From Pseudomonas sp. PDM18 (GTDB taxonomy: Bacteria; Pseudomonadota; Gammaproteobacteria; Pseudomonadales; Pseudomonadaceae), in NCBI RefSeq assembly GCF_014852585.1, contig NZ_JACVBX010000016.1:62001-126000 (forward strand): a stretch of DNA of 64,000 nucleotides. The letters are read 5' to 3'. Positions 1 to 64,000 of this stretch are shown here, one piece after another. The translations under genes were made by a program, and so were the position numbers. The notes under the pieces were generated by a model. The model was not told the origin of the DNA. It did no database searches and was given only the letters and a program-made list of their open reading frames with translations. Position 1 is the first letter of the stretch, and every line of letters starts with the position of its first letter.

Positions 1-469
1 TGGTCGGGCCGACGAAGTTGAAGCCCGCCTTGCGCAACGCCTTGCTCATGGCCTCGGCCTCGGGCGTCACCGCCGGCACGTCGCCCCGTCCACTGAAATG
101 ATTGACCTTGGGCTGGCCGCCAACGAAGGACCAGAGGAATGCCACCGGGTCCTCCAGCTTCAGCCAGGCCTGGGCGTTCTGCCGCGCAGCCCTGAGTTTG
201 GCGAAGTTGCGGATGATGCCGGGATCCTGCATGCGCTCCTCGATTTCCTCGTCCGTCATGCGGGCCAGGCGCTCGGGATCGAAGCCGAACAGCACCTCGC
301 GGTAACGCTCGCGCTTCCTCAGCACGGTGATCCACGACAGCCCGGCCTGGGCGCCTTCGAGGATGATCATCTCGAACAGCTTGCGGGCATCGCGCTGGGG
401 CACGCCCCACTCGGCATCGTGGTAGGCGATATACAGCGGATCGTCGTTACACCAGAAGCAACGGGGCAT
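1..469 (-). CDS. tag: DNA-3-methyladenine glycosylase I, 3' end cut by window edge
   Basis: Base-excision repair enzyme that removes 3-methyladenine from alkylated DNA. Reading the minus strand from ATG at 469 gives MPRCFWCNDDPLYIAYHDAE and on through GLSWITVLRKRERYRE, the conserved Tag N-terminus with the zinc-ligand cysteine near residue 4 and the Trp/Tyr pocket residues. About 156 residues are visible of the usual ~185, so the C-terminus lies outside the window. It is divergent from glyQ across 193 bases, the same neighbourhood as in P. aeruginosa. A LexA-like palindrome lies about 47 bases upstream of the start. Family assignment is firm; SOS control is inference. Confidence 0.93.
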   Translation of the reverse strand, partial: MPRCFWCNDDPLYIAYHDAEWGVPQRDARKLFEMIILEGAQAGLSWITVLRKRERYREVLFGFDPERLARMTDEEIEERMQDPGIIRNFAKLRAARQNAQAWLKLEDPVAFLWSFVGGQPKVNHFSGRGDVPAVTPEAEAMSKALRKAGFNFVGPT

Positions 470-515
470 GGCAGTCAGCCTGCGAAACGGGAAGGTTCTG
501 ACTATATACAAATAG

Positions 516-531
516 CTGTACAAAAATACAG
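516..531. promoter_or_regulatory. LexA (SOS box)-like operator between tag and glyQ
   Basis: CTGTACAAAAATACAG has the CTG-N10-CAG layout of gammaproteobacterial LexA operators and differs from CTGTATATATATACAG at three central positions. It sits in an AT-rich stretch 47 bases before the tag start and 132 bases before the glyQ start. A TATAGT hexamer reading toward tag lies at 506-501, so the box would cover the tag promoter. Binding is predicted only. Confidence 0.55.
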
Positions 532-618
532 TTATCGATACGGTTTTTTGCCCCTTCGAGGGCCTACGAACGGTCGCTCAAAAAACGCTGAGAAGCCCAA
601 GCTGCAAGCATCTTGGGG

Positions 619-624
619 TATACT
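619..624 (+). promoter_or_regulatory. Possible -10 element of the glyQS promoter
   Basis: TATACT lies 39 bases before the chosen glyQ start and is the best -10 hexamer in the gap. No good -35 is visible 16-18 bases upstream, so this is a modest call. Confidence 0.4.
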
Positions 625-662
625 GCCGGGTTTTAGTCGCATATCCAGCACAGGTGAAATTC

Positions 663-1610
663 GTGAGCCAGACTACGCCCGCCGTGCCCACCTTCCAGGA
701 CCTGATCCTCGCCCTGCAAAAATACTGGGCCGATCAGGGCTGTGTGGTGCTGCAGCCCTACGACATGGAAGTAGGCGCAGGCACCTTCCACACCGCCACC
801 TTCCTCCGCGCCGTGGGCCCGGAAACCTGGAACGCGGCGTACGTGCAACCGAGCCGCCGTCCTACCGACGGCCGCTACGGCGAGAACCCCAACCGCCTGC
901 AGCACTACTACCAGTTCCAGGTGGTCTTGAAGCCCAACCCGGAAAACTTCCAGGAGCTCTACCTGGGCTCGCTGCAAGCCATCGGCATCGACCCGCTGGT
1001 CCACGACATCCGTTTCGTCGAGGACAACTGGGAATCGCCGACCCTCGGCGCCTGGGGCCTGGGCTGGGAAATCTGGCTGAACGGCATGGAAGTCACCCAG
1101 TTCACCTACTTCCAGCAGGTCGGCGGCATCGAGTGCTACCCGGTCACCGGTGAGATCACCTACGGTCTGGAACGCCTGGCCATGTACATCCAGGGCGTCG
1201 ACTCGGTGTACGACCTGGTGTGGGCCGACGGCCCGTTCGGCAAGGTTACCTACGGCGACGTGTTCCACCAGAATGAAGTGGAGCAATCGACCTACAACTT
1301 CGAACACGCCAACGTCGAGAAGCTGTTCGAGTTGTTCGACTTCTACGAAAGCGAAGCCAACCGCCTGATCGAACTGCAGCTGCCGCTGCCGACCTACGAG
1401 ATGGTCCTCAAGGCCTCGCACACCTTCAACCTGCTGGACGCCCGCCGCGCCATCTCGGTGACCGAGCGTCAGCGCTACATCCTGCGCGTGCGCACCCTGG
1501 CCCGCGCCGTGGCGCAGAGCTACCTGCAGGCCCGCGCCCGCCTCGGCTTCCCGATGGCCACCCCCGCATTGCGTGACGAAGTACTGGCCAAGCTGAAGGA
1601 GGCCGAATAA
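663..1610 (+). CDS. glyQ: Glycine--tRNA ligase alpha subunit
   Basis: Alpha chain of the heterotetrameric (alpha2 beta2) bacterial glycyl-tRNA synthetase, holding the class II catalytic core that activates glycine. The protein is 315 residues and near-identical in pattern to Pseudomonas GlyQ ([17 protein letters not shown], the [12 protein letters not shown] segment, [16 protein letters not shown]). I chose GTG at 663 (MSQTTPAV...) over the in-frame GTG at 654 because AGGTGA at 652-657 is then a well-spaced ribosome binding site and the N-terminus matches the family. Its stop overlaps the glyS ATG by one base, implying coupled translation. Cytoplasmic and essential. Confidence 0.97.
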
Positions 1611-3664
1611 TGAGCGCGAAGGATTTCCTCGTCGAACTGGGCACCGAAGAGCTGCCACCCAAGGCGCTGAAAAGCCTCGGTGAAGCCTTCCTGGCCGGCA
1701 TCGAGAAGGGCCTCAAGGCCGCCGGCCTGACCTACGCCGCCGCGCGCTGCTATGCCGCGCCGCGCCGCCTGGCCGTGCAGATCGACCAGCTCGCCGTGCA
1801 GCAGCCGGATCGCACCGTGAACCTCGACGGCCCGCCGCTGCAGGCTGCCTTCGACGCCAGCGGCAACCCGACCCAGGCTGCCCTGGGCTTCGCCAAGAAG
1901 TGCGGCGTGGACCTGGAGCAGATCGACAAGAGCGGCCCGAAGCTCAAGTTCAGCCAGACCATCACCGGCCAGCCGGCCGTGGGCCTGCTACCGGGTATCG
2001 TCGAAGCCTCGCTGAACGACCTGCCGATTCCCAAGCGCATGCGCTGGGCGGCCCGCCGTGAAGAGTTCGTGCGCCCGACCCAGTGGCTGGTGATGCTGTT
2101 CGGCGACGACGTCGTCGATTGCGAGATCCTGACCAGGAAGGCCGGTCGCGAATCCCGTGGCCACCGCTTCCACAACCCGGCCAACGTGCGCATCTCCGCT
2201 CCGGCCAACTACCTGGAAGACCTGCGCAGCGCCCACGTGCTGGCCGACTTCGCCGAGCGCCGCGAGATCATCTCCCGCCGCGTTGCCGAACTGGCCGCCG
2301 AGCAGAAGGGCAGCGCCATCGTCCCGGCCGACCTGCTGGACGAAGTGACCGCGCTGGTCGAGTGGCCGGTGCCGCTGGTGTGCTCATTCGAGGAGCGCTT
2401 CCTCGCCGTGCCGCAGGAAGCCCTGATCACCACCATGCAGGACAACCAGAAGTATTTCTGCCTGCTGGACGCCAACGGCAAGCTGCTGCCGCGCTTCATC
2501 ACCGTGGCCAACGTCGAGAGCAAGGCACCGGAGCACATCGTCTCCGGCAACGAGAAGGTCGTGCGCCCGCGCCTGACCGACGCCGAATTCTTCTTCAAGC
2601 AGGACCAGAAGCAACCGCTGGAAGCTTTCAATGCCCGTCTGAAGAACGTGGTGTTCCAGGCCCAGCTGGGCACCGTCTATGAGAAAGCCGAGCGGGTTTC
2701 CAAGCTGGCCGCCTACATCGCCGAGCGTATCGATGGTGATGCGACCAACGCTGCCCGCGCCGGCATCCTCTCCAAGTGCGACCTGGCTACCGAGATGGTC
2801 GGCGAGTTCCCGGAGATGCAGGGCATCGCGGGTTACTACTACGCCACCGCCGGTGGCGAGGCCAAGGACGTCGCCCTGGCGCTGAACGAGCAGTACATGC
2901 CGCGCGGTGCCGGCGCCGAGCTGCCAAGCACCCTGACCGGTGCCGCGGTGGCCGTGGCGGACAAGCTGGACACCCTGGTCGGTATCTTCGGCATCGGCAT
3001 GCTGCCTACCGGCAGCAAGGACCCGTACGCCCTGCGTCGCGCTGCCCTGGGCGTGCTGCGCATCCTCATCGAGAAGCAGCTGGACCTGGACCTGGTCGAC
3101 GCCATTGGCGTGGCCGTGGCCCAGTACGGCGACAAGGTGAAGGCCGAGGGCCTGTCCGAACAGGTGCAGGACTTCGTCTTCGACCGCCTGCGCGCCCGTT
3201 ACGAGGATGAAGGCGTCAACGTAGCCGTGTATCAGGCCGTACGTGCACTCAAGCCGACCGCTCCGCTGGACTTCGACCAGCGCGTGCAAGCCGTGCAGGC
3301 CTTCCGTCAGCTGGCCGAAGCCGAGGCCCTGGCCGCCGCCAACAAGCGCGTGTCGAACATCCTGGCCAAGGCTGAAGGGGACGTGCCCGCTTCCGTCAAC
3401 GCCAGCCTGTTCACCGAGACCGCCGAGAAGGCCCTTGGCAGCGCCGTGGCAGCTGCCGAGAGCGAAGTAGCTCCGCTGGCCGAGGCTCGTGACTATCGCG
3501 CCGCCCTGGCCCGTCTGGCGGCCCTGCGCGCGCCGGTGGATGCCTTCTTCGAGGAAGTCCTGGTCAATGCGGAAGACAACGCCGTGAAGGCCAACCGCTA
3601 CGCGCTGCTGGCGAAGCTGCGTGGGTTGTTCCTCGGCGTCGCCGACATCTCGCTGCTGGGTTGA
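1610..3664 (+). CDS. glyS: Glycine--tRNA ligase beta subunit
   Basis: Beta chain of glycyl-tRNA synthetase, required for tRNA recognition. It is 684 residues, the normal length. The N-terminus [16 protein letters not shown] is the GlyS hallmark; an HD-like domain lies in the middle and a DALR-type anticodon-binding region at the C-terminus ([15 protein letters not shown] onward). It starts on the last base of the glyQ stop codon (TAATG) and is followed by a strong hairpin terminator, so glyQS is a two-gene operon. In P. aeruginosa I recall one further small gene between glyS and gmhB; it is absent here. Confidence 0.97.
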
Positions 3665-3674
3665 TGCCCGCCTG

Positions 3675-3725
3675 AAAGCCGGGAGTTCGCAACGGTTCGC
3701 CGTGACGAACTCCCGGCTTTTTCAT
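3675..3725 (+). terminator. Rho-independent terminator of glyQS
   Basis: A 15-bp perfect stem (AAAGCCGGGAGTTCG at 3675-3689 with CGAACTCCCGGCTTT at 3706-3720) is followed by a T-rich run. Confidence 0.9.
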
Positions 3726-3763
3726 TTCCGACTTATCGAAAGTGTCTGACTTGCCGAATCCCC

Positions 3764-4294
3764 ATGAAGCTACTGATCCTCGACCGCGACGGTGTCATCA
3801 ACCAGGACTCCGACGCCTACATCAAATCCCTCGACGAGTGGATTCCGATTCCCAGCGCGATCTCAGCCATCGCCCGCCTGAGCAAGGCCGGCTGGACCGT
3901 GGCCGTGGCCACCAACCAATCGGGCATCGCTCGCGGCTATTACGACCTCGCCACGCTGGACAGCATGCATCAGCGTCTGCGCGAGCTAGTGGCAGAGCAG
4001 GGCGGTGAACTCGGCGTGGTCGTCTATTGCCCTCACGGCCCCGACGAGAGCTGCGACTGCCGCAAGCCGAAACCCGGTATGCTGCGACGGATTGCCCAGC
4101 ACTACGGCGTGGAGTTACGCGGCACCTGGTTCGTGGGTGACAGCCGGGGTGACCTGGACGCCGCGCTGGCCGTCGATTGTCAGCCAGTGTTGGTAAAGAC
4201 CGGCAAAGGCGAGCGAACCCTGACCAAGCCGTTGCCCGAAGGCACGCTGGTATTTGACGATCTGGCGGCAGTAGCCGACCAACTTCTTTCCTGA
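3764..4294 (+). CDS. gmhB: D-glycero-beta-D-manno-heptose-1,7-bisphosphate 7-phosphatase
   Basis: HAD-superfamily phosphatase (176 aa) that removes the C7 phosphate of heptose bisphosphate on the way to ADP-heptose for the lipopolysaccharide inner core. Visible motifs are LDRDGVIN with the DxD nucleophile pair (residues 6-8), ATNQSGIARG (motif II), the zinc-binding Cys/His loop CPHGPDESCDCRKPKPG, and GDSRGDLDAA (motif IV). The zinc loop separates GmhB from histidinol phosphatase. It precedes plsC by 13 bases, so the two envelope genes probably share a transcript. Confidence 0.9.
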   Translation: MKLLILDRDGVINQDSDAYIKSLDEWIPIPSAISAIARLSKAGWTVAVATNQSGIARGYYDLATLDSMHQRLRELVAEQGGELGVVVYCPHGPDESCDCRKPKPGMLRRIAQHYGVELRGTWFVGDSRGDLDAALAVDCQPVLVKTGKGERTLTKPLPEGTLVFDDLAAVADQLLS

Positions 4295-4307
4295 GGACCC
4301 ATCCCCC

Positions 4308-5081
4308 ATGTCGATAGTGCAGGCCATCAGAACCGTTCTCTTCTACCTGCTGCTGTCGTCCAGCGCCTTCGTCTGGGGTACCCTCAGCCTGCTTATTGCG
4401 CCCTTCCTGCCGTACCGCGCGCGCTACCGCTTCATCGCCCAGGTCTGGTGCAAATTCGCCGTCTGGCTCGCCAGCTGGGTGGTCGGCGTGCGCTACGAAC
4501 TCAAGGGCGTGGAGAACATCCCCGACCAGCCCTGCGTGATCCTGGCCAAACACCAGAGTACCTGGGAGACCTTCTTCCTCACCGGCTACTTCGAGCCGCT
4601 GGCGCTGGTGCTCAAACGCGAGCTGCTGTTCGTACCGTTCTTCGGCTGGGCCATGGCGCTGCTCAAGCCCATCGCTATCAACCGCGAGCAGCCCAAAGTC
4701 GCCCTCAAGCAGATCGCCAAGCAGGGCGATGAGTGCCTCAAGAAGGGCGCCTGGGTATTGATCTTCCCCGAAGGCACCCGCGTTCCTACCGGCCAGATCG
4801 GCAAGTTCTCCCGTGGCGGCGCCTCCCTGGCGGTCAATGCCAACCTGCCGGTACTGCCGATCGCCCACAACGCCGGCCACTGCTGGCCGAAGAACGGCTG
4901 GGCAAAATACCCGGGGACCATCCAGGTGGTAATCGGCCCGGCCATGTACGCCGAAGGGGAGGGCGCACGCGCCATCACCGAGCTCAACCAGCGCGCCGAG
5001 AACTGGGTCATCCAGACCCTGCGCGACATGGGTGAGCTGCCGGCCGATACCACGCCTCAATCGGTGGCCGAGGCATCCTGA
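4308..5081 (+). CDS. plsC: 1-acyl-sn-glycerol-3-phosphate acyltransferase
   Basis: Membrane acyltransferase (257 aa) converting lysophosphatidic acid to phosphatidic acid. A hydrophobic N-terminal segment (residues ~8-35) precedes the acyltransferase block. The catalytic box reads KHQSTWET, an HX4E variant of the usual HX4D; the FPEGTR acceptor-binding motif follows at ~155, then FSRGGASLAVNA. Corresponds to the lptA/PA0005-type gene beside gyrB in Pseudomonas, where, as I recall, the same Glu is present. It converges on gyrB with a shared hairpin terminator between them. Confidence 0.92.
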   Translation: MSIVQAIRTVLFYLLLSSSAFVWGTLSLLIAPFLPYRARYRFIAQVWCKFAVWLASWVVGVRYELKGVENIPDQPCVILAKHQSTWETFFLTGYFEPLALVLKRELLFVPFFGWAMALLKPIAINREQPKVALKQIAKQGDECLKKGAWVLIFPEGTRVPTGQIGKFSRGGASLAVNANLPVLPIAHNAGHCWPKNGWAKYPGTIQVVIGPAMYAEGEGARAITELNQRAENWVIQTLRDMGELPADTTPQSVAEAS

Positions 5082-5107
5082 CGCAGCGCCTTCCCGCAGA
5101 CAAGAGA

Positions 5108-5135
5108 AAAGGGCCCCGAAGGGCCCTTTCTTTTT
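5108..5135. terminator. Terminator between convergent plsC and gyrB
   Basis: AAAGGGCCC at 5108-5116 pairs with GGGCCCTTT at 5121-5129 around a CGAA loop, followed by a T-rich run on the plus strand. The flanking A-run means it can also act for gyrB. Confidence 0.9.
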
Positions 5136-5147
5136 GCCTGCAGGAGG

Positions 5148-8671
<3,524 letters not shown>

Positions 8672-8680
8672 CGATACGCG

Positions 8681-9787
8681 TCAGAGGCGCATCGGCATGA
8701 CGACGTAGGCGGAATCGTCGTTGTCCGCTTCCTGAACCAGCGCACTGCTGTTGGAGTCGGAGAGGATCATGCGCACCTGCTCGGTACCCATGACACCGAG
8801 GACGTCCAGCAGGTAGCTAACGTTGAAGCCAATTTCCAGGCTGCCGCCGTTGTAGTCGACCTGCACTTCTTCTTCCGCTTCTTCCTGCTCCGGGTTGTTC
8901 GCCTGAATTTTCAGCAGGCCGTTGGAAAGCTGCAGACGAATGCCGCGGTACTTCTCGTTGGACAGGATCGCGGTGCGGCTGAACGCTTCGCGCAGCACCT
9001 GGCGGTCACCGATGACCAGCTTGTCGCCACCCTTGGGCAGTACGCGCTCGTAATCCGGGAACTTGCCATCCACCAGCTTGGAGGTGAAAGTGAACTCGCC
9101 TGTGGTCGCACGAATGTGGTGCTGGCCGAGCACGATGGACACTTCGCCGTCCTGCTCGGTGAGCAGGCGGGCCAGTTCCAGGATGCCTTTACGCGGCACG
9201 ATTACCTGGTGGCGATCCTGGGCTTCCGGCACGCCGTTGCTCAGCGAGCACATGGCGAGGCGGTGGCCGTCGGTGGCCACAGCGCGCAGGGTGCCGCCGC
9301 CCACTTCCAGCAGCATGCCATTCAGGTAGTAGCGTACGTCCTGCTGTGCCATGGCGAAGCTGGTGCGATCGATCAGGCGACGCAGCTTGCTCTGCGCCAG
9401 GCTGAAGGTCAGCGAACCCGGGCCCTCTTCCACGGTGGGGAAGTCATTGGCCGGCAGGGTGGAGAGGGTGAAGCGGCTGCGACCGGCCTTCACCAGGAGC
9501 TTCTGCTCGTCGACGCGGATGTCGATCACGGCATCGCTGGGCAGGCTCTTGCAGATATCCATCAACTTGCGCGCCGGCACGGTGATCTCGCCCGGTTCGG
9601 CGGCATCTTCCAAGGCGACGCGGCCAACCAGTTCGACTTCCAGGTCGGTGCCGGTGAGCGACAGTTGCTGGCCTTCGACAACCAACAGGACGTTGGAAAG
9701 AACCGGCAGCGTCTGGCGGCGCTCGACAACGCCAGCGACCAGTTGCAGGGGTTTCAACAGAGCTTCGCGTTGAATAGTGAAATGCAT
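8681..9787 (-). CDS. dnaN: DNA polymerase III beta sliding clamp
   Basis: Ring-shaped processivity clamp (368 aa) made of three repeated clamp domains, holding DNA polymerase III and other partners on DNA. The N-terminus MHFTIQREALLKPLQLVAGV and the C-terminal VMPMRL, which forms part of the partner-binding cleft, are typical. It lies 29 bases after dnaA and 9 bases before recF in the same orientation, indicating one operon. Confidence 0.98.
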   Translation of the reverse strand: MHFTIQREALLKPLQLVAGVVERRQTLPVLSNVLLVVEGQQLSLTGTDLEVELVGRVALEDAAEPGEITVPARKLMDICKSLPSDAVIDIRVDEQKLLVKAGRSRFTLSTLPANDFPTVEEGPGSLTFSLAQSKLRRLIDRTSFAMAQQDVRYYLNGMLLEVGGGTLRAVATDGHRLAMCSLSNGVPEAQDRHQVIVPRKGILELARLLTEQDGEVSIVLGQHHIRATTGEFTFTSKLVDGKFPDYERVLPKGGDKLVIGDRQVLREAFSRTAILSNEKYRGIRLQLSNGLLKIQANNPEQEEAEEEVQVDYNGGSLEIGFNVSYLLDVLGVMGTEQVRMILSDSNSSALVQEADNDDSAYVVMPMRL

Positions 9788-9816
9788 GGTCTAGTCCCTT
9801 GCCTCGTGAGGCTGCG

Positions 9817-11346
9817 TCAGGTGGTCAGAGTACGCAGCAGGTTCTTGTAGTCCTCGCGGATATCCGCGTCGGATTCCTTGAGTTGAGCGATCTTACGACA
9901 GGCGTGCAGCACCGTGGTGTGATCCCGACCGCCGAAGGCCACGCCGATCTCCGGCAGGCTGTGGTTGGTCAGTTCCTTGGAGAGTGCCATGGCCACCTGA
10001 CGTGGACGCGCGACCGAGCGCGAACGGCGCTTGGACAGCAGGTCAGCAATCTTGATCTTGTAGTACTCGGCGACGGTGCGCTGGATATTGTCGATGCTGA
10101 CCAGCTTGTCCTGCAGGGCCAGCAGGTCCTTCAGCGACTCGCGGATCAACTCGATAGTGATCGGCCGGCCCATGAAGTGGGAGTGGGCGATCACGCGCTT
10201 GAGCGCACCTTCCAGCTCACGCACGTTGGAGCGGATGCGCTGGGCGATGAAGAATGCGGCGTCGTGCGGCAGCTCGACCTTGGCCTGCTCGGCCTTCTTC
10301 ATCAGGATCGCCACGCGGGTTTCCAGCTCCGGCGGCTCGACGGCCACCGTCAGGCCCCAGCCAAAGCGGGACTTCAGACGCTCTTCCAGGCCTTCAATCT
10401 CCTTCGGGTAGCGGTCGCTGGTCAGGATGACTTGCTGGCCGCCTTCAAGAAGGGCGTTGAAGGTGTGGAAGAACTCTTCCTGGGAACGCTCCTTGCGGGC
10501 GAAGAACTGGATATCGTCGATCAGCAGCGCGTCCACTGAACGGTAGAAGCGCTTGAACTCGTTGATGGCATTCAGCTGCAGAGCTTTCACCATATCCGCG
10601 ACGAAACGTTCCGAATGCAGGTACACGACCTTCGCATTGGGGTTCTTCTTCAGCAGGTGGTTACCCACAGCGTGCATCAGGTGGGTCTTACCCAGGCCGA
10701 CGCCACCATAAAGGAAGAGCGGGTTGTAGCCGTGCTTGAGGTTGTCCGCGACCTGCCAGGCGGCCGCGCGGGCCAGCTGGTTGGATTTACCTTCGACGAA
10801 GTTCTCGAAGGTAAAGGTGCGGTTTAGGTAGCTGGTGTGCTTGAGAGCACCTTCTACCTGCACGTTGCGCTCGGTACGCACAGCCGCGACCGGCATTGCA
10901 GCGGCCATCGGATCGATGCCCGGGCTGGACTCGTCGAGATCGACGATGGTCTGCACCGGCGCAGCCGAAATAGGCTGCGGCTCGGGCATGGAGAGAGCCA
11001 CCGGTGCAGGTGCAACCACTGGCGCAGGCGCGGCAGCAACGGGAGCCGGCTGAACATTTACCTGCGGCGTCGGAACCAGGGCTGGACGCGGAGTACGGCT
11101 ACGGCGGCTACCAATCAGCAGCGAAATCGCCGGAATCTGACTATTGCCACGCTCGCTCAGCAATTCGAGCAAGCGCCCCATGTACTTCTCGTTGACCCAG
11201 TCGAGTACGAAGCGGTTGGGTGCGTAGACGCGCAGCTCCTCACCCTCGGCCTCGACCTGCAAAGGTCGGATCCAGGTGTTGAATTGCTGGGACGGCAGCT
11301 CGTCGCGCAGAAGCTCCACGCACTGCTGCCAAAGTTCCACGGACAC
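9817..11346 (-). CDS. dnaA: Chromosomal replication initiator DnaA
   Basis: AAA+ initiator (509 aa) that binds DnaA boxes and melts the origin. Domain I is residues ~1-80 ([21 protein letters not shown]), a Pro/Ala-rich linker follows to ~150, then the AAA+ core with Walker [10 protein letters not shown] and Walker [11 protein letters not shown]. The C-terminal domain IV carries the DnaA signature ([20 protein letters not shown] then [16 protein letters not shown]). Start is GTG at 11346 (MSVELWQQ), matching the family. Its own promoter region overlaps a DnaA box, so autoregulation is likely. Reads leftward away from oriC. Confidence 0.98.
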
Positions 11347-11387
11347 GGATATCCCCCAAAAGAAGTCGCAAAGCGAAACAGGCGGCC

Positions 11388-11416
11388 ATTGTATCCCCGC
11401 CCGACCAACTTATCCA
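11388..11416 (-). promoter_or_regulatory. Predicted dnaA promoter overlapping a DnaA box
   Basis: On the minus strand TACAAT (-10, 11393-11388) lies 17 bases after TGGATA (weak -35, 11416-11411), which is part of the perfect DnaA box at 11410-11418. DnaA bound there would cover the promoter, consistent with autorepression. Confidence 0.55.
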
Positions 11417-11777
11417 CAGTTAAGCGCGCGGGGATGCAAGTAAAATCAACGTGTTAATGATTTTACCGGCGGTCGGCTAATAACGCCGTGAACCTTGTGG
11501 ATAACAGCTTGATGGGGCAGGGGAAGACTCTGGTGATCGTTCTGTGGAAAAAACCTCTGTGGAAAAATCCGCGTTCCATACCCAGCTTTCCAACCGGCTC
11601 CACACAAGTGGCCCACGACTTCCCGACAGGGTTATCATTTCCGCTAGGCTGCTTATTCAATGGCCTCTGTGGACTTATGCACAGGCATAGGCCTGTATAA
11701 ACATAATCATCGCTTCAATCTTTAAAAAAGAGATTTCCCTTCTTTCTATAGATTTTGTATCCGGGTCTGGTTGGAAA

Positions 11778-11806
11778 TTGACCTGACCGCGCGATTTCAC
11801 TAGAAT
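11778..11806 (+). promoter_or_regulatory. rpmH promoter
   Basis: TTGACC (11778-11783) and TAGAAT (11801-11806) are separated by exactly 17 bases, 61 bases before the rpmH start. A near-consensus sigma-70 promoter, expected for a ribosomal protein gene. Confidence 0.8.
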
Positions 11807-11866
11807 CGCCGGTCTCTTTAAACGGGGTCACTGCGACCTCATGTCGTCAAACCCAGGTACCGAATC

Positions 11867-12001
11867 ATGAAACGTACTTTCCAACCCAGCACCCTCAAGC
11901 GCGCTCGCGTGCACGGCTTCCGCGCTCGCATGGCCACCAAGAACGGTCGTCAGGTTCTGTCGCGTCGTCGCGCCAAGGGCCGTAAGCGTCTGACCGTCTG
12001 A
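11867..12001 (+). CDS. rpmH: 50S ribosomal protein L34
   Basis: 44-residue, highly basic protein [20 protein letters not shown] followed by [20 protein letters not shown] and RLTV, textbook L34 of the large ribosomal subunit. First gene of the rpmH-rnpA-yidD-yidC series on the right of oriC; 14 bases separate it from rnpA. Confidence 0.98.
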
Positions 12002-12015
12002 TTTGTCTGACACAG

Positions 12016-12423
12016 GTGGTGAGTCGAGATTTCAGCCGGGAAAAACGTCTTCTGACAGCCCGGCAATTCACAGCGGTCTTCGACTCCCCCACCTCCAAGG
12101 TTCCCGGCAAGCACATCCTGCTGCTGGCGCGCGAAAACGGTCTCGATCACCCCCGCCTGGGCCTGGTGATCGGCAAGAAGAACGTCAAGCTCGCCGTCGA
12201 GCGCAACCGCCTCAAACGCCTTCTCCGTGAATCCTTCCGCCATCACCAGCAAAAGCTGGCCGGCCTGGATATCGTGGTGATCGCGCGCAAAGGCCTCGGC
12301 GATCTGGAGAATGAAGAGCTGCACCAGCAGTTCGGCAAGCTCTGGAAGCGCCTGTTGCGCAACCGGCCCAGCCCGGAACCTTCGACAGATTCTCCGGGAG
12401 TGGCCGACAGTTCCCATGCGTAG
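12016..12423 (+). CDS. rnpA: Ribonuclease P protein component
   Basis: Small basic protein (135 aa) that binds the RNase P RNA and helps cleave tRNA 5' leaders. The RNP motif region is visible as [20 protein letters not shown]. Start is taken as the first of two tandem GTG codons at 12016 ([13 protein letters not shown]), matching the Pseudomonas N-terminus. The 3' end overlaps yidD by 8 bases. Confidence 0.96.
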
Positions 12424-12664
12424 ACTGGCGCTGTTACTGATCCAGTTTTACCGCTACGCCATCAGTCCCATGATGGGCAGGCACTGTCGTTTCTACCCCA
12501 GCTGTTCCTGCTACGCGCAAGAAGCCATTGAAACTCATGGTTTCCTGCGTGGTGGCTGGCTGGCCGCTCGTCGCCTAGGCCGCTGCCACCCCTGGCATCC
12601 CGGTGGCTACGATCCGGTACCGCCAGATCCTTCCAAGCCCGCCCCTTCCTCGACGGCCGAGTAA
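12416..12664 (+). CDS. yidD: Membrane protein insertion efficiency factor YidD
   Basis: 82-residue protein with the family core [16 protein letters not shown] and [20 protein letters not shown]. It has an N-terminal amphipathic/hydrophobic helix ([15 protein letters not shown]) for inner-membrane association. Thought to assist YidC-dependent membrane protein insertion. It overlaps the rnpA end by 8 bases and ends 2 bases before yidC, so the three are tightly coupled. Confidence 0.95.
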
Positions 12665-12666
12665 CC

Positions 12667-14415
12667 ATGGACATCAAACGTTCAATCCTATTCGTCGCCC
12701 TGGCAATCGTGTCCTACGCGCTGGTTCTCCAGTGGAACAAGGACTACGGCCAGCCCGAACTGCCGGCGCAGACCGCGACCTTCAATCAGACTGAAGGCCT
12801 GCCGGACACTTCCGTGCCTGCCGGCAATGCGGCCAATGCCGACGTACCCACCACGCAGAACGCCCAGGCCAGCCTGCCCAATGAGCAGAAGCCGGCTGCA
12901 ACCAGCGAACAGCTGATCCGCGTGAAGACCGATGTCCTGGACCTGACCATCGACCCGCGCGGCGGCGACGTGATCAAGCTCGGCCTGACCCAGTACCCGC
13001 TGCGCCAGGATCGCCCGGACGTACCGTTCCCGCTCTTCGAGCGTGACAACCAGCGCACCTACCTGGCCCAGAGCGGCCTGACCGGCGCCAACGGCCCGGA
13101 TGCCGCTGCCAGCGGTCGCCCGCTCTACGCCTCGGCCAAACCCGTCTACGAACTGGCCGAAGGCCAGGACCAGATGGTGGTCGACCTGACTTATGCACAG
13201 GATGGCGTCAGCTACATCAAGCGCTTCACCTTCCACCGCGGCCTGAAAAACGACTGCACCGAGAAGGAAAAGGCACAGAAGAAGCTCGAGTGCATCAACC
13301 CCAATGCCTATCAGGTTGGCGTGAGCTACCTGATCGACAACCAGAGCGACAAACCGTGGAACGCTTCGCTGTTCGCCCAGCTCAAGCGTGACGCCAGCGT
13401 CGATCCGTCCTCCACCACCGCTACCGGCGTATCGACCTACCTCGGCGCTGCGGTCTGGACCCCTGAAAAGCCCTACGTGAAAGTGTCCATGAAGGACATG
13501 GACAAAGAGCAGTTCAAGGAAACCGTCCAGGGTGGCTGGGTAGCTTGGCTGCAGCACTACTTCGTCACCGCCTGGGTTCCCGCCAAGGGCGAAACCCACA
13601 GCGTGATGACCCGCAAGGACGCCCAAGGCAACTACATCGTCGGCTACACCGGTCCCAACCTGACCGTTGCGCCGGGTGCCAAGGGCGAAACCAGCATGAC
13701 CCTGTATGCCGGCCCGAAACTGCAGGCGTACCTGAAGGAACTGTCCCCGGGTCTGGAACTGACCGTCGACTACGGCCCGCTGTGGTTCATTGCCCAGCCG
13801 ATCTTCTGGCTGCTGCAACATATCCACAACCTGGTGGGTAACTGGGGCTGGTCGATCATCTTCCTGACCATCGTCATCAAACTGGCATTCTTCCCGCTGT
13901 CCGCCGCCAGCTACCGCTCCATGGCCCGCATGCGCGCCGTGTCGCCGAAACTGGCAGCCCTGAAGGAACAGCATGGTGATGATCGCCAGAAGATGTCCCA
14001 GGCGATGATGGAGCTGTACAAGAAGGAGAAGATCAATCCCCTGGGTGGCTGCCTGCCGATCCTGGTGCAGATGCCGGTCTTCCTCTCGTTGTACTGGGTA
14101 CTGCTGGAAAGTGTCGAGATGCGCCAAGCCCCTTGGCTGGGCTGGATTGTCGACCTGTCGGTGAAGGATCCGTTCTTCATCCTGCCGATCATCATGGGCG
14201 CCACCATGCTGGTTCAGCAGATGCTCAACCCGACTCCGCCGGACCCCATGCAGGCCAAGGTGATGAAGCTGATGCCGATCATCTTCACCTTCTTCTTCCT
14301 GTGGTTCCCGGCCGGTCTGGTCCTGTACTGGGTTGTGAATAACTGCCTGTCCATCGCACAGCAGTGGTACATTACCCGTCGGATCGAAGCGGCGGCGAAG
14401 AAGGCTTCTGCCTGA
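12667..14415 (+). CDS. yidC: Membrane protein insertase YidC
   Basis: Inner-membrane insertase (582 aa, Oxa1/Alb3 family) that inserts and folds membrane proteins alone or with SecYEG; ATP synthase subunit c is a classical client. There is an N-terminal membrane segment (residues ~5-22), a large periplasmic beta domain (~60-350), then five C-terminal membrane segments. The cytoplasmic coiled hairpin SMARMRAVSPKLAALKEQHG and FFPLSAASYR, with the family Arg in the groove, are visible. A terminator-like hairpin follows. Confidence 0.97.
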   Translation: MDIKRSILFVALAIVSYALVLQWNKDYGQPELPAQTATFNQTEGLPDTSVPAGNAANADVPTTQNAQASLPNEQKPAATSEQLIRVKTDVLDLTIDPRGGDVIKLGLTQYPLRQDRPDVPFPLFERDNQRTYLAQSGLTGANGPDAAASGRPLYASAKPVYELAEGQDQMVVDLTYAQDGVSYIKRFTFHRGLKNDCTEKEKAQKKLECINPNAYQVGVSYLIDNQSDKPWNASLFAQLKRDASVDPSSTTATGVSTYLGAAVWTPEKPYVKVSMKDMDKEQFKETVQGGWVAWLQHYFVTAWVPAKGETHSVMTRKDAQGNYIVGYTGPNLTVAPGAKGETSMTLYAGPKLQAYLKELSPGLELTVDYGPLWFIAQPIFWLLQHIHNLVGNWGWSIIFLTIVIKLAFFPLSAASYRSMARMRAVSPKLAALKEQHGDDRQKMSQAMMELYKKEKINPLGGCLPILVQMPVFLSLYWVLLESVEMRQAPWLGWIVDLSVKDPFFILPIIMGATMLVQQMLNPTPPDPMQAKVMKLMPIIFTFFFLWFPAGLVLYWVVNNCLSIAQQWYITRRIEAAAKKASA

Positions 14416-14442
14416 TATCTCAGCCCGATACCGATCGACAAG

Positions 14443-14465
14443 ACGCCCCCTCGTGGGGCGTTTTG
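14443..14465 (+). terminator. Terminator after yidC
   Basis: ACGCCCC pairs with GGGGCGT across a short loop and is followed by TTTT. Confidence 0.7.
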
Positions 14466-14522
14466 CTATGTGGATAACATTGCCTTGCCGCGAGCCACGG
14501 CAACCACCGCGAGACCGTCGAC

Positions 14523-15890
14523 ATGAATGCAGCCCGTGAAACTATCGCCGCAGTCGCCACCGCCCAGGGCCGTGGCGGCGTGGGCATCGTCCGCGTCTCC
14601 GGTCCTCGTGCGCGCGCCATGGCCATAACCTTGAGCGGCCGCGAACCCCAACCGCGCTATGCCCACTACGGGCCGTTCCACGCCGATGACGGCGAAGTCA
14701 TCGATGAAGGCCTCCTACTCTACTTCTCCGGCCCGAACTCCTTCACCGGCGAAGATGTGCTTGAGCTGCAGGGCCATGGCGGCCCCGTGGTGATGGACAT
14801 GCTGTTGCAGCGCTGCCTCGAACTGGGCGCACGCCAGGCCCGCCCAGGCGAGTTCAGCGAGCGCGCATTCCTAAACGACAAAATGGACCTGGCCCAGGCT
14901 GAAGCCATTGCCGACCTTATCGAGGCCAGCTCAGCCCAGGCCGCTCGAAACGCAGTCCGCTCGCTTCAGGGCGAGTTCTCGCGTCGTGTACATGGCCTGA
15001 CTGACCAGTTGATCAGGCTGCGCATGTACGTCGAGGCTGCCATCGACTTCCCGGAAGAAGAAATCGACTTCCTCGCCGATGGCCATGTCCTTTCACAGCT
15101 CGACGCGGTGCGCGCAGAACTCGCTTCCGTACTGCGCGAAGCCGGCCAGGGTGCACTGCTGCGCGACGGTATGACCGTGGTGATCGCCGGGCGCCCCAAC
15201 GCCGGCAAATCCAGCCTGCTGAATGCCCTGGCGGGGCGTGAAGCGGCCATCGTCACCGATATCGCCGGCACCACCCGCGACGTGCTGCGCGAACATATCC
15301 ACATCGACGGCATGCCGCTGCACATCATCGACACCGCCGGACTGCGCAGCACCGATGACCATGTGGAAAAGATTGGCGTCGAACGCGCGCTGAAGGCCAT
15401 CAACGAGGCGGATCGAGTCCTGTTGGTGGTGGACTCGACCGCCGCGGAAGCCAGCGATCCCTTCGCGCTGTGGCCGGAATTCCTCGACAGCCGCCCGGAC
15501 CCGGCGCATGTGACCCTGATTCGCAACAAAGCGGATTTATCCACAGAGAACATCGGGCTCGAAGAAAGTGCCGACGGCCACGTCACCGTCACCCTGTCCG
15601 CACGTTCCGGCAATGGTCTGGACCTGCTGCGCGAGCACCTCAAGGCCTGCATGGGCTTCGAGCAGACAGCCGAGAGCAGCTTCAGCGCCCGCCGTCGCCA
15701 TTTGGAGGCCCTGCGATTGGCCGGAGACAGCCTCGAGCACGGCCGCGCACAGCTCACCCTGAGCGGTGCAGGCGAGCTGCTGGCCGAAGACCTGCGTCAG
15801 GCCCAGCAGGCCCTGGGCGAGATCACCGGTGCCTTCACGCCGGATGACCTGCTGGGACGCATCTTCTCCAGCTTCTGCATCGGCAAGTAA
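14523..15890 (+). CDS. mnmE: tRNA uridine-5-carboxymethylaminomethyl(34) synthesis GTPase
   Basis: GTPase (455 aa) that with MnmG makes the (c)mnm5U34 wobble modification. The N-terminal folate-binding domain (~1-120) is followed by a helical domain with an inserted G domain: G1 [10 protein letters not shown]2 region [10 protein letters not shown]3 DTAGLR, G4 NKAD. It ends with the conserved FCIGK box carrying the catalytic Cys. A perfect DnaA box (15537-15545) lies inside the coding region. In most pseudomonads mnmG follows closely; here a foreign-looking gene intervenes. Confidence 0.97.
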
Positions 15891-15988
15891 GGTAGTAACG
15901 TAAGAAGCAGCTTACACGCGAGACATCGCCGAACAACGATTGCAAAAGAGAATCTAAGTGCCGCCTACAGATCCCACGAGGGAATGCC

Positions 15989-17554
15989 ATGCGCCACACA
16001 TCCTCCACTCTTTTCCACATCACCCATTGGAAAGCCGGCTCCCAATGGATTTTGAAGATCCTTGAAGCGATAGCTCCTGAGCGAATAATTCGACCTCGAG
16101 TCGGTGAAGGCCAACTGCTTCTGGACCCTATCGTTGACGGCGCCATTTACCCGACGGCATATCTAACGCGGGAACAATACGACTCCATCGATCGCCCCGC
16201 GGGCTCCAGGCACTTCGTGGTCCTTCGGGATTTGCGCGACACGCTGATATCAGGCTATTTCAGCGCGCGCTACAGCCATGCGTTGAGTTCCACAGGGCTG
16301 GCCGATCTTCGGCACCAGCTCGAGCAATTGAGCCTCGATGATGGCCTGCTCTATTTGGCAGAGACATGGCTCAGAGGCCCCGCGCTCATACAAGCGTCCT
16401 GGCTTCAAGAACCCACAGGCATCTTCAGATACGAAGATATCCTCACCCACGATCTGGACCTGATGCACGAGGCCCTCAATACGGTTGGAGGCCTCGACAT
16501 ATCCACAGATCGACTCAAGGTCGCAGTTGAAGCGAACCGCTTCGATGTGCTGACGGGAGGGCGCCAGGCGGGTCTGGAAAATACCATGGCCCACGAAAGG
16601 AAAGGGATAGCCGGAGATTGGCAAAATCACTTCAGTGAGAAGGTGAAACAGCGAGTGGAGGAGTTGTATGGCCCTTTGCTTCGTCGCTATGAACGGAGTA
16701 CGCAATTATCCGCTAACACCTACAGTCTCCCTCAAAAGCCAAGTGCTGACGAAGTCCTGGCCAGCTACTCCCAGACCATCGCCGTACACCCTTCACTGCC
16801 CAGCTACGCCCACTGGCTTGCTTGGGAGCTTGCGGCCTTCAAACAGATATCCCTGAAGGGAAACGTGCTGGACCTAGGCTGCAGCGATCCGAAGTTCCTC
16901 AACCTAGTTCTACCTTACGGCAGCACTGCAGACGGAATGTGTACCAACCCGCACCAGGCTGAACAGGCTCGACTCTACGGTCGTTACAACAACGTTCACG
17001 CCGATGGATTTTCCTCTCTGCGACAAAAGGGAGAGTTCGACCATGTGTTCTCTCGAGGATCCCTGGTGCATTTCCCGGGACTGGAGAACAACCTGCAAGC
17101 TGTTCTGGGCGAGCTAAAGCCAGGCGGCACTTTCGCCTGCAGTGTGGTTACCAACCGTTATGAGGAATGGGAGACCCTCCCGTATTTGCTGGAGATATCC
17201 GGCTATGCAGATATCGGCGAGCAAGCGCGTCAGAAGCATATGAATTTCCACGGAATTCAGTACGCGCTCCCCATAGAGCAATGGCAGAACTGCTTCATGG
17301 AAGCGGGATTCGAGGTGATAGCCACCTACCCCGTAGTACCACGGGTAAATGCTCAAGCCAATCTCATCTTCGATGCCTTGTGGCACGCGATATCCAAAGA
17401 GGGACGGCCTCTAGGCGAGTTCATGGCTGCATACGTTTCTGCCAGACCCCGATTCCTGCAGTTATTGTCGAGTTCGATCGACGCCCTGATGGAGTTGGAA
17501 AGCAACTGGGAAGACACAGCGGGAGCCGTCTTCGAGCTGCGGAAACCTCAATAG
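15989..17554 (+). CDS. Predicted bifunctional sulfotransferase-SAM methyltransferase
   Basis: A 521-residue two-domain protein. Residues ~1-240 resemble PAPS-dependent sulfotransferases: a 5'-phosphosulfate loop at THWKAGSQWI, a 3'-phosphate region at FVVLRDLRDTLISGYFS, and RKGIAGDWQNHFSE, close to the cytosolic sulfotransferase RKGxxGDWKNHFT box. Residues ~270-521 form a class I methyltransferase: motif I VLDLGCSDPKF, then DHVFSRGSLVHFPGLENNL and LGELKPGGTF. ATG at 15989 has GAGGGA upstream. Codon use and base composition are visibly less GC-rich than mnmE and mnmG on either side, suggesting transfer. Substrate unknown: a glycan, lipid or small-molecule acceptor is possible. Domain calls are by motif, not by search; no PAPS synthesis gene is nearby. 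Confidence 0.72.
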   Translation: MRHTSSTLFHITHWKAGSQWILKILEAIAPERIIRPRVGEGQLLLDPIVDGAIYPTAYLTREQYDSIDRPAGSRHFVVLRDLRDTLISGYFSARYSHALSSTGLADLRHQLEQLSLDDGLLYLAETWLRGPALIQASWLQEPTGIFRYEDILTHDLDLMHEALNTVGGLDISTDRLKVAVEANRFDVLTGGRQAGLENTMAHERKGIAGDWQNHFSEKVKQRVEELYGPLLRRYERSTQLSANTYSLPQKPSADEVLASYSQTIAVHPSLPSYAHWLAWELAAFKQISLKGNVLDLGCSDPKFLNLVLPYGSTADGMCTNPHQAEQARLYGRYNNVHADGFSSLRQKGEFDHVFSRGSLVHFPGLENNLQAVLGELKPGGTFACSVVTNRYEEWETLPYLLEISGYADIGEQARQKHMNFHGIQYALPIEQWQNCFMEAGFEVIATYPVVPRVNAQANLIFDALWHAISKEGRPLGEFMAAYVSARPRFLQLLSSSIDALMELESNWEDTAGAVFELRKPQ

Positions 17555-18122
17555 CAGCGTTACCATCCGGATACAACACGTCAGGGATACTTATCCACAG
17601 CCTGGTACCATCCACCCCCAAAAACGTTCTCCCTGCCCTCCGCAAACGTTTCTGAGTTTACTCGCAGCGATGGTGACAGGCTGCAACCCCCCAAATTTCA
17701 TATAGATTCTGGCTCGCGGCAGGTAATTCACACCCCTCCCGAAGACCTGTGGACAACCAACGTATAGATAAGTGAACAGGCTCTGCAGCAACCAGTGGAT
17801 AAATCCACCTGTTGATAACACTTCACTTAATCCACAAGCTAGCCACCGACGATCCCCTGCAACCGTACAGCATCGGCACAGGGTTGTTAGGCGCTGAAAG
17901 CAAGGCTGTGTCTGGCCTGTAATAGGTTATCCACAGAAAACGGCTTCACTATACATAAACACAAGCTCTAAAAAGATTTAAAAAGATTCCTCTCTTTTAT
18001 TTTCTACTAGAGGCCAACGGCACAAGTTGGCTATTTTTTGTTCAGACGCCTTCAATCGAAAGCCCTAAGCCCCTATACTGTCCGGCTCTCTTCTTTCTCC
18101 TTGATCAACAGGCACGAGGTGC
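17555..18122. other. Second origin-like region upstream of mnmG
   Basis: 568 bases without a gene. Exact DnaA boxes lie at 17591-17599 and 17927-17935. One-mismatch forms lie at 17748-17756 (TGTGGACAA), 17794-17802 (AGTGGATAA), 17810-17818 (TGTTGATAA) and 17828-17836 (TAATCCACA). Next comes an AT-rich tract at ~17949-18010 holding two AAAAGATT copies ten bases apart (17971 and 17981). The layout, box cluster then AT-rich tract then a fork-directed gene, mirrors the dnaA-rpmH origin. I recall that a second functional origin near gidA has been reported in P. aeruginosa; activity here is inferred. Confidence 0.7.
18051..18079 (+). promoter_or_regulatory. Possible mnmG promoter
   Basis: TATACT at 18074-18079 lies 17 bases after TTCAAT (18051-18056) and 44 bases before the mnmG start. 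Transcription from here would run away from the AT-rich tract. Confidence 0.5.
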
Positions 18123-20017
<1,895 letters not shown>

Positions 20018-20018
<1 letters not shown>

Positions 20019-20668
20019 TGTCCCTGGTCACTGCCCGCCACGCCGAAGAACTCGCGCGCGGCATCCAGACGCTCGGCCTGGATATCGACGAAGCCGTCCA
20101 GCAGCGCCTGCTGGATTACCTGGCCTTGCTGGCCAAGTGGAACAAGGCCTACAACCTCACCGCCGTGCGCGATGTGGATGAAATGGTCTCCCGCCACCTG
20201 CTCGACAGCCTGAGCATCGTCCCGCAGTTCGAAGCTGCTGGCGGCGAGCGCTGGCTGGACGTCGGCAGCGGCGGCGGCATGCCCGGCATCCCGCTGGCCA
20301 TCCTGTTCCCCGGCAAATCCCTGACCCTGCTGGACAGCAACGGCAAGAAGACCCGCTTCCTCACTCAGGTGAAGCTGGAGCTCAAGCTCGACAACCTGCA
20401 GGTTATCCACAGCCGGGTGGAAGCCTTCCAGCCCGAGCAGCCGTTCAACGGCATCGTCTCGCGGGCTTTCAGCAGCCTCGAAGACTTCACCAACTGGACG
20501 CGCCACCTGGGTGACACCCAGACCAACTGGCTGGCCATGAAAGGCGTACACCCCAGCGACGAGCTCGCGGCACTCCCGGAAGATTTCCGGGTCGAAGCCG
20601 AACGCGCTCTGGCGGTGCCGGGTTGCCAAGGCCAGCGCCATCTGCTGATACTGCGCCGCACTGCATGA
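20018..20668 (+). CDS. rsmG: 16S rRNA (guanine527-N7)-methyltransferase
   Basis: SAM-dependent methyltransferase (216 aa, GidB) that modifies G527 of 16S rRNA; loss gives low-level streptomycin resistance in several bacteria. Motif I is [17 protein letters not shown], and [15 protein letters not shown] near residue 45 is the family hallmark. Translationally coupled to mnmG (one-base overlap) and 18 bases before parA. Contains a DnaA box at 20403-20411. Confidence 0.97.
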
Positions 20669-20686
20669 CGGGGAGTGGGGAAAACC

Positions 20687-21475
20687 ATGGCTAAGGTATT
20701 CGCGATCGCCAACCAGAAGGGCGGCGTCGGCAAGACCACGACCTGTATCAACCTCGCGGCATCGCTGGTCGCCACCAAGCGACGCGTGCTGCTGATCGAT
20801 CTTGATCCACAGGGCAATGCCACCACCGGCAGCGGTGTGGATAAGTTGTCCCTGGACCACTCCATCTACGACGTGCTCACCGGTGAATGCGACCTGGCCA
20901 AGGCCATGCAGTTCTCCGAGCACGGCGGCTACCAGTTGCTGCCCGCCAACCGCGACCTCACCGCGGCGGAAGTGGTGCTGCTGGAAATGGACATGAAGGA
21001 GCACCGCCTGCGCCACGCGCTGGCGCCGATCCGCGAGAACTACGACTTCATCCTCATCGACTGCCCGCCGTCGCTGTCGATGCTGACGGTCAACGCCCTG
21101 TCCGCCTCGGACGGCGTGATCATCCCGATGCAGTGCGAGTACTACGCACTGGAAGGCCTGACTGACCTGATGAACAGCATCCAGCGCATCGCCGAGCGAC
21201 TGAACCCGGCGCTGAAGATCGAGGGTCTGCTGCGCACCATGTACGACCCGCGCATCAGCCTGACCAACGATGTCAGCGCGCAGTTGCAGGAGCACTTCGG
21301 CGACAAGCTCTACACCACCGTGATCCCGCGCAACGTGCGGCTGGCCGAGGCACCCAGCTTCGGCATGCCGGCGCTGGTCTACGACAAGCAATCGCGCGGT
21401 GCCCTCGCCTACCTGGCGCTGGCCGGTGAGCTGGTGCGTCGTCAGCGCGCCGCCCGCACCACCGCCCCCGCCTAA
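20687..21475 (+). CDS. parA: Chromosome partitioning ATPase ParA (Soj)
   Basis: Walker-type ATPase (262 aa) that, with ParB and parS, moves replicated origins apart. The deviant Walker A is KGGVGKTT (residues ~12-19), motif A' is DLDPQGNATTG, and Walker B is FILIDCPPSL. I chose ATG at 20687 (MAKVFAIANQKGG) over an in-frame GTG twelve bases upstream because it matches the family. It lacks the long N-terminal helix-turn-helix of plasmid ParA, typical of the chromosomal type. Contains a DnaA box at 20836-20844. Confidence 0.97.
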   Translation: MAKVFAIANQKGGVGKTTTCINLAASLVATKRRVLLIDLDPQGNATTGSGVDKLSLDHSIYDVLTGECDLAKAMQFSEHGGYQLLPANRDLTAAEVVLLEMDMKEHRLRHALAPIRENYDFILIDCPPSLSMLTVNALSASDGVIIPMQCEYYALEGLTDLMNSIQRIAERLNPALKIEGLLRTMYDPRISLTNDVSAQLQEHFGDKLYTTVIPRNVRLAEAPSFGMPALVYDKQSRGALAYLALAGELVRRQRAARTTAPA

Positions 21476-21492
21476 GAGATTAAGGAACCCGC

Positions 21493-22365
21493 ATGGCCGC
21501 CAAGAAACGAGGTCTCGGACGCGGGCTGGACGCCCTGCTCAGTGGCTCCAGCGCCGCTACGCTGCAGGAAGAAGCCGTTCAGGTGGACAGCAAGGAGCTG
21601 CAACACCTGCCGCTGGACCTGATCCAGCGCGGCAAGTACCAGCCCCGCCGCGACATGGACCCGCAGGCCCTCGAAGAACTCGCCCAGTCGATCAGGGTTC
21701 AGGGCGTGATGCAGCCCATCGTGGTGCGCCCGATCGACAAGGGTCGCTACGAAATCATCGCCGGCGAGCGCCGCTGGCGCGCCAGCCAGCAGGCCGGCCT
21801 GGAGAAGATCCCGGCCATGGTCCGCGAAGTACCGGACGAAGCCGCCATCGCCATGGCGCTGATCGAGAATATCCAGCGCGAGGACCTCAACCCCATCGAG
21901 GAAGCTGCCGCACTGCAGCGCCTGCAGCAGGAATTCCAGCTCACCCAGCAACAGGTCGCCGACGCCGTGGGTAAATCCCGCGTAACCGTGGCCAACCTGC
22001 TGCGCCTGATCGCGTTGCCTGAAGAGATCAAGACGCTCCTCTCTCATGGCGACCTGGAGATGGGCCACGCCCGTGCCTTGCTCGGATTACCCGAAAACAG
22101 GCAGGTTGAGGGTGCGCGACATGTTGTCGCACGCGGCTTCACCGTGCGTCAGACTGAAGCACTGGTGCGCCAGTGGCTCAATGCCCTTGAGGAACCTGCC
22201 AAAGCAGTCAGAACCGACCCGGACATCAGTCGTCTGGAACAGCGCCTGGCCGAGCGCCTGGGCGCTCCGGTGCAGATTCGCCATGGACAGAAGGGTAAAG
22301 GCCAGTTGGTGATCCGCTACAACTCCCTCGACGAGCTTCAAGGCGTACTCGCCCACATACGTTGA
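21493..22365 (+). CDS. parB: Chromosome partitioning protein ParB (Spo0J)
   Basis: CTPase clamp (290 aa) that loads on parS and spreads. The N-terminal peptide KKRGLGRGLDALL, which contacts ParA, is present. CTP-binding motifs are PRRDMDPQALEELAQSI and IIAGERRWRASQQAG; LIENIQREDLNPIEEA, the helix-turn-helix parS-binding domain (~140-220) and a dimerising C-terminus follow. It lies 17 bases after parA. Its two targets lie in recF. Confidence 0.97.
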   Translation: MAAKKRGLGRGLDALLSGSSAATLQEEAVQVDSKELQHLPLDLIQRGKYQPRRDMDPQALEELAQSIRVQGVMQPIVVRPIDKGRYEIIAGERRWRASQQAGLEKIPAMVREVPDEAAIAMALIENIQREDLNPIEEAAALQRLQQEFQLTQQQVADAVGKSRVTVANLLRLIALPEEIKTLLSHGDLEMGHARALLGLPENRQVEGARHVVARGFTVRQTEALVRQWLNALEEPAKAVRTDPDISRLEQRLAERLGAPVQIRHGQKGKGQLVIRYNSLDELQGVLAHIR

Positions 22366-22410
22366 TACGAACGTAGCATGTAGGGGTCGTCGGAAATCAC
22401 TACCTGACGG

Positions 22411-22440
22411 TTGAACGGGGGGCCTGCAGCCCCCTATACT
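22411..22440 (+). promoter_or_regulatory. atp operon promoter
   Basis: TTGAAC (22411-22416) and TATACT (22435-22440) flank an 18-base spacer. The spacer contains a GC palindrome (GGGGGC, CTGCA, GCCCCC), about 79 bases before the chosen atpI start. Confidence 0.7.
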
Positions 22441-22518
22441 CTGCGCGCAATTTTGTCGGCACAAAGTATGCCAAGTTATTGATTTGTGACGCCGACGCCA
22501 GAGGACTGTGAGCTGAAG

Positions 22519-23812
<1,294 letters not shown>

Positions 23813-23829
23813 TCCAAAGATTCTGTACG

Positions 23830-23851
23830 CCCCTTCCCTCAAGGGAGGGGG
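23830..23851 (+). other. mRNA hairpin between atpB and atpE
   Basis: CCCCTTCCCT (23830-23839) pairs with AGGGAGGGGG (23842-23851), including one G-T wobble, around a tiny loop. There is no T run, so it is more likely an RNA-stability or partial-attenuation element before the highly expressed c-subunit gene than a full terminator. Confidence 0.5.
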
Positions 23852-23876
23852 TGAAAGAAGAGCTTCACCACCTTAA

Positions 23877-24179
<303 letters not shown>

Positions 24180-24231
24180 TTTCCGCAACGCGGGAATCTG
24201 TGACTGAACAACGAACGAGCGAGGTATTGGC

Positions 24232-24702
24232 GTGAACATTAATGCAACTCTGATCGGCCAGGCCATCGCGTTCGCCATCTTCGTCCTGTTCTGCATGAAG
24301 TTCGTATGGCCTCCGGTCATCGCGGCTCTGCATGAGCGTCAGAAGAAGATCGCCGACGGCCTGGACGCTGCCAACCGCGCGGCTCGTGACCTGGAACTGG
24401 CTCACGAGAAAGCGGGTCAGCAACTGCGCGAAGCCAAGGCTCAAGCAGCCGAAATCATCGAGCAGGCGAAGAAGAGCGCTAACCAGATCGTTGACGAAGC
24501 CCGTGATCAGGCCCGTGCCGAAGGTGATCGCATGATCGCTCAGGCCAAGGCTCAGATCGAACAGGAACTCAACAGCGTCAAAGACGCCCTGCGTGCCCAA
24601 GTGGGTGCCCTGGCTGTCTCCGGCGCCGAGAAGATCCTGGGTGCTTCGATCGATGCCAACGCGCAAAAGCAGCTGGTTGATCAACTGGCCGCCGAGATCT
24701 AA
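24232..24702 (+). CDS. atpF: ATP synthase F0 subunit b
   Basis: Peripheral stalk subunit (156 aa): one N-terminal membrane helix ([20 protein letters not shown]), then a long charged coiled coil to the C-terminus. Start is GTG at 24232 ([10 protein letters not shown]), as in other pseudomonads. Confidence 0.96.
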
Positions 24703-24714
24703 GCAGAGGGCGAT

Positions 24715-25251
24715 ATGGCAGAACTGACCACATTGGCTCGTCCATACGCGAAGGCGGCTTTCGAGTACGCCCAGGCTCATCAGCAACTGGCCGACTGGTC
24801 CGCTGCTCTGGGTGTGCTGGCTGCAGTGTCGCGGGACGACACCGTGCGCCAGCTGCTCAAGGAGCCCCAGCTGACCGCGGCAGCCAAGGCTGACGCGCTG
24901 ATCGACGTGTGTGGCGACAAGCTCAATGCTCCGGCCCAGAACTTCGTCCGGACTGTGGCTGAAAACAAGCGGCTCGACCTCCTGCCGACCATCTTCGTGA
25001 TGTTCGAGCAGCTCAAGGCCGAGCAGGAAAAGCTGGTCGAGGTCGAGGTCACCAGTGCCTTCGCCCTGGACCAGGAACAGCAGGACAAACTCGCCAAGGC
25101 TCTCAGCGCCCGGCTCAGTCGCGAAGTGCGACTTCATGCGTCGGAAGACGCGAGCCTGATCGGCGGCGTGGTAATTCGCGCCGGTGACTTGGTAATCGAT
25201 GGCTCGGTGCGCGGCAAAATCGCGAAACTGGCCGAAGCGTTGAAATCTTGA
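24715..25251 (+). CDS. atpH: ATP synthase F1 subunit delta
   Basis: 178-residue soluble subunit joining F1 to the peripheral stalk. The N-terminal helical bundle begins [20 protein letters not shown] and the C-terminus carries the family block [20 protein letters not shown]. Confidence 0.96.
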
Positions 25252-25269
25252 GTTTGAAGGGGCAGCGGC

Positions 25270-26814
<1,545 letters not shown>

Positions 26815-26866
26815 GCCGCAGCGGGGGTCGTTAACGGTCCCCGCCTGCTAAACCGATAGGTGTGAA

Positions 26867-27727
26867 ATGGCAGGCGCAAAAGAGATTCGCAGCAAGATTG
26901 CGAGCATCAAAAGCACGCAAAAAATCACCAATGCCATGGAAAAGGTGGCGGTGAGCAAGATGCGCAAGGCACAAATGCGCATGGCGGCCGGCCGTCCCTA
27001 CGCGGAGCGCATTCGCCAGGTGATCGGCCATCTGGCCAACGCCAACCCGGAATACCGTCACCCGTTCATGGTCGAGCGTGAAGTAAAACGCGTCGGCTAC
27101 ATCGTGGTGAGCTCCGACCGTGGACTGGCTGGCGGCCTGAACATCAACCTGTTCAAGGCTCTCGTCAAGGACATGAGCGGGCAGCGCGATCGTGGCGCGG
27201 AGATCGATCTCTGCGTGATCGGCTCCAAGGGTGCATCCTTCTTCAAGAGCTATGGCGGCAACGTAGTTGCAGCTATCAGCCACCTGGGCGAAGAGCCGTC
27301 GATCAATGATCTGATCGGCAGCGTCAAGGTCATGCTGGATGCCTACCTGGAAGGTCGTATCGATCGCCTGTACGTGGTTTCCAACAAGTTCGTCAACACC
27401 ATGACCCAGAAGCCGACCGTGGAACAGCTGATTCCGCTGGTGGCCGAGGACAATGCCGAGCTGAAGCACCACTGGGACTACCTCTACGAACCCGACGCCA
27501 AGGCCCTCCTCGACGGTCTGCTGGTGCGCTACGTGGAATCCCAGGTGTATCAGGCCGTGGTTGAGAACAACGCCTGTGAGCAGGCGGCCCGGATGATTGC
27601 AATGAAGAACGCTACCGACAACGCCGGTGATCTGATCAGTGGTCTGCAACTGATCTACAACAAGGCACGTCAGGCGGCGATCACCCAGGAAATCTCGGAA
27701 ATCGTCGGCGGCGCTGCCGCGGTGTAA
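26867..27727 (+). CDS. atpG: ATP synthase F1 subunit gamma
   Basis: Central rotor shaft (286 aa): paired N- and C-terminal helices ([35 protein letters not shown]) with a Rossmann-like middle domain ([17 protein letters not shown]). Confidence 0.97.
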
Positions 27728-29134
<1,407 letters not shown>

Positions 29135-29174
29135 TCCGTGCGCCCGGCAACGGGCGCTTACGTGAGGCAAGGGT

Positions 29175-29600
29175 ATGGCTATTACTGTCCACTGCGACAT
29201 CGTCAGCGCCGAAGCGGAGATCTTCTCCGGTCTGGTCGAGCTGGTCGTAGCGCACGGCTCCCTGGGCGATCTGGGTATCGCTCCGGGCCACGCGCCGCTG
29301 ATCACCGAGCTCAAGCCGGGTCCGATCCGCCTGGTGAAGCAGGGTGGCGAGCAGGAGGTGTACTACATCTCCGGTGGCTTCCTCGAAGTACAGCCGAGCA
29401 TGGTCAAGGTTCTCGCCGACACCGTGATTCGCGCAGGTGACCTCGACGAAGCGGCTGCCCAGACCGCACTGAAGGAAGCTGAGAAGGCTCTGCAAGGTAA
29501 AGGTGCAGAGTTCGACTACAGCTCCGCCGCAGCCCGCCTGGCCGAAGCCGCAGCGCAACTGCGCACGGTCCAGCAGGTTCGCAAGAAGTACGGCGGCTGA
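29175..29600 (+). CDS. atpC: ATP synthase F1 subunit epsilon
   Basis: 141-residue inhibitor and coupling subunit: an N-terminal beta sandwich ([32 protein letters not shown]-type region reading [15 protein letters not shown]) and a C-terminal helical pair ([15 protein letters not shown] onward). Last gene of atpIBEFHAGDC. Confidence 0.97.
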
Positions 29601-29636
29601 GCCGCGAAGTCCCCAGGGACTTCAGCGTCAAATAGG

Positions 29637-29666
29637 AAAAGGGTAGCCTTGGCTACCCTTTTTCTT
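29637..29666 (+). terminator. Terminator of the atp operon
   Basis: AAAAGGGTAGCC (29637-29648) pairs with GGCTACCCTTTT (29651-29662), followed by more T. A smaller hairpin, GAAGTCCC/GGGACTTC at 29606-29623, precedes it. Confidence 0.9.
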
Positions 29667-29712
29667 TTTCCACATCCGGGGTTTCCCCGGTCACCAGGAC
29701 GGTCCCTCACTC

Positions 29713-31080
29713 ATGTCCCTCGAAATCGTCATTCTTGCCGCTGGCCAGGGCACCCGCATGCGCTCGGCCTTGCCGAAAGTCCTGCATCCGGTCGCTGGCA
29801 AACCGATGCTTGCCCACGTGATCGATATCGCCCGTGGCCTCAGCCCGACGCGTATCCACGTGGTGATTGGCCATGGCGCCGACCTGGTGCGTGAGCGCCT
29901 GCAGGCAGATGACCTCAATTTCGTGATCCAGGAACAGCAGTTGGGCACCGGCCACGCCGTGGCGCAGGCCGCCCCGTTCCTGAGTGCGGACAATGTGTTG
30001 ATCCTCTACGGCGATGTGCCGCTGATCGAGCAACCGACCCTGGAGCGGCTGATGGCCCAGGCCACGCCGGAGCAGCTGGCGCTGCTGACCGTCGAGCTGG
30101 AAGACCCCACCGGCTACGGCCGCATCATTCGCGATGGCGCTGGCGAAGTTCAGGCCATCGTCGAGCAGAAGGACGCCACTGCCGAGCAGCGCGCCATCCG
30201 CGAAGGCAATACCGGTATCCTCGCTGCGCCGCGTGAGCGCCTGCTGGGCTGGTTGTCGCGTCTTTCCAACTCCAACGCCCAGGGCGAGTACTACCTCACC
30301 GACGTCATTGCCATGGCAGTCGGCGACGGCCTGCGTGTGGCCACCGCCCAACCTCAGGTGGCGATGGAGACCCAGGGCGCCAATGATCGCCTGCAGCTCT
30401 CCGAGCTGGAGCGCTTCTTCCAGCAGCGCGTGGCGCGACGCCTGATGGCCCAGGGCGTGACTCTGATCGATCCGGCGCGCTTCGACGTGCGGGGCGAAGT
30501 CAGCGTCGGCCGCGACGTGAGCATCGATATCAACGTGATCCTCGAAGGTCAGGTGGAGATCGAGGACGACGTGCAGATCGGCCCGAACTGCTATATCAAG
30601 GACAGCACCTTGCGCCGCGGCGCCATCATCAAGGCCAACTCGCACCTGGAAGGCGCCCACGTCGGCCCCGACAGCGACGTCGGCCCGTTCGCTCGCCTGC
30701 GTCCGGGCAGCGTGCTGGAGCGCAAGGTGCATGTGGGTAACTTTGTCGAGCTGAAGAACGCCCACCTGCAGGACGGCGTGAAGGTCGGTCACCTGACTTA
30801 CCTGGGCGACAGCGAAGTCGGTGCGCGCAGCAACATCGGCGCCGGCACCATTACCTGCAACTACGATGGCGCGAACAAATGGCGCACCACCATCGGCGAG
30901 GATGTATTCATCGGCTCCAACAATTCGCTGGTGGCGCCTGTGGATATCGGCACCGGCGCCACGACCGGCGCGGGTTCCACCATCACCGCCGAGGTTCCGG
31001 CCGGCACGCTCGGCGTCGGTCGCGCCAAGCAGCGGGTGATCGAAGGCTGGAAGCGCCCGGAAAAGATCAAGAAATCCTGA
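29713..31080 (+). CDS. glmU: Bifunctional UDP-GlcNAc pyrophosphorylase / glucosamine-1-phosphate N-acetyltransferase
   Basis: 455-residue enzyme making UDP-GlcNAc for peptidoglycan and lipopolysaccharide. The N-terminal nucleotidyltransferase domain has [19 protein letters not shown] and YGDVPLI. The C-terminal left-handed beta helix shows hexapeptide repeats and the acetyltransferase region [27 protein letters not shown]. Cytoplasmic. In P. aeruginosa I recall glmR-glmS close downstream; they are not here. Confidence 0.97.
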
Positions 31081-31089
31081 TACATAGGC

Positions 31090-31125
31090 ATCGTCCTGTG
31101 GGTAATTTGTTATCCACAGGACGAT
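31090..31125. other. Long hairpin carrying a DnaA box after glmU
   Basis: ATCGTCCTGTGGGTAA (31090-31105) and TTATCCACAGGACGAT (31110-31125) form a 16-bp stem with one G-T wobble and a TTTG loop. The right arm contains an exact DnaA box (31110-31118). A one-mismatch box (TTATTCACA) follows at 31138-31146. It may end glmU transcription, although no T run follows. Confidence 0.6.
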
Positions 31126-31198
31126 TCGCTGATTCCGTTATTCACAGGCCATCCCGTAAACCTCGGAGTGGCCCGTTCTCGCTGGAGCTTTCCCGGTC

Positions 31199-31786
31199 AT
31201 GCTTGGCGTCGCCATCCTGATCTTTCTGATCACCGACCCGTTCGGCAACATCGCGGTGTTTCTCGCCGCCCTCAAGTCGGTCCCCGCCGAGCGTCGTTTG
31301 AAAGTGGCACTGCGCGAGCTGCTGTTCGCCCTGGGCCTGCTGCTGCTGTTCCTCACCCTGGGCGAACACATCCTCACCGGCCTGGGTCTGTCCAAGGAAG
31401 CGACCGGCATCGCCGGGGGCATCATCCTCTTCGTGGTCGCCATGCGTCTGATCTTCCCCACGCCTCAGGGCGTACTGGGCGACATGCCGGACAACGAGCC
31501 TCTGTTCGTGCCGCTGGCGACGCCGGCGGTGGCGGGGCCATCCGCGCTGGCGATGCTGATCACCCTGCGCAGCACCTACACTGGTCCGTTGTGGGAGCTG
31601 TATCTCGCGGTGATCCTTGCCTGGGCGGCCACTGCCTTCATCCTGATGCAGGCGGCTTTCCTCCAGCGCTTCCTCGGCCCGCGCGGGCTGATGGCCGTGG
31701 AACGCCTGGCCGGCATGCTGCTGATCATGCTCAGTGTGAACATGCTCCTGCAGAACGTGCGCAGCTTCCTGCACATCGCTGCCTGA
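31199..31786 (+). CDS. MarC family (UPF0056) integral membrane protein
   Basis: 195-residue protein with about six membrane segments. The family pattern ITDPFGNIAVFLA opens the first segment, and TPAVAGPSALAMLITL, containing the conserved TPxxAGPGA-like stretch, lies mid-protein. Transport substrate is not established for the family, and despite the name it is not a proven drug pump. It lies between glmU and the amidase gene, 22 bases before the latter, so the two may be co-transcribed. Confidence 0.85.
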   Translation: MLGVAILIFLITDPFGNIAVFLAALKSVPAERRLKVALRELLFALGLLLLFLTLGEHILTGLGLSKEATGIAGGIILFVVAMRLIFPTPQGVLGDMPDNEPLFVPLATPAVAGPSALAMLITLRSTYTGPLWELYLAVILAWAATAFILMQAAFLQRFLGPRGLMAVERLAGMLLIMLSVNMLLQNVRSFLHIAA

Positions 31787-31808
31787 CGCTTTGCCCCTGA
31801 GAATCGCC

Positions 31809-32591
31809 ATGATCCTGCGTGTCCTGACCTTTGCCTTGCTCACCACTCTGCTCGCCGGCTGCGCCGACAAGGGCCTGCAGATCGATCGCGAGCATGTGTC
31901 GAAGAACCAGGACAGCCGCATCCAGTACGTCATCGTCCACTACACCTCGGCCGACCTGCCGCGCTCGCTGGCGCTGCTGACCCACGGCGAAGTGAGCGCG
32001 CATTACCTGATCGGTGACAACCCGCCGACCATTTACCAACTGGTCGACGAGAACCGTCGTGCCTGGCACGCCGGCGCCAGCGAATGGCAGGGACGTACCT
32101 GGCTCAACTCCACCTCAATCGGCATCGAGCTGGTGAACCCCGGCTACCGCGTTACTCCAAGCGGGAAGATCTGGTATCCGTACCCCGATACGCAGATCGA
32201 CGCGCTCATCGCCTTGCTCAAAGACATTACCAAGCGCCAGGGCATTACTCCGGAACACATCCTTGGCCACAGCGATATCGCCCCGCAGCGCAAGGTCGAT
32301 CCGGGCCCGCTGTTTCCCTGGAAGAAACTCGCCGAAGCTGGCCTGATTCCCTGGCCGAAGCCGGGTGAGCTTGCTCGCCGCCTGACCGAGTTGAACGGCC
32401 AACTGCCCGCTCCGGGCTGGTTCCAGCAACAGCTGGCACGCCACGGTTACGCGGTGCCGCTCGATGGGGTGATGGATGAGGAAACCCGCAACGTGATCGC
32501 GGCGTTCCAGATGCGCTTCCGCCCGGAGCGCTTCGACGGCGAACCTGACCTGGAAACCGCCGCGCTATTGCTGGCGGTACCGACCTCCTAA
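31809..32591 (+). CDS. ampDh2: N-acetylmuramoyl-L-alanine amidase, AmpDh2-type lipoprotein
   Basis: Zinc amidase (260 aa) that cuts the muramyl-alanine bond of peptidoglycan. The lipobox LLAGC at residues ~13-17 points to a lipid-anchored periplasmic enzyme. The Amidase_2 domain shows VIVHYTSAD (zinc His), SAHYLIGD and GHSDIAPQRKVDPGPLFPW (second zinc His and Asp/Lys). A C-terminal peptidoglycan-binding helical domain starts around 195. I chose ATG at 31809 over an upstream TTG because of the signal peptide. In P. aeruginosa AmpDh2 helps damp ampC induction. Convergent with kinB, overlapping by 4 bases. Confidence 0.9.
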   Translation: MILRVLTFALLTTLLAGCADKGLQIDREHVSKNQDSRIQYVIVHYTSADLPRSLALLTHGEVSAHYLIGDNPPTIYQLVDENRRAWHAGASEWQGRTWLNSTSIGIELVNPGYRVTPSGKIWYPYPDTQIDALIALLKDITKRQGITPEHILGHSDIAPQRKVDPGPLFPWKKLAEAGLIPWPKPGELARRLTELNGQLPAPGWFQQQLARHGYAVPLDGVMDEETRNVIAAFQMRFRPERFDGEPDLETAALLLAVPTS

Positions 32592-34381
32592 ACCGGCAGC
32601 AGCAGGTAGAAGCGCGAGCCCTTGCCCTGTTGCGAACGCAGGGCGATGCGTCCGCCATGCAGTTGCACGATTTCCCGGCATAGTGCCAGGCCAAGTCCTA
32701 CGCCGCCTTTCTTGCGGCCCACCTGCACGAAGGGTTCGAAGATACGCCCTTGCTGGCTGAGCGGGATGCCGTCGCCGCTATCTTCCACGGCAATTGCCAC
32801 GCGCTCTTCCTGGCAGCGCGCCTGCAGGCGGATGGTGCCGCCGTCGGGCGTATGGCGCAGCGCGTTGCCGATCAGGTTATCCAGCACCCGCTCGATCTGC
32901 GTGCGGTCGACATTGATGGCAGGCAGCCCCTCGGCTATCTCCAGGTCCAGCTCGATGCGCTTGTCTTCGGCCGGCCCGATGAAGCGCTGGTGCGCCTGGC
33001 GCAGCAGGTCGCCGACATCGCAGAGCTGCAGTTCGAGCTTCTGGGTGCCGCTCTGGTAGCGGGAGAAATTCAGCAAGTCGTTGATCAGCCGCACCAGACG
33101 GTGCATCTCCTCGTCCACGGTGCGCACCAGGTCGCGCTCGCGGGATTCCTCGGGAAACTTCAGCCGCTCGGCGAGCAGGCCGAAGGCCATGTGCATGCCG
33201 GTCATGGGCGTGCGCAACTCGTGGGAAGCACGCAGCACGAAGTCGTTGCGCACGCGCTCGAAGGCACGCTGCTCGGTGACATCGCGTACCACCATCACAG
33301 CGCCGATGCTGCGCCCGTCGTCGTGGCTGACCGGCGACATGCCCCAGGTCAGTAGTCGGCTCTCGCCGCTCACCTCCACCACTAGGTCCTGCGGGGTTTC
33401 CTCCAGCAGGTTGCCGGTCAGGACGCGCTGCACTGCCTGCGTCAGCGCCGGGTTGTCGAGCATCGTGCCCAGCTCCTGGCCCTGGGGATCGCTGTGGGAA
33501 AACAGCTGGCGCGTGGCGACCGGATTGGCGTGCTCGATTCGGCCGTGTCGGTCGAGGATCACCAGGCCGTCGTCGATGCTGTCGAGCACCGCCAGCAGGC
33601 GTTTGCGGCCTGACCCCAAGGCCTCGGTGTTGCTCGCGCGGTAAAGCCGCAGGGCTTCGGCCATCAGACCGAAGCGGCGGCTTAGCGAGGACATCTCGGA
33701 GACGCCGGAAACTGGCAGGGTGACGTCGAATTCGCCCTGGCCGATCTTGTCCGCGGCTTTGGCCAGCGTCTCGATGGGCGCGCCGAATCGGCGGGCGATG
33801 TTGTGGGCGGTGATGAAGCCGACCACCAGGATGGCGATGCCGATGAGCCCGAGCAGCCCGCTGACCAGCAGAGTGCGGTCGCGGGCCGAACGCTCATCGG
33901 CGCTGATATTGTCCATCGCGCCCTGGTGCAAGGCCAGCAAGCGGTTGCGCAGAGCATCGAGGGTGCGGCTCAGGTCGCTGTCCTCCAGCAACTCCGGGCG
34001 CCCCGGGCCGGGCGTATCGGTGGCCTCGATGAACAGACGGTGAGCATCGGCGATTTCCGTCATGGCCTGGCGCTCACTGCTGTTGCGCGCCATCGCGCGC
34101 CCCCGCTCGAGCGCCTGGGCGAAGTGCGTGCGGGCCTGTTCCAGGCGCTCCGGGCTCGGCCGCGCACTGAGTATCTGCACCAGTTCGTCGCCCAGAGCCT
34201 GGCGCAGGCGCTGGGAGACCTCGATGGCGTCGAAGTTGTGCTGGATCAGTTGGGCTTGTTCACGGCCGGTCAGCACCACGCTGAACAGCCCGAGGAGCAG
34301 TCCCAGCAGCGCTACCGTGATCAGCGCCGAGATGCTCAGGAAGAGTCTCGTGCGCAGCGTCATCGGGATCGGCAGGTTCAC
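32588..34381 (-). CDS. kinB: Sensor histidine kinase KinB
   Basis: Inner-membrane sensor (597 aa). The first membrane helix is at residues ~12-35, a periplasmic helical sensor region spans ~36-165, the second helix is ~170-192, then a HAMP domain (AHNIARRFGAPIETLAKAAD), a PAS domain (LLAVLDSIDDGLVILDRHGR), HisKA with phospho-acceptor in ASHELRTPMTG, and a HATPase with N box DNLIGNALRHTP and G box DSGDGIPLSQQG. Start is GTG at 34381, overlapping the algB stop. The partner of AlgB; in P. aeruginosa the pair governs alginate, virulence and quorum-linked behaviour, with KinB mainly acting as AlgB phosphatase. Confidence 0.93.
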   Translation of the reverse strand: MNLPIPMTLRTRLFLSISALITVALLGLLLGLFSVVLTGREQAQLIQHNFDAIEVSQRLRQALGDELVQILSARPSPERLEQARTHFAQALERGRAMARNSSERQAMTEIADAHRLFIEATDTPGPGRPELLEDSDLSRTLDALRNRLLALHQGAMDNISADERSARDRTLLVSGLLGLIGIAILVVGFITAHNIARRFGAPIETLAKAADKIGQGEFDVTLPVSGVSEMSSLSRRFGLMAEALRLYRASNTEALGSGRKRLLAVLDSIDDGLVILDRHGRIEHANPVATRQLFSHSDPQGQELGTMLDNPALTQAVQRVLTGNLLEETPQDLVVEVSGESRLLTWGMSPVSHDDGRSIGAVMVVRDVTEQRAFERVRNDFVLRASHELRTPMTGMHMAFGLLAERLKFPEESRERDLVRTVDEEMHRLVRLINDLLNFSRYQSGTQKLELQLCDVGDLLRQAHQRFIGPAEDKRIELDLEIAEGLPAINVDRTQIERVLDNLIGNALRHTPDGGTIRLQARCQEERVAIAVEDSGDGIPLSQQGRIFEPFVQVGRKKGGVGLGLALCREIVQLHGGRIALRSQQGKGSRFYLLLPV

Positions 34382-35724
34382 AGGCTGTACTGCTTGCGCT
34401 TGCGATAGAGGGTGGAAGCGTCGATCCCCAGGGTCTTGGCGGCTTGGTCGAGGGTTGCGCTGGAGGCCATCACGGCAGCGATGTGGGCTTTCTCCAGTTC
34501 TTCCAGGCTCATGGCTTCTCCGATGCGCGGCGCGGAGCTGGTGGTTTGTTCGCCAATCGCAAGCTGCTCTACGCCAATTAGATCAAAATTGCAGATGATG
34601 CTTGCACGTTCGATCACGTTGCGCAGCTCTCGCACGTTCCCCGGCCAGTTGTAGCGGCGCAGCAGTGCGCGAGCCTCGTCGGTGAAGCCGCGAGCGGGGC
34701 GGCCGTAATCCTTCACGAAGCGGGCAAGGAAGCGCTCGGCCAGTCCGATGATGTCCTCGGCACGTTCGCGCAGTGGTGGCAGGTTCAGCACGATGACGTT
34801 CAGCCGGTAGAGCAAGTCCTCGCGGAAAGCGCCCTGGGCGACCATGCCGGCCAGATCGCGGTTGGTGGCGGCTAGGATGCGGACGTCGGCATTGCGGGTC
34901 ACCGGGTCACCAACGCGCTCGTACTCCTTGTCCTGGATGAACCGCAGCAACTTTGGCTGCAGAGTGAGGGGAAAATCGCCGATCTCGTCGAGGAACAGCG
35001 TGCCACCATCCGCCTGGCTGATGCGCCCGAGGGTGTTTTCGGTGGCTCCGGTGAAGGCGCCCCGGCTGTGGCCGAACAGCTCGCTTTCCATCAGTTCGGC
35101 GGTCAGGGAAGGGCAGTTGATCGTCACGCAGGATTTCTTTGCGCGCTTGCTCCAGTTGTGGATCGCCCGCGCCAACTCGCCCTTGCCCGAGCCGGATTCG
35201 CCGAGGATGAGGATATTGGCGTCGGTGGCGGCGACCTGGCGGGCGGTTTCCAGCACAGCGGCCATCGCCGGGCTGTGGGATTCCAGTACATCGCCCTGTT
35301 TGCGCATCTCGCCTTCGAGCGCCTCGATGCGCGCGGTCAATTGGCGCACCTCCAGTTGCTTGGCGGCGGCCAGGCGCAGCTGGTCGGGGCTGCAGGGTTT
35401 CACCAGGTAATCGACGGCGCCGGCCTGCATGGCGTCCACGGCGGTGTCCACTGCCGAATGCGCGGTGACTATCACCACGCGCATCCAGGGTGCCTGCACG
35501 CGCATCTGCGCCAGTACATCCAGGCCGTTGTCATCCCCCAGGCGCAGGTCGAGGAAGCAAAGGTCGAACACCTGGCGCTGCAGCAGGTTCTCGGCCTGCT
35601 GCGCACTGCTGGCGGTAGCCACGCTGTAGCCCTCGTCCTCGAGGCAGTAGCGGAACGAGCGCAGGATGGCGGACTCGTCATCGACCAGCAGGATCCGGCC
35701 TTGCTGTTCAGGCGTTGCGTCCAT
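34378..35724 (-). CDS. algB: NtrC-family response regulator AlgB
   Basis: 448-residue regulator. The receiver domain has its phospho-acceptor Asp in CFLDLRLGDDNG. The AAA+ central domain has Walker A GESGSGKGE, the sigma-54 contact loop GAFTGA and Walker B GGTLFLDEIGDF. The C-terminal Fis-type helix-turn-helix ends STLYRKRKQYSL. Walker A reads GKGE, as I recall for AlgB, rather than GKEL/GKEV. The intact GAFTGA is notable because a divergent sigma-54 promoter sits in its upstream gap. Confidence 0.94.
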   Translation of the reverse strand: MDATPEQQGRILLVDDESAILRSFRYCLEDEGYSVATASSAQQAENLLQRQVFDLCFLDLRLGDDNGLDVLAQMRVQAPWMRVVIVTAHSAVDTAVDAMQAGAVDYLVKPCSPDQLRLAAAKQLEVRQLTARIEALEGEMRKQGDVLESHSPAMAAVLETARQVAATDANILILGESGSGKGELARAIHNWSKRAKKSCVTINCPSLTAELMESELFGHSRGAFTGATENTLGRISQADGGTLFLDEIGDFPLTLQPKLLRFIQDKEYERVGDPVTRNADVRILAATNRDLAGMVAQGAFREDLLYRLNVIVLNLPPLRERAEDIIGLAERFLARFVKDYGRPARGFTDEARALLRRYNWPGNVRELRNVIERASIICNFDLIGVEQLAIGEQTTSSAPRIGEAMSLEELEKAHIAAVMASSATLDQAAKTLGIDASTLYRKRKQYSL

Positions 35725-35858
35725 TCAGCGATTTCCTCCGTTGTGTGATTCGTTGTTGTAAGGGGTGCGATTTTTCTTAGTCCAGGGATTTTCGTGCAAG
35801 TTGCAAGAATCTTTCTGAAGTCTCGGGCAGGGTGCACAGTGCCGGTTACGCCCAGGCG

Positions 35859-35874
35859 ATTCAACACATTGAAT
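35859..35874. promoter_or_regulatory. Inverted repeat, possible activator site
   Basis: ATTCAA, CACA, TTGAAT form a perfect 6-bp inverted repeat ending 28 bases before the sigma-54 promoter. It could be a regulator half-site pair or simply an AT-rich feature. Confidence 0.3.
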
Positions 35875-35901
35875 TACAAGAATTTTATCCACAAATCGCA
35901 C

Positions 35902-35916
35902 TGGCACGGCGCTTGC
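35902..35916 (+). promoter_or_regulatory. Sigma-54 promoter for the BON-domain gene
   Basis: TGGCACGGCGCTTGC matches the -24/-12 consensus TGGCACG-N4-TTGC exactly, with GG at 35903-35904 and GC at 35915-35916. It lies 38 bases before the chosen start. An exact DnaA box (35885-35893) lies just upstream. The divergent gene is algB, an enhancer-binding regulator with an intact GAFTGA loop. Confidence 0.8.
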
Positions 35917-35954
35917 GAATCCAATGTTGCACCATCGTTTGCCGGAGACGCGCC

Positions 35955-36809
35955 ATGCCTAACCCGAAGATCCTCGCCCTTGCACTGAGTTCCGCGCTGC
36001 TCGCCCTGCAGCCGCTGGCCAGCCACGCCGCCGAGGCCGGGCTGAGCGCGCAACTGGCCGAGGCGCGCCAGGAAGGTTCGATCTGGACGGCCATCAACCT
36101 CAACCGCGAACTCAAGCCCTACGCGATCAAGGTGGATGTAGAAAACGGCCGCGCGCGGCTGACGGGTGCCGTGGCCAGTGAAGAACAGAAGTCGCTGGCC
36201 GGGCAGATCGCCGGCAGTGTCGAAGGCATCACCGCTGTGGATAACCAGTTGGGTGTCGATGCTTCTCAAGCTGATGCACAGAACACCGGCACCACCAAGG
36301 ACGAAGGCGTGGTGCAGAAGTGGGATGACGCCACGCTGGCGGCGAGGGTGAAATCCAAGCTGCTGCTGGAAAAGCGCGGCGAAGGCTTGGATATCAAGGT
36401 CACCAGCAAGTCCGGCGCGGTCACCCTCGAAGGCACGGTAATCAGCGAGGAGGCCAGCCAGCAGGCCGCCCACCTGGCCGCGCAGACCGAAGGCGTGAGC
36501 GCTGTGGATAACCGACTGCGGGTCGACCCGGACGCCGCCTCCACGCAGACATTCGAAAAGTCCGTCGGCGATGCCCAGGCCGCCGTGAGCGACGCCTGGA
36601 TCACCAGCCAGATCAAGGCCGGCATCCTCTCCGCCCATGCGCTGAAGGGGCTTTCCATCGGTGTTTCCACTCGCGATGGCGTGGTGACCCTCAGTGGCCA
36701 GGTGCCCACTGCCGACGAGCGCCAGCAATTGATCGATTCCGCCAGCAAGACCCGTGGTGTGCGCGAGGTGGACGCCACTGCGCTGAAGGTGGCCGGCCAG
36801 GCTGCCTGA
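35955..36809 (+). CDS. Periplasmic protein with three BON domains
   Basis: 284-residue protein with a clear signal peptide (MPNPKILALALSSALLALQP, cleavage near SHAA). Three repeated BON units (roughly 45-105, 118-185 and 205-280) each carry the G-V-T-L-x-G-x-V pattern: ENGRARLTGAV, KSGAVTLEGTV, RDGVVTLSGQV. BON proteins such as OsmY bind membranes and help with osmotic or envelope stress. Two perfect DnaA boxes coincide with AVDN codons in successive repeats (36236, 36503). ATG at 35955 follows the sigma-54 promoter. Role inferred as envelope stress protection. Confidence 0.85.
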   Translation: MPNPKILALALSSALLALQPLASHAAEAGLSAQLAEARQEGSIWTAINLNRELKPYAIKVDVENGRARLTGAVASEEQKSLAGQIAGSVEGITAVDNQLGVDASQADAQNTGTTKDEGVVQKWDDATLAARVKSKLLLEKRGEGLDIKVTSKSGAVTLEGTVISEEASQQAAHLAAQTEGVSAVDNRLRVDPDAASTQTFEKSVGDAQAAVSDAWITSQIKAGILSAHALKGLSIGVSTRDGVVTLSGQVPTADERQQLIDSASKTRGVREVDATALKVAGQAA

Positions 36810-36841
36810 CTTCCACCCTTTTCTTTGCAGGAGTACTTGTC

Positions 36842-37276
36842 ATGACTCGCACGACCAGTCAGCTCAATGAACTCATCGAGATAACCCGTGACGGCCAGCG
36901 CTTCTACCAGCACGCCATCCAGGAAGTGAAGGATGCGCGGCTGCAGCGGCTGTTCCAGTCCATGGCGCAGGCCAAGACCGACGTGATCAACGCCCTTGCC
37001 GGGAAGGTTGCCGCCAATCATGAAGACCCCGCTACCGGCGGCACGCTGCTGGGCAAACTGCGCCAGGTCTATGCCGACACCCGCGCGACCCTTGCCAGTG
37101 ATGAAGGCGCCACCTATGTGGCCCAGTTGGAGGAAGCCGAGGACCGCATCCTCCATGCCTTCGAGGACGCGCTGGAGAATGGCACGCCGGAAACCCAGGC
37201 GATGCTGCGCGCCGAATTGCCCAAGGTACGGGCCTGCCACGACCAGATGAGCGAGCTGAAGCACTCGCTGAAGTGA
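36842..37276 (+). CDS. PA2169-type four-helix-bundle protein (DUF2383)
   Basis: 144-residue, mostly helical, charged protein with no signal peptide (TSQLNELIEITRDGQRFYQH, AEDRILHAFEDALENG). The pattern of acidic and His residues in paired helices recalls ferritin-like or DUF2383 bundles, often stress-induced. It lies 32 bases after the BON gene with GCAGGAG as ribosome binding site, so it is probably in the same transcript. Function unknown. Confidence 0.75.
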   Translation: MTRTTSQLNELIEITRDGQRFYQHAIQEVKDARLQRLFQSMAQAKTDVINALAGKVAANHEDPATGGTLLGKLRQVYADTRATLASDEGATYVAQLEEAEDRILHAFEDALENGTPETQAMLRAELPKVRACHDQMSELKHSLK

Positions 37277-37555
37277 TGGGGTTCACAAGAGCGCAGGGAG
37301 GCGCTCCGCCGTCGGGATTGCAAATCGCACGACCTATCCCGACCCATCGTGCAGGATGCGGCAGAAAGGTATCTCATTCATATATTTAAAATATTGATTT
37401 AAAAGGAAAAAATAGGATTCATCAGACTGGCATGCGGCGTGCAATTCCTACTGCAAGACAGTCAACAGAACCACCCGCGACGACAAGAACCGGAAAGGCC
37501 AAGGAAATCGCCTCAAGGTTCGACAGACAGATCGGCGACGGGCAGGAGAAACGGG

Positions 37556-37873
37556 ATGAACAGCGGAACCAACAGCCAAGTGCAAGTCGCGCGTATCGAT
37601 GTGTGGAGCCGGATCTTCTTCGCCGGTGCCCTGCTGCTGTTGCTGATCAACCAGGTGCAGCTGCAGATGCAGGTTTCCCGGGCCCAGGCTGCCAGCGCAT
37701 CGGTCAGCTACGTTCCGGCCGTCTCCAGCACGCCCGATTTGTACCGCGAAGCGTCGCGTTATCCACAGGCTGCCCCCGCTCGTAATCAAGCGCAGGTGCT
37801 GCAGGCGCCCCAGGCGCAAACCCAGGCTCAGGTCCAGCCGATGGCTCGCCCGCAGGGCGGCTGGGTGTTCTGA
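37556..37873 (+). CDS. Small membrane-anchored Gln/Ala-rich protein
   Basis: 105-residue protein of unknown function. One membrane helix (WSRIFFAGALLLLLINQVQL, ~residues 18-37) is followed by a Gln/Ala/Pro-rich tail (ARNQAQVLQAPQAQTQAQVQ) ending in GGWVF. No cleavable signal is obvious, so the tail is likely periplasmic. ATG at 37556 has GGAG about eight bases upstream. The 279-base gap before it contains an AT-rich palindrome (ATATTTAAAATAT, 37382-37394) that could be a promoter. A DnaA box lies at 37759-37767. Could be a genus-restricted gene. Confidence 0.65.
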   Translation: MNSGTNSQVQVARIDVWSRIFFAGALLLLLINQVQLQMQVSRAQAASASVSYVPAVSSTPDLYREASRYPQAAPARNQAQVLQAPQAQTQAQVQPMARPQGGWVF

Positions 37874-38041
37874 CCTTCCTTACTGATCTGATTTCTGAAT
37901 CGCTGGCAAGCCGTTGGCTTGCCCGATAGGTCCGCAGTGCCCGGAAGCGCCCGGGCGGACAGCCCTTCCGGAGACTGCCTTGTACTCCGGAGCAGGTACC
38001 CGAAGGGGTGCCGAACCGACAACGAGAAGAGGAGAGACCCC

Positions 38042-38203
38042 ATGCTTAGCTGGGCACTGACATTCCTGATCATCGCCATCATCGCCGCGGTCCTTGGCTT
38101 CGGTGGCATCGCCGGCGCCGCGACCAGCATCGCCAAGATCCTGTTCGTGATCTTCCTGGTGCTGTTCATCGTGTCCTTCGTCATGGGCCGTCGCCGGGGC
38201 TGA
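38042..38203 (+). CDS. DUF1328 (YtjA-type) small membrane protein
   Basis: 53-residue protein with two hydrophobic helices ([20 protein letters not shown] and the [17 protein letters not shown] stretch) around a GIAGAATS turn and a basic RRRG end. This is the DUF1328/UPF0391 pattern of small, stress-linked inner-membrane proteins. Strong ribosome binding site AGAGGAGAG. 38 bases before ivy. Confidence 0.9.
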
Positions 38204-38241
38204 CGCCGCGGACCGGCAGAAGTTGAACAAGGAGCGTAGCG

Positions 38242-38712
38242 ATGGGTTTTACCCGCAATCTGCTGCTGTCGGCTGTTCTGCTCGGCGCCGGGGCCCACGC
38301 CCTGGCCGCCGAGGCGGACAAGGACGCGCAGTACCGCCTGAACGAGCTGGTAGCCAGTGACCCGCAGTACCGCGACACCTGGCAATCGGTAATCAAGGAT
38401 GAGAGCCGGCTGCCCGACTGGGTGATGAACCTCAGTGGCACCGCGACGCCGATGCAGGCGGTAGACGAGAAGGGCGACAAGTACCTGGTCGGCGAGTTGT
38501 GCGAAGCGCACAACTGCTCCGCCCATCGGCTGTACGTGGCTTTTACCTGGGACAAGGACAAGGCCTACGCGCTTTACGTGAAGGTTCCGGAGAATCTTCC
38601 GGCGGACAAGTCGCCGAGCAAGCACGCCAGTTTCCGCTGGCTGGGTGAGCCGGACGATTCGGTGAAACGGATCCTCGACGACCAGCTCAAGAGCGATCCG
38701 AACTGGTATTGA
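38242..38712 (+). CDS. ivy: Inhibitor of vertebrate lysozyme (Ivy) family protein
   Basis: 156-residue periplasmic protein with a signal peptide (cleavage near HALAA). The Ivy active loop appears as CEAHNC, matching the CKPHDC disulfide-bounded loop whose His enters the lysozyme active site. Protects peptidoglycan from host C-type lysozyme and perhaps from the cell's own lytic transglycosylases. It corresponds to the second Ivy paralogue (PA5481-like) located by algB in P. aeruginosa. A long palindrome downstream may end transcription. Confidence 0.87.
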   Translation: MGFTRNLLLSAVLLGAGAHALAAEADKDAQYRLNELVASDPQYRDTWQSVIKDESRLPDWVMNLSGTATPMQAVDEKGDKYLVGELCEAHNCSAHRLYVAFTWDKDKAYALYVKVPENLPADKSPSKHASFRWLGEPDDSVKRILDDQLKSDPNWY

Positions 38713-38861
38713 CCCTAGCGGCATACAGTTTCTGAGATACGCGTACCCGGAAAGCGTACGCACGGCCAGGGGGCCGGGATGTTCGGGATGCACCAGGTCC
38801 TGAATGACCCAGGGGTACAGGGAGTACCTCCGCATCAGCGGGCCGGGCCAGGCAAAGCCTT

Positions 38862-38894
38862 CGGAACCGACGCGAGATTCTCGCGTCGGTTCCG
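38862..38894. terminator. Bidirectional hairpin between ivy and DUF3313 gene
   Basis: A 33-base perfect palindrome: CGGAACCGACGCGAGA (38862-38877) and TCTCGCGTCGGTTCCG (38879-38894) around one base. It lies 40 bases before the end of the convergent lipoprotein gene. No T run, so the terminator role is likely but unproven. Confidence 0.6.
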
Positions 38895-38934
38895 GAGCGC
38901 TTCATTTATTGCACCAGCATCAGGCCGCGGCGGA

Positions 38935-39594
38935 TCAGGGTTTGAAGTTGGCCGCGTCGCGCGCCCAGCCATCGAGGACCGGTTTGAGGTCCGTCAGATT
39001 CAGGTGAGTGCTGGTGTTCTCCAGCGTCTTGCCCGCGCCCTTGCGCACCACCTTGGCGACCGGTTTGCTGGTCGCGCCATCCAGTGCTTCGAATTCCACA
39101 TAGACCTCGGTGTCCTGGTCACGAGTGCCCATCGCCGTAGTCGTCGCCGCCACCACGAGGGCAATTGGAATCACCTCGTAGGCTTTCAGGCCTTCGGTAG
39201 AGATGTTCACCCCAGTGATCGCGGTGCGCAGCACCAGGGTATCGCGATCGGCCTGCTGGACGATGCGGTAGCGACTGCCCAGTTGCAGCTCGACCTGCTT
39301 CTTCAGGTAATCGGGGATTTCGTTAAGGGTCTTCTGATCGATGTTCTCGTTCGGCTTGGGCGGCGGGTAGTAGATAGGCCGCTCGACCAGTACCGAGCTG
39401 TAGTTCTGCAGCTTCAGGTCCGGGGCGACCCAGCGCAGCACCGGGTGGCCACTGGGGGAGGTGGCGGGTTTGAGTTGCGAATAGTCGCCGAGGAAGCCCG
39501 AGTATTGCGAGGCGTCCGGTTTCTGGCTGGAGCAGCCGGCCAGCGCAAGGGCGCCAGCGAAGAGCAGGGTGGGTACTACGTAGCGTCGCGTCAT
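38935..39594 (-). CDS. DUF3313 lipoprotein
   Basis: 219-residue protein with a lipobox (LALAGC at ~16-21). It shows the DUF3313 body: SQYSGFLGDYSQLKP near the N-terminus, then LRWVAPDLKLQNYSSVLVER, a small hydrophobic Ala/Thr segment (VVAATTTAMG) and a C-terminal FKP. The family is found in Gram-negative envelopes without known function. The residue after the lipobox Cys is Ser, which favours outer-membrane sorting. Confidence 0.85.
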   Translation of the reverse strand: MTRRYVVPTLLFAGALALAGCSSQKPDASQYSGFLGDYSQLKPATSPSGHPVLRWVAPDLKLQNYSSVLVERPIYYPPPKPNENIDQKTLNEIPDYLKKQVELQLGSRYRIVQQADRDTLVLRTAITGVNISTEGLKAYEVIPIALVVAATTTAMGTRDQDTEVYVEFEALDGATSKPVAKVVRKGAGKTLENTSTHLNLTDLKPVLDGWARDAANFKP

Positions 39595-40273
39595 AGAGCG
39601 TCCTTTTCCAGAGAGTCACCGCGTTGTGCTTTCACCACACATTCAACAACCTGTTGCTTACCCGGCTGTCGCGGCGGCCGCAGGGTATCTGGACGCTCGC
39701 TCGAAGCCGGTCGAACTTCACTGATGTCAGTCAATTCGGAGTGCTGTGGAAACGTCTTACAATCACTCGCCGATTCCCGTCAGTCGATTTAAGCGACCTC
39801 CGGGAACCAGCCACTGCAACAATGAAGAGCGGAATCCGGCGACTTATCCACAAGGCGCCTGCATTCCCGCCAGCCTTGCAGCCGACGGGCCCTTTGCCGG
39901 CCCTCGGCCATCCCTGACGGTCCCCGGACGGCGACCGTACATCCGGTAACAAGAAGCCGCGACCTGAATGTCCGACCTTCCTGACCGATCAATCCGGGCC
40001 ATTGATGGCCGATTTGCACCAAGCCTAGACGGCTTTGAAGAGCGCTGCGTGACAGGCGTTGAGGAACCTGTGTCATGCGGAAAATCAAGGGTCTCATGAC
40101 CTGGAACCAAGGTTTCAGATGCCTTTTCCTATGCCGATTGTGCATGGGGTAGGCGTTTCCGGCATTAGACGGGAAAGGGGTGGGTCGGAATCATGCGCCC
40201 CTTTTTTCGCTGGCCGTCGGCATCCCGATGGTTCGGCGACCCCGACTTCCACAAGAATCAAGGGTGACTCACT
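39595..40273. other. Long intergenic region before gltP
   Basis: 679 bases in which I see no convincing gene; short open frames lack ribosome binding sites and codon bias. It holds an exact DnaA box (39844-39852) and, at 40174-40207, a terminator-like hairpin. A small RNA or long regulated leader is possible but not supported by any recognised family. Confidence 0.5.
40174..40207 (+). terminator. Terminator-like hairpin in the gltP leader
   Basis: AAAGGGGTG (40174-40182) pairs with CGCCCCTTT (40196-40204), with one wobble, and runs into TTTTTT. It reads toward gltP, 67 bases before its start, so it would either end an upstream transcript or attenuate gltP. Confidence 0.5.
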
Positions 40274-41623
<1,350 letters not shown>

Positions 41624-41640
41624 TCCGCAAAGGTTATCCA

Positions 41641-41673
41641 CAAGGCCTCGGCATAATCCGGGGCCTTGTCGTT
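41641..41673 (+). terminator. Terminator after gltP
   Basis: CAAGGCC-T-CGG and CCG-G-GGCCTTG form an 11-bp stem with one T-G wobble and a CATAAT loop (41641-41668), followed by TCGTTT. Its left edge overlaps an exact DnaA box at 41634-41642. Confidence 0.7.
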
Positions 41674-41731
41674 TCTGGCGCCCGAGGTGCCCCTGCCGCT
41701 ATCATCGCGGCCATTCCAAGGGGGACATCGC

Positions 41732-42961
41732 ATGCTCAACGGCCTGTGGCTGGGCTTTTTCATCGTCGCGGCGGTCACCGCGCTTTCCCGTTGGCTGCTG
41801 GGTGGCGAGGCCACCGTGTTTGCCGCCATGGTGGAAAGCCTATTCGCCATGGCCAAGCTGTCCGTGGAAGTCATGGTGCTGCTGTTCGGCACCCTGACTC
41901 TGTGGCTGGGTTTCCTGCGCATCGCCGAGAAGGCCGGGCTGGTGGAGAAACTCGCGGTGCTGTTAGGCCCGCTGTTCCGCCGCCTGATGCCGGAAGTGCC
42001 CGCCGGCCACCCGGCCATCGGCCTGATTACCCTCAACTTCGCCGCCAACGGCCTGGGTCTGGACAATGCGGCCACGCCCATTGGCCTGAAGGCCATGAAG
42101 GCGCTGCAGGAACTCAACCCCAGCAGCACCACCGCGAGCAACGCGCAGATCCTCTTCCTGGTGCTGAACGCGTCGTCGCTGACCCTGTTGCCGGTGACCA
42201 TCTTCATGTACCGCGCCCAGCAGGGCGCGGTGGACCCGACCCTGGTGTTCCTGCCAATTCTATTGGCCACCAGCGCTTCCACGCTGGTGGGCCTGCTCAG
42301 CGTGGCGGTGATGCAGCGCCTGCGCCTGTGGGACCCGGTGGTGCTGGCCTATCTGATTCCCGGTGCGCTGGCGCTGGGCGCCTTCATGGCGCTGCTGGCG
42401 GGGCTGTCCGCCACCGCGCTGGCGCAGCTGTCCTCATTGCTGGGCAATCTGACGCTGTTCGGCATCATCATGCTGTTCCTCATCGTCGGCTGGCTGAAGA
42501 AGGTGCCGGTGTACGAAACCTTCGTCGAAGGAGCGAAAGAAGGCTTCGACGTCGCCAAGAGCCTGCTGCCCTACCTGGTCGCAATGCTTTGCGCTGTGGG
42601 CGTGCTGCGCGCCTCGGGCGCGCTGGAGATGGCGCTGGACGGCATCCGCTGGGTGGTCGAAGGCGTGGGCTGGGACACCCGCTTCGTCGATGCGCTGCCC
42701 ACTGCGCTGGTCAAGCCATTCTCCGGCAGTGCCGCGCGGGCGATGCTGCTGGAGACCATGCAATCCCACGGCGTGGATAGCTTCCCGGCCCTCGTAGCCG
42801 CAACCGTGCAGGGCAGCACCGAGACCACCTTCTACGTACTCGCCGTGTACTTCGGCGCTGTCGGTATCCAGCGCGCCCGCCACGCCGTGGGCTGCGCGCT
42901 GCTGGCCGACCTGTCCGGCGTCCTGGCGTCCATCGGCGTCTGCTACTGGTTCTTCGCCTGA
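41732..42961 (+). CDS. Fused SpmA/SpmB-like nucleoside-recognition membrane protein
   Basis: 409-residue membrane protein joining two Gate (nucleoside recognition) domains that are the separate spore maturation proteins SpmA and SpmB in Bacillus. The first half carries LITLNFAANGLGLDNAATPI, the second carries SGSAARAMLLETMQSHG and VQGSTETTFYVLAVYFGAVG, the SpmB hallmark. About ten hydrophobic segments. ATG at 41732 is preferred to an upstream start because of the hydrophobic N-terminus. Pseudomonads do not sporulate, so the role is presumably transport or envelope related. Convergent with the protease gene with a 19-base overlap. Confidence 0.85.
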   Translation: MLNGLWLGFFIVAAVTALSRWLLGGEATVFAAMVESLFAMAKLSVEVMVLLFGTLTLWLGFLRIAEKAGLVEKLAVLLGPLFRRLMPEVPAGHPAIGLITLNFAANGLGLDNAATPIGLKAMKALQELNPSSTTASNAQILFLVLNASSLTLLPVTIFMYRAQQGAVDPTLVFLPILLATSASTLVGLLSVAVMQRLRLWDPVVLAYLIPGALALGAFMALLAGLSATALAQLSSLLGNLTLFGIIMLFLIVGWLKKVPVYETFVEGAKEGFDVAKSLLPYLVAMLCAVGVLRASGALEMALDGIRWVVEGVGWDTRFVDALPTALVKPFSGSAARAMLLETMQSHGVDSFPALVAATVQGSTETTFYVLAVYFGAVGIQRARHAVGCALLADLSGVLASIGVCYWFFA

Positions 42962-43599
42962 AGAGCGCGAGCGTCCTTGCGCGCCGACTGGGCCTGGAAC
43001 AGCAGCCACTCGCGCTGGATCACGCTGTAGGGCACGAACACGCTCAGGCGTGACATGCCGGCGAGCTCCGGACGGTTTGCCGGTGGCCGGAAATCCGCCT
43101 GGAAACCGATGTTGATCCCCAGCAAGCGGCCATCACTGCCGATGAGTGGCCCGCCGGACATGCCCTTGGCGATCGCCGCATCGTGCACGCCATAGCGTTC
43201 ACCACTGGCCGAGCCGTTGTCGACGAAGGGCACCGGCCAGACTTTGCCCATGCTGCTCATCGGGATCAGCAACGAACTGCTGCCCAGCGCCGTGACTGAC
43301 TCGCCCGCGCGGAACTGGCGCCATTGCGGCAGCGCTCCGTCGGCCTTGTGCGCGATGAACAGCAGGTCGCAGCCGGTGCTGCAGCGATAGGCCTGGTGGC
43401 GCAGGTAAGGGGTATGGGCGGCGGTTACGGCGTAGTCCGCATTCCATTGCACCGCCGAGGCGACGATGAACCCCGGAATGGGCGGGCCGGAAAGGACCGT
43501 GAAGTAGCGATCGGTCAGGCGGCCATCGCTTTCTGGTGAAACCCAGCCGTTGCAGCCGGCCAAGGAAAACAGCAACAAAATTCCCCACAGATTTTTCAT
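42943..43599 (-). CDS. Trypsin-like serine protease lipoprotein
   Basis: 218-residue protein with a lipobox (FSLAGC at ~13-18). Chymotrypsin-fold motifs are visible: catalytic His in YAVTAAHTP, probable Asp in GCDLLFIAHK and catalytic Ser in AKGMSGGPLIG. An extra Cys pair (CSTGC) lies before the Asp. No PDZ domain, unlike DegP. Likely a small periplasmic or outer-membrane protease; substrate unknown. The long upstream region is strongly AT-rich. Confidence 0.78.
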   Translation of the reverse strand: MKNLWGILLLFSLAGCNGWVSPESDGRLTDRYFTVLSGPPIPGFIVASAVQWNADYAVTAAHTPYLRHQAYRCSTGCDLLFIAHKADGALPQWRQFRAGESVTALGSSSLLIPMSSMGKVWPVPFVDNGSASGERYGVHDAAIAKGMSGGPLIGSDGRLLGINIGFQADFRPPANRPELAGMSRLSVFVPYSVIQREWLLFQAQSARKDARALQAKNQ

Positions 43600-44025
43600 G
43601 CGAAAGCTCTCCCTGTTTTGAGAGAAAAGCTAACTGCTAATCAGGGAAATTTCTTATATAAAAATAAGATTCTTACTTGCGATATTTGGTTGGGAATTAT
43701 CTTGAATGAAGAAAGTTTCCTACATGCAGTTCTTCAAGGTATTAGATTTAGAAATTATCAAATAACTTATTTGATAATTTAAATGTTTTTATATAAATGA
43801 GAGATTGATCGTTAAACCCTGTCTTCCGACGAGCGGTATCGAAGCTTTCGCCAAGCTTTCAATTCCAGTAAATATGGGCCTTTCAGCCATTTTTCGATTG
43901 TAGAGCCGACGCTTTTACACATAGGGTTACAAATAAATCATCCATCCAGTGCTGCCTGCCGCGGATGGGGATCAGCGATTTCCCTTTAGGGAAGTCCCCG
44001 TGTAACAGCCCTGAGTGATGTTCTT
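43600..44025. other. AT-rich intergenic island with a perfect palindrome
   Basis: 426 bases between the divergent protease and citA genes; roughly 43615-43935 is far more AT-rich than the rest of the window. It contains a 29-base perfect inverted repeat, AAATTATCAAATAA (43752-43765), C, TTATTTGATAATTT (43767-43780). No coding frame is convincing. Plausible target for an AT-binding silencer (MvaT/MvaU type) or a regulator; also compatible with a transferred remnant. Confidence 0.6.
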
Positions 44026-45315
44026 ATGGCCTCGAACAAATCCAAAGCCAAAGCCGTCTTCCGTGTGGTGAGTGGCAACTTCCTCGAGATGTATGACTTC
44101 ATGGTGTATGGCTTCTATGCCACTGCCATTGCCAAGACCTTCTTTCCCGGCGATGACCCCTTCGCCTCCCTGATGCTGTCGCTGGCGACCTTCGGCGCCG
44201 GCTTCCTGATGCGCCCGCTCGGCGCCATCTTCCTCGGCGCCTATATCGACCGCCACGGCCGCCGCCAGGGGTTGATCATCACCCTCGGCCTGATGGCCAT
44301 GGGCACCCTGCTGATCGCCTTCGTCCCAGGCTACGCCACGCTCGGTGTGGCGGCGCCACTGCTGGTGCTGTTCGGCCGGCTACTGCAGGGTTTCTCCGCT
44401 GGCGTGGAGCTGGGCGGCGTGTCGGTGTACTTGGCGGAAATCGCCACTCCCGGCAAGCGCGGCTTCTTCGTCAGCTGGCAGTCGGCGAGCCAACAGGTCG
44501 CGGTGGTCTTTGCCGGCCTGCTGGGCGTGATCCTCAACCACTGGCTGAGCCCGCAGGACATGGGCGAGTGGGGCTGGCGCGTGCCCTTCTTCGTCGGCTG
44601 CCTGATCGTCCCGGCGCTGTTCATCATCCGCCGGTCGCTGGAAGAAACCCCCGAGTTCCAGCAGCGCAAGCATCGTCCGACCCTGAGCCAGGTGCTGCGC
44701 TCCATCGGCCAGAACTTCGGCCTGGTGCTGGCCGGTACCGCCATGGTGGTGATGACCACCGTGTCCTTCTACCTGATCACCGCCTATACCCCGACCTTCG
44801 GCAAGAACGAGCTGCACTTGTCGGACTTCGACAGCCTGCTGGTGACCATGTGCGTGGGCCTGTCCAACTTCATCTGGTTGCCGCTGATGGGCGCGGTGTC
44901 CGACCGTATCGGGCGCAAGCCGCTGTTGCTGGCAGCCACCGTGCTGGCGCTGGTCACCGCGTACCCGATGCTGTCTTGGCTGGTGGCCGAGCCGAGCTTC
45001 GCGCGCCTGCTTGAAGTGGAGCTGTGGCTGTCCTTCCTCTATGGCAGCTACAACGGCGCCATGGTCGTCGCGCTCACCGAGGTCATGCCGGCGGACGTGC
45101 GCACCACCGGCTTCTCCCTGGCGTACAGCCTGGCGACCGCGACATTCGGCGGCTTCACCCCGGCAGTCTGCACCTGGCTTATCCACACCCTGGACAATAA
45201 AGCCGCGCCCGGCATCTGGCTCAGTGGTGCAGCGGCCCTCGGCCTGCTCGCCACTCTGGTGCTCTTCCGCAAGGGCGCCCGCGTACGCCCCGGGGCCCTG
45301 GCTGCCAGCACCTGA
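44026..45315 (+). CDS. citA: MFS citrate-proton symporter
   Basis: 429-residue major facilitator with 12 predicted helices, of the metabolite:H+ symporter group ([20 protein letters not shown] at the N-terminus). The loop 2-3 signature is [12 protein letters not shown], with a second-half repeat at [11 protein letters not shown]. Best match by pattern is the CitA citrate carrier next to a GNAT gene in pseudomonads. A DnaA box lies at 45179-45187. Citrate as substrate is inferred from family. Confidence 0.85.
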
Positions 45316-45439
45316 GGCCAGCTGCGACGTTCTGCCCCAGTACGGTTCCGGGCGGCATTGACCCAAGTCAGGCTCGCCCGGCACCGGCGGTAGAAGGATA
45401 GGGTCATCCCAATCCCTCTTCGCCAGCGGAGAACGCGTC

Positions 45440-45991
45440 ATGATGACCCACACCACCGCCGAGCTCGCAGCCCTCGGGGCTGTTGGCGCCGATCACTGGA
45501 TAGAAACTCTCGACGACGGCAGCCATGTGCTGATCCGCCCGTTGCGCGCGGAAGATCGTGAGCGCGAGCGCCTGTTCCTCGAACGCCTGTCCCCCATGAC
45601 CCGCAAATTCCGCTTCCATGGCGAAGTGAAGATCGACGACAAGCTGCTCGATCGCCTCATGGACGTCGACTACCAGACCACCATGGCCTTCATCGCCCTG
45701 ACCCATGTAGATGGTGAACTGCGCGAAGTCGGCATCAGCCGTTACGCGGCTGTGGATAACCAGCAGTGCGAATGCGCGGTGACCGTCGCCGACGAGTTCA
45801 AGCAACTGGGCCTGGGTCTTGCGCTCATGCGCCATCTGATCGACGTGGCCAAGCGCAATGGTTTCCACCAGATGTACTCGATCGACTCATCCATGGACCG
45901 CGACATGCGTGACATGGCGCGCGAGCTGGGCTTCCGCGCCCAGGTCGACCCGGATGATTCCTGCCAGGTCATTCGCCGCCTCGCACTCTGA
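45440..45991 (+). CDS. GNAT family N-acetyltransferase
   Basis: 183-residue acetyltransferase. The acetyl-CoA site is V(A)DEFKQLGLGLALMRHLID (an R/QxxGxG/A variant), and the N-terminal DGSHVLIRPLRAEDRERERL with FLERLSPMTRKFRFHGEVK resembles the GNAT domain fused to acyl-CoA synthetases (Pat/AcuA type). It could acetylate proteins or metabolites; substrate unknown. A DnaA box in-frame at 45751-45759 encodes AVDN. Confidence 0.85.
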   Translation: MMTHTTAELAALGAVGADHWIETLDDGSHVLIRPLRAEDRERERLFLERLSPMTRKFRFHGEVKIDDKLLDRLMDVDYQTTMAFIALTHVDGELREVGISRYAAVDNQQCECAVTVADEFKQLGLGLALMRHLIDVAKRNGFHQMYSIDSSMDRDMRDMARELGFRAQVDPDDSCQVIRRLAL

Positions 45992-46005
45992 AGCCTGAAG
46001 GCGTT

Positions 46006-46029
46006 CCGACGGGGTTTCAGCCCCGTCGG
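46006..46029. terminator. Hairpin between convergent GNAT and M16 genes
   Basis: CCGACGGGG (46006-46014) and CCCCGTCGG (46021-46029) form a perfect 9-bp stem around TTTCAG. It covers the M16 stop codon; no T run follows. Confidence 0.5.
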
Positions 46030-47390
46030 CGCCACAGCGCCAGCCCCAGCAGTAGCGTCAGCAACAATGCGCCCAGCGCCGCCAATGGATAGACCATGTC
46101 GTCATCCAGCAGCGGCTTCTCAATGCGCAGATAACCCTCGTCCTTGAACAACTGCTTCGCCACGTCGCTGGCGTGGGCCAGGCTGACCTTTGCCAGGCGC
46201 TTGTCCTCGTCGGGGAACTTGCCGTCGTCGAAGTCCGCCAGCGCGCCCCAGTAGTAATCCGCCAGAGTCGAATTGCCCGGTGTGCTCCAGGCCAGTTGTG
46301 CACGCGCCACGCGTTGGATGCGGGCGAAGCGCTGCGGATCGAGGCCCTCGTGGCGGATTTTCTCCACCAGATCCCTCAAGGCCGTTTGCGCCTCCTTCTG
46401 TTCATCGCGCTCGACATTCGCGTTGAGGCTCATGAAGCCTTGATTGGACCACGCGGTACGTTCGCTCCAGGGGCCGTAGGACAACTCGCGGCGTACGCGC
46501 AGCTCGGTGTAGAGCGCATCGTTCAGGTAGGCCTGCAGCAGGTCCAGCGTGGCGCCATCGGCATCCTCTGGTTCGGGGAATATCCAGTGCAGGACCGCGC
46601 TTTCGCCGAACAACCCGGTGGTCAGGCTGCGCTGGCGCTCGGCGCCGCTCTTCATCTGCGGCAGATCGCGGCGTTCGGGCGTGTCGTGATCCACCAGGGC
46701 GCCGTAGGTGCGGCCTAGGTAAACCGGCAGGCGCGGGTCGAGATCTCCGACGATGATCAGGGTCATGTTGCTGGGGACGTACCAGTCCTTGCGCAGCTGC
46801 TCCAGCTGGGCCTGGGTGAGGTTATCCACAGGCGCGCGCTCGTCGCAGGACAGCCCCAGTTCCACGGCCAATTGTTCCTGGCCGGCGCGGCTGACGTTCT
46901 GGTGATCCAGCCAGCGCTGCAGGTGCGAATAATGGCCGCCATCCTCGCGCACCAGCACCTGCTTGGCGGAATCGATCTTGCGCTGGTCGAGCTGGGTGCG
47001 GGTGATGATTTCCAGCAGCAGGTCCAGCACCTGGCGCTGAGTGGCGGCGGGGGATTCGACGACGAATGCGGTGTCGCCCTCGCTGGTGTAGGCGTTCCAC
47101 TGTCCGCCCAGCGCTTGCATGCGCGCTTCCAGATCAGCCTCGTCGCCGCCGTCCAGGCCGCTGAAGAACAGGTGCTCCATCAGGTGCGGAAGCTGTCGGT
47201 CGCGGCAGCTGAAATCACTGAAGCCGACGCCGACGATCAGGCGGATCGAAACGTGGCCTTTCTCGCGGGTGGGTTTGAACAGCACGCCCATGCCGTTCAC
47301 CAACTGGTAGGCCTCGACCGTCTGTCGCTGGTCCGCATGGGACCAGACGCTGAGCAGCAGGGACAGCAGGGGGACGAACAACCAACGCAT
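46017..47390 (-). CDS. M16 family zinc metallopeptidase, membrane anchored
   Basis: 457 residues from ATG at 47390; a TTG seven codons earlier is a weaker choice. Signal sequence MRWLFVPLLSLLLSVWSHA, then the inverted zinc motif HLMEH in LPHLMEHLFFSGLDGG (HxxEH) with downstream Glu candidates, and an M16 C-terminal domain (TTGLFGESAVLHWIFPEPED onward). It ends with a hydrophobic helix and RRRG, a C-terminal membrane anchor. Resembles one half of pitrilysin-type proteases (PqqL-like). Periplasmic peptide cleavage is inferred. Confidence 0.85.
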   Translation of the reverse strand: MRWLFVPLLSLLLSVWSHADQRQTVEAYQLVNGMGVLFKPTREKGHVSIRLIVGVGFSDFSCRDRQLPHLMEHLFFSGLDGGDEADLEARMQALGGQWNAYTSEGDTAFVVESPAATQRQVLDLLLEIITRTQLDQRKIDSAKQVLVREDGGHYSHLQRWLDHQNVSRAGQEQLAVELGLSCDERAPVDNLTQAQLEQLRKDWYVPSNMTLIIVGDLDPRLPVYLGRTYGALVDHDTPERRDLPQMKSGAERQRSLTTGLFGESAVLHWIFPEPEDADGATLDLLQAYLNDALYTELRVRRELSYGPWSERTAWSNQGFMSLNANVERDEQKEAQTALRDLVEKIRHEGLDPQRFARIQRVARAQLAWSTPGNSTLADYYWGALADFDDGKFPDEDKRLAKVSLAHASDVAKQLFKDEGYLRIEKPLLDDDMVYPLAALGALLLTLLLGLALWRRRG

Positions 47391-47597
47391 GAGCCGTGTG
47401 CCTTGACGCAAAGCCGTGAGGATAGCGGATTGACCGGCGCGAACCCACCGCGTTCAACCTTTGTCGGGTGGCACCTTCGGTCACGCACCCTGGCTTGCAA
47501 GGTCACTGTCGCTGTCGAACCACGACACTACGCTCAGATCATCTAACCTCAGTGATGGACCCGTTGTTCGTTCCGCGTGGAGCGATCTGGAGGCTAC

Positions 47598-48554
47598 ATG
47601 CGTGTCCTGGTTACCGGCGCCGCGGGAATTCTCGGGCAGAGCCTGCTCAACGAGCTTGCCGTCCAGCATCTGGACTGGACGCTCATTGCCGCCGACATGC
47701 AGCGCATCAAGTCCCAAGGACTGCGGCCGAACATCGAGCCGGTAACGCTGGACCTGAGCGTGGCCGCCAATACGCGGGCCTGCGTGGAGCACTGGAAGCC
47801 CGATGCGATCGTCCATTTGGCCGCCGTCGTGAATCCGCCGCGGGAGATGACGCCGCAAAAGCGCCATGCCATCGAGGTTGGCGGCACCCGTGCGCTGATC
47901 GAAGCAGCGCGGGATACCGGCGTACAACAGTTGATAGTCACCAGTTCCGGCGCCGCCTATGGATTCCACCGCGACAACGCCGAATGGATCGACGAATCGC
48001 ATCCGCTGCGCGGCCATCCCCACCTGCTCCACGCCCGCTGCAAGCAGGAAATCGAGCAACTGCTGGCCAACGCGCGGGAGCGTTATCCACAGCTCAAGCA
48101 GCTGATTCTTCGCCCTGGCACCATACTCGGCCGGCGTGTGCATAACCCGCTGGCCGAGTTGTTTGCGCGACCCACACTGGTGGGGGTCCTGGGACATCGC
48201 AGCCGCTTCGTGTTCATCTGGGACCAAGACGTGGTGAACGTGATCCGCCAGGGTCTGGAACGCGGCAGCGAGGGCATCTACAACCTCGCCGGCGACGGCG
48301 CTTTGTCCATGCGCGAGATAGCCGGCCTGCTCAACAAACCCTACCGGCCCATGCCGGCAAGCCTGATGCGCGTGGGGTTGGGGCTCCTCAAGCCGCTGGG
48401 GCTGTCGCGCTTCGGGCCCGAACAAGTGGACTACCTGCGCTACCGGCCGGTGCTGGATAACCGCCGGCTGAAGGAAGAATTCGGTTACGAACCGCGCTAC
48501 TCGAGCCGCGAGGCGTTCTTGGCCTATCTTGCCGCGCGTGGCCCGAACGGCTGA
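47598..48554 (+). CDS. NAD-dependent epimerase/dehydratase (extended SDR)
   Basis: 318-residue Rossmann protein. Cofactor motif is TGAAGILGQS (residues ~7-16); DMQRIK follows, then HLAAVVNPPREMTP and TSSGAAYGFHRD. At the YxxxK position the sequence reads HARCKQEIEQL, so the catalytic Tyr appears replaced by His while the Lys is kept; the enzyme may be atypical. A C-terminal substrate domain contains FGPEQVDYLRYRPVLDNRRL. ATG at 47598 follows CTGGAGG. Substrate unknown. Confidence 0.83.
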   Translation: MRVLVTGAAGILGQSLLNELAVQHLDWTLIAADMQRIKSQGLRPNIEPVTLDLSVAANTRACVEHWKPDAIVHLAAVVNPPREMTPQKRHAIEVGGTRALIEAARDTGVQQLIVTSSGAAYGFHRDNAEWIDESHPLRGHPHLLHARCKQEIEQLLANARERYPQLKQLILRPGTILGRRVHNPLAELFARPTLVGVLGHRSRFVFIWDQDVVNVIRQGLERGSEGIYNLAGDGALSMREIAGLLNKPYRPMPASLMRVGLGLLKPLGLSRFGPEQVDYLRYRPVLDNRRLKEEFGYEPRYSSREAFLAYLAARGPNG

Positions 48555-48636
48555 TACCGGCCTTGTGGAAAACCTGTAGACAAATCTGTTGAAAAGCCTG
48601 TGATCCACCCTCTGGAGTCAGCCCCCGGAAGGGCTA

Positions 48637-49671
48637 TCAGTTCGCCGACTGGCGCCGCCGCTGGCGGTACTCGCCCGGCGTCAGCCCCGTCCAGTGGCGA
48701 AAAGCACGGAAGAACACGCTGGGCTCGGAATACCCGAGCAGGGCGGCGATGTCCGTGGCCGGCAGGTTGCCTTCCCCCAGGTAGCGCTCCGCCAGTTGCC
48801 GCCGGGTATCGGCCAGCAGCTGCTGATAGCTGCTGCCTTCCTCCGCCAGCCGGCGCTGCAGCGTGCGTTCGCTCAGGCCCAGTTCGCTGGCCACGGCGGC
48901 ACGGCCGGGTTCGCCGCGGGTTAGCTGCTCGCCGAGCAGGGCGACCACCCGGCCGCTGACGCTGGCGCTGGGCAGGCGAGCGAGGAGGCCTTCGGCGTGC
49001 TGGCGCAGCAGGTCGCGCAGCGACGGGTTGGCTTGCGGTAGCGGAGCGTCGATGAGCGCTCGGGGTAGGCCTAGGGCGTAGTCCGTTGCGTCGAATTGCA
49101 GAGGGCAGTCGAAGGCCTTTTCGTACTCTGCGAGGCTTTCCGGCTGGTGGTGCATGAAACGACAGCCGGCCAGTTGCAGGCCGCTGAGCAGGGCGCGCAG
49201 CTGCCGCGACCAGAACCCCAGCAGCGCCAGCGCGCGAGCGCGGGTGGCCGGGGGTTCCGGGTTCAGCGGGCGGTAACTGACCCAGATGATCTCGGCCTGG
49301 GCCTCGATGGTTACCTGGCCGCCTTCGCCCACCAGGCGCTGGTAGCGCATGGCCGATTCGAGGGCGTCACCCATCGTGGTGCTCGACTGCAGGAGGTAGC
49401 CCAGTGCACTGAAGGATGCCGGCGATAGCGCACGGCCCATGGCTAGGCCGGGTTCGTCATGCTTCAGGTCGGTCTGGATCACCTGCCACATGCGCTCTTG
49501 CAGCGCGAAGTCGATGCGCGCGTCCGGATCGCTCAGCTGGGATTCCTGAATGCCGCTGGCGGCGAGCAGGGCGTCGCGGTTCAGGCCGAGACGCACAGCC
49601 GCCAGCAGGATGGCCTGGGTCAGACTGGCGCTGACCGAGGGCGGGTGTTGGGATTGAGTGCATGCTTCCAT
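48637..49671 (-). CDS. AraC family transcriptional regulator
   Basis: 344 residues from ATG at 49671 (MEACTQSQHPPSVSAS). The N-terminal Arabinose_bd-type sensing domain spans ~20-210 (ILLAAVRLGLNRDALLAASG). The C-terminal double helix-turn-helix is ASELGLSERTLQRRLAEEGS and LGYSEPSVFFRAFRHWTGLT followed by PGEYRQRRR. Closest subgroup includes OruR/ArgR-unrelated AraC regulators of amino acid or lipid catabolism. Target not evident; the adjacent SDR or transporter are candidates. Confidence 0.87.
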   Translation of the reverse strand: MEACTQSQHPPSVSASLTQAILLAAVRLGLNRDALLAASGIQESQLSDPDARIDFALQERMWQVIQTDLKHDEPGLAMGRALSPASFSALGYLLQSSTTMGDALESAMRYQRLVGEGGQVTIEAQAEIIWVSYRPLNPEPPATRARALALLGFWSRQLRALLSGLQLAGCRFMHHQPESLAEYEKAFDCPLQFDATDYALGLPRALIDAPLPQANPSLRDLLRQHAEGLLARLPSASVSGRVVALLGEQLTRGEPGRAAVASELGLSERTLQRRLAEEGSSYQQLLADTRRQLAERYLGEGNLPATDIAALLGYSEPSVFFRAFRHWTGLTPGEYRQRRRQSAN

Positions 49672-49769
49672 GGCGGCGGATTCTGCCCGAACCCTGGGCG
49701 TCGTGATATCAGGACTTTGCAGGGGCTCGCGAAGGTTCCGACGGAACATTCGCACAAGCCCCCCGGCCA

Positions 49770-51494
49770 TCAACCCGTCGCGCTGGAGCCGGGCGAAGCC
49801 GGCCGCTGGTGATCCTGTACCGCCTCGACTTCGCGTTCGACGAAGTCGTCGTCTTCCACAGGTTCGCCGATTGCCGAACTGCTGGCATCGGGGTTGTCCA
49901 GAACAGCATAGGCGATGGCGCAGAACAGCGAGTTCAAGCGCTTCATGTCGCTGATCAGGTCGAGGTGCAGCGAGCTGGTCTCGATGCTCTGTACCACCTG
50001 CTGGCGCAGGCGGTCGACATGAGAGTGGGCGAAGCGCCGTTCCTGCAGGCGGAAGCGCTGCTTGGCGCGGCGCAGGCGCTTGGCGCCTTCCTGGTCGCCA
50101 TTGAGGAACACCGAGAGAGACAGACGCAGGTTGGCCACCAGTTGGCCGTGCAGCACGGTGATCTCCTCCAGGCCGTTGTCGGAGAAGGAGCGGCTGCGCG
50201 AAGTCTTCTTGTCCTGCACGGCACCAAGCATGTGCTCGATGATGTCGCCGGCCTGCTCAAGGTTGATCGCCAGCTCGATGATCTCCGCCCAGCGGCGGCT
50301 GTCGGCTTCGCTCAGGTCCTCGCGGGGCATGCGCGCCAGGTAGAGCTTGATCGCGGTGTAGAGCGCGTCGACATCATCGTCCTGCTTGCGGATCTCTTTG
50401 CCCAGCAGCGGGTCGCCGCTGTGGATAACCTGCATCAGATTGTTCAGCATGTGCTCGACGATATCGCCCATGCGCAGGGTTTCGCGCACCGCGTTGACCA
50501 GCGCCAGGCTCGGCGTATCCAGCGCCGCGGGGTCGAGGTGGCGGGGGCGCACGGTGTCTTCCGGGGAATGGCGGTCGGGCATGATGCGCGTGCAGAACGC
50601 CGCCATCTGCCCGGTCAGCGGCAGACAGGCGAGGCAGCGGGTGGCGTTGTAGAGCACATGGAACGCGATCACCAACTCAGCGGTGCTGAACTGCCAGTGG
50701 TCGATCCACCCGGCCAGAGGGCCCACCAGCGGCAGCACCAGGGCGCAGCCGGCAACCTTGAACAGCAGGCTGCCCAGCGCTACACGGCGACCGGCCGCGT
50801 TCTGCGAGGAGGCGCTGATCATCGCCAGGATGCCGCTGCCCAGGTTGGCGCCGACCACCAGGCACAGCGCCACCTTCAGGGAGATCACCTTGGAGGCCGC
50901 CAGGGTCGCGGTGAGCAGCACGGCGGCCAGGCTGGAGTAGGAAATCATCGCGAACAGCGCGCCCGTCAAGGCGTCCAGCATCACGTCGCCGGTGAGGCTG
51001 GAGAACAGCACCTTCACGCCCTTGGCCTGGGTCATGGGCTCGGCGGCGGCAACGATCAGCTGCAAGGCGAGGATGATCAGCCCCAGGCCGATGAACACCC
51101 GGCCGATCTGGCCGAGGCGCGTCTGCTTGCGGCCGAGGAAGAAGATCACCCCGAAGAAGATCAGCAGCGGCGACAGCCAGGACAGGTCCAGGGTCAGCAC
51201 CCGCGCCATCAGCGCCGTGCCGACGTCGGCGCCGAGCATGATCGCCAGCGCTGGCGCCAGGGCCATCAGCCCGGTGGCGACGAAGGAGGTGGCCAGCAGC
51301 GCCGTGGCGTTGCTGCTCTGCACCAGGGCGGTGACGCCGATGCCGGCGGCGAAGGCCAGCGGGCGCTTTTCCACGCTGCGGCTGAGGATTTTTCGCAGGT
51401 TACTGCCGTAGACCCTGAGGATGCCGGTGCGGACGATATGTGTGCCCCACACCAACAGGGCAACGGCAGAGAGCAGATCGAGCAATTTGAGCAT
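49770..51494 (-). CDS. Na/Pi cotransporter family protein with PhoU-like C-terminus
   Basis: 574 residues from ATG at 51494, preceded by GAGGGGG. The N-terminal half has eight or so membrane helices with the duplicated Na/Pi QSSNAT motif ([17 protein letters not shown]) and its second repeat ([18 protein letters not shown]). The C-terminal ~220 residues form a PhoU-like helical domain ([31 protein letters not shown]). This is the YjbB/NptA type; E. coli YjbB exports phosphate. A Pho-box-like site lies 130 bases upstream on the opposite strand. Confidence 0.88.
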
Positions 51495-51833
51495 GTCGGG
51501 CCCCCTCGCACTCAAGCGGGCCCGTGGGCGGTGCGTCCGTCAACGGACCCTGTAACGACCTCGCCCGCGGCTCCGTACAGACAGCGCGGAGGGCCGAGAA
51601 GGACACGGCAGCATTCAGGCGATTGTCACAAGACTGTCATGGTAGACCCTCGTTCTTCCTTGAGGGTTCGCCAAATCTCTGATTTGCCGGCAATCCTGTC
51701 TGTCAGTAAAGCCGATCAAAAGTGGATGCGAGAGCCTTTGCATCGGTTATTTCGCACGGAACGTCGAGCGGGAATGTCTAGACTCCCTGTCCATTTGCTG
51801 AAAGAAACACACCAAGGGTCGAGGAGAAGTCCC
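51495..51833. other. Divergent control region with hairpins
   Basis: 339 bases between the Na/Pi gene and the sugar dehydrogenase gene. Besides the Pho-box-like repeat there are two hairpins: ACCCTC/GAGGGT (51646-51667) and CAAATC/GATTTG (51672-51686). The dehydrogenase ribosome binding site is GAGGAGAAG. No gene seen. Confidence 0.5.
51623..51640 (+). promoter_or_regulatory. Pho-box-like PhoB site
   Basis: TTGTCACAAGACTGTCAT is two 7-mers (TTGTCAC, CTGTCAT) separated by four bases, with two differences from CTGTCAT-N4-CTGTCAT. It is oriented toward the sugar dehydrogenase gene (194 bases away) and lies in the upstream region of the divergent Na/Pi transporter gene. Confidence 0.6.
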
Positions 51834-53141
51834 ATGCGTTGGTCGTTCCCCCTCCTGTTTGCGCTGGCGGTCGCCGGTTGCGGCGACAAGTCGGCGCTGC
51901 CGTTCACCGCCGGTACCGGGCCAAAACCGCAACTGCCGGAACCGCAGAGCAGCCTGCTGCCTACCGTCAACATTGCCAATGCCACTGGCTGGCCCGCCGA
52001 CCAGAAGCCGCGCGCGGCGCAAGGTCTGGAGGTGCAGCGCTTCGCCGACAAGCTCGAACACCCGCGCTGGCTCTACGTGCTGCCTAACGGGGATGTACTC
52101 GTGGCGGAAAGCTCGGCGCCGCCGAAGGAAGAATCCGGCGGACTGAAGGACTGGGTCGCCGGCAAGGTGATGGAGAAGGCCGGCGCCAACGTACCTAGCG
52201 CCAACCGCATCACCCTGTTGCGCGATGCAGACGGCGACGGCGTGCCGGAGCAGCGCAGCGTGCTGCTGCAAGGCTTGTTCTCACCCTTCGGCATGGCCCT
52301 TGTGGATAACTGGCTGTACGTCGCCAATGCCGACGCGGTCGTGCGTTTCCCCTACAAGACCGGCGAGACGACGATCAGCGCCAAGGCCGAGAAGGTCGTC
52401 GACCTGCCGGGCGGGCCGATCAACCACCACTGGACCAAGAACATCCTCGCCAGCCCCGACGGTCGTTACCTCTACGCCACCGTTGGCTCCAACAGCAACG
52501 TTGGTGAGAACGGCCTGGACGCTGAGAAGAACCGCGCGGCGATCCTGCAGATCGACCTGTCCAACCGCAGCGTTCGGGTATTCGCTTCGGGCCTGCGCAA
52601 CCCCAACGGGCTGGGCTGGGAACCCAATAGCGGCGCCCTGTGGACAGCCGTCAACGAACGCGACGAATTGGGCAATGACCTGGTGCCCGACTACATGACC
52701 TCGGTGAAGGACGGTGGCTTCTACGGCTGGCCCTGGAGCTATTACGGCCAACATGTGGATAAACGAGTGGAGTCACCGCGCCCGGACATGGTCGAGAAGG
52801 CGCTGGTGCCGGACTATGCCCTTGGCTCGCACACCGCCTCCCTCGGCCTTGCCTTCTATCAGGGCAGCCTGCTGCCGGAGCGTTATCGTGGCGGGGTGTT
52901 CATCGGCCAGCATGGCTCCTGGAACCGCAAGCCGCGCAGCGGCTACCAGGTAGTGTTCATCCCCTTCGGCGGCGGCAAGCCCAACGGCCAGCCGGTGACG
53001 GTGCTGGACGGCTTCATCAACGACAACGACGAAGCCATGGGCCGGCCGGTCGGCGTCGCTGTGGATAAGTTCGGCGGCCTGCTGGTGGCCGACGATGTGG
53101 GTAACACCGTCTGGCGCCTGCGCCCGGCGACCCTGAAGTGA
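51834..53141 (+). CDS. PQQ-dependent sugar dehydrogenase-like lipoprotein
   Basis: 435-residue protein with a lipobox (LAVAGC) and a six-bladed beta-propeller of the soluble glucose/sorbosone dehydrogenase (GSDH) class. Signs are [85 protein letters not shown] and [17 protein letters not shown]. The propeller and PQQ-site residues look complete. Oxidises an aldose-type substrate in the periplasm; the substrate is unknown. Three DnaA boxes lie in the gene (52301, 52754, 53060). 17 bases before the LEA-like gene. Confidence 0.88.
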
Positions 53142-53158
53142 ATCGACGAGGAGAGTGC

Positions 53159-53632
53159 ATGGCGATTGCCCGGCGTATTGTCCTGATGACCTTGCTGCTG
53201 GCGCTGGGTGCTTGCAGCAGCCTGTTCGGCACGCGCGACCCGCTGAATATCGATCTGGTCGGCCTGGAGCCTGCCACCGGGCAGGGCATGGAGGCGCGTT
53301 TCATGGTCAAGCTGCGGGTGCAGAACCCCAACGATCAGGCCATCGACTACAACGGCATCGCCTTGGACCTGTCGGTGAACGGCCAGCCGCTGGCCAGCGG
53401 GGTGAGCGACGCCAGCGGGCAGGTGCCGCGCTTCGGCCAAACAGTGATCAGCGTGCCGGTGAGCATCTCGGCCTTTTCCGCCTTCCGCCAGGCCTGGGGC
53501 CTGTCCGGCGGGCCGCCGCGCCAGGGCATGCCCTACGAGATCAACGGCAAGCTGGCGGGAGGTCTGTTCGGCACGGTGCGCTTCAACGACAAGGGCGTGC
53601 TGAACTGGCCGGAGCCGGTCGCACGCCCTTGA
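53159..53632 (+). CDS. LEA type 2 / WHy-domain lipoprotein
   Basis: 157-residue lipoprotein (lipobox LALGAC). The body is a WHy/LEA2 fold: LVGLEPATGQGMEARFMVKL, RVQNPNDQAIDYNGIALDLS, VNGQPLASGVSD. Such proteins are linked to desiccation and freezing protection. ATG at 53159 follows GAGGAG. Co-transcribed with the upstream dehydrogenase and closed by a strong terminator. Confidence 0.88.
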   Translation: MAIARRIVLMTLLLALGACSSLFGTRDPLNIDLVGLEPATGQGMEARFMVKLRVQNPNDQAIDYNGIALDLSVNGQPLASGVSDASGQVPRFGQTVISVPVSISAFSAFRQAWGLSGGPPRQGMPYEINGKLAGGLFGTVRFNDKGVLNWPEPVARP

Positions 53633-53651
53633 TGTCGAGCTACTGTGGATA

Positions 53652-53680
53652 AACCGGGCTGTGGATAGCCCGGTTTTTTA
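53652..53680 (+). terminator. Terminator of the dehydrogenase-LEA2 operon
   Basis: AACCGGGCT (53652-53660) and AGCCCGGTT (53667-53675) with a GTGGAT loop, followed by a T run. An exact DnaA box (53644-53652) abuts it, and a one-mismatch box spans the loop. Confidence 0.9.
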
Positions 53681-53722
53681 TTGCCCGGCTGTTATTCACT
53701 GCCGGTGGATAACGTTTGTGAA

Positions 53723-54481
53723 TTACTGCCCCGGAATGTCCTTGCGCAGTTTTACCGGGTCTTCCTTCTTGCCGCGCGCGGTGCGCATGCGGATGTTCAG
53801 CGCTTCCACCGCCAGCGAGAAGGCCATGGCGAAGTAGACATAGCCCTTGGGCACATGGACTTCGAAAGCCTCGGCGATCAGCACGGTACCCACCACGATC
53901 AGGAACGACAGCGCCAGCATCTTCAGGGATGGGTGCTTGTCGATGAAGTCGCTGATGGCGCCGGCCGCCAGCATCATCACCAGCACCGCGACAACGATCG
54001 CCGCGACCATCACCGGCACGTTGGAGACCATGCCCACGGCGGTGATCACCGAGTCCAGCGAGAACACGATGTCGATGATGGCGATCTGGATGATGGTGCC
54101 GATGAAGCCGCCCATCACGCTCTTGGGTTCGCCCTCGGTTTCGTCCTCGCCTTCCAGGCCGTGGAAGATCTCGCTGCTGCTTTTCCACAGGAGGAACAGA
54201 CCGCCGAAGAACAGGATCAGGTCGCGCCCGGAGATGCCCTGGCCGAACACTTCGAAGAGGTCCGCGGTGAGGCGCATGACCCAGGTGATCGAGAGCAGCA
54301 GCAGGATGCGCGTGACCATTGCCAGCGCCAGCCCGAAGAAGCGCGTGCGCGGCTGCATGTGTTTGGGCATGCGGCCGACCAGGATGGAAATCATGATGAT
54401 GTTGTCGATGCCCAGGACGATCTCCAGGGCAGTCAGGGTGAAGAACGCAATCCAGATTTCAGGGCTGGTGAGCCATTCCAT
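53723..54481 (-). CDS. TerC family integral membrane protein
   Basis: 252-residue protein with seven hydrophobic helices. The family's acidic membrane motifs are present in both halves: LEIVLGIDNIIMISI and IDIVFSLDSVITAVGM. It is the TerC/Alx group linked to manganese export and metalation of exported proteins; the short form here lacks a CBS/CorC tail. It lies 33 bases after the CitMHS gene, same strand. Confidence 0.88.
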   Translation of the reverse strand: MEWLTSPEIWIAFFTLTALEIVLGIDNIIMISILVGRMPKHMQPRTRFFGLALAMVTRILLLLSITWVMRLTADLFEVFGQGISGRDLILFFGGLFLLWKSSSEIFHGLEGEDETEGEPKSVMGGFIGTIIQIAIIDIVFSLDSVITAVGMVSNVPVMVAAIVVAVLVMMLAAGAISDFIDKHPSLKMLALSFLIVVGTVLIAEAFEVHVPKGYVYFAMAFSLAVEALNIRMRTARGKKEDPVKLRKDIPGQ

Positions 54482-54514
54482 TTAATCGGTACTCGAAGTC
54501 AGTCGTTGAGCTAT

Positions 54515-55819
54515 TCATTTACTGAACAGGGGGAACAGGCCCAGCAGCAGGGCCGCGGCGAGGATCGCCAGGCACACCAGCACGGCCCACTTCAGGGTGA
54601 AGCGCTGGTGATCGCCGAAGTCCACCTTGGCCAGCCCCACCAGCAGGTAGGTCGAGGGCACCAGCGGGCTCAGCAAATGTACAGGCTGGCCGACGATGGA
54701 GGCGCGGGCCATTTCCACGGGTGTGATGCCGTACTGCGCGGCGGCCTGGGAGAGTACCGGGAGCACGCCGTAGTAGAAAGCATCGTTCGACATGAAGAAG
54801 GTGAACGGCATGCTCACCAATGCGGTGATGGCCGCGAGGTACGGTCCCAGGGCGGGCGGAATCACCGCAAGCAGGCTCTTGGACATGGCGTCGACCATGC
54901 CCGTTCCGGAAAGAATCCCGGTGAAGACCCCGGCGGCGAAGATCAGCGAGACCACCGCGAGGACGTTCTCGGCGTGAGCGCCGATGCGCTTCTTCTGCTC
55001 CATGATGCAGGGATAATTCACGATCATCGCGATACCGAAGGCGATCATGAAGAGAACCGGCATCGGCAGAAGGCCCGTGATCAGGGTGCCCATCAGGACC
55101 ACCGTCAGCACGGCGTTGAACCACAGCAGCCGTGGCCGGCGCGCTTCGGGGAACTGCGAGACGCTGACCTCGGCCATGGCCTCGTGGTCGGTGGGTAAGT
55201 GCAGTTCGCCCAGGCGGGCACGCTCGCGTTTGCCGTAGACCCAGGCCAGGACGAAGATCGCCGCGATGCCGGCGAGCATGGCCGGGATCATCGGCACGAA
55301 GATATCCGCCGGGTCCACGTGCAGCGCGCTGGCCGCGCGCGCGGTCGGGCCGCCCCAGGGAGTCATGTTCAGCACGCCGCTGGAGAGCATGATCAGGCAG
55401 GCCATCAGCAGCGGGCTCATGCCCAGCCGGCTGTACAGCGGCAGCACGGCCGCCACGCAGATCATGTAGGTGGTCGAGCCGTCGCCATCCAGCGAGACGA
55501 TCATCGCCAGCGCGGCGGTGCCCATCGACACTTTCAGCGGGTCGCCCTTGACCAGCCTGAGGATGCGCCGCACCGCCGGGTCGAACAGTCCGGAGTCGAT
55601 CATGATGGCGAAGTAGAGGATGGCGAACATCAGCATCACACCGGTCGGCGCCAGGGTGCGAATGCCGTCCAGCATCATCGGCCCCAGGCCCTTGGCGAAG
55701 CCGCCGAGCAGGGCGAAGGCGATCGGGACCAGGATCAGCGCGATCAGCGCCGACAGACGCTTGGTCATGATCAGGAACATGAAGGTCGCCACCATGGCGA
55801 AGGCAAGGAAAGTTAGCAT
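54515..55819 (-). CDS. CitMHS family metal-citrate transporter
   Basis: 434 residues from ATG at 55819, the standard length for the family; GGAG lies eight bases before it. Twelve or so helices. LTFLAFAMVATFMFLIMTKR at the N-terminus, SLDGDGSTTYMICVAAVLPL, LNMTPWGGPTARAASAL and FFMSNDAFYYGVLPVL are family blocks. Imports citrate complexed with a divalent metal, by analogy with CitM/CitH. It is the second citrate transporter type in this window. Sensor or regulator genes of the usual CitMHS locus are not adjacent. Confidence 0.92.
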   Translation of the reverse strand: MLTFLAFAMVATFMFLIMTKRLSALIALILVPIAFALLGGFAKGLGPMMLDGIRTLAPTGVMLMFAILYFAIMIDSGLFDPAVRRILRLVKGDPLKVSMGTAALAMIVSLDGDGSTTYMICVAAVLPLYSRLGMSPLLMACLIMLSSGVLNMTPWGGPTARAASALHVDPADIFVPMIPAMLAGIAAIFVLAWVYGKRERARLGELHLPTDHEAMAEVSVSQFPEARRPRLLWFNAVLTVVLMGTLITGLLPMPVLFMIAFGIAMIVNYPCIMEQKKRIGAHAENVLAVVSLIFAAGVFTGILSGTGMVDAMSKSLLAVIPPALGPYLAAITALVSMPFTFFMSNDAFYYGVLPVLSQAAAQYGITPVEMARASIVGQPVHLLSPLVPSTYLLVGLAKVDFGDHQRFTLKWAVLVCLAILAAALLLGLFPLFSK

Positions 55820-56107
55820 GGGGATAACTCCGGGTCGGCGCGGGGGATTCAGCAGCGGCTGTGGATAAGCACGCGCGGTGCGGACGGAGTCGGGGCGGGT
55901 AGGGACAGGAAGCGGGGCATGGGCAATCACCGATTGTTGTTTTTGTACGCTGCGCGAGCGCAGGTCCGGCCGGGAGGACCGAGGCGGCGATGCTAGGGGG
56001 TCAAGCTTTCAGCAGGCTTTCGTGGGCGATGACCGCTGATCGGAGCGATTTCTGTCGGAGCGTGCCCTGCGCGCGACAGCCTGGCAGCGAATCTTCCCCG
56101 TGCTGAT

Positions 56108-56644
56108 TCAGCGGTGCTGGAACGCTTTGGCCGGCGGCTGCCAGTCCATCAGCTCGTTCTCCCGCGCGTCGGCGTTCGCCTTGAGCCAGGCGCTCATGCT
56201 TTCGCCAATTGCCTTGCCGTAGAGCCTGTGGGAGTAGATCACCCCCGTGCCCGTGCCGTTCTCCAGCCGGAGGCGGGTGAATACCGCTTCGATGAAGCTC
56301 GGTTGCGGGAACACCGCGGCAATGAAATAGACCGCGGGCTGGCTGCCCCGGGCAGGGCTGGCGTCGACCTTGAGGATCATTGCGCCCTGCTGCCTGTAGT
56401 TATCCAGCACAGCGTTGGCCACGGCTGCCATCTGCTCGGCGTTCCGGGCCGCCGTGTAGCGGTGCAGGGTGACCATGTCCTGCCATTTCGCCAGGTCCTC
56501 CTGGCCTTGTGGCGTGAACTCGTGCTGATCCTCCCGGGACCAGCGATGGAAGTAGTCGGTACCGGCGAAGGTGAATTCCTTCGTCACGCTCGCGGCCCAC
56601 GACAGAGGAGCAATCAGAGCCAGCAGGATCAGCCAGAGACGCAC
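56108..56644 (-). CDS. Secreted hypothetical protein
   Basis: 178 residues from GTG at 56644, with GAGG upstream and a clear signal peptide (MRLWLILLALIAPLSWAA). The mature protein reads SVTKEFTFAGTDYFHRWSRE, then DLAKWQDMVTLHRY and ends in QPPAKAFQHR. I do not recognise a characterised family; it is a single small soluble domain, probably periplasmic. A longer version from an upstream start would lack a signal peptide and is less likely. The 288 bases downstream to CitMHS hold one DnaA box (55860-55868) and no gene. Confidence 0.6.
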   Translation of the reverse strand: MRLWLILLALIAPLSWAASVTKEFTFAGTDYFHRWSREDQHEFTPQGQEDLAKWQDMVTLHRYTAARNAEQMAAVANAVLDNYRQQGAMILKVDASPARGSQPAVYFIAAVFPQPSFIEAVFTRLRLENGTGTGVIYSHRLYGKAIGESMSAWLKANADARENELMDWQPPAKAFQHR

Positions 56645-56831
56645 GGTGTTGCCTCGTCGTGAGAGAAAAACGGTGGCGTCAGCCCAGCTGCCCGACCACG
56701 CCAGGATCGCCTGTCTCCATTGTGGATCACCGCGTTGGCGATAGGCGTCCGCCTGGCGAAATTGCCTGCGGGACGGCCGTGGTTGCGATGGAGAGATTTC
56801 GATCCGGCCAGCAGACAATTCTCTAGAAGGT

Positions 56832-57746
56832 TCAGGCGAGCGCCTGGATCAATCCCATCACCACGAGCAGGCTGCCACCTGCCAGCAGCGTCTGCAGGGT
56901 AATGATCCCGGCCATCAGCCCGCTCTCGCCGCCGAGCTGGCGGGTCAGCACATAGGCGGTCGGGGCTGTGGGTAAGGCGAAGAACAGCACCAGCAGCGCG
57001 CTTTCCAGCGGCGGGAGTGCAAGCAGGCTGGCGATGGCGAAGGCCAGCAGCGGCATGGCCAGCAGGCGGATCGCGCAGTTCCAGCCCAGCGCCGAGGCTT
57101 CCGCGCGCAGCTCCTGCGGCTGCAGCGCCGCGCCCACGCAGAGCAGACCCAGCGGCAGGCTGGCCACCGCCAGCAGGTTGAATAGCCGGTCGGTGCCGCC
57201 AGGCAGGCCAATCCCCGTTACGTTGAGTACGGCGCCGGCCACGCAGGCGAGGATCAGCGGGTTCTTCACGATGGGCAGCAGCAGCGAGCGCAGGCTGATG
57301 CCGCGTTCGGCGGTCAGCGCCCATACCGACATCACGTTCACCGCCGGCACCATCAGCGCCAGCATCAGCGCTGCCAGGGTCAGCCCCGGCTTGCCGTACA
57401 GGCTGCCGACGGCGGCGAGACCCAGGTAGGTGTTGAAGCGCAGCACGCCCTGGGCGATGGCGCCGAAGCGCGCGGCGTTCCAGCCGCGCAGGCGTTTGAC
57501 GATCAGCAGGGCGATCCAGGCGAAGCTCAGGCCGAGCACTACCGCCAGCGCTTGGCGGGCGAGGCCGGGGTCGTTCAGCGGTGCGCTGGCCAGGCTGCTG
57601 GCGAGCAGCGCGGGGAACAGGATGAAGTAGTTGAGCCGCTCGGCCGCCGGCCAGAAGGCGTCGCCGGGGAAACCTTTGCGGCGCAACACGAAGCCGGCGA
57701 CGATCAGCGCGAACAACGGCCAAAGGGCCTGGAACAGAGCGGTCAC
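56832..57746 (-). CDS. AEC family transporter
   Basis: 304 residues from GTG at 57746 (MTALFQALWPLFALIVAGFV) with GGGG eight bases upstream. Ten hydrophobic helices in two halves, with the auxin-efflux-carrier pattern: ERLNYFILFPALLASSLA in helix 2-3 and LFFALPTAPTAYVLTRQLGG near the end. Bacterial members move malonate, malate or related anions. No partner gene adjacent to define the substrate. Confidence 0.85.
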   Translation of the reverse strand: MTALFQALWPLFALIVAGFVLRRKGFPGDAFWPAAERLNYFILFPALLASSLASAPLNDPGLARQALAVVLGLSFAWIALLIVKRLRGWNAARFGAIAQGVLRFNTYLGLAAVGSLYGKPGLTLAALMLALMVPAVNVMSVWALTAERGISLRSLLLPIVKNPLILACVAGAVLNVTGIGLPGGTDRLFNLLAVASLPLGLLCVGAALQPQELRAEASALGWNCAIRLLAMPLLAFAIASLLALPPLESALLVLFFALPTAPTAYVLTRQLGGESGLMAGIITLQTLLAGGSLLVVMGLIQALA

Positions 57747-57810
57747 GGCAACCCCGCGATGGTGGTGGGAGCGGGCATCTTGCCGAGGGCGTGCGGGAAA
57801 GGGCAAGGCG

Positions 57811-57882
57811 TGTGGATAAGTTTCTCACCTTGCCCGGAGCGGTTTTCCACAGTGATCGGCACTGTGGAAAAACTTGTCCACA
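57811..57882. other. Cluster of DnaA-like boxes on a hairpin
   Basis: Within 72 bases: an exact TGTGGATAA (57811-57819), a 12-bp hairpin made of TTTTCCACAGTG (57843-57854) and CACTGTGGAAAA (57860-57871), each arm holding a one-mismatch box, and TTGTCCACA (57874-57882). It lies just past the stop of the Gly-rich protein gene and may also act as its terminator. Confidence 0.55.
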
Positions 57883-57885
57883 GGC

Positions 57886-60279
57886 TCAGCGGCGGAAGCC
57901 GCCTCCACCGAAATGGCCCCCGCCGAAATGCCCGCCACCGAAGCCGCCACCGCTCCACTGCCGCTGGGTCTGGTTGAAGCGCTGCTGGCCGATCTGCCGC
58001 GACTGGTATTGCTGGTCCAGCTGGCTGCGGACGTTGGCCTGGTTCTGCTGCACCGGTTGCCAGCCGTTGCTGGTGTGCTGCTGCCAGCCGCTGTCGGTGT
58101 GCTGGTAGACGTTGCCGTCGTGGCCGGCGTAGACGTCGCCGTTCTTCCAGGCCACGGCGTTGCCAGTGCGCCGGTTGTAGCTGATGCCCTGGTTCTGTTT
58201 GTCGTAGCTACTGCGTCCGTCGTCCACGTCGCCGGAGACGCCACGCTCGGCGATAGTAGTGCGGCCGGTTTGGGCGTTGTGGGTAGCGACCTGGCGGCCT
58301 GCGACGAAGTCACCGCTGTCGGTATGCGCCGCAACGCCGCTGCGGCCGGCGCCGGAGATGCCGGTGGACGCGTTGGAGAAAGAACCGCGACGGCCTGCGG
58401 CGGCATCATCGCTGTACGGGTTGAAGGCGGCCCCGCGGGCGCCTTCGTAGTGCGCACCGGTGCGCGGGTTGTAGCCCACCGCCGAGCTGCCCTGCCATTG
58501 GGTGCCGGTCCAGCCGTTGTAGCCGTAAGCGTGGGTCACGGTGCCCTGGCCCCAGCGGCCGTAGAAGTTCGCCTGGTTCACGTTGGCGTAGCTCCAGCCG
58601 CCGTGCGGATAGGGGCCCCAGTACGGGCCCCAGTAGGGTTCCGGAGAGCCCCAGTAGGCGCCCGCCGCGTAACCGAAGGCGAAGCCGGTCAGCGCGCCCA
58701 CGGCAAAGCCTGCGCCGTAGCCGTAGGTCGGCGGATAGCCGTAGTAAACAGTCTGGCTGACATAGGCCGGGTAGGTGTAGCCGGTGCCGTAGACCACCGT
58801 GCCGTCGCTGTTCACCACCACGCCCAGGTAGCCGGGCGTGTAGCCCACCACCACGGTCTGCGGGGTAACCGAGTAGATATGCACGTAGGTCACGTAGTAC
58901 ACCGGCGAACTGGGCGGGATGCCGTAGATCGCCGCCGGCACCTCGGTTGCCACCTGCCAGGGCCCGGTGGGGCTGGGGGCAACGAACCAGACGCCGTTGG
59001 TGACGGCGAAGAACTGGTTGGGCGCGACCTCGATCACCGGCGTCGGTGTGTTCACCGCGTATTGCAGGCTGGTGCCGCTGATGGGCTGGAAGCTGGGCGC
59101 GCCATCGTAGCTGACCTTCATGGTCGCCTTGCTGCGCGAGACCGAGGCCGTCTGTGGGATGCTCGCGGCGATGGCCGCTTCCTTGGCCTGCGGAGTACCG
59201 GGCACCGATACCAGCACGTTGGCCTTCGGGTCCTTGGGCGAGATTTTCGCGAAGTCAGAGGGCAGGTCCTTGCCCTCTACAAACTGCCACGGCCCCTTCT
59301 CGCCGGGGCCGCTGAACCAGCGACCGGAGAGCAGCACGTACCAGGTGTTGTGGGTCGGATCGACGAACACCGCGTGATCGGCGTTCTGCATTGTCAGCAG
59401 GCTGACGCCATCCACCGGCTGCATTTGCGCAGTGCCGTCGCTGACGATCAGTTCTGTGGGCCGGGTCGCCACCAGGATCGCCGGCGCCTTGCCTGGCACC
59501 TTGCCGTCCTTTGGCAGCAGGGCGTCCACCGGGCCGGCTTTTTCCGCCACCTGCTGCGCATTCAGGAGCGCCTTGGGCGGTTGGCTCAGGACCAGCCAGC
59601 TGCCGTCCAGCGCCTGGGCCGTGTACCAGTTGCCAGCGGCGTTGAGGTAGTGGTTGCTCTGGGCGTCGCGCAGGATCAGCACGCGGCTGTTGAGTACGCG
59701 CTGGAAGTCGCTGCTCGGTAGGGCCTGCCAGTTCGGCTGGCCATCGATCATCACCAGCACGGTCGGCGTCGCGGCGAAGACGATCTGCGGTGCGTCGTTC
59801 TTCACTTCCACATGGCGCAGCTGGTCGAGCTGCTGGTTCACCGCATAGCTGGCCTGCAACTCATCGAGAGAAACGGTCAGGCCGTCCTTGGGTAGGCGCG
59901 CCACCAGCGCGTCGCGCACCTTGCCGGCGCTGTCCGGGGCGGTGGGAACTTCCACCTTGTCGATGCGCAAGTCGGTGAGCTGCACCAGCCCGCTGGCCTT
60001 GTCGATGGCGGCGGCGGCGGAGAACTGCGCCACGCCGAAGGTCGGAGCGCCGTTGGCGGGCCCGATGGCGATGGCCGCGCGGCCGCTCATGCGGGTGCCG
60101 TCCCAGCCTTCGATCTGTGGCTGGAAGATCTGCACGTGCTGCTCGCCCACGGCGAAGTCGCGCGGCCATTTCAATTCGGTGACGGCGGGGGCCTGGGGAT
60201 CGGCGGAGAACGCAAGAGCGGGATGCAGCGACAGTCCGATGGCGAGCGCCAGGGCCGATAGAACGGGACGTAAAGCCAT
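57886..60279 (-). CDS. Large secreted Gly/Tyr-rich protein
   Basis: 797 residues with a signal peptide (LSALALAIGLSLHPALAFSA). Residues ~25-150 form a soluble domain. Residues ~150-450 contain repeated Trp units (GNWYTAQALDGSWLVLSQPP, NTWYVLLSGRWFSGPGEKGP, NGVWFVAPSPTGPWQVAT) that look like tandem small beta modules. Residues ~480-590 are Tyr/Gly/Pro-rich (VYYGYPPTYGYGAGFAVGAL; YWGSPEPYWGPYWGPYPHGG). The tail ends in GGGHF repeats and RR. Similar Pseudomonas proteins are, as I recall, labelled carbohydrate-binding-like. Probably surface or matrix located; no known catalytic motif. Confidence 0.7.
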   Translation of the reverse strand: MALRPVLSALALAIGLSLHPALAFSADPQAPAVTELKWPRDFAVGEQHVQIFQPQIEGWDGTRMSGRAAIAIGPANGAPTFGVAQFSAAAAIDKASGLVQLTDLRIDKVEVPTAPDSAGKVRDALVARLPKDGLTVSLDELQASYAVNQQLDQLRHVEVKNDAPQIVFAATPTVLVMIDGQPNWQALPSSDFQRVLNSRVLILRDAQSNHYLNAAGNWYTAQALDGSWLVLSQPPKALLNAQQVAEKAGPVDALLPKDGKVPGKAPAILVATRPTELIVSDGTAQMQPVDGVSLLTMQNADHAVFVDPTHNTWYVLLSGRWFSGPGEKGPWQFVEGKDLPSDFAKISPKDPKANVLVSVPGTPQAKEAAIAASIPQTASVSRSKATMKVSYDGAPSFQPISGTSLQYAVNTPTPVIEVAPNQFFAVTNGVWFVAPSPTGPWQVATEVPAAIYGIPPSSPVYYVTYVHIYSVTPQTVVVGYTPGYLGVVVNSDGTVVYGTGYTYPAYVSQTVYYGYPPTYGYGAGFAVGALTGFAFGYAAGAYWGSPEPYWGPYWGPYPHGGWSYANVNQANFYGRWGQGTVTHAYGYNGWTGTQWQGSSAVGYNPRTGAHYEGARGAAFNPYSDDAAAGRRGSFSNASTGISGAGRSGVAAHTDSGDFVAGRQVATHNAQTGRTTIAERGVSGDVDDGRSSYDKQNQGISYNRRTGNAVAWKNGDVYAGHDGNVYQHTDSGWQQHTSNGWQPVQQNQANVRSQLDQQYQSRQIGQQRFNQTQRQWSGGGFGGGHFGGGHFGGGGFRR

Positions 60280-60597
60280 GTTGGAAACCTTCCTTGAGAA
60301 GAGCTGCGATCAACGATAGTGCAGCGCGGAACACCCCGCGCGCGGGTCCGCTCTTCCCTGCGCCATGCTGGTGCAAATTCGCCGGCAAGGCAGCTTTTTC
60401 TTATGGCGCAACGACATATTTAATAATTTTCCGAGCCTCCCGCTTCGGCGACCATCGGTCTGTCAGACATGTCGCGAGACAAAGCCTTCAGACGCTGAGC
60501 CATAGAGCTCGATGCCGCGCATGTCCCGGTTTTACCGGCCTTCTGGCCACTGCCGCAGTAAATCAACAAAAAAGCCAAACGGCTGTGGGAGTGCTTC
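60280..60597. other. Divergent intergenic region
   Basis: 318 bases between the secreted-protein gene and the ABC operon. It contains an AT-rich stretch near 60390-60430 that could hold promoters. No gene or clear operator recognised. Confidence 0.4.
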
Positions 60598-61572
60598 ATG
60601 ATCAAGTCCTTGCTCGTGCGTTCCATCGCGTGTTCCGCCCTGGCTCTCGCCGCCGTTTCTGGCGCGCAGGCCGGCACCCTGTCCATCGGTCATACCACCT
60701 GGGTCGGCTACGGCACCTTGTACCTCGCCCGCGACCTGGGCTACTTCAAGGAACAGGGGCTGGACCTGCAGCTGACCACCATCGAGGAAGCCTCGATGTA
60801 CATGGCAGCCCAGGCTTCCGGCCAGCTCTCCGGCTCGGCCTCCACCATCGACGAAATCCTCAAGTACCGCCCGAAGTTCTGCTTCAAGGCCGTGGCCGCG
60901 CTGGACGACAGCCATGGCGGTGACGGCGTGTTGGTCGGCAAGGACGTCACCTCGCTGGCCCAGCTCAAGGGCCAGGAAGTGGCGGTCAACGAAGGCTCCG
61001 TCTCGCAATTCTGGCTGGCTTATCTGCTCAAGCACGCCGGCATGAGCATGAGCGACGTCAAGGTGCAGAACATGACCGCCGATGACGCTGCCAGCGCCTT
61101 CATCGCCGGCCGCGTGCCCGCCGCCGTGACCTGGGAGCCGCACCTCTCGCTGGTTCGCGAGAAGCAGCAGGGCAAGGTGCTGGTGGACAGCTCCACCACT
61201 CCCGGCGTGATCGTCGACGTGGTCGCCCTCAACTGCGACGTCATCGAGAAGCAGCCCGAGGACGTGAAGGCCCTGGTGAAAGGCCTGTACAAGGCCGTGC
61301 AGTACACCAAAGAGCACCCGGACGAGGCCTACGCGATCATGGCCAAGGGCGTCGGCGGCTACCTCTCCGATCCTAAGGCCCTGGCCGACGCTGCCAAGGG
61401 CGTGCGCTTCTACGACAAGGCGATGAGCGAGCAGCTCATTGGCACCCCCGGCAAGCCCGGCGACATCAAGGGTTTGATCCGTCTCGCCAACGAGACCTGG
61501 AGCGGCCTGCAGGGCAAACGCCTGGAAGTCAGCTACGACGACCTGGTCGACCCGCGCTTCGTCTCCGAGTAA
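60598..61572 (+). CDS. ABC transporter substrate-binding protein (NMT1/TauA type)
   Basis: 324-residue periplasmic binding protein with a signal peptide (LALAAVSGAQA). The start of the mature chain, TLSIGHTTWVGYGTLYLARD, and LGYFKEQGLDLQLTTIEEAS are the SsuA/TauA/NMT1 pattern. ASGQLSGSASTIDEILKY and VNEGSVSQFWLAYLLKHAGM follow. First gene of a three-gene importer. Ligand not determined; an organosulfonate, amine or aromatic compound is possible. Confidence 0.87.
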   Translation: MIKSLLVRSIACSALALAAVSGAQAGTLSIGHTTWVGYGTLYLARDLGYFKEQGLDLQLTTIEEASMYMAAQASGQLSGSASTIDEILKYRPKFCFKAVAALDDSHGGDGVLVGKDVTSLAQLKGQEVAVNEGSVSQFWLAYLLKHAGMSMSDVKVQNMTADDAASAFIAGRVPAAVTWEPHLSLVREKQQGKVLVDSSTTPGVIVDVVALNCDVIEKQPEDVKALVKGLYKAVQYTKEHPDEAYAIMAKGVGGYLSDPKALADAAKGVRFYDKAMSEQLIGTPGKPGDIKGLIRLANETWSGLQGKRLEVSYDDLVDPRFVSE

Positions 61573-61630
61573 CCGTCTCACTCTTTGTCCCCGCGGGCGG
61601 CCTGGCGCCGCTCGCCTGGAGGAATCCGCG

Positions 61631-62437
61631 ATGCCTCGTCGTTCGCAATCCTGGCTCAGCCGTTGCCTGACGCCCAAGGTCGACCTGCCGTTGAAGCTGG
61701 TCTGGTCCGCCGGCACCTTGTGCTGGTTGCTCGTGTTCGGCCTGTGGGCCGGGCTTTCCTACGGCGGCGTGGTCCCGGCGATGTTCCTGCCGACCCCGGA
61801 CGCGGTACTCGCGGCCGGCGTGCGCCTGGCCAGCGACGGCACCCTCGCCACCCACGTGATGGCCAGCGTCAAGGTGGTGATGATCGGCTTCGTCATCTCC
61901 TCGCTGGTGGCGGTGCCGCTGGGGCTGCTGATGGGCAGCTTCCGCATCGTCCAGGCTTTCCTCGAACCGCTGGTGAACTTCATCCGCTACCTGCCGGTGA
62001 CCTCCTTCGTACCGCTGTTCATCCTGTGGATCGGCATCGGCCTGGAACAGCGCGTCACCGTGATCATCTTCGGCGTGTTCTTCCAGCAACTGGTGATGAT
62101 CGCCGACGTCTCCCGTGGCGTCGCCAAGGACCTGGTGAACGCCTCTTACACCCTGGGATGCAACCGCCGCGACGTGGTCCTCCATGTGCTCGGCCCGGCC
62201 TCGCTGCCCGGCGTCCTCGACACGCTGCGCGTGACCATGGGCTGGGCCTGGACCTACCTGGTGGTCGCCGAACTGGTCGCCGCCTCCAGCGGCCTGGGCT
62301 ACATCAGCCTCAAGGCCATGCGTGGCTTCCAGGTCGACGTGATCTTCCTGGCGATCGCCATCATCGGCCTGCTGGGCCTGATCACCGACCAACTCTTCCG
62401 ATTCATCCGACTGAAGGTGGCGTCATGGGCGCAGTAG
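61631..62437 (+). CDS. ABC transporter permease (SsuC/TauC type)
   Basis: 268-residue inner-membrane permease with about six helices and the ATPase-contact EAA-like loop around RGVAKDLVNASYTLGCNRRD. Ends by overlapping the ATPase gene by 13 bases. Confidence 0.9.
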   Translation: MPRRSQSWLSRCLTPKVDLPLKLVWSAGTLCWLLVFGLWAGLSYGGVVPAMFLPTPDAVLAAGVRLASDGTLATHVMASVKVVMIGFVISSLVAVPLGLLMGSFRIVQAFLEPLVNFIRYLPVTSFVPLFILWIGIGLEQRVTVIIFGVFFQQLVMIADVSRGVAKDLVNASYTLGCNRRDVVLHVLGPASLPGVLDTLRVTMGWAWTYLVVAELVAASSGLGYISLKAMRGFQVDVIFLAIAIIGLLGLITDQLFRFIRLKVASWAQ

Positions 62438-63258
62438 CGATCAAGCAGGAAGAACCCGCCGTGACCGGTCAGCAAAGCGCCACACCGGCCCGCCTGCGGG
62501 TGGAGAACGTCAGCCTGCGCTACCGCACGCCGGACGGCGGCACCTTCAGTGCGCTGGAGAACGTCTCCTTTGAGGTCCCGGACCAGCAGTTCGCGGTGAT
62601 CGTCGGGCCATCGGGCTGCGGCAAGTCGAGCCTGCTCTACCTCACCGCCGGCCTGTCCGAGCCCACCGAGGGCGATATCTACGTCGGCGGCCAACTGGTC
62701 GACGGCCCCGGTGCCGACCGCGGCATGGTGTTCCAGAGCTACACCCTGTTCCCCTGGCTCACTGTGCGCCAGAACGTCGAGTTCGGCCTGAAACGCCGCG
62801 GCATGCCGGCGGCCGAGCGCCGCGAGATCGTCGACTACTACCTCGACGAAGTCGGCCTGCGCCGCTTCGAGAACAACTACCCCAAGCAGCTCTCCGGCGG
62901 AATGATGCAGCGCGTGGCGATTGCCCGCGCGCTGGCCAACGACCCGCAGATCCTGCTGATGGACGAGCCCTTCGGCGCGCTCGACAGCCAGACCCGCATG
63001 CAGATGCAGCAACTGCTGCTGCGCGTGTGGGACCACAGCAAGAAGACCGTGGTGTTCGTCACCCACGACATCGACGAGGCCATCCTGCTGGGCGACCGCG
63101 TCTATGTCATGGGTGCCCGCCCCGGCCGCATCAAGCAGATCCTCGACGTGCCCATCGAGCGCCCGCGCTCGCTGGACATGGTCATGGACCGCCAGTTCAT
63201 CGAGATGAAGCGCGAGATCCTCGGGCTGCTGCACGACGATCTGGAAGAAGCGCATTGA
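62425..63258 (+). CDS. ABC transporter ATP-binding protein (SsuB/TauB type)
   Basis: 277-residue ATPase. Walker [11 protein letters not shown]-loop [14 protein letters not shown], signature [16 protein letters not shown], Walker [14 protein letters not shown]-loop [11 protein letters not shown] at 62425 lies within the end of the permease gene, showing translational coupling. Completes the importer. Confidence 0.95.
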
Positions 63259-63324
63259 CCTGCCGCTGGCTGGCGCCTCCTGCAGGGCGCCGGCCGATGC
63301 GGTGATCCGCTGCAGCACCGTTCG

Positions 63325-63361
63325 GCCCCCGCTCCCCTCGGGAGAGGGTTGGGGTGAGGGG
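63325..63361. repeat. REP-like intergenic repeat
   Basis: CTCCC/GGGAG hairpin followed by AGGGTTGGGGTGAGGGG, the purine-rich intergenic motif scattered through many Pseudomonas genomes. It sits between the ABC ATPase and the oxidoreductase gene; only one copy is in the window. Confidence 0.45.
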
Positions 63362-63398
63362 TTCTGCGATTCACGCAAGACTCATTGGGAGCCCCGCC

Positions 63399-64000
63399 TT
63401 GTCTTCAAACCACGATTCCACCTACGACTACCTCATCGTCGGCGCCGGCTCCGCCGGCTGCGTGCTGGCCAATCGCCTGAGCGCCGACCCATCGGTGCGC
63501 GTGTGCCTGCTGGAGGCCGGCGGCAGCGATGCCAGCCCGCGCGTGCAGACCCCGGCCGGCACAATCACCCTGTACAAGAGCAAGGTGTTCAGCTGGAACT
63601 TCTACTCGGCGCCGCAGAAGCGCCTGAACAACCGCTCGCTGCACTGCCCGCGCGGCAAGGCGCTGGGCGGCTCCAGCTCGATGAACAGCATGATCTACAT
63701 CCGCGGCCACGCTTCCGACTACGACCGCTGGGAAGCCGAGGGCTGCCCCGGCTGGGGCTGGAAGGATGTGCTGCCGTACTTCAAGAAATCCGAGCGCAAC
63801 CTGCTCGGCCAGGATCCGGCGCTGCACGGCACCCTGGGCGAACTGGTAGTGGACAAGCCGCGCGACCCCAACCCACTGTCGCACCTGTTCATCAAGGCCG
63901 CTGCGCACTTGGGCCTGCGCCGCAACGATGACTTTAACGGCCGCGAGTTCGAAGGCGTCGGCATCTACAACGTGACCCAGAAGGACGCCAAGCGCCTGAG
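63399..64000 (+). CDS. GMC family oxidoreductase, 3' end cut by window edge
   Basis: First 200 residues of a choline-dehydrogenase-like flavoenzyme. Start is TTG at 63399 (MSSNHDSTYDYLIVGAGSAG), with GGGAG upstream. FAD fold is IVGAGSAGCVLANRLS with LLEAGGSD; GMC signature 1 is GGSSSMNSMIYIRGHASDYD. Lies 140 bases after the ABC operon and probably oxidises the imported compound or a related alcohol. The rest lies beyond 64000. Confidence 0.9.
   Translation, partial: MSSNHDSTYDYLIVGAGSAGCVLANRLSADPSVRVCLLEAGGSDASPRVQTPAGTITLYKSKVFSWNFYSAPQKRLNNRSLHCPRGKALGGSSSMNSMIYIRGHASDYDRWEAEGCPGWGWKDVLPYFKKSERNLLGQDPALHGTLGELVVDKPRDPNPLSHLFIKAAAHLGLRRNDDFNGREFEGVGIYNVTQKDAKRL

Follow-up and report, generated by a model that had tools for sequence, protein, structure and literature searches.

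In the 64,000-nt stretch of the Pseudomonas sp. PDM18 genome analysed here (the window), mnmE and mnmG are separated by a single gene whose predicted product joins a sulfotransferase-like half to a methyltransferase-like half, raising the question of what such a protein would modify and how its gene came to stand at this site. The gene (15989..17554, + strand) is an intact open reading frame of 521 aa with an ATG start, is flanked by mnmE on its 5' side and mnmG on its 3' side with no other gene in the gap, and occurs only once in its genome, which spans 6.43 Mb in 65 contigs.

The two halves of the fusion protein

The two-domain architecture first proposed from the sequence holds up, with Pfam Sulfotransfer_1 and Methyltransf_23 both scoring above their cut-offs, structure models in agreement, and all four motifs quoted in that original prediction located in the 521-aa frame. 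Pfam, an 11-protein alignment and Foldseek place the PAPS-type sulfotransferase (ST) half at residues 1-233 (15989..16687, + strand), with the Pfam match itself at residues 77-233 (E 4.2e-7, 30.1 bits, cut-off 22). In the alignment (A1; 11 ST-family proteins from several phyla, the window protein included), 36 columns are invariant, 34 of them in the ST half; G440 and W465 went uncounted, since they stem from ends of unfused STs that were aligned to the methyltransferase (MTase) half. Invariant in 11/11 and aligned to SULT enzymes are K15, R80, S88, R204, K205 and G206, which presumably have the PAPS-site roles of their SULT counterparts. THWKAGSQWI with K15 (16022..16051, + strand; invariant in 11/11) aligns with the SULT KAGTTW loop and is taken to be the 5'-phosphosulfate loop; R80 to S88 (16226..16252, + strand) would, by SULT spacing, form the 3'-phosphate motif; and the RKG motif, R204-G206 (16598..16606, + strand), aligns with SULT RKG.

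Profile and structure comparisons point the same half towards cytosolic sulfotransferases, which the profile of the 11 ST-family proteins matched among solved structures (best E 3.5e-14), while Foldseek placed SULT7A1 with PAP first (E 2.2e-7), the best PDB rows being SULT structures with PAP. SULT7A1 and SULT2B1 (PDB) share the fold and the PAPS motifs K, R...S and RKG with the ST half, but identity to SULTs is only 14-19% among the matches listed, and the FHITHWKAGSQW signature sets the ST half apart from them. A possible further difference concerns the SULT catalytic base, the histidine of the KTH motif: the profile alignment has no histidine at the aligned place, in a stretch where the alignment is uncertain, and the other invariant histidines in A1 are H10, H13, H97 and H202. 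The model is mostly confident over this half (block pLDDT 72-95 to residue 230), except at residues 191-210 (pLDDT 59-62), where the RKG motif sits. Foldseek TM-scores were modest, the top rows of the SULT-row and RebM-row searches reaching 0.33 and 0.54 when query-normalised and 0.58 and 0.60 when target-normalised. Because the PAPS-site residues are invariant and the profile and structure matches are SULT-like, predicted sulfuryl transfer by the fusion protein is well supported.

The other half contains a class I methyltransferase-fold domain at residues 284-445 (16838..17323, + strand; Pfam Methyltransf_23, E 4.6e-12, 46.4 bits, cut-off 27). As the full-length predicted structure was poor over residues 241-350 (block pLDDT 31-70), this half was modelled apart, using an alignment to four further MTase domains taken from the loci, giving a class I fold (pLDDT 75.9, pTM 0.77) for which Foldseek returned RebM first and AtmM among the top rows. 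The sole other protein found with the same architecture, from Burkholderia cepacia LK29 (L002), is 42% identical over 519 aa (53% in the ST half, 34% in the MTase half), and the two can be compared at the SAM site. Motif I of the window protein, VLDLGCSDPKF (16865..16897, + strand; alignment A2), is degenerate, with S and P in place of its second and third glycines; set against the expected E/DxGxGxG, the window protein reads DLGCSDP and the Burkholderia protein DVGCADG. In A2, which is a rough alignment, the position closing strand 2, where an acidic residue is expected, holds C in the window fusion and A in the Burkholderia fusion, and D or E is retained there in the four comparison domains (free-standing in L012 and L005; the C-terminal ends of the cluster glycosyltransferase-methyltransferase, GT-MTase, in L002 and L073). 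Judged by motif I and the strand-2 acid together, the window domain does not have a canonical SAM site. Since the site is degenerate in both fusion proteins, methyl transfer by the fused domain looks doubtful, so that of the claim that the protein adds both groups the sulfuryl part is supported, by invariant PAPS-site residues, and the methyl part is not.

Probable acquisition at the 3' end of mnmE

We detected mnmE (14523..15890, + strand in the window) in 25/25 genomes of the genus and, using mnmG (18123..20018, + strand) as the anchor, measured an mnmE-mnmG gap of 404-558 nt in 18 of the 24 resolvable species (542-546 nt in 13), in keeping with the earlier statement that the site is usually near-empty; G007 was excluded from the count because of a contig edge. 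The larger gaps (6/24) were 895, 1143 and 2232 nt (the last in the window), about 3.2 kb, about 3.6 kb, and more than 7.6 kb in G013, a lower bound with mnmG outside the fetched stretch. A tyrosine integrase and a type I methylase occupy the G013 gap, and a RhuM-family gene that of G001. With 6/24 gaps enlarged and their contents differing where examined, we read the mnmE 3' end as a site of repeated insertion within the genus; elsewhere it is described as an integrase target (SGI1 type; PMC8409611). The five other species with an enlarged gap are L038/G013, L039/G003, L040/G001, L041/G012 and L031/G011, and the mnmE tail reads GGGAAGTGA in G013, G003 and G001 and GGCAAGTAA or GGCAAGTGA in most empty-site genomes.

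Compared with the empty-site intergenic sequence of relatives, the window carries an unmatched segment (15891..17722) in place of the first 150-170 nt or so downstream of mnmE, where relatives have a GC-rich inverted repeat (read by eye) close behind the gene, and homology to closer relatives restarts at 17722-17748. The region upstream of mnmG (17746..18122), within which lies a terminator-like site (18012-18032, + strand), is common to relatives: of the 20 whose sequence could be followed as far as mnmG, 16 match almost all of it at 68-87% identity and four match it partially. An SGI1-like island was considered and rejected: no integrase-like ORF was seen among the insert's other ORFs of at least 100 aa, no exact direct repeat of at least 8 nt was shared by the searched flanks (an 8-nt match in inverted orientation was seen, at 15949 and 17703), and the number of att-like matches within the gap was at chance level (2 found, 1.5 expected). 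A promoter of the fusion gene's own was likewise rejected, a search of 14400-18200 yielding one consensus match where 1.4 were expected, and that one inside the fusion gene; transcription may instead pass from mnmE into it.

The proposed position beside a replication origin survives only loosely, with the largest strict DnaA-box cluster (five boxes, 11410-11683) lying upstream of dnaA, 4.3 kb from the fusion gene, and two boxes standing before mnmG. These two strict boxes, at 17591 and 17927 (17591-17935 in the window), fall between the fusion gene and mnmG; two boxes are also present in the gap in 13/13 relatives with 542-546 nt, and 3-5 in six others.

The lower GC content that had been noted was confirmed, the fusion gene having G+C 0.551 and GC3 0.626 against a GC3 of 0.734-0.891 in the core genes of the window (n=14). 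Among 25 genomes of the genus, the full fusion protein was found only in the window genome, one other genome giving a weak MTase-only match (E 7.7e-5), and the window genome was again the single one to carry it in the family (1/398, E<=1e-8), the phylum (1/398, E<=1e-15) and the class (1/369). Five other genomes of the class gave partial ST-side matches (E 3.5e-15 to 1.2e-7), which are not part of A1; four of these fall in ORFs of only 277-317 aa, which leave no space for a complete MTase domain, and the fifth, in L099 (449 aa; the match contains a stop), was read in part only and may be a fusion. A non-exhaustive contig scan by short conserved peptides returned 10 loci, from which L010 and L011 (partial, E 1e-9 and 5e-4) were left out, giving the eight ST-family loci L002-L009 used below. 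Carriage by a phage or plasmid was rejected, no relative appearing in an IMG/VR scan (which reaches close relatives only) or among phages or plasmids. The absence of a counterpart from the other genus and family genomes searched speaks for acquisition, as originally proposed, and not for vertical descent of the same gene at this site throughout the relatives. We consider that it probably arrived at the mnmE 3' end as a single-gene insertion.

A collinear O-polysaccharide cluster on another contig

In the Burkholderia genome, the fusion gene lies inside an ABC-transporter O-polysaccharide cluster encoding Wzm, Wzt (with a Wzt_C domain), glycosyltransferases (GTs), gmd and GDP-fucose synthase, and is placed between GT2 and gmd, with Wzt 1.1 kb upstream of it. 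Two Wzt_C loci occur in the window genome, on contigs C64 (L073) and C6 (L072), the former collinear with the Burkholderia cluster over eight consecutive genes in the same order at 52-71% identity: GT-MTase (53% for the portion that L002 covers; 55% over 643 aa in L093, the adjoining stretch), epimerase (52%), GT (60%), Wzm (60%), Wzt (62% over 473 aa), GT2 (52%), gmd (71%) and GDP-fucose synthase (59%). Two further C64 GTs match L093 at 50% and 56%. At the junction that holds the fusion gene in Burkholderia, the C64 GT2 ends at 11317 and the gmd frame begins on the very next base, 11318, which leaves no place for an ST gene. In the window genome the fusion gene lies instead on contig C7, unlinked from the cluster.

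This collinear cluster without the gene at its GT2/gmd junction is our main argument for reading the fusion gene as displaced from its pathway. At a probability of roughly 55%, we propose that it belongs to an O-polysaccharide pathway served by an ABC transporter, has become displaced from the other genes of that pathway, and sulfates a fucose-containing polysaccharide. The small modification pathway originally envisaged at the locus gives way to a single gene there, the likely pathway being the O-polysaccharide cluster on the other contig, and the approach taken is one of placing a stray pathway gene by locating the collinear cluster that misses it.

Fucose in the polysaccharide is suggested by gmd and GDP-L-fucose synthase in the C64 cluster, both exceeding NCBIfam cut-offs, and a supply of PAPS by an APS kinase gene (E 2.7e-66) near it, about 16 kb downstream of Wzt and beyond rml genes. 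The eight C64 cluster genes have G+C 0.548-0.594 and GC3 0.660-0.777, so that the fusion gene is closer in composition to them than to the core, nearest to GT2 (G+C 0.548, GC3 0.660). Across the family, the fusion gene occurs in 1/398 genomes and the L073-type Wzt C-terminus (E<=1e-25) in 2/396, and the chance that the one fusion genome would fall among the two Wzt-type genomes, if the two were independent, is about 0.5%. In the genus Burkholderia, each occurs in 1/65 genomes, the same one, a co-occurrence that is not independent because the two genes are physically linked there. The second family genome of this kind, G269, has a collinear cluster 68-95% identical per gene (Wzt C-terminus 79%), and its assembly (130 contigs) gave no fusion gene even at E<=10. 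The gene therefore appears not to be indispensable for the cluster, unless it was lost in the G269 assembly or has been replaced.

Evaluating the Wzt C-terminal domain across the eight ST-family loci, we found Wzt or Wzt_C nearby or fused in three and about 17 kb off in L006, and no Wzt in the locus stretches examined for the other four (L003, L005, L008, L009). In a Bryobacteraceae MAG (L004:5374-6711), Wzt_C is fused to an ST-family protein (E 2.8e-15) in an ORF with no ABC ATPase domain, and in a Chloroflexi MAG (L007) two tandem STs follow Wzm and Wzt. The L004 domain matches those of L002, L073 and G269 at E 2e-21, 3e-19 and 2e-12, and the L007 domain at 3e-17, 5e-14 and 6e-14. Among 43 control Wzt_C loci from the window's genus (all genus matches except the C64 one), the best match was 9e-8 for L004 and 0.001 for L007, with 36/43 and 38/43 giving nothing at E<=10, and a smaller control of 30 better-scoring loci had the same outcome. 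Queried with L073 and L002, the control set gave 8e-7 and 1e-5 at best, and L007 gave 2e-14 and 1e-17. Host relatedness does not explain the likeness, because L004 and L007 come from other phyla (Acidobacteriota, to which Bryobacteraceae belong, and Chloroflexota). By these comparisons, the C64 Wzt carries a C-terminal domain of a class that, in two other phyla, accompanies this ST family. In the systems that PMC11231755 describes, chains are exported only once terminated, their terminal moiety being recognised by the C-terminal module of Wzt; a sulfated end would, by analogy, be the likely ligand of this Wzt_C class.

Predicted role and competing explanations

As a displaced member of the O-polysaccharide pathway, the enzyme would take PAPS and sulfate lipid-linked polysaccharide on the cytoplasmic side ahead of Wzm/Wzt export, most likely at a sugar near the non-reducing end, and the Wzt C-terminal domain would read the sulfated end. 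The MTase-fold domain would O-methylate that same terminal sugar or, with its SAM site degenerate, may just position the glycan. A sulfate acting as an export-licensing cap is plausible, though unproven. In its full form, this proposal would have a chain-terminating, export-licensing sulfate, a Wzt_C class of its own that co-evolved with FHITHWKAGSQW sulfotransferases across Pseudomonadota, Acidobacteriota and Chloroflexota, a fused MTase methylating the same terminal sugar, and a terminator unlinked in the window genome; this we advance tentatively and would not, on balance, expect to hold in every part. The terminator-type setting (Wzm/Wzt, with a Wzt that has a C-terminal domain) is linked to the fusion gene in Burkholderia and unlinked in the window genome. 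The weightiest objections to a cap are G269 and a protein with no evident coiled-coil ruler: the terminators characterised in PMC11231755 carry a coiled-coil molecular ruler, and none was seen in the secondary structure of the model, whose C-terminal part is of low confidence. Also counting against the displaced-enzyme reading are the four ST-family loci with no Wzt in their stretches, the SULT catalytic histidine without an aligned counterpart, the weaker model around RKG, and the separate contigs of gene and cluster.

Both points would fit an optional side-chain decoration, in which sulfate, and perhaps methyl, goes onto fucose or some other residue within the chain and the enzyme has no part in termination or export, as G269 has the same cluster and Wzt without the fusion gene and the model elements show no coiled-coil ruler. 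Nod factors offer a chemical likeness, NoeI being a fucose 2-O-methyltransferase. Sulfate and methyl meet there on one fucose, NoeE sulfating C3 of 2-O-methylfucose (PMC5080398), and the C64 cluster encodes GDP-fucose synthesis; the Nod-factor system differs in that separate proteins act on a lipo-chitooligomer, and the two are likened by described chemistry only. We nevertheless hold side-chain decoration to be unlikely, since the Wzt_C-ST fusion of L004 and the shared Wzt_C class point to end-reading by the transporter.

Rather improbable is a different acceptor, be it the glycan of the genome's other Wzm/Wzt cluster (L072, on C6), a lipid or a small metabolite. It would suit the lack of linkage between the fusion gene and the C64 cluster, and L072 also has a Wzt followed by a sulfotransferase, so that more than one sulfated glycan is possible in this genome. 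RebM acts on the sugar of a small molecule, and the MTase model resembles RebM and AtmM, sugar-of-small-molecule enzymes. Against this, L072 has an ST of its own, its Wzt C-terminus (L065) was unmatched to the ST-linked class with four queries, and the Burkholderia copy of the fusion gene resides in a C64-type cluster. That the gene is a degenerate, non-functional passenger at an insertion hotspot has very little probability, for although its SAM site is degenerate and gaps of at least 895 nt occur at the site in 6/24 resolvable genus genomes, it keeps an intact 521-codon frame, 34 ST-half columns are invariant over 11 proteins of several phyla, and identity to the Burkholderia protein is 53% in the ST half and 34% in the MTase half.

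Returning to the displaced O-polysaccharide enzyme, one comparator is WbdD, in which the MTase domain comes first. WbdD of E. coli O9a is a kinase-methyltransferase O-antigen terminator (PMC3482155) and resembles the fusion protein in having two transferase domains, one of them an MTase, in one polypeptide within an ABC-transporter O-polysaccharide pathway. In the fusion protein, a sulfotransferase replaces the kinase, the MTase is C-terminal and no coiled-coil is seen; its SAM site is also degenerate and its gene unlinked, and its activity is a prediction. We see it as a variant on two-domain O-polysaccharide tailoring or terminator enzymes, its membership of the terminator class being unproven. 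Another comparator is ORF19 of the Aeromonas salmonicida wbsalmo cluster, a sulfotransferase-domain gene next after Wzt in an ABC-dependent O-antigen cluster, whose reported O-antigen structure is without a sulfate-type residue (PMC4483657). At 216 aa against 521 for the fusion protein, ORF19 has no room for an MTase fusion, and the two are likened by description only.

Terminator chemistries named in the consulted parts of PMC3482155 and PMC11231755 are methylphosphate and Kdo. The open literature searched yielded neither a sulfotransferase-methyltransferase fusion nor a sulfate terminator; an earlier printed prediction of the latter is possible, the obvious prior art being a 2019 survey in Glycobiology (Mann, Kimber and Whitfield) to which PMC11231755 refers. 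If true, a sulfate cap with its own Wzt domain class would add a terminator chemistry, and might explain what is done by Wzt-neighbouring sulfotransferases with no assigned role, such as A. salmonicida ORF19.

The window genome holds other sulfotransferase-like genes. Downstream of the C64 cluster lies a 1410-aa ORF (L079:2533-6765) with RgpF-type and HAD domains and with ST-like and coiled-coil stretches, both under the Pfam cut-off, followed directly by the APS kinase gene (L079:6791-7396). Going by its sequence features, this ORF is itself a candidate for a sulfate terminator, one that brings a ruler of its own. It would suit the ruler role better than the fusion protein does, and the two could act in series. 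On C6, within L072:8456-11541, a Sulfotransfer_3 gene (E 8.5e-30), of a different sulfotransferase family, stands immediately 3' of Wzt. A stretch similar to the ST-coiled-coil one of the 1410-aa ORF (35% over about 420 aa) occurs in G002 (L062), beside a Wzt_C gene.
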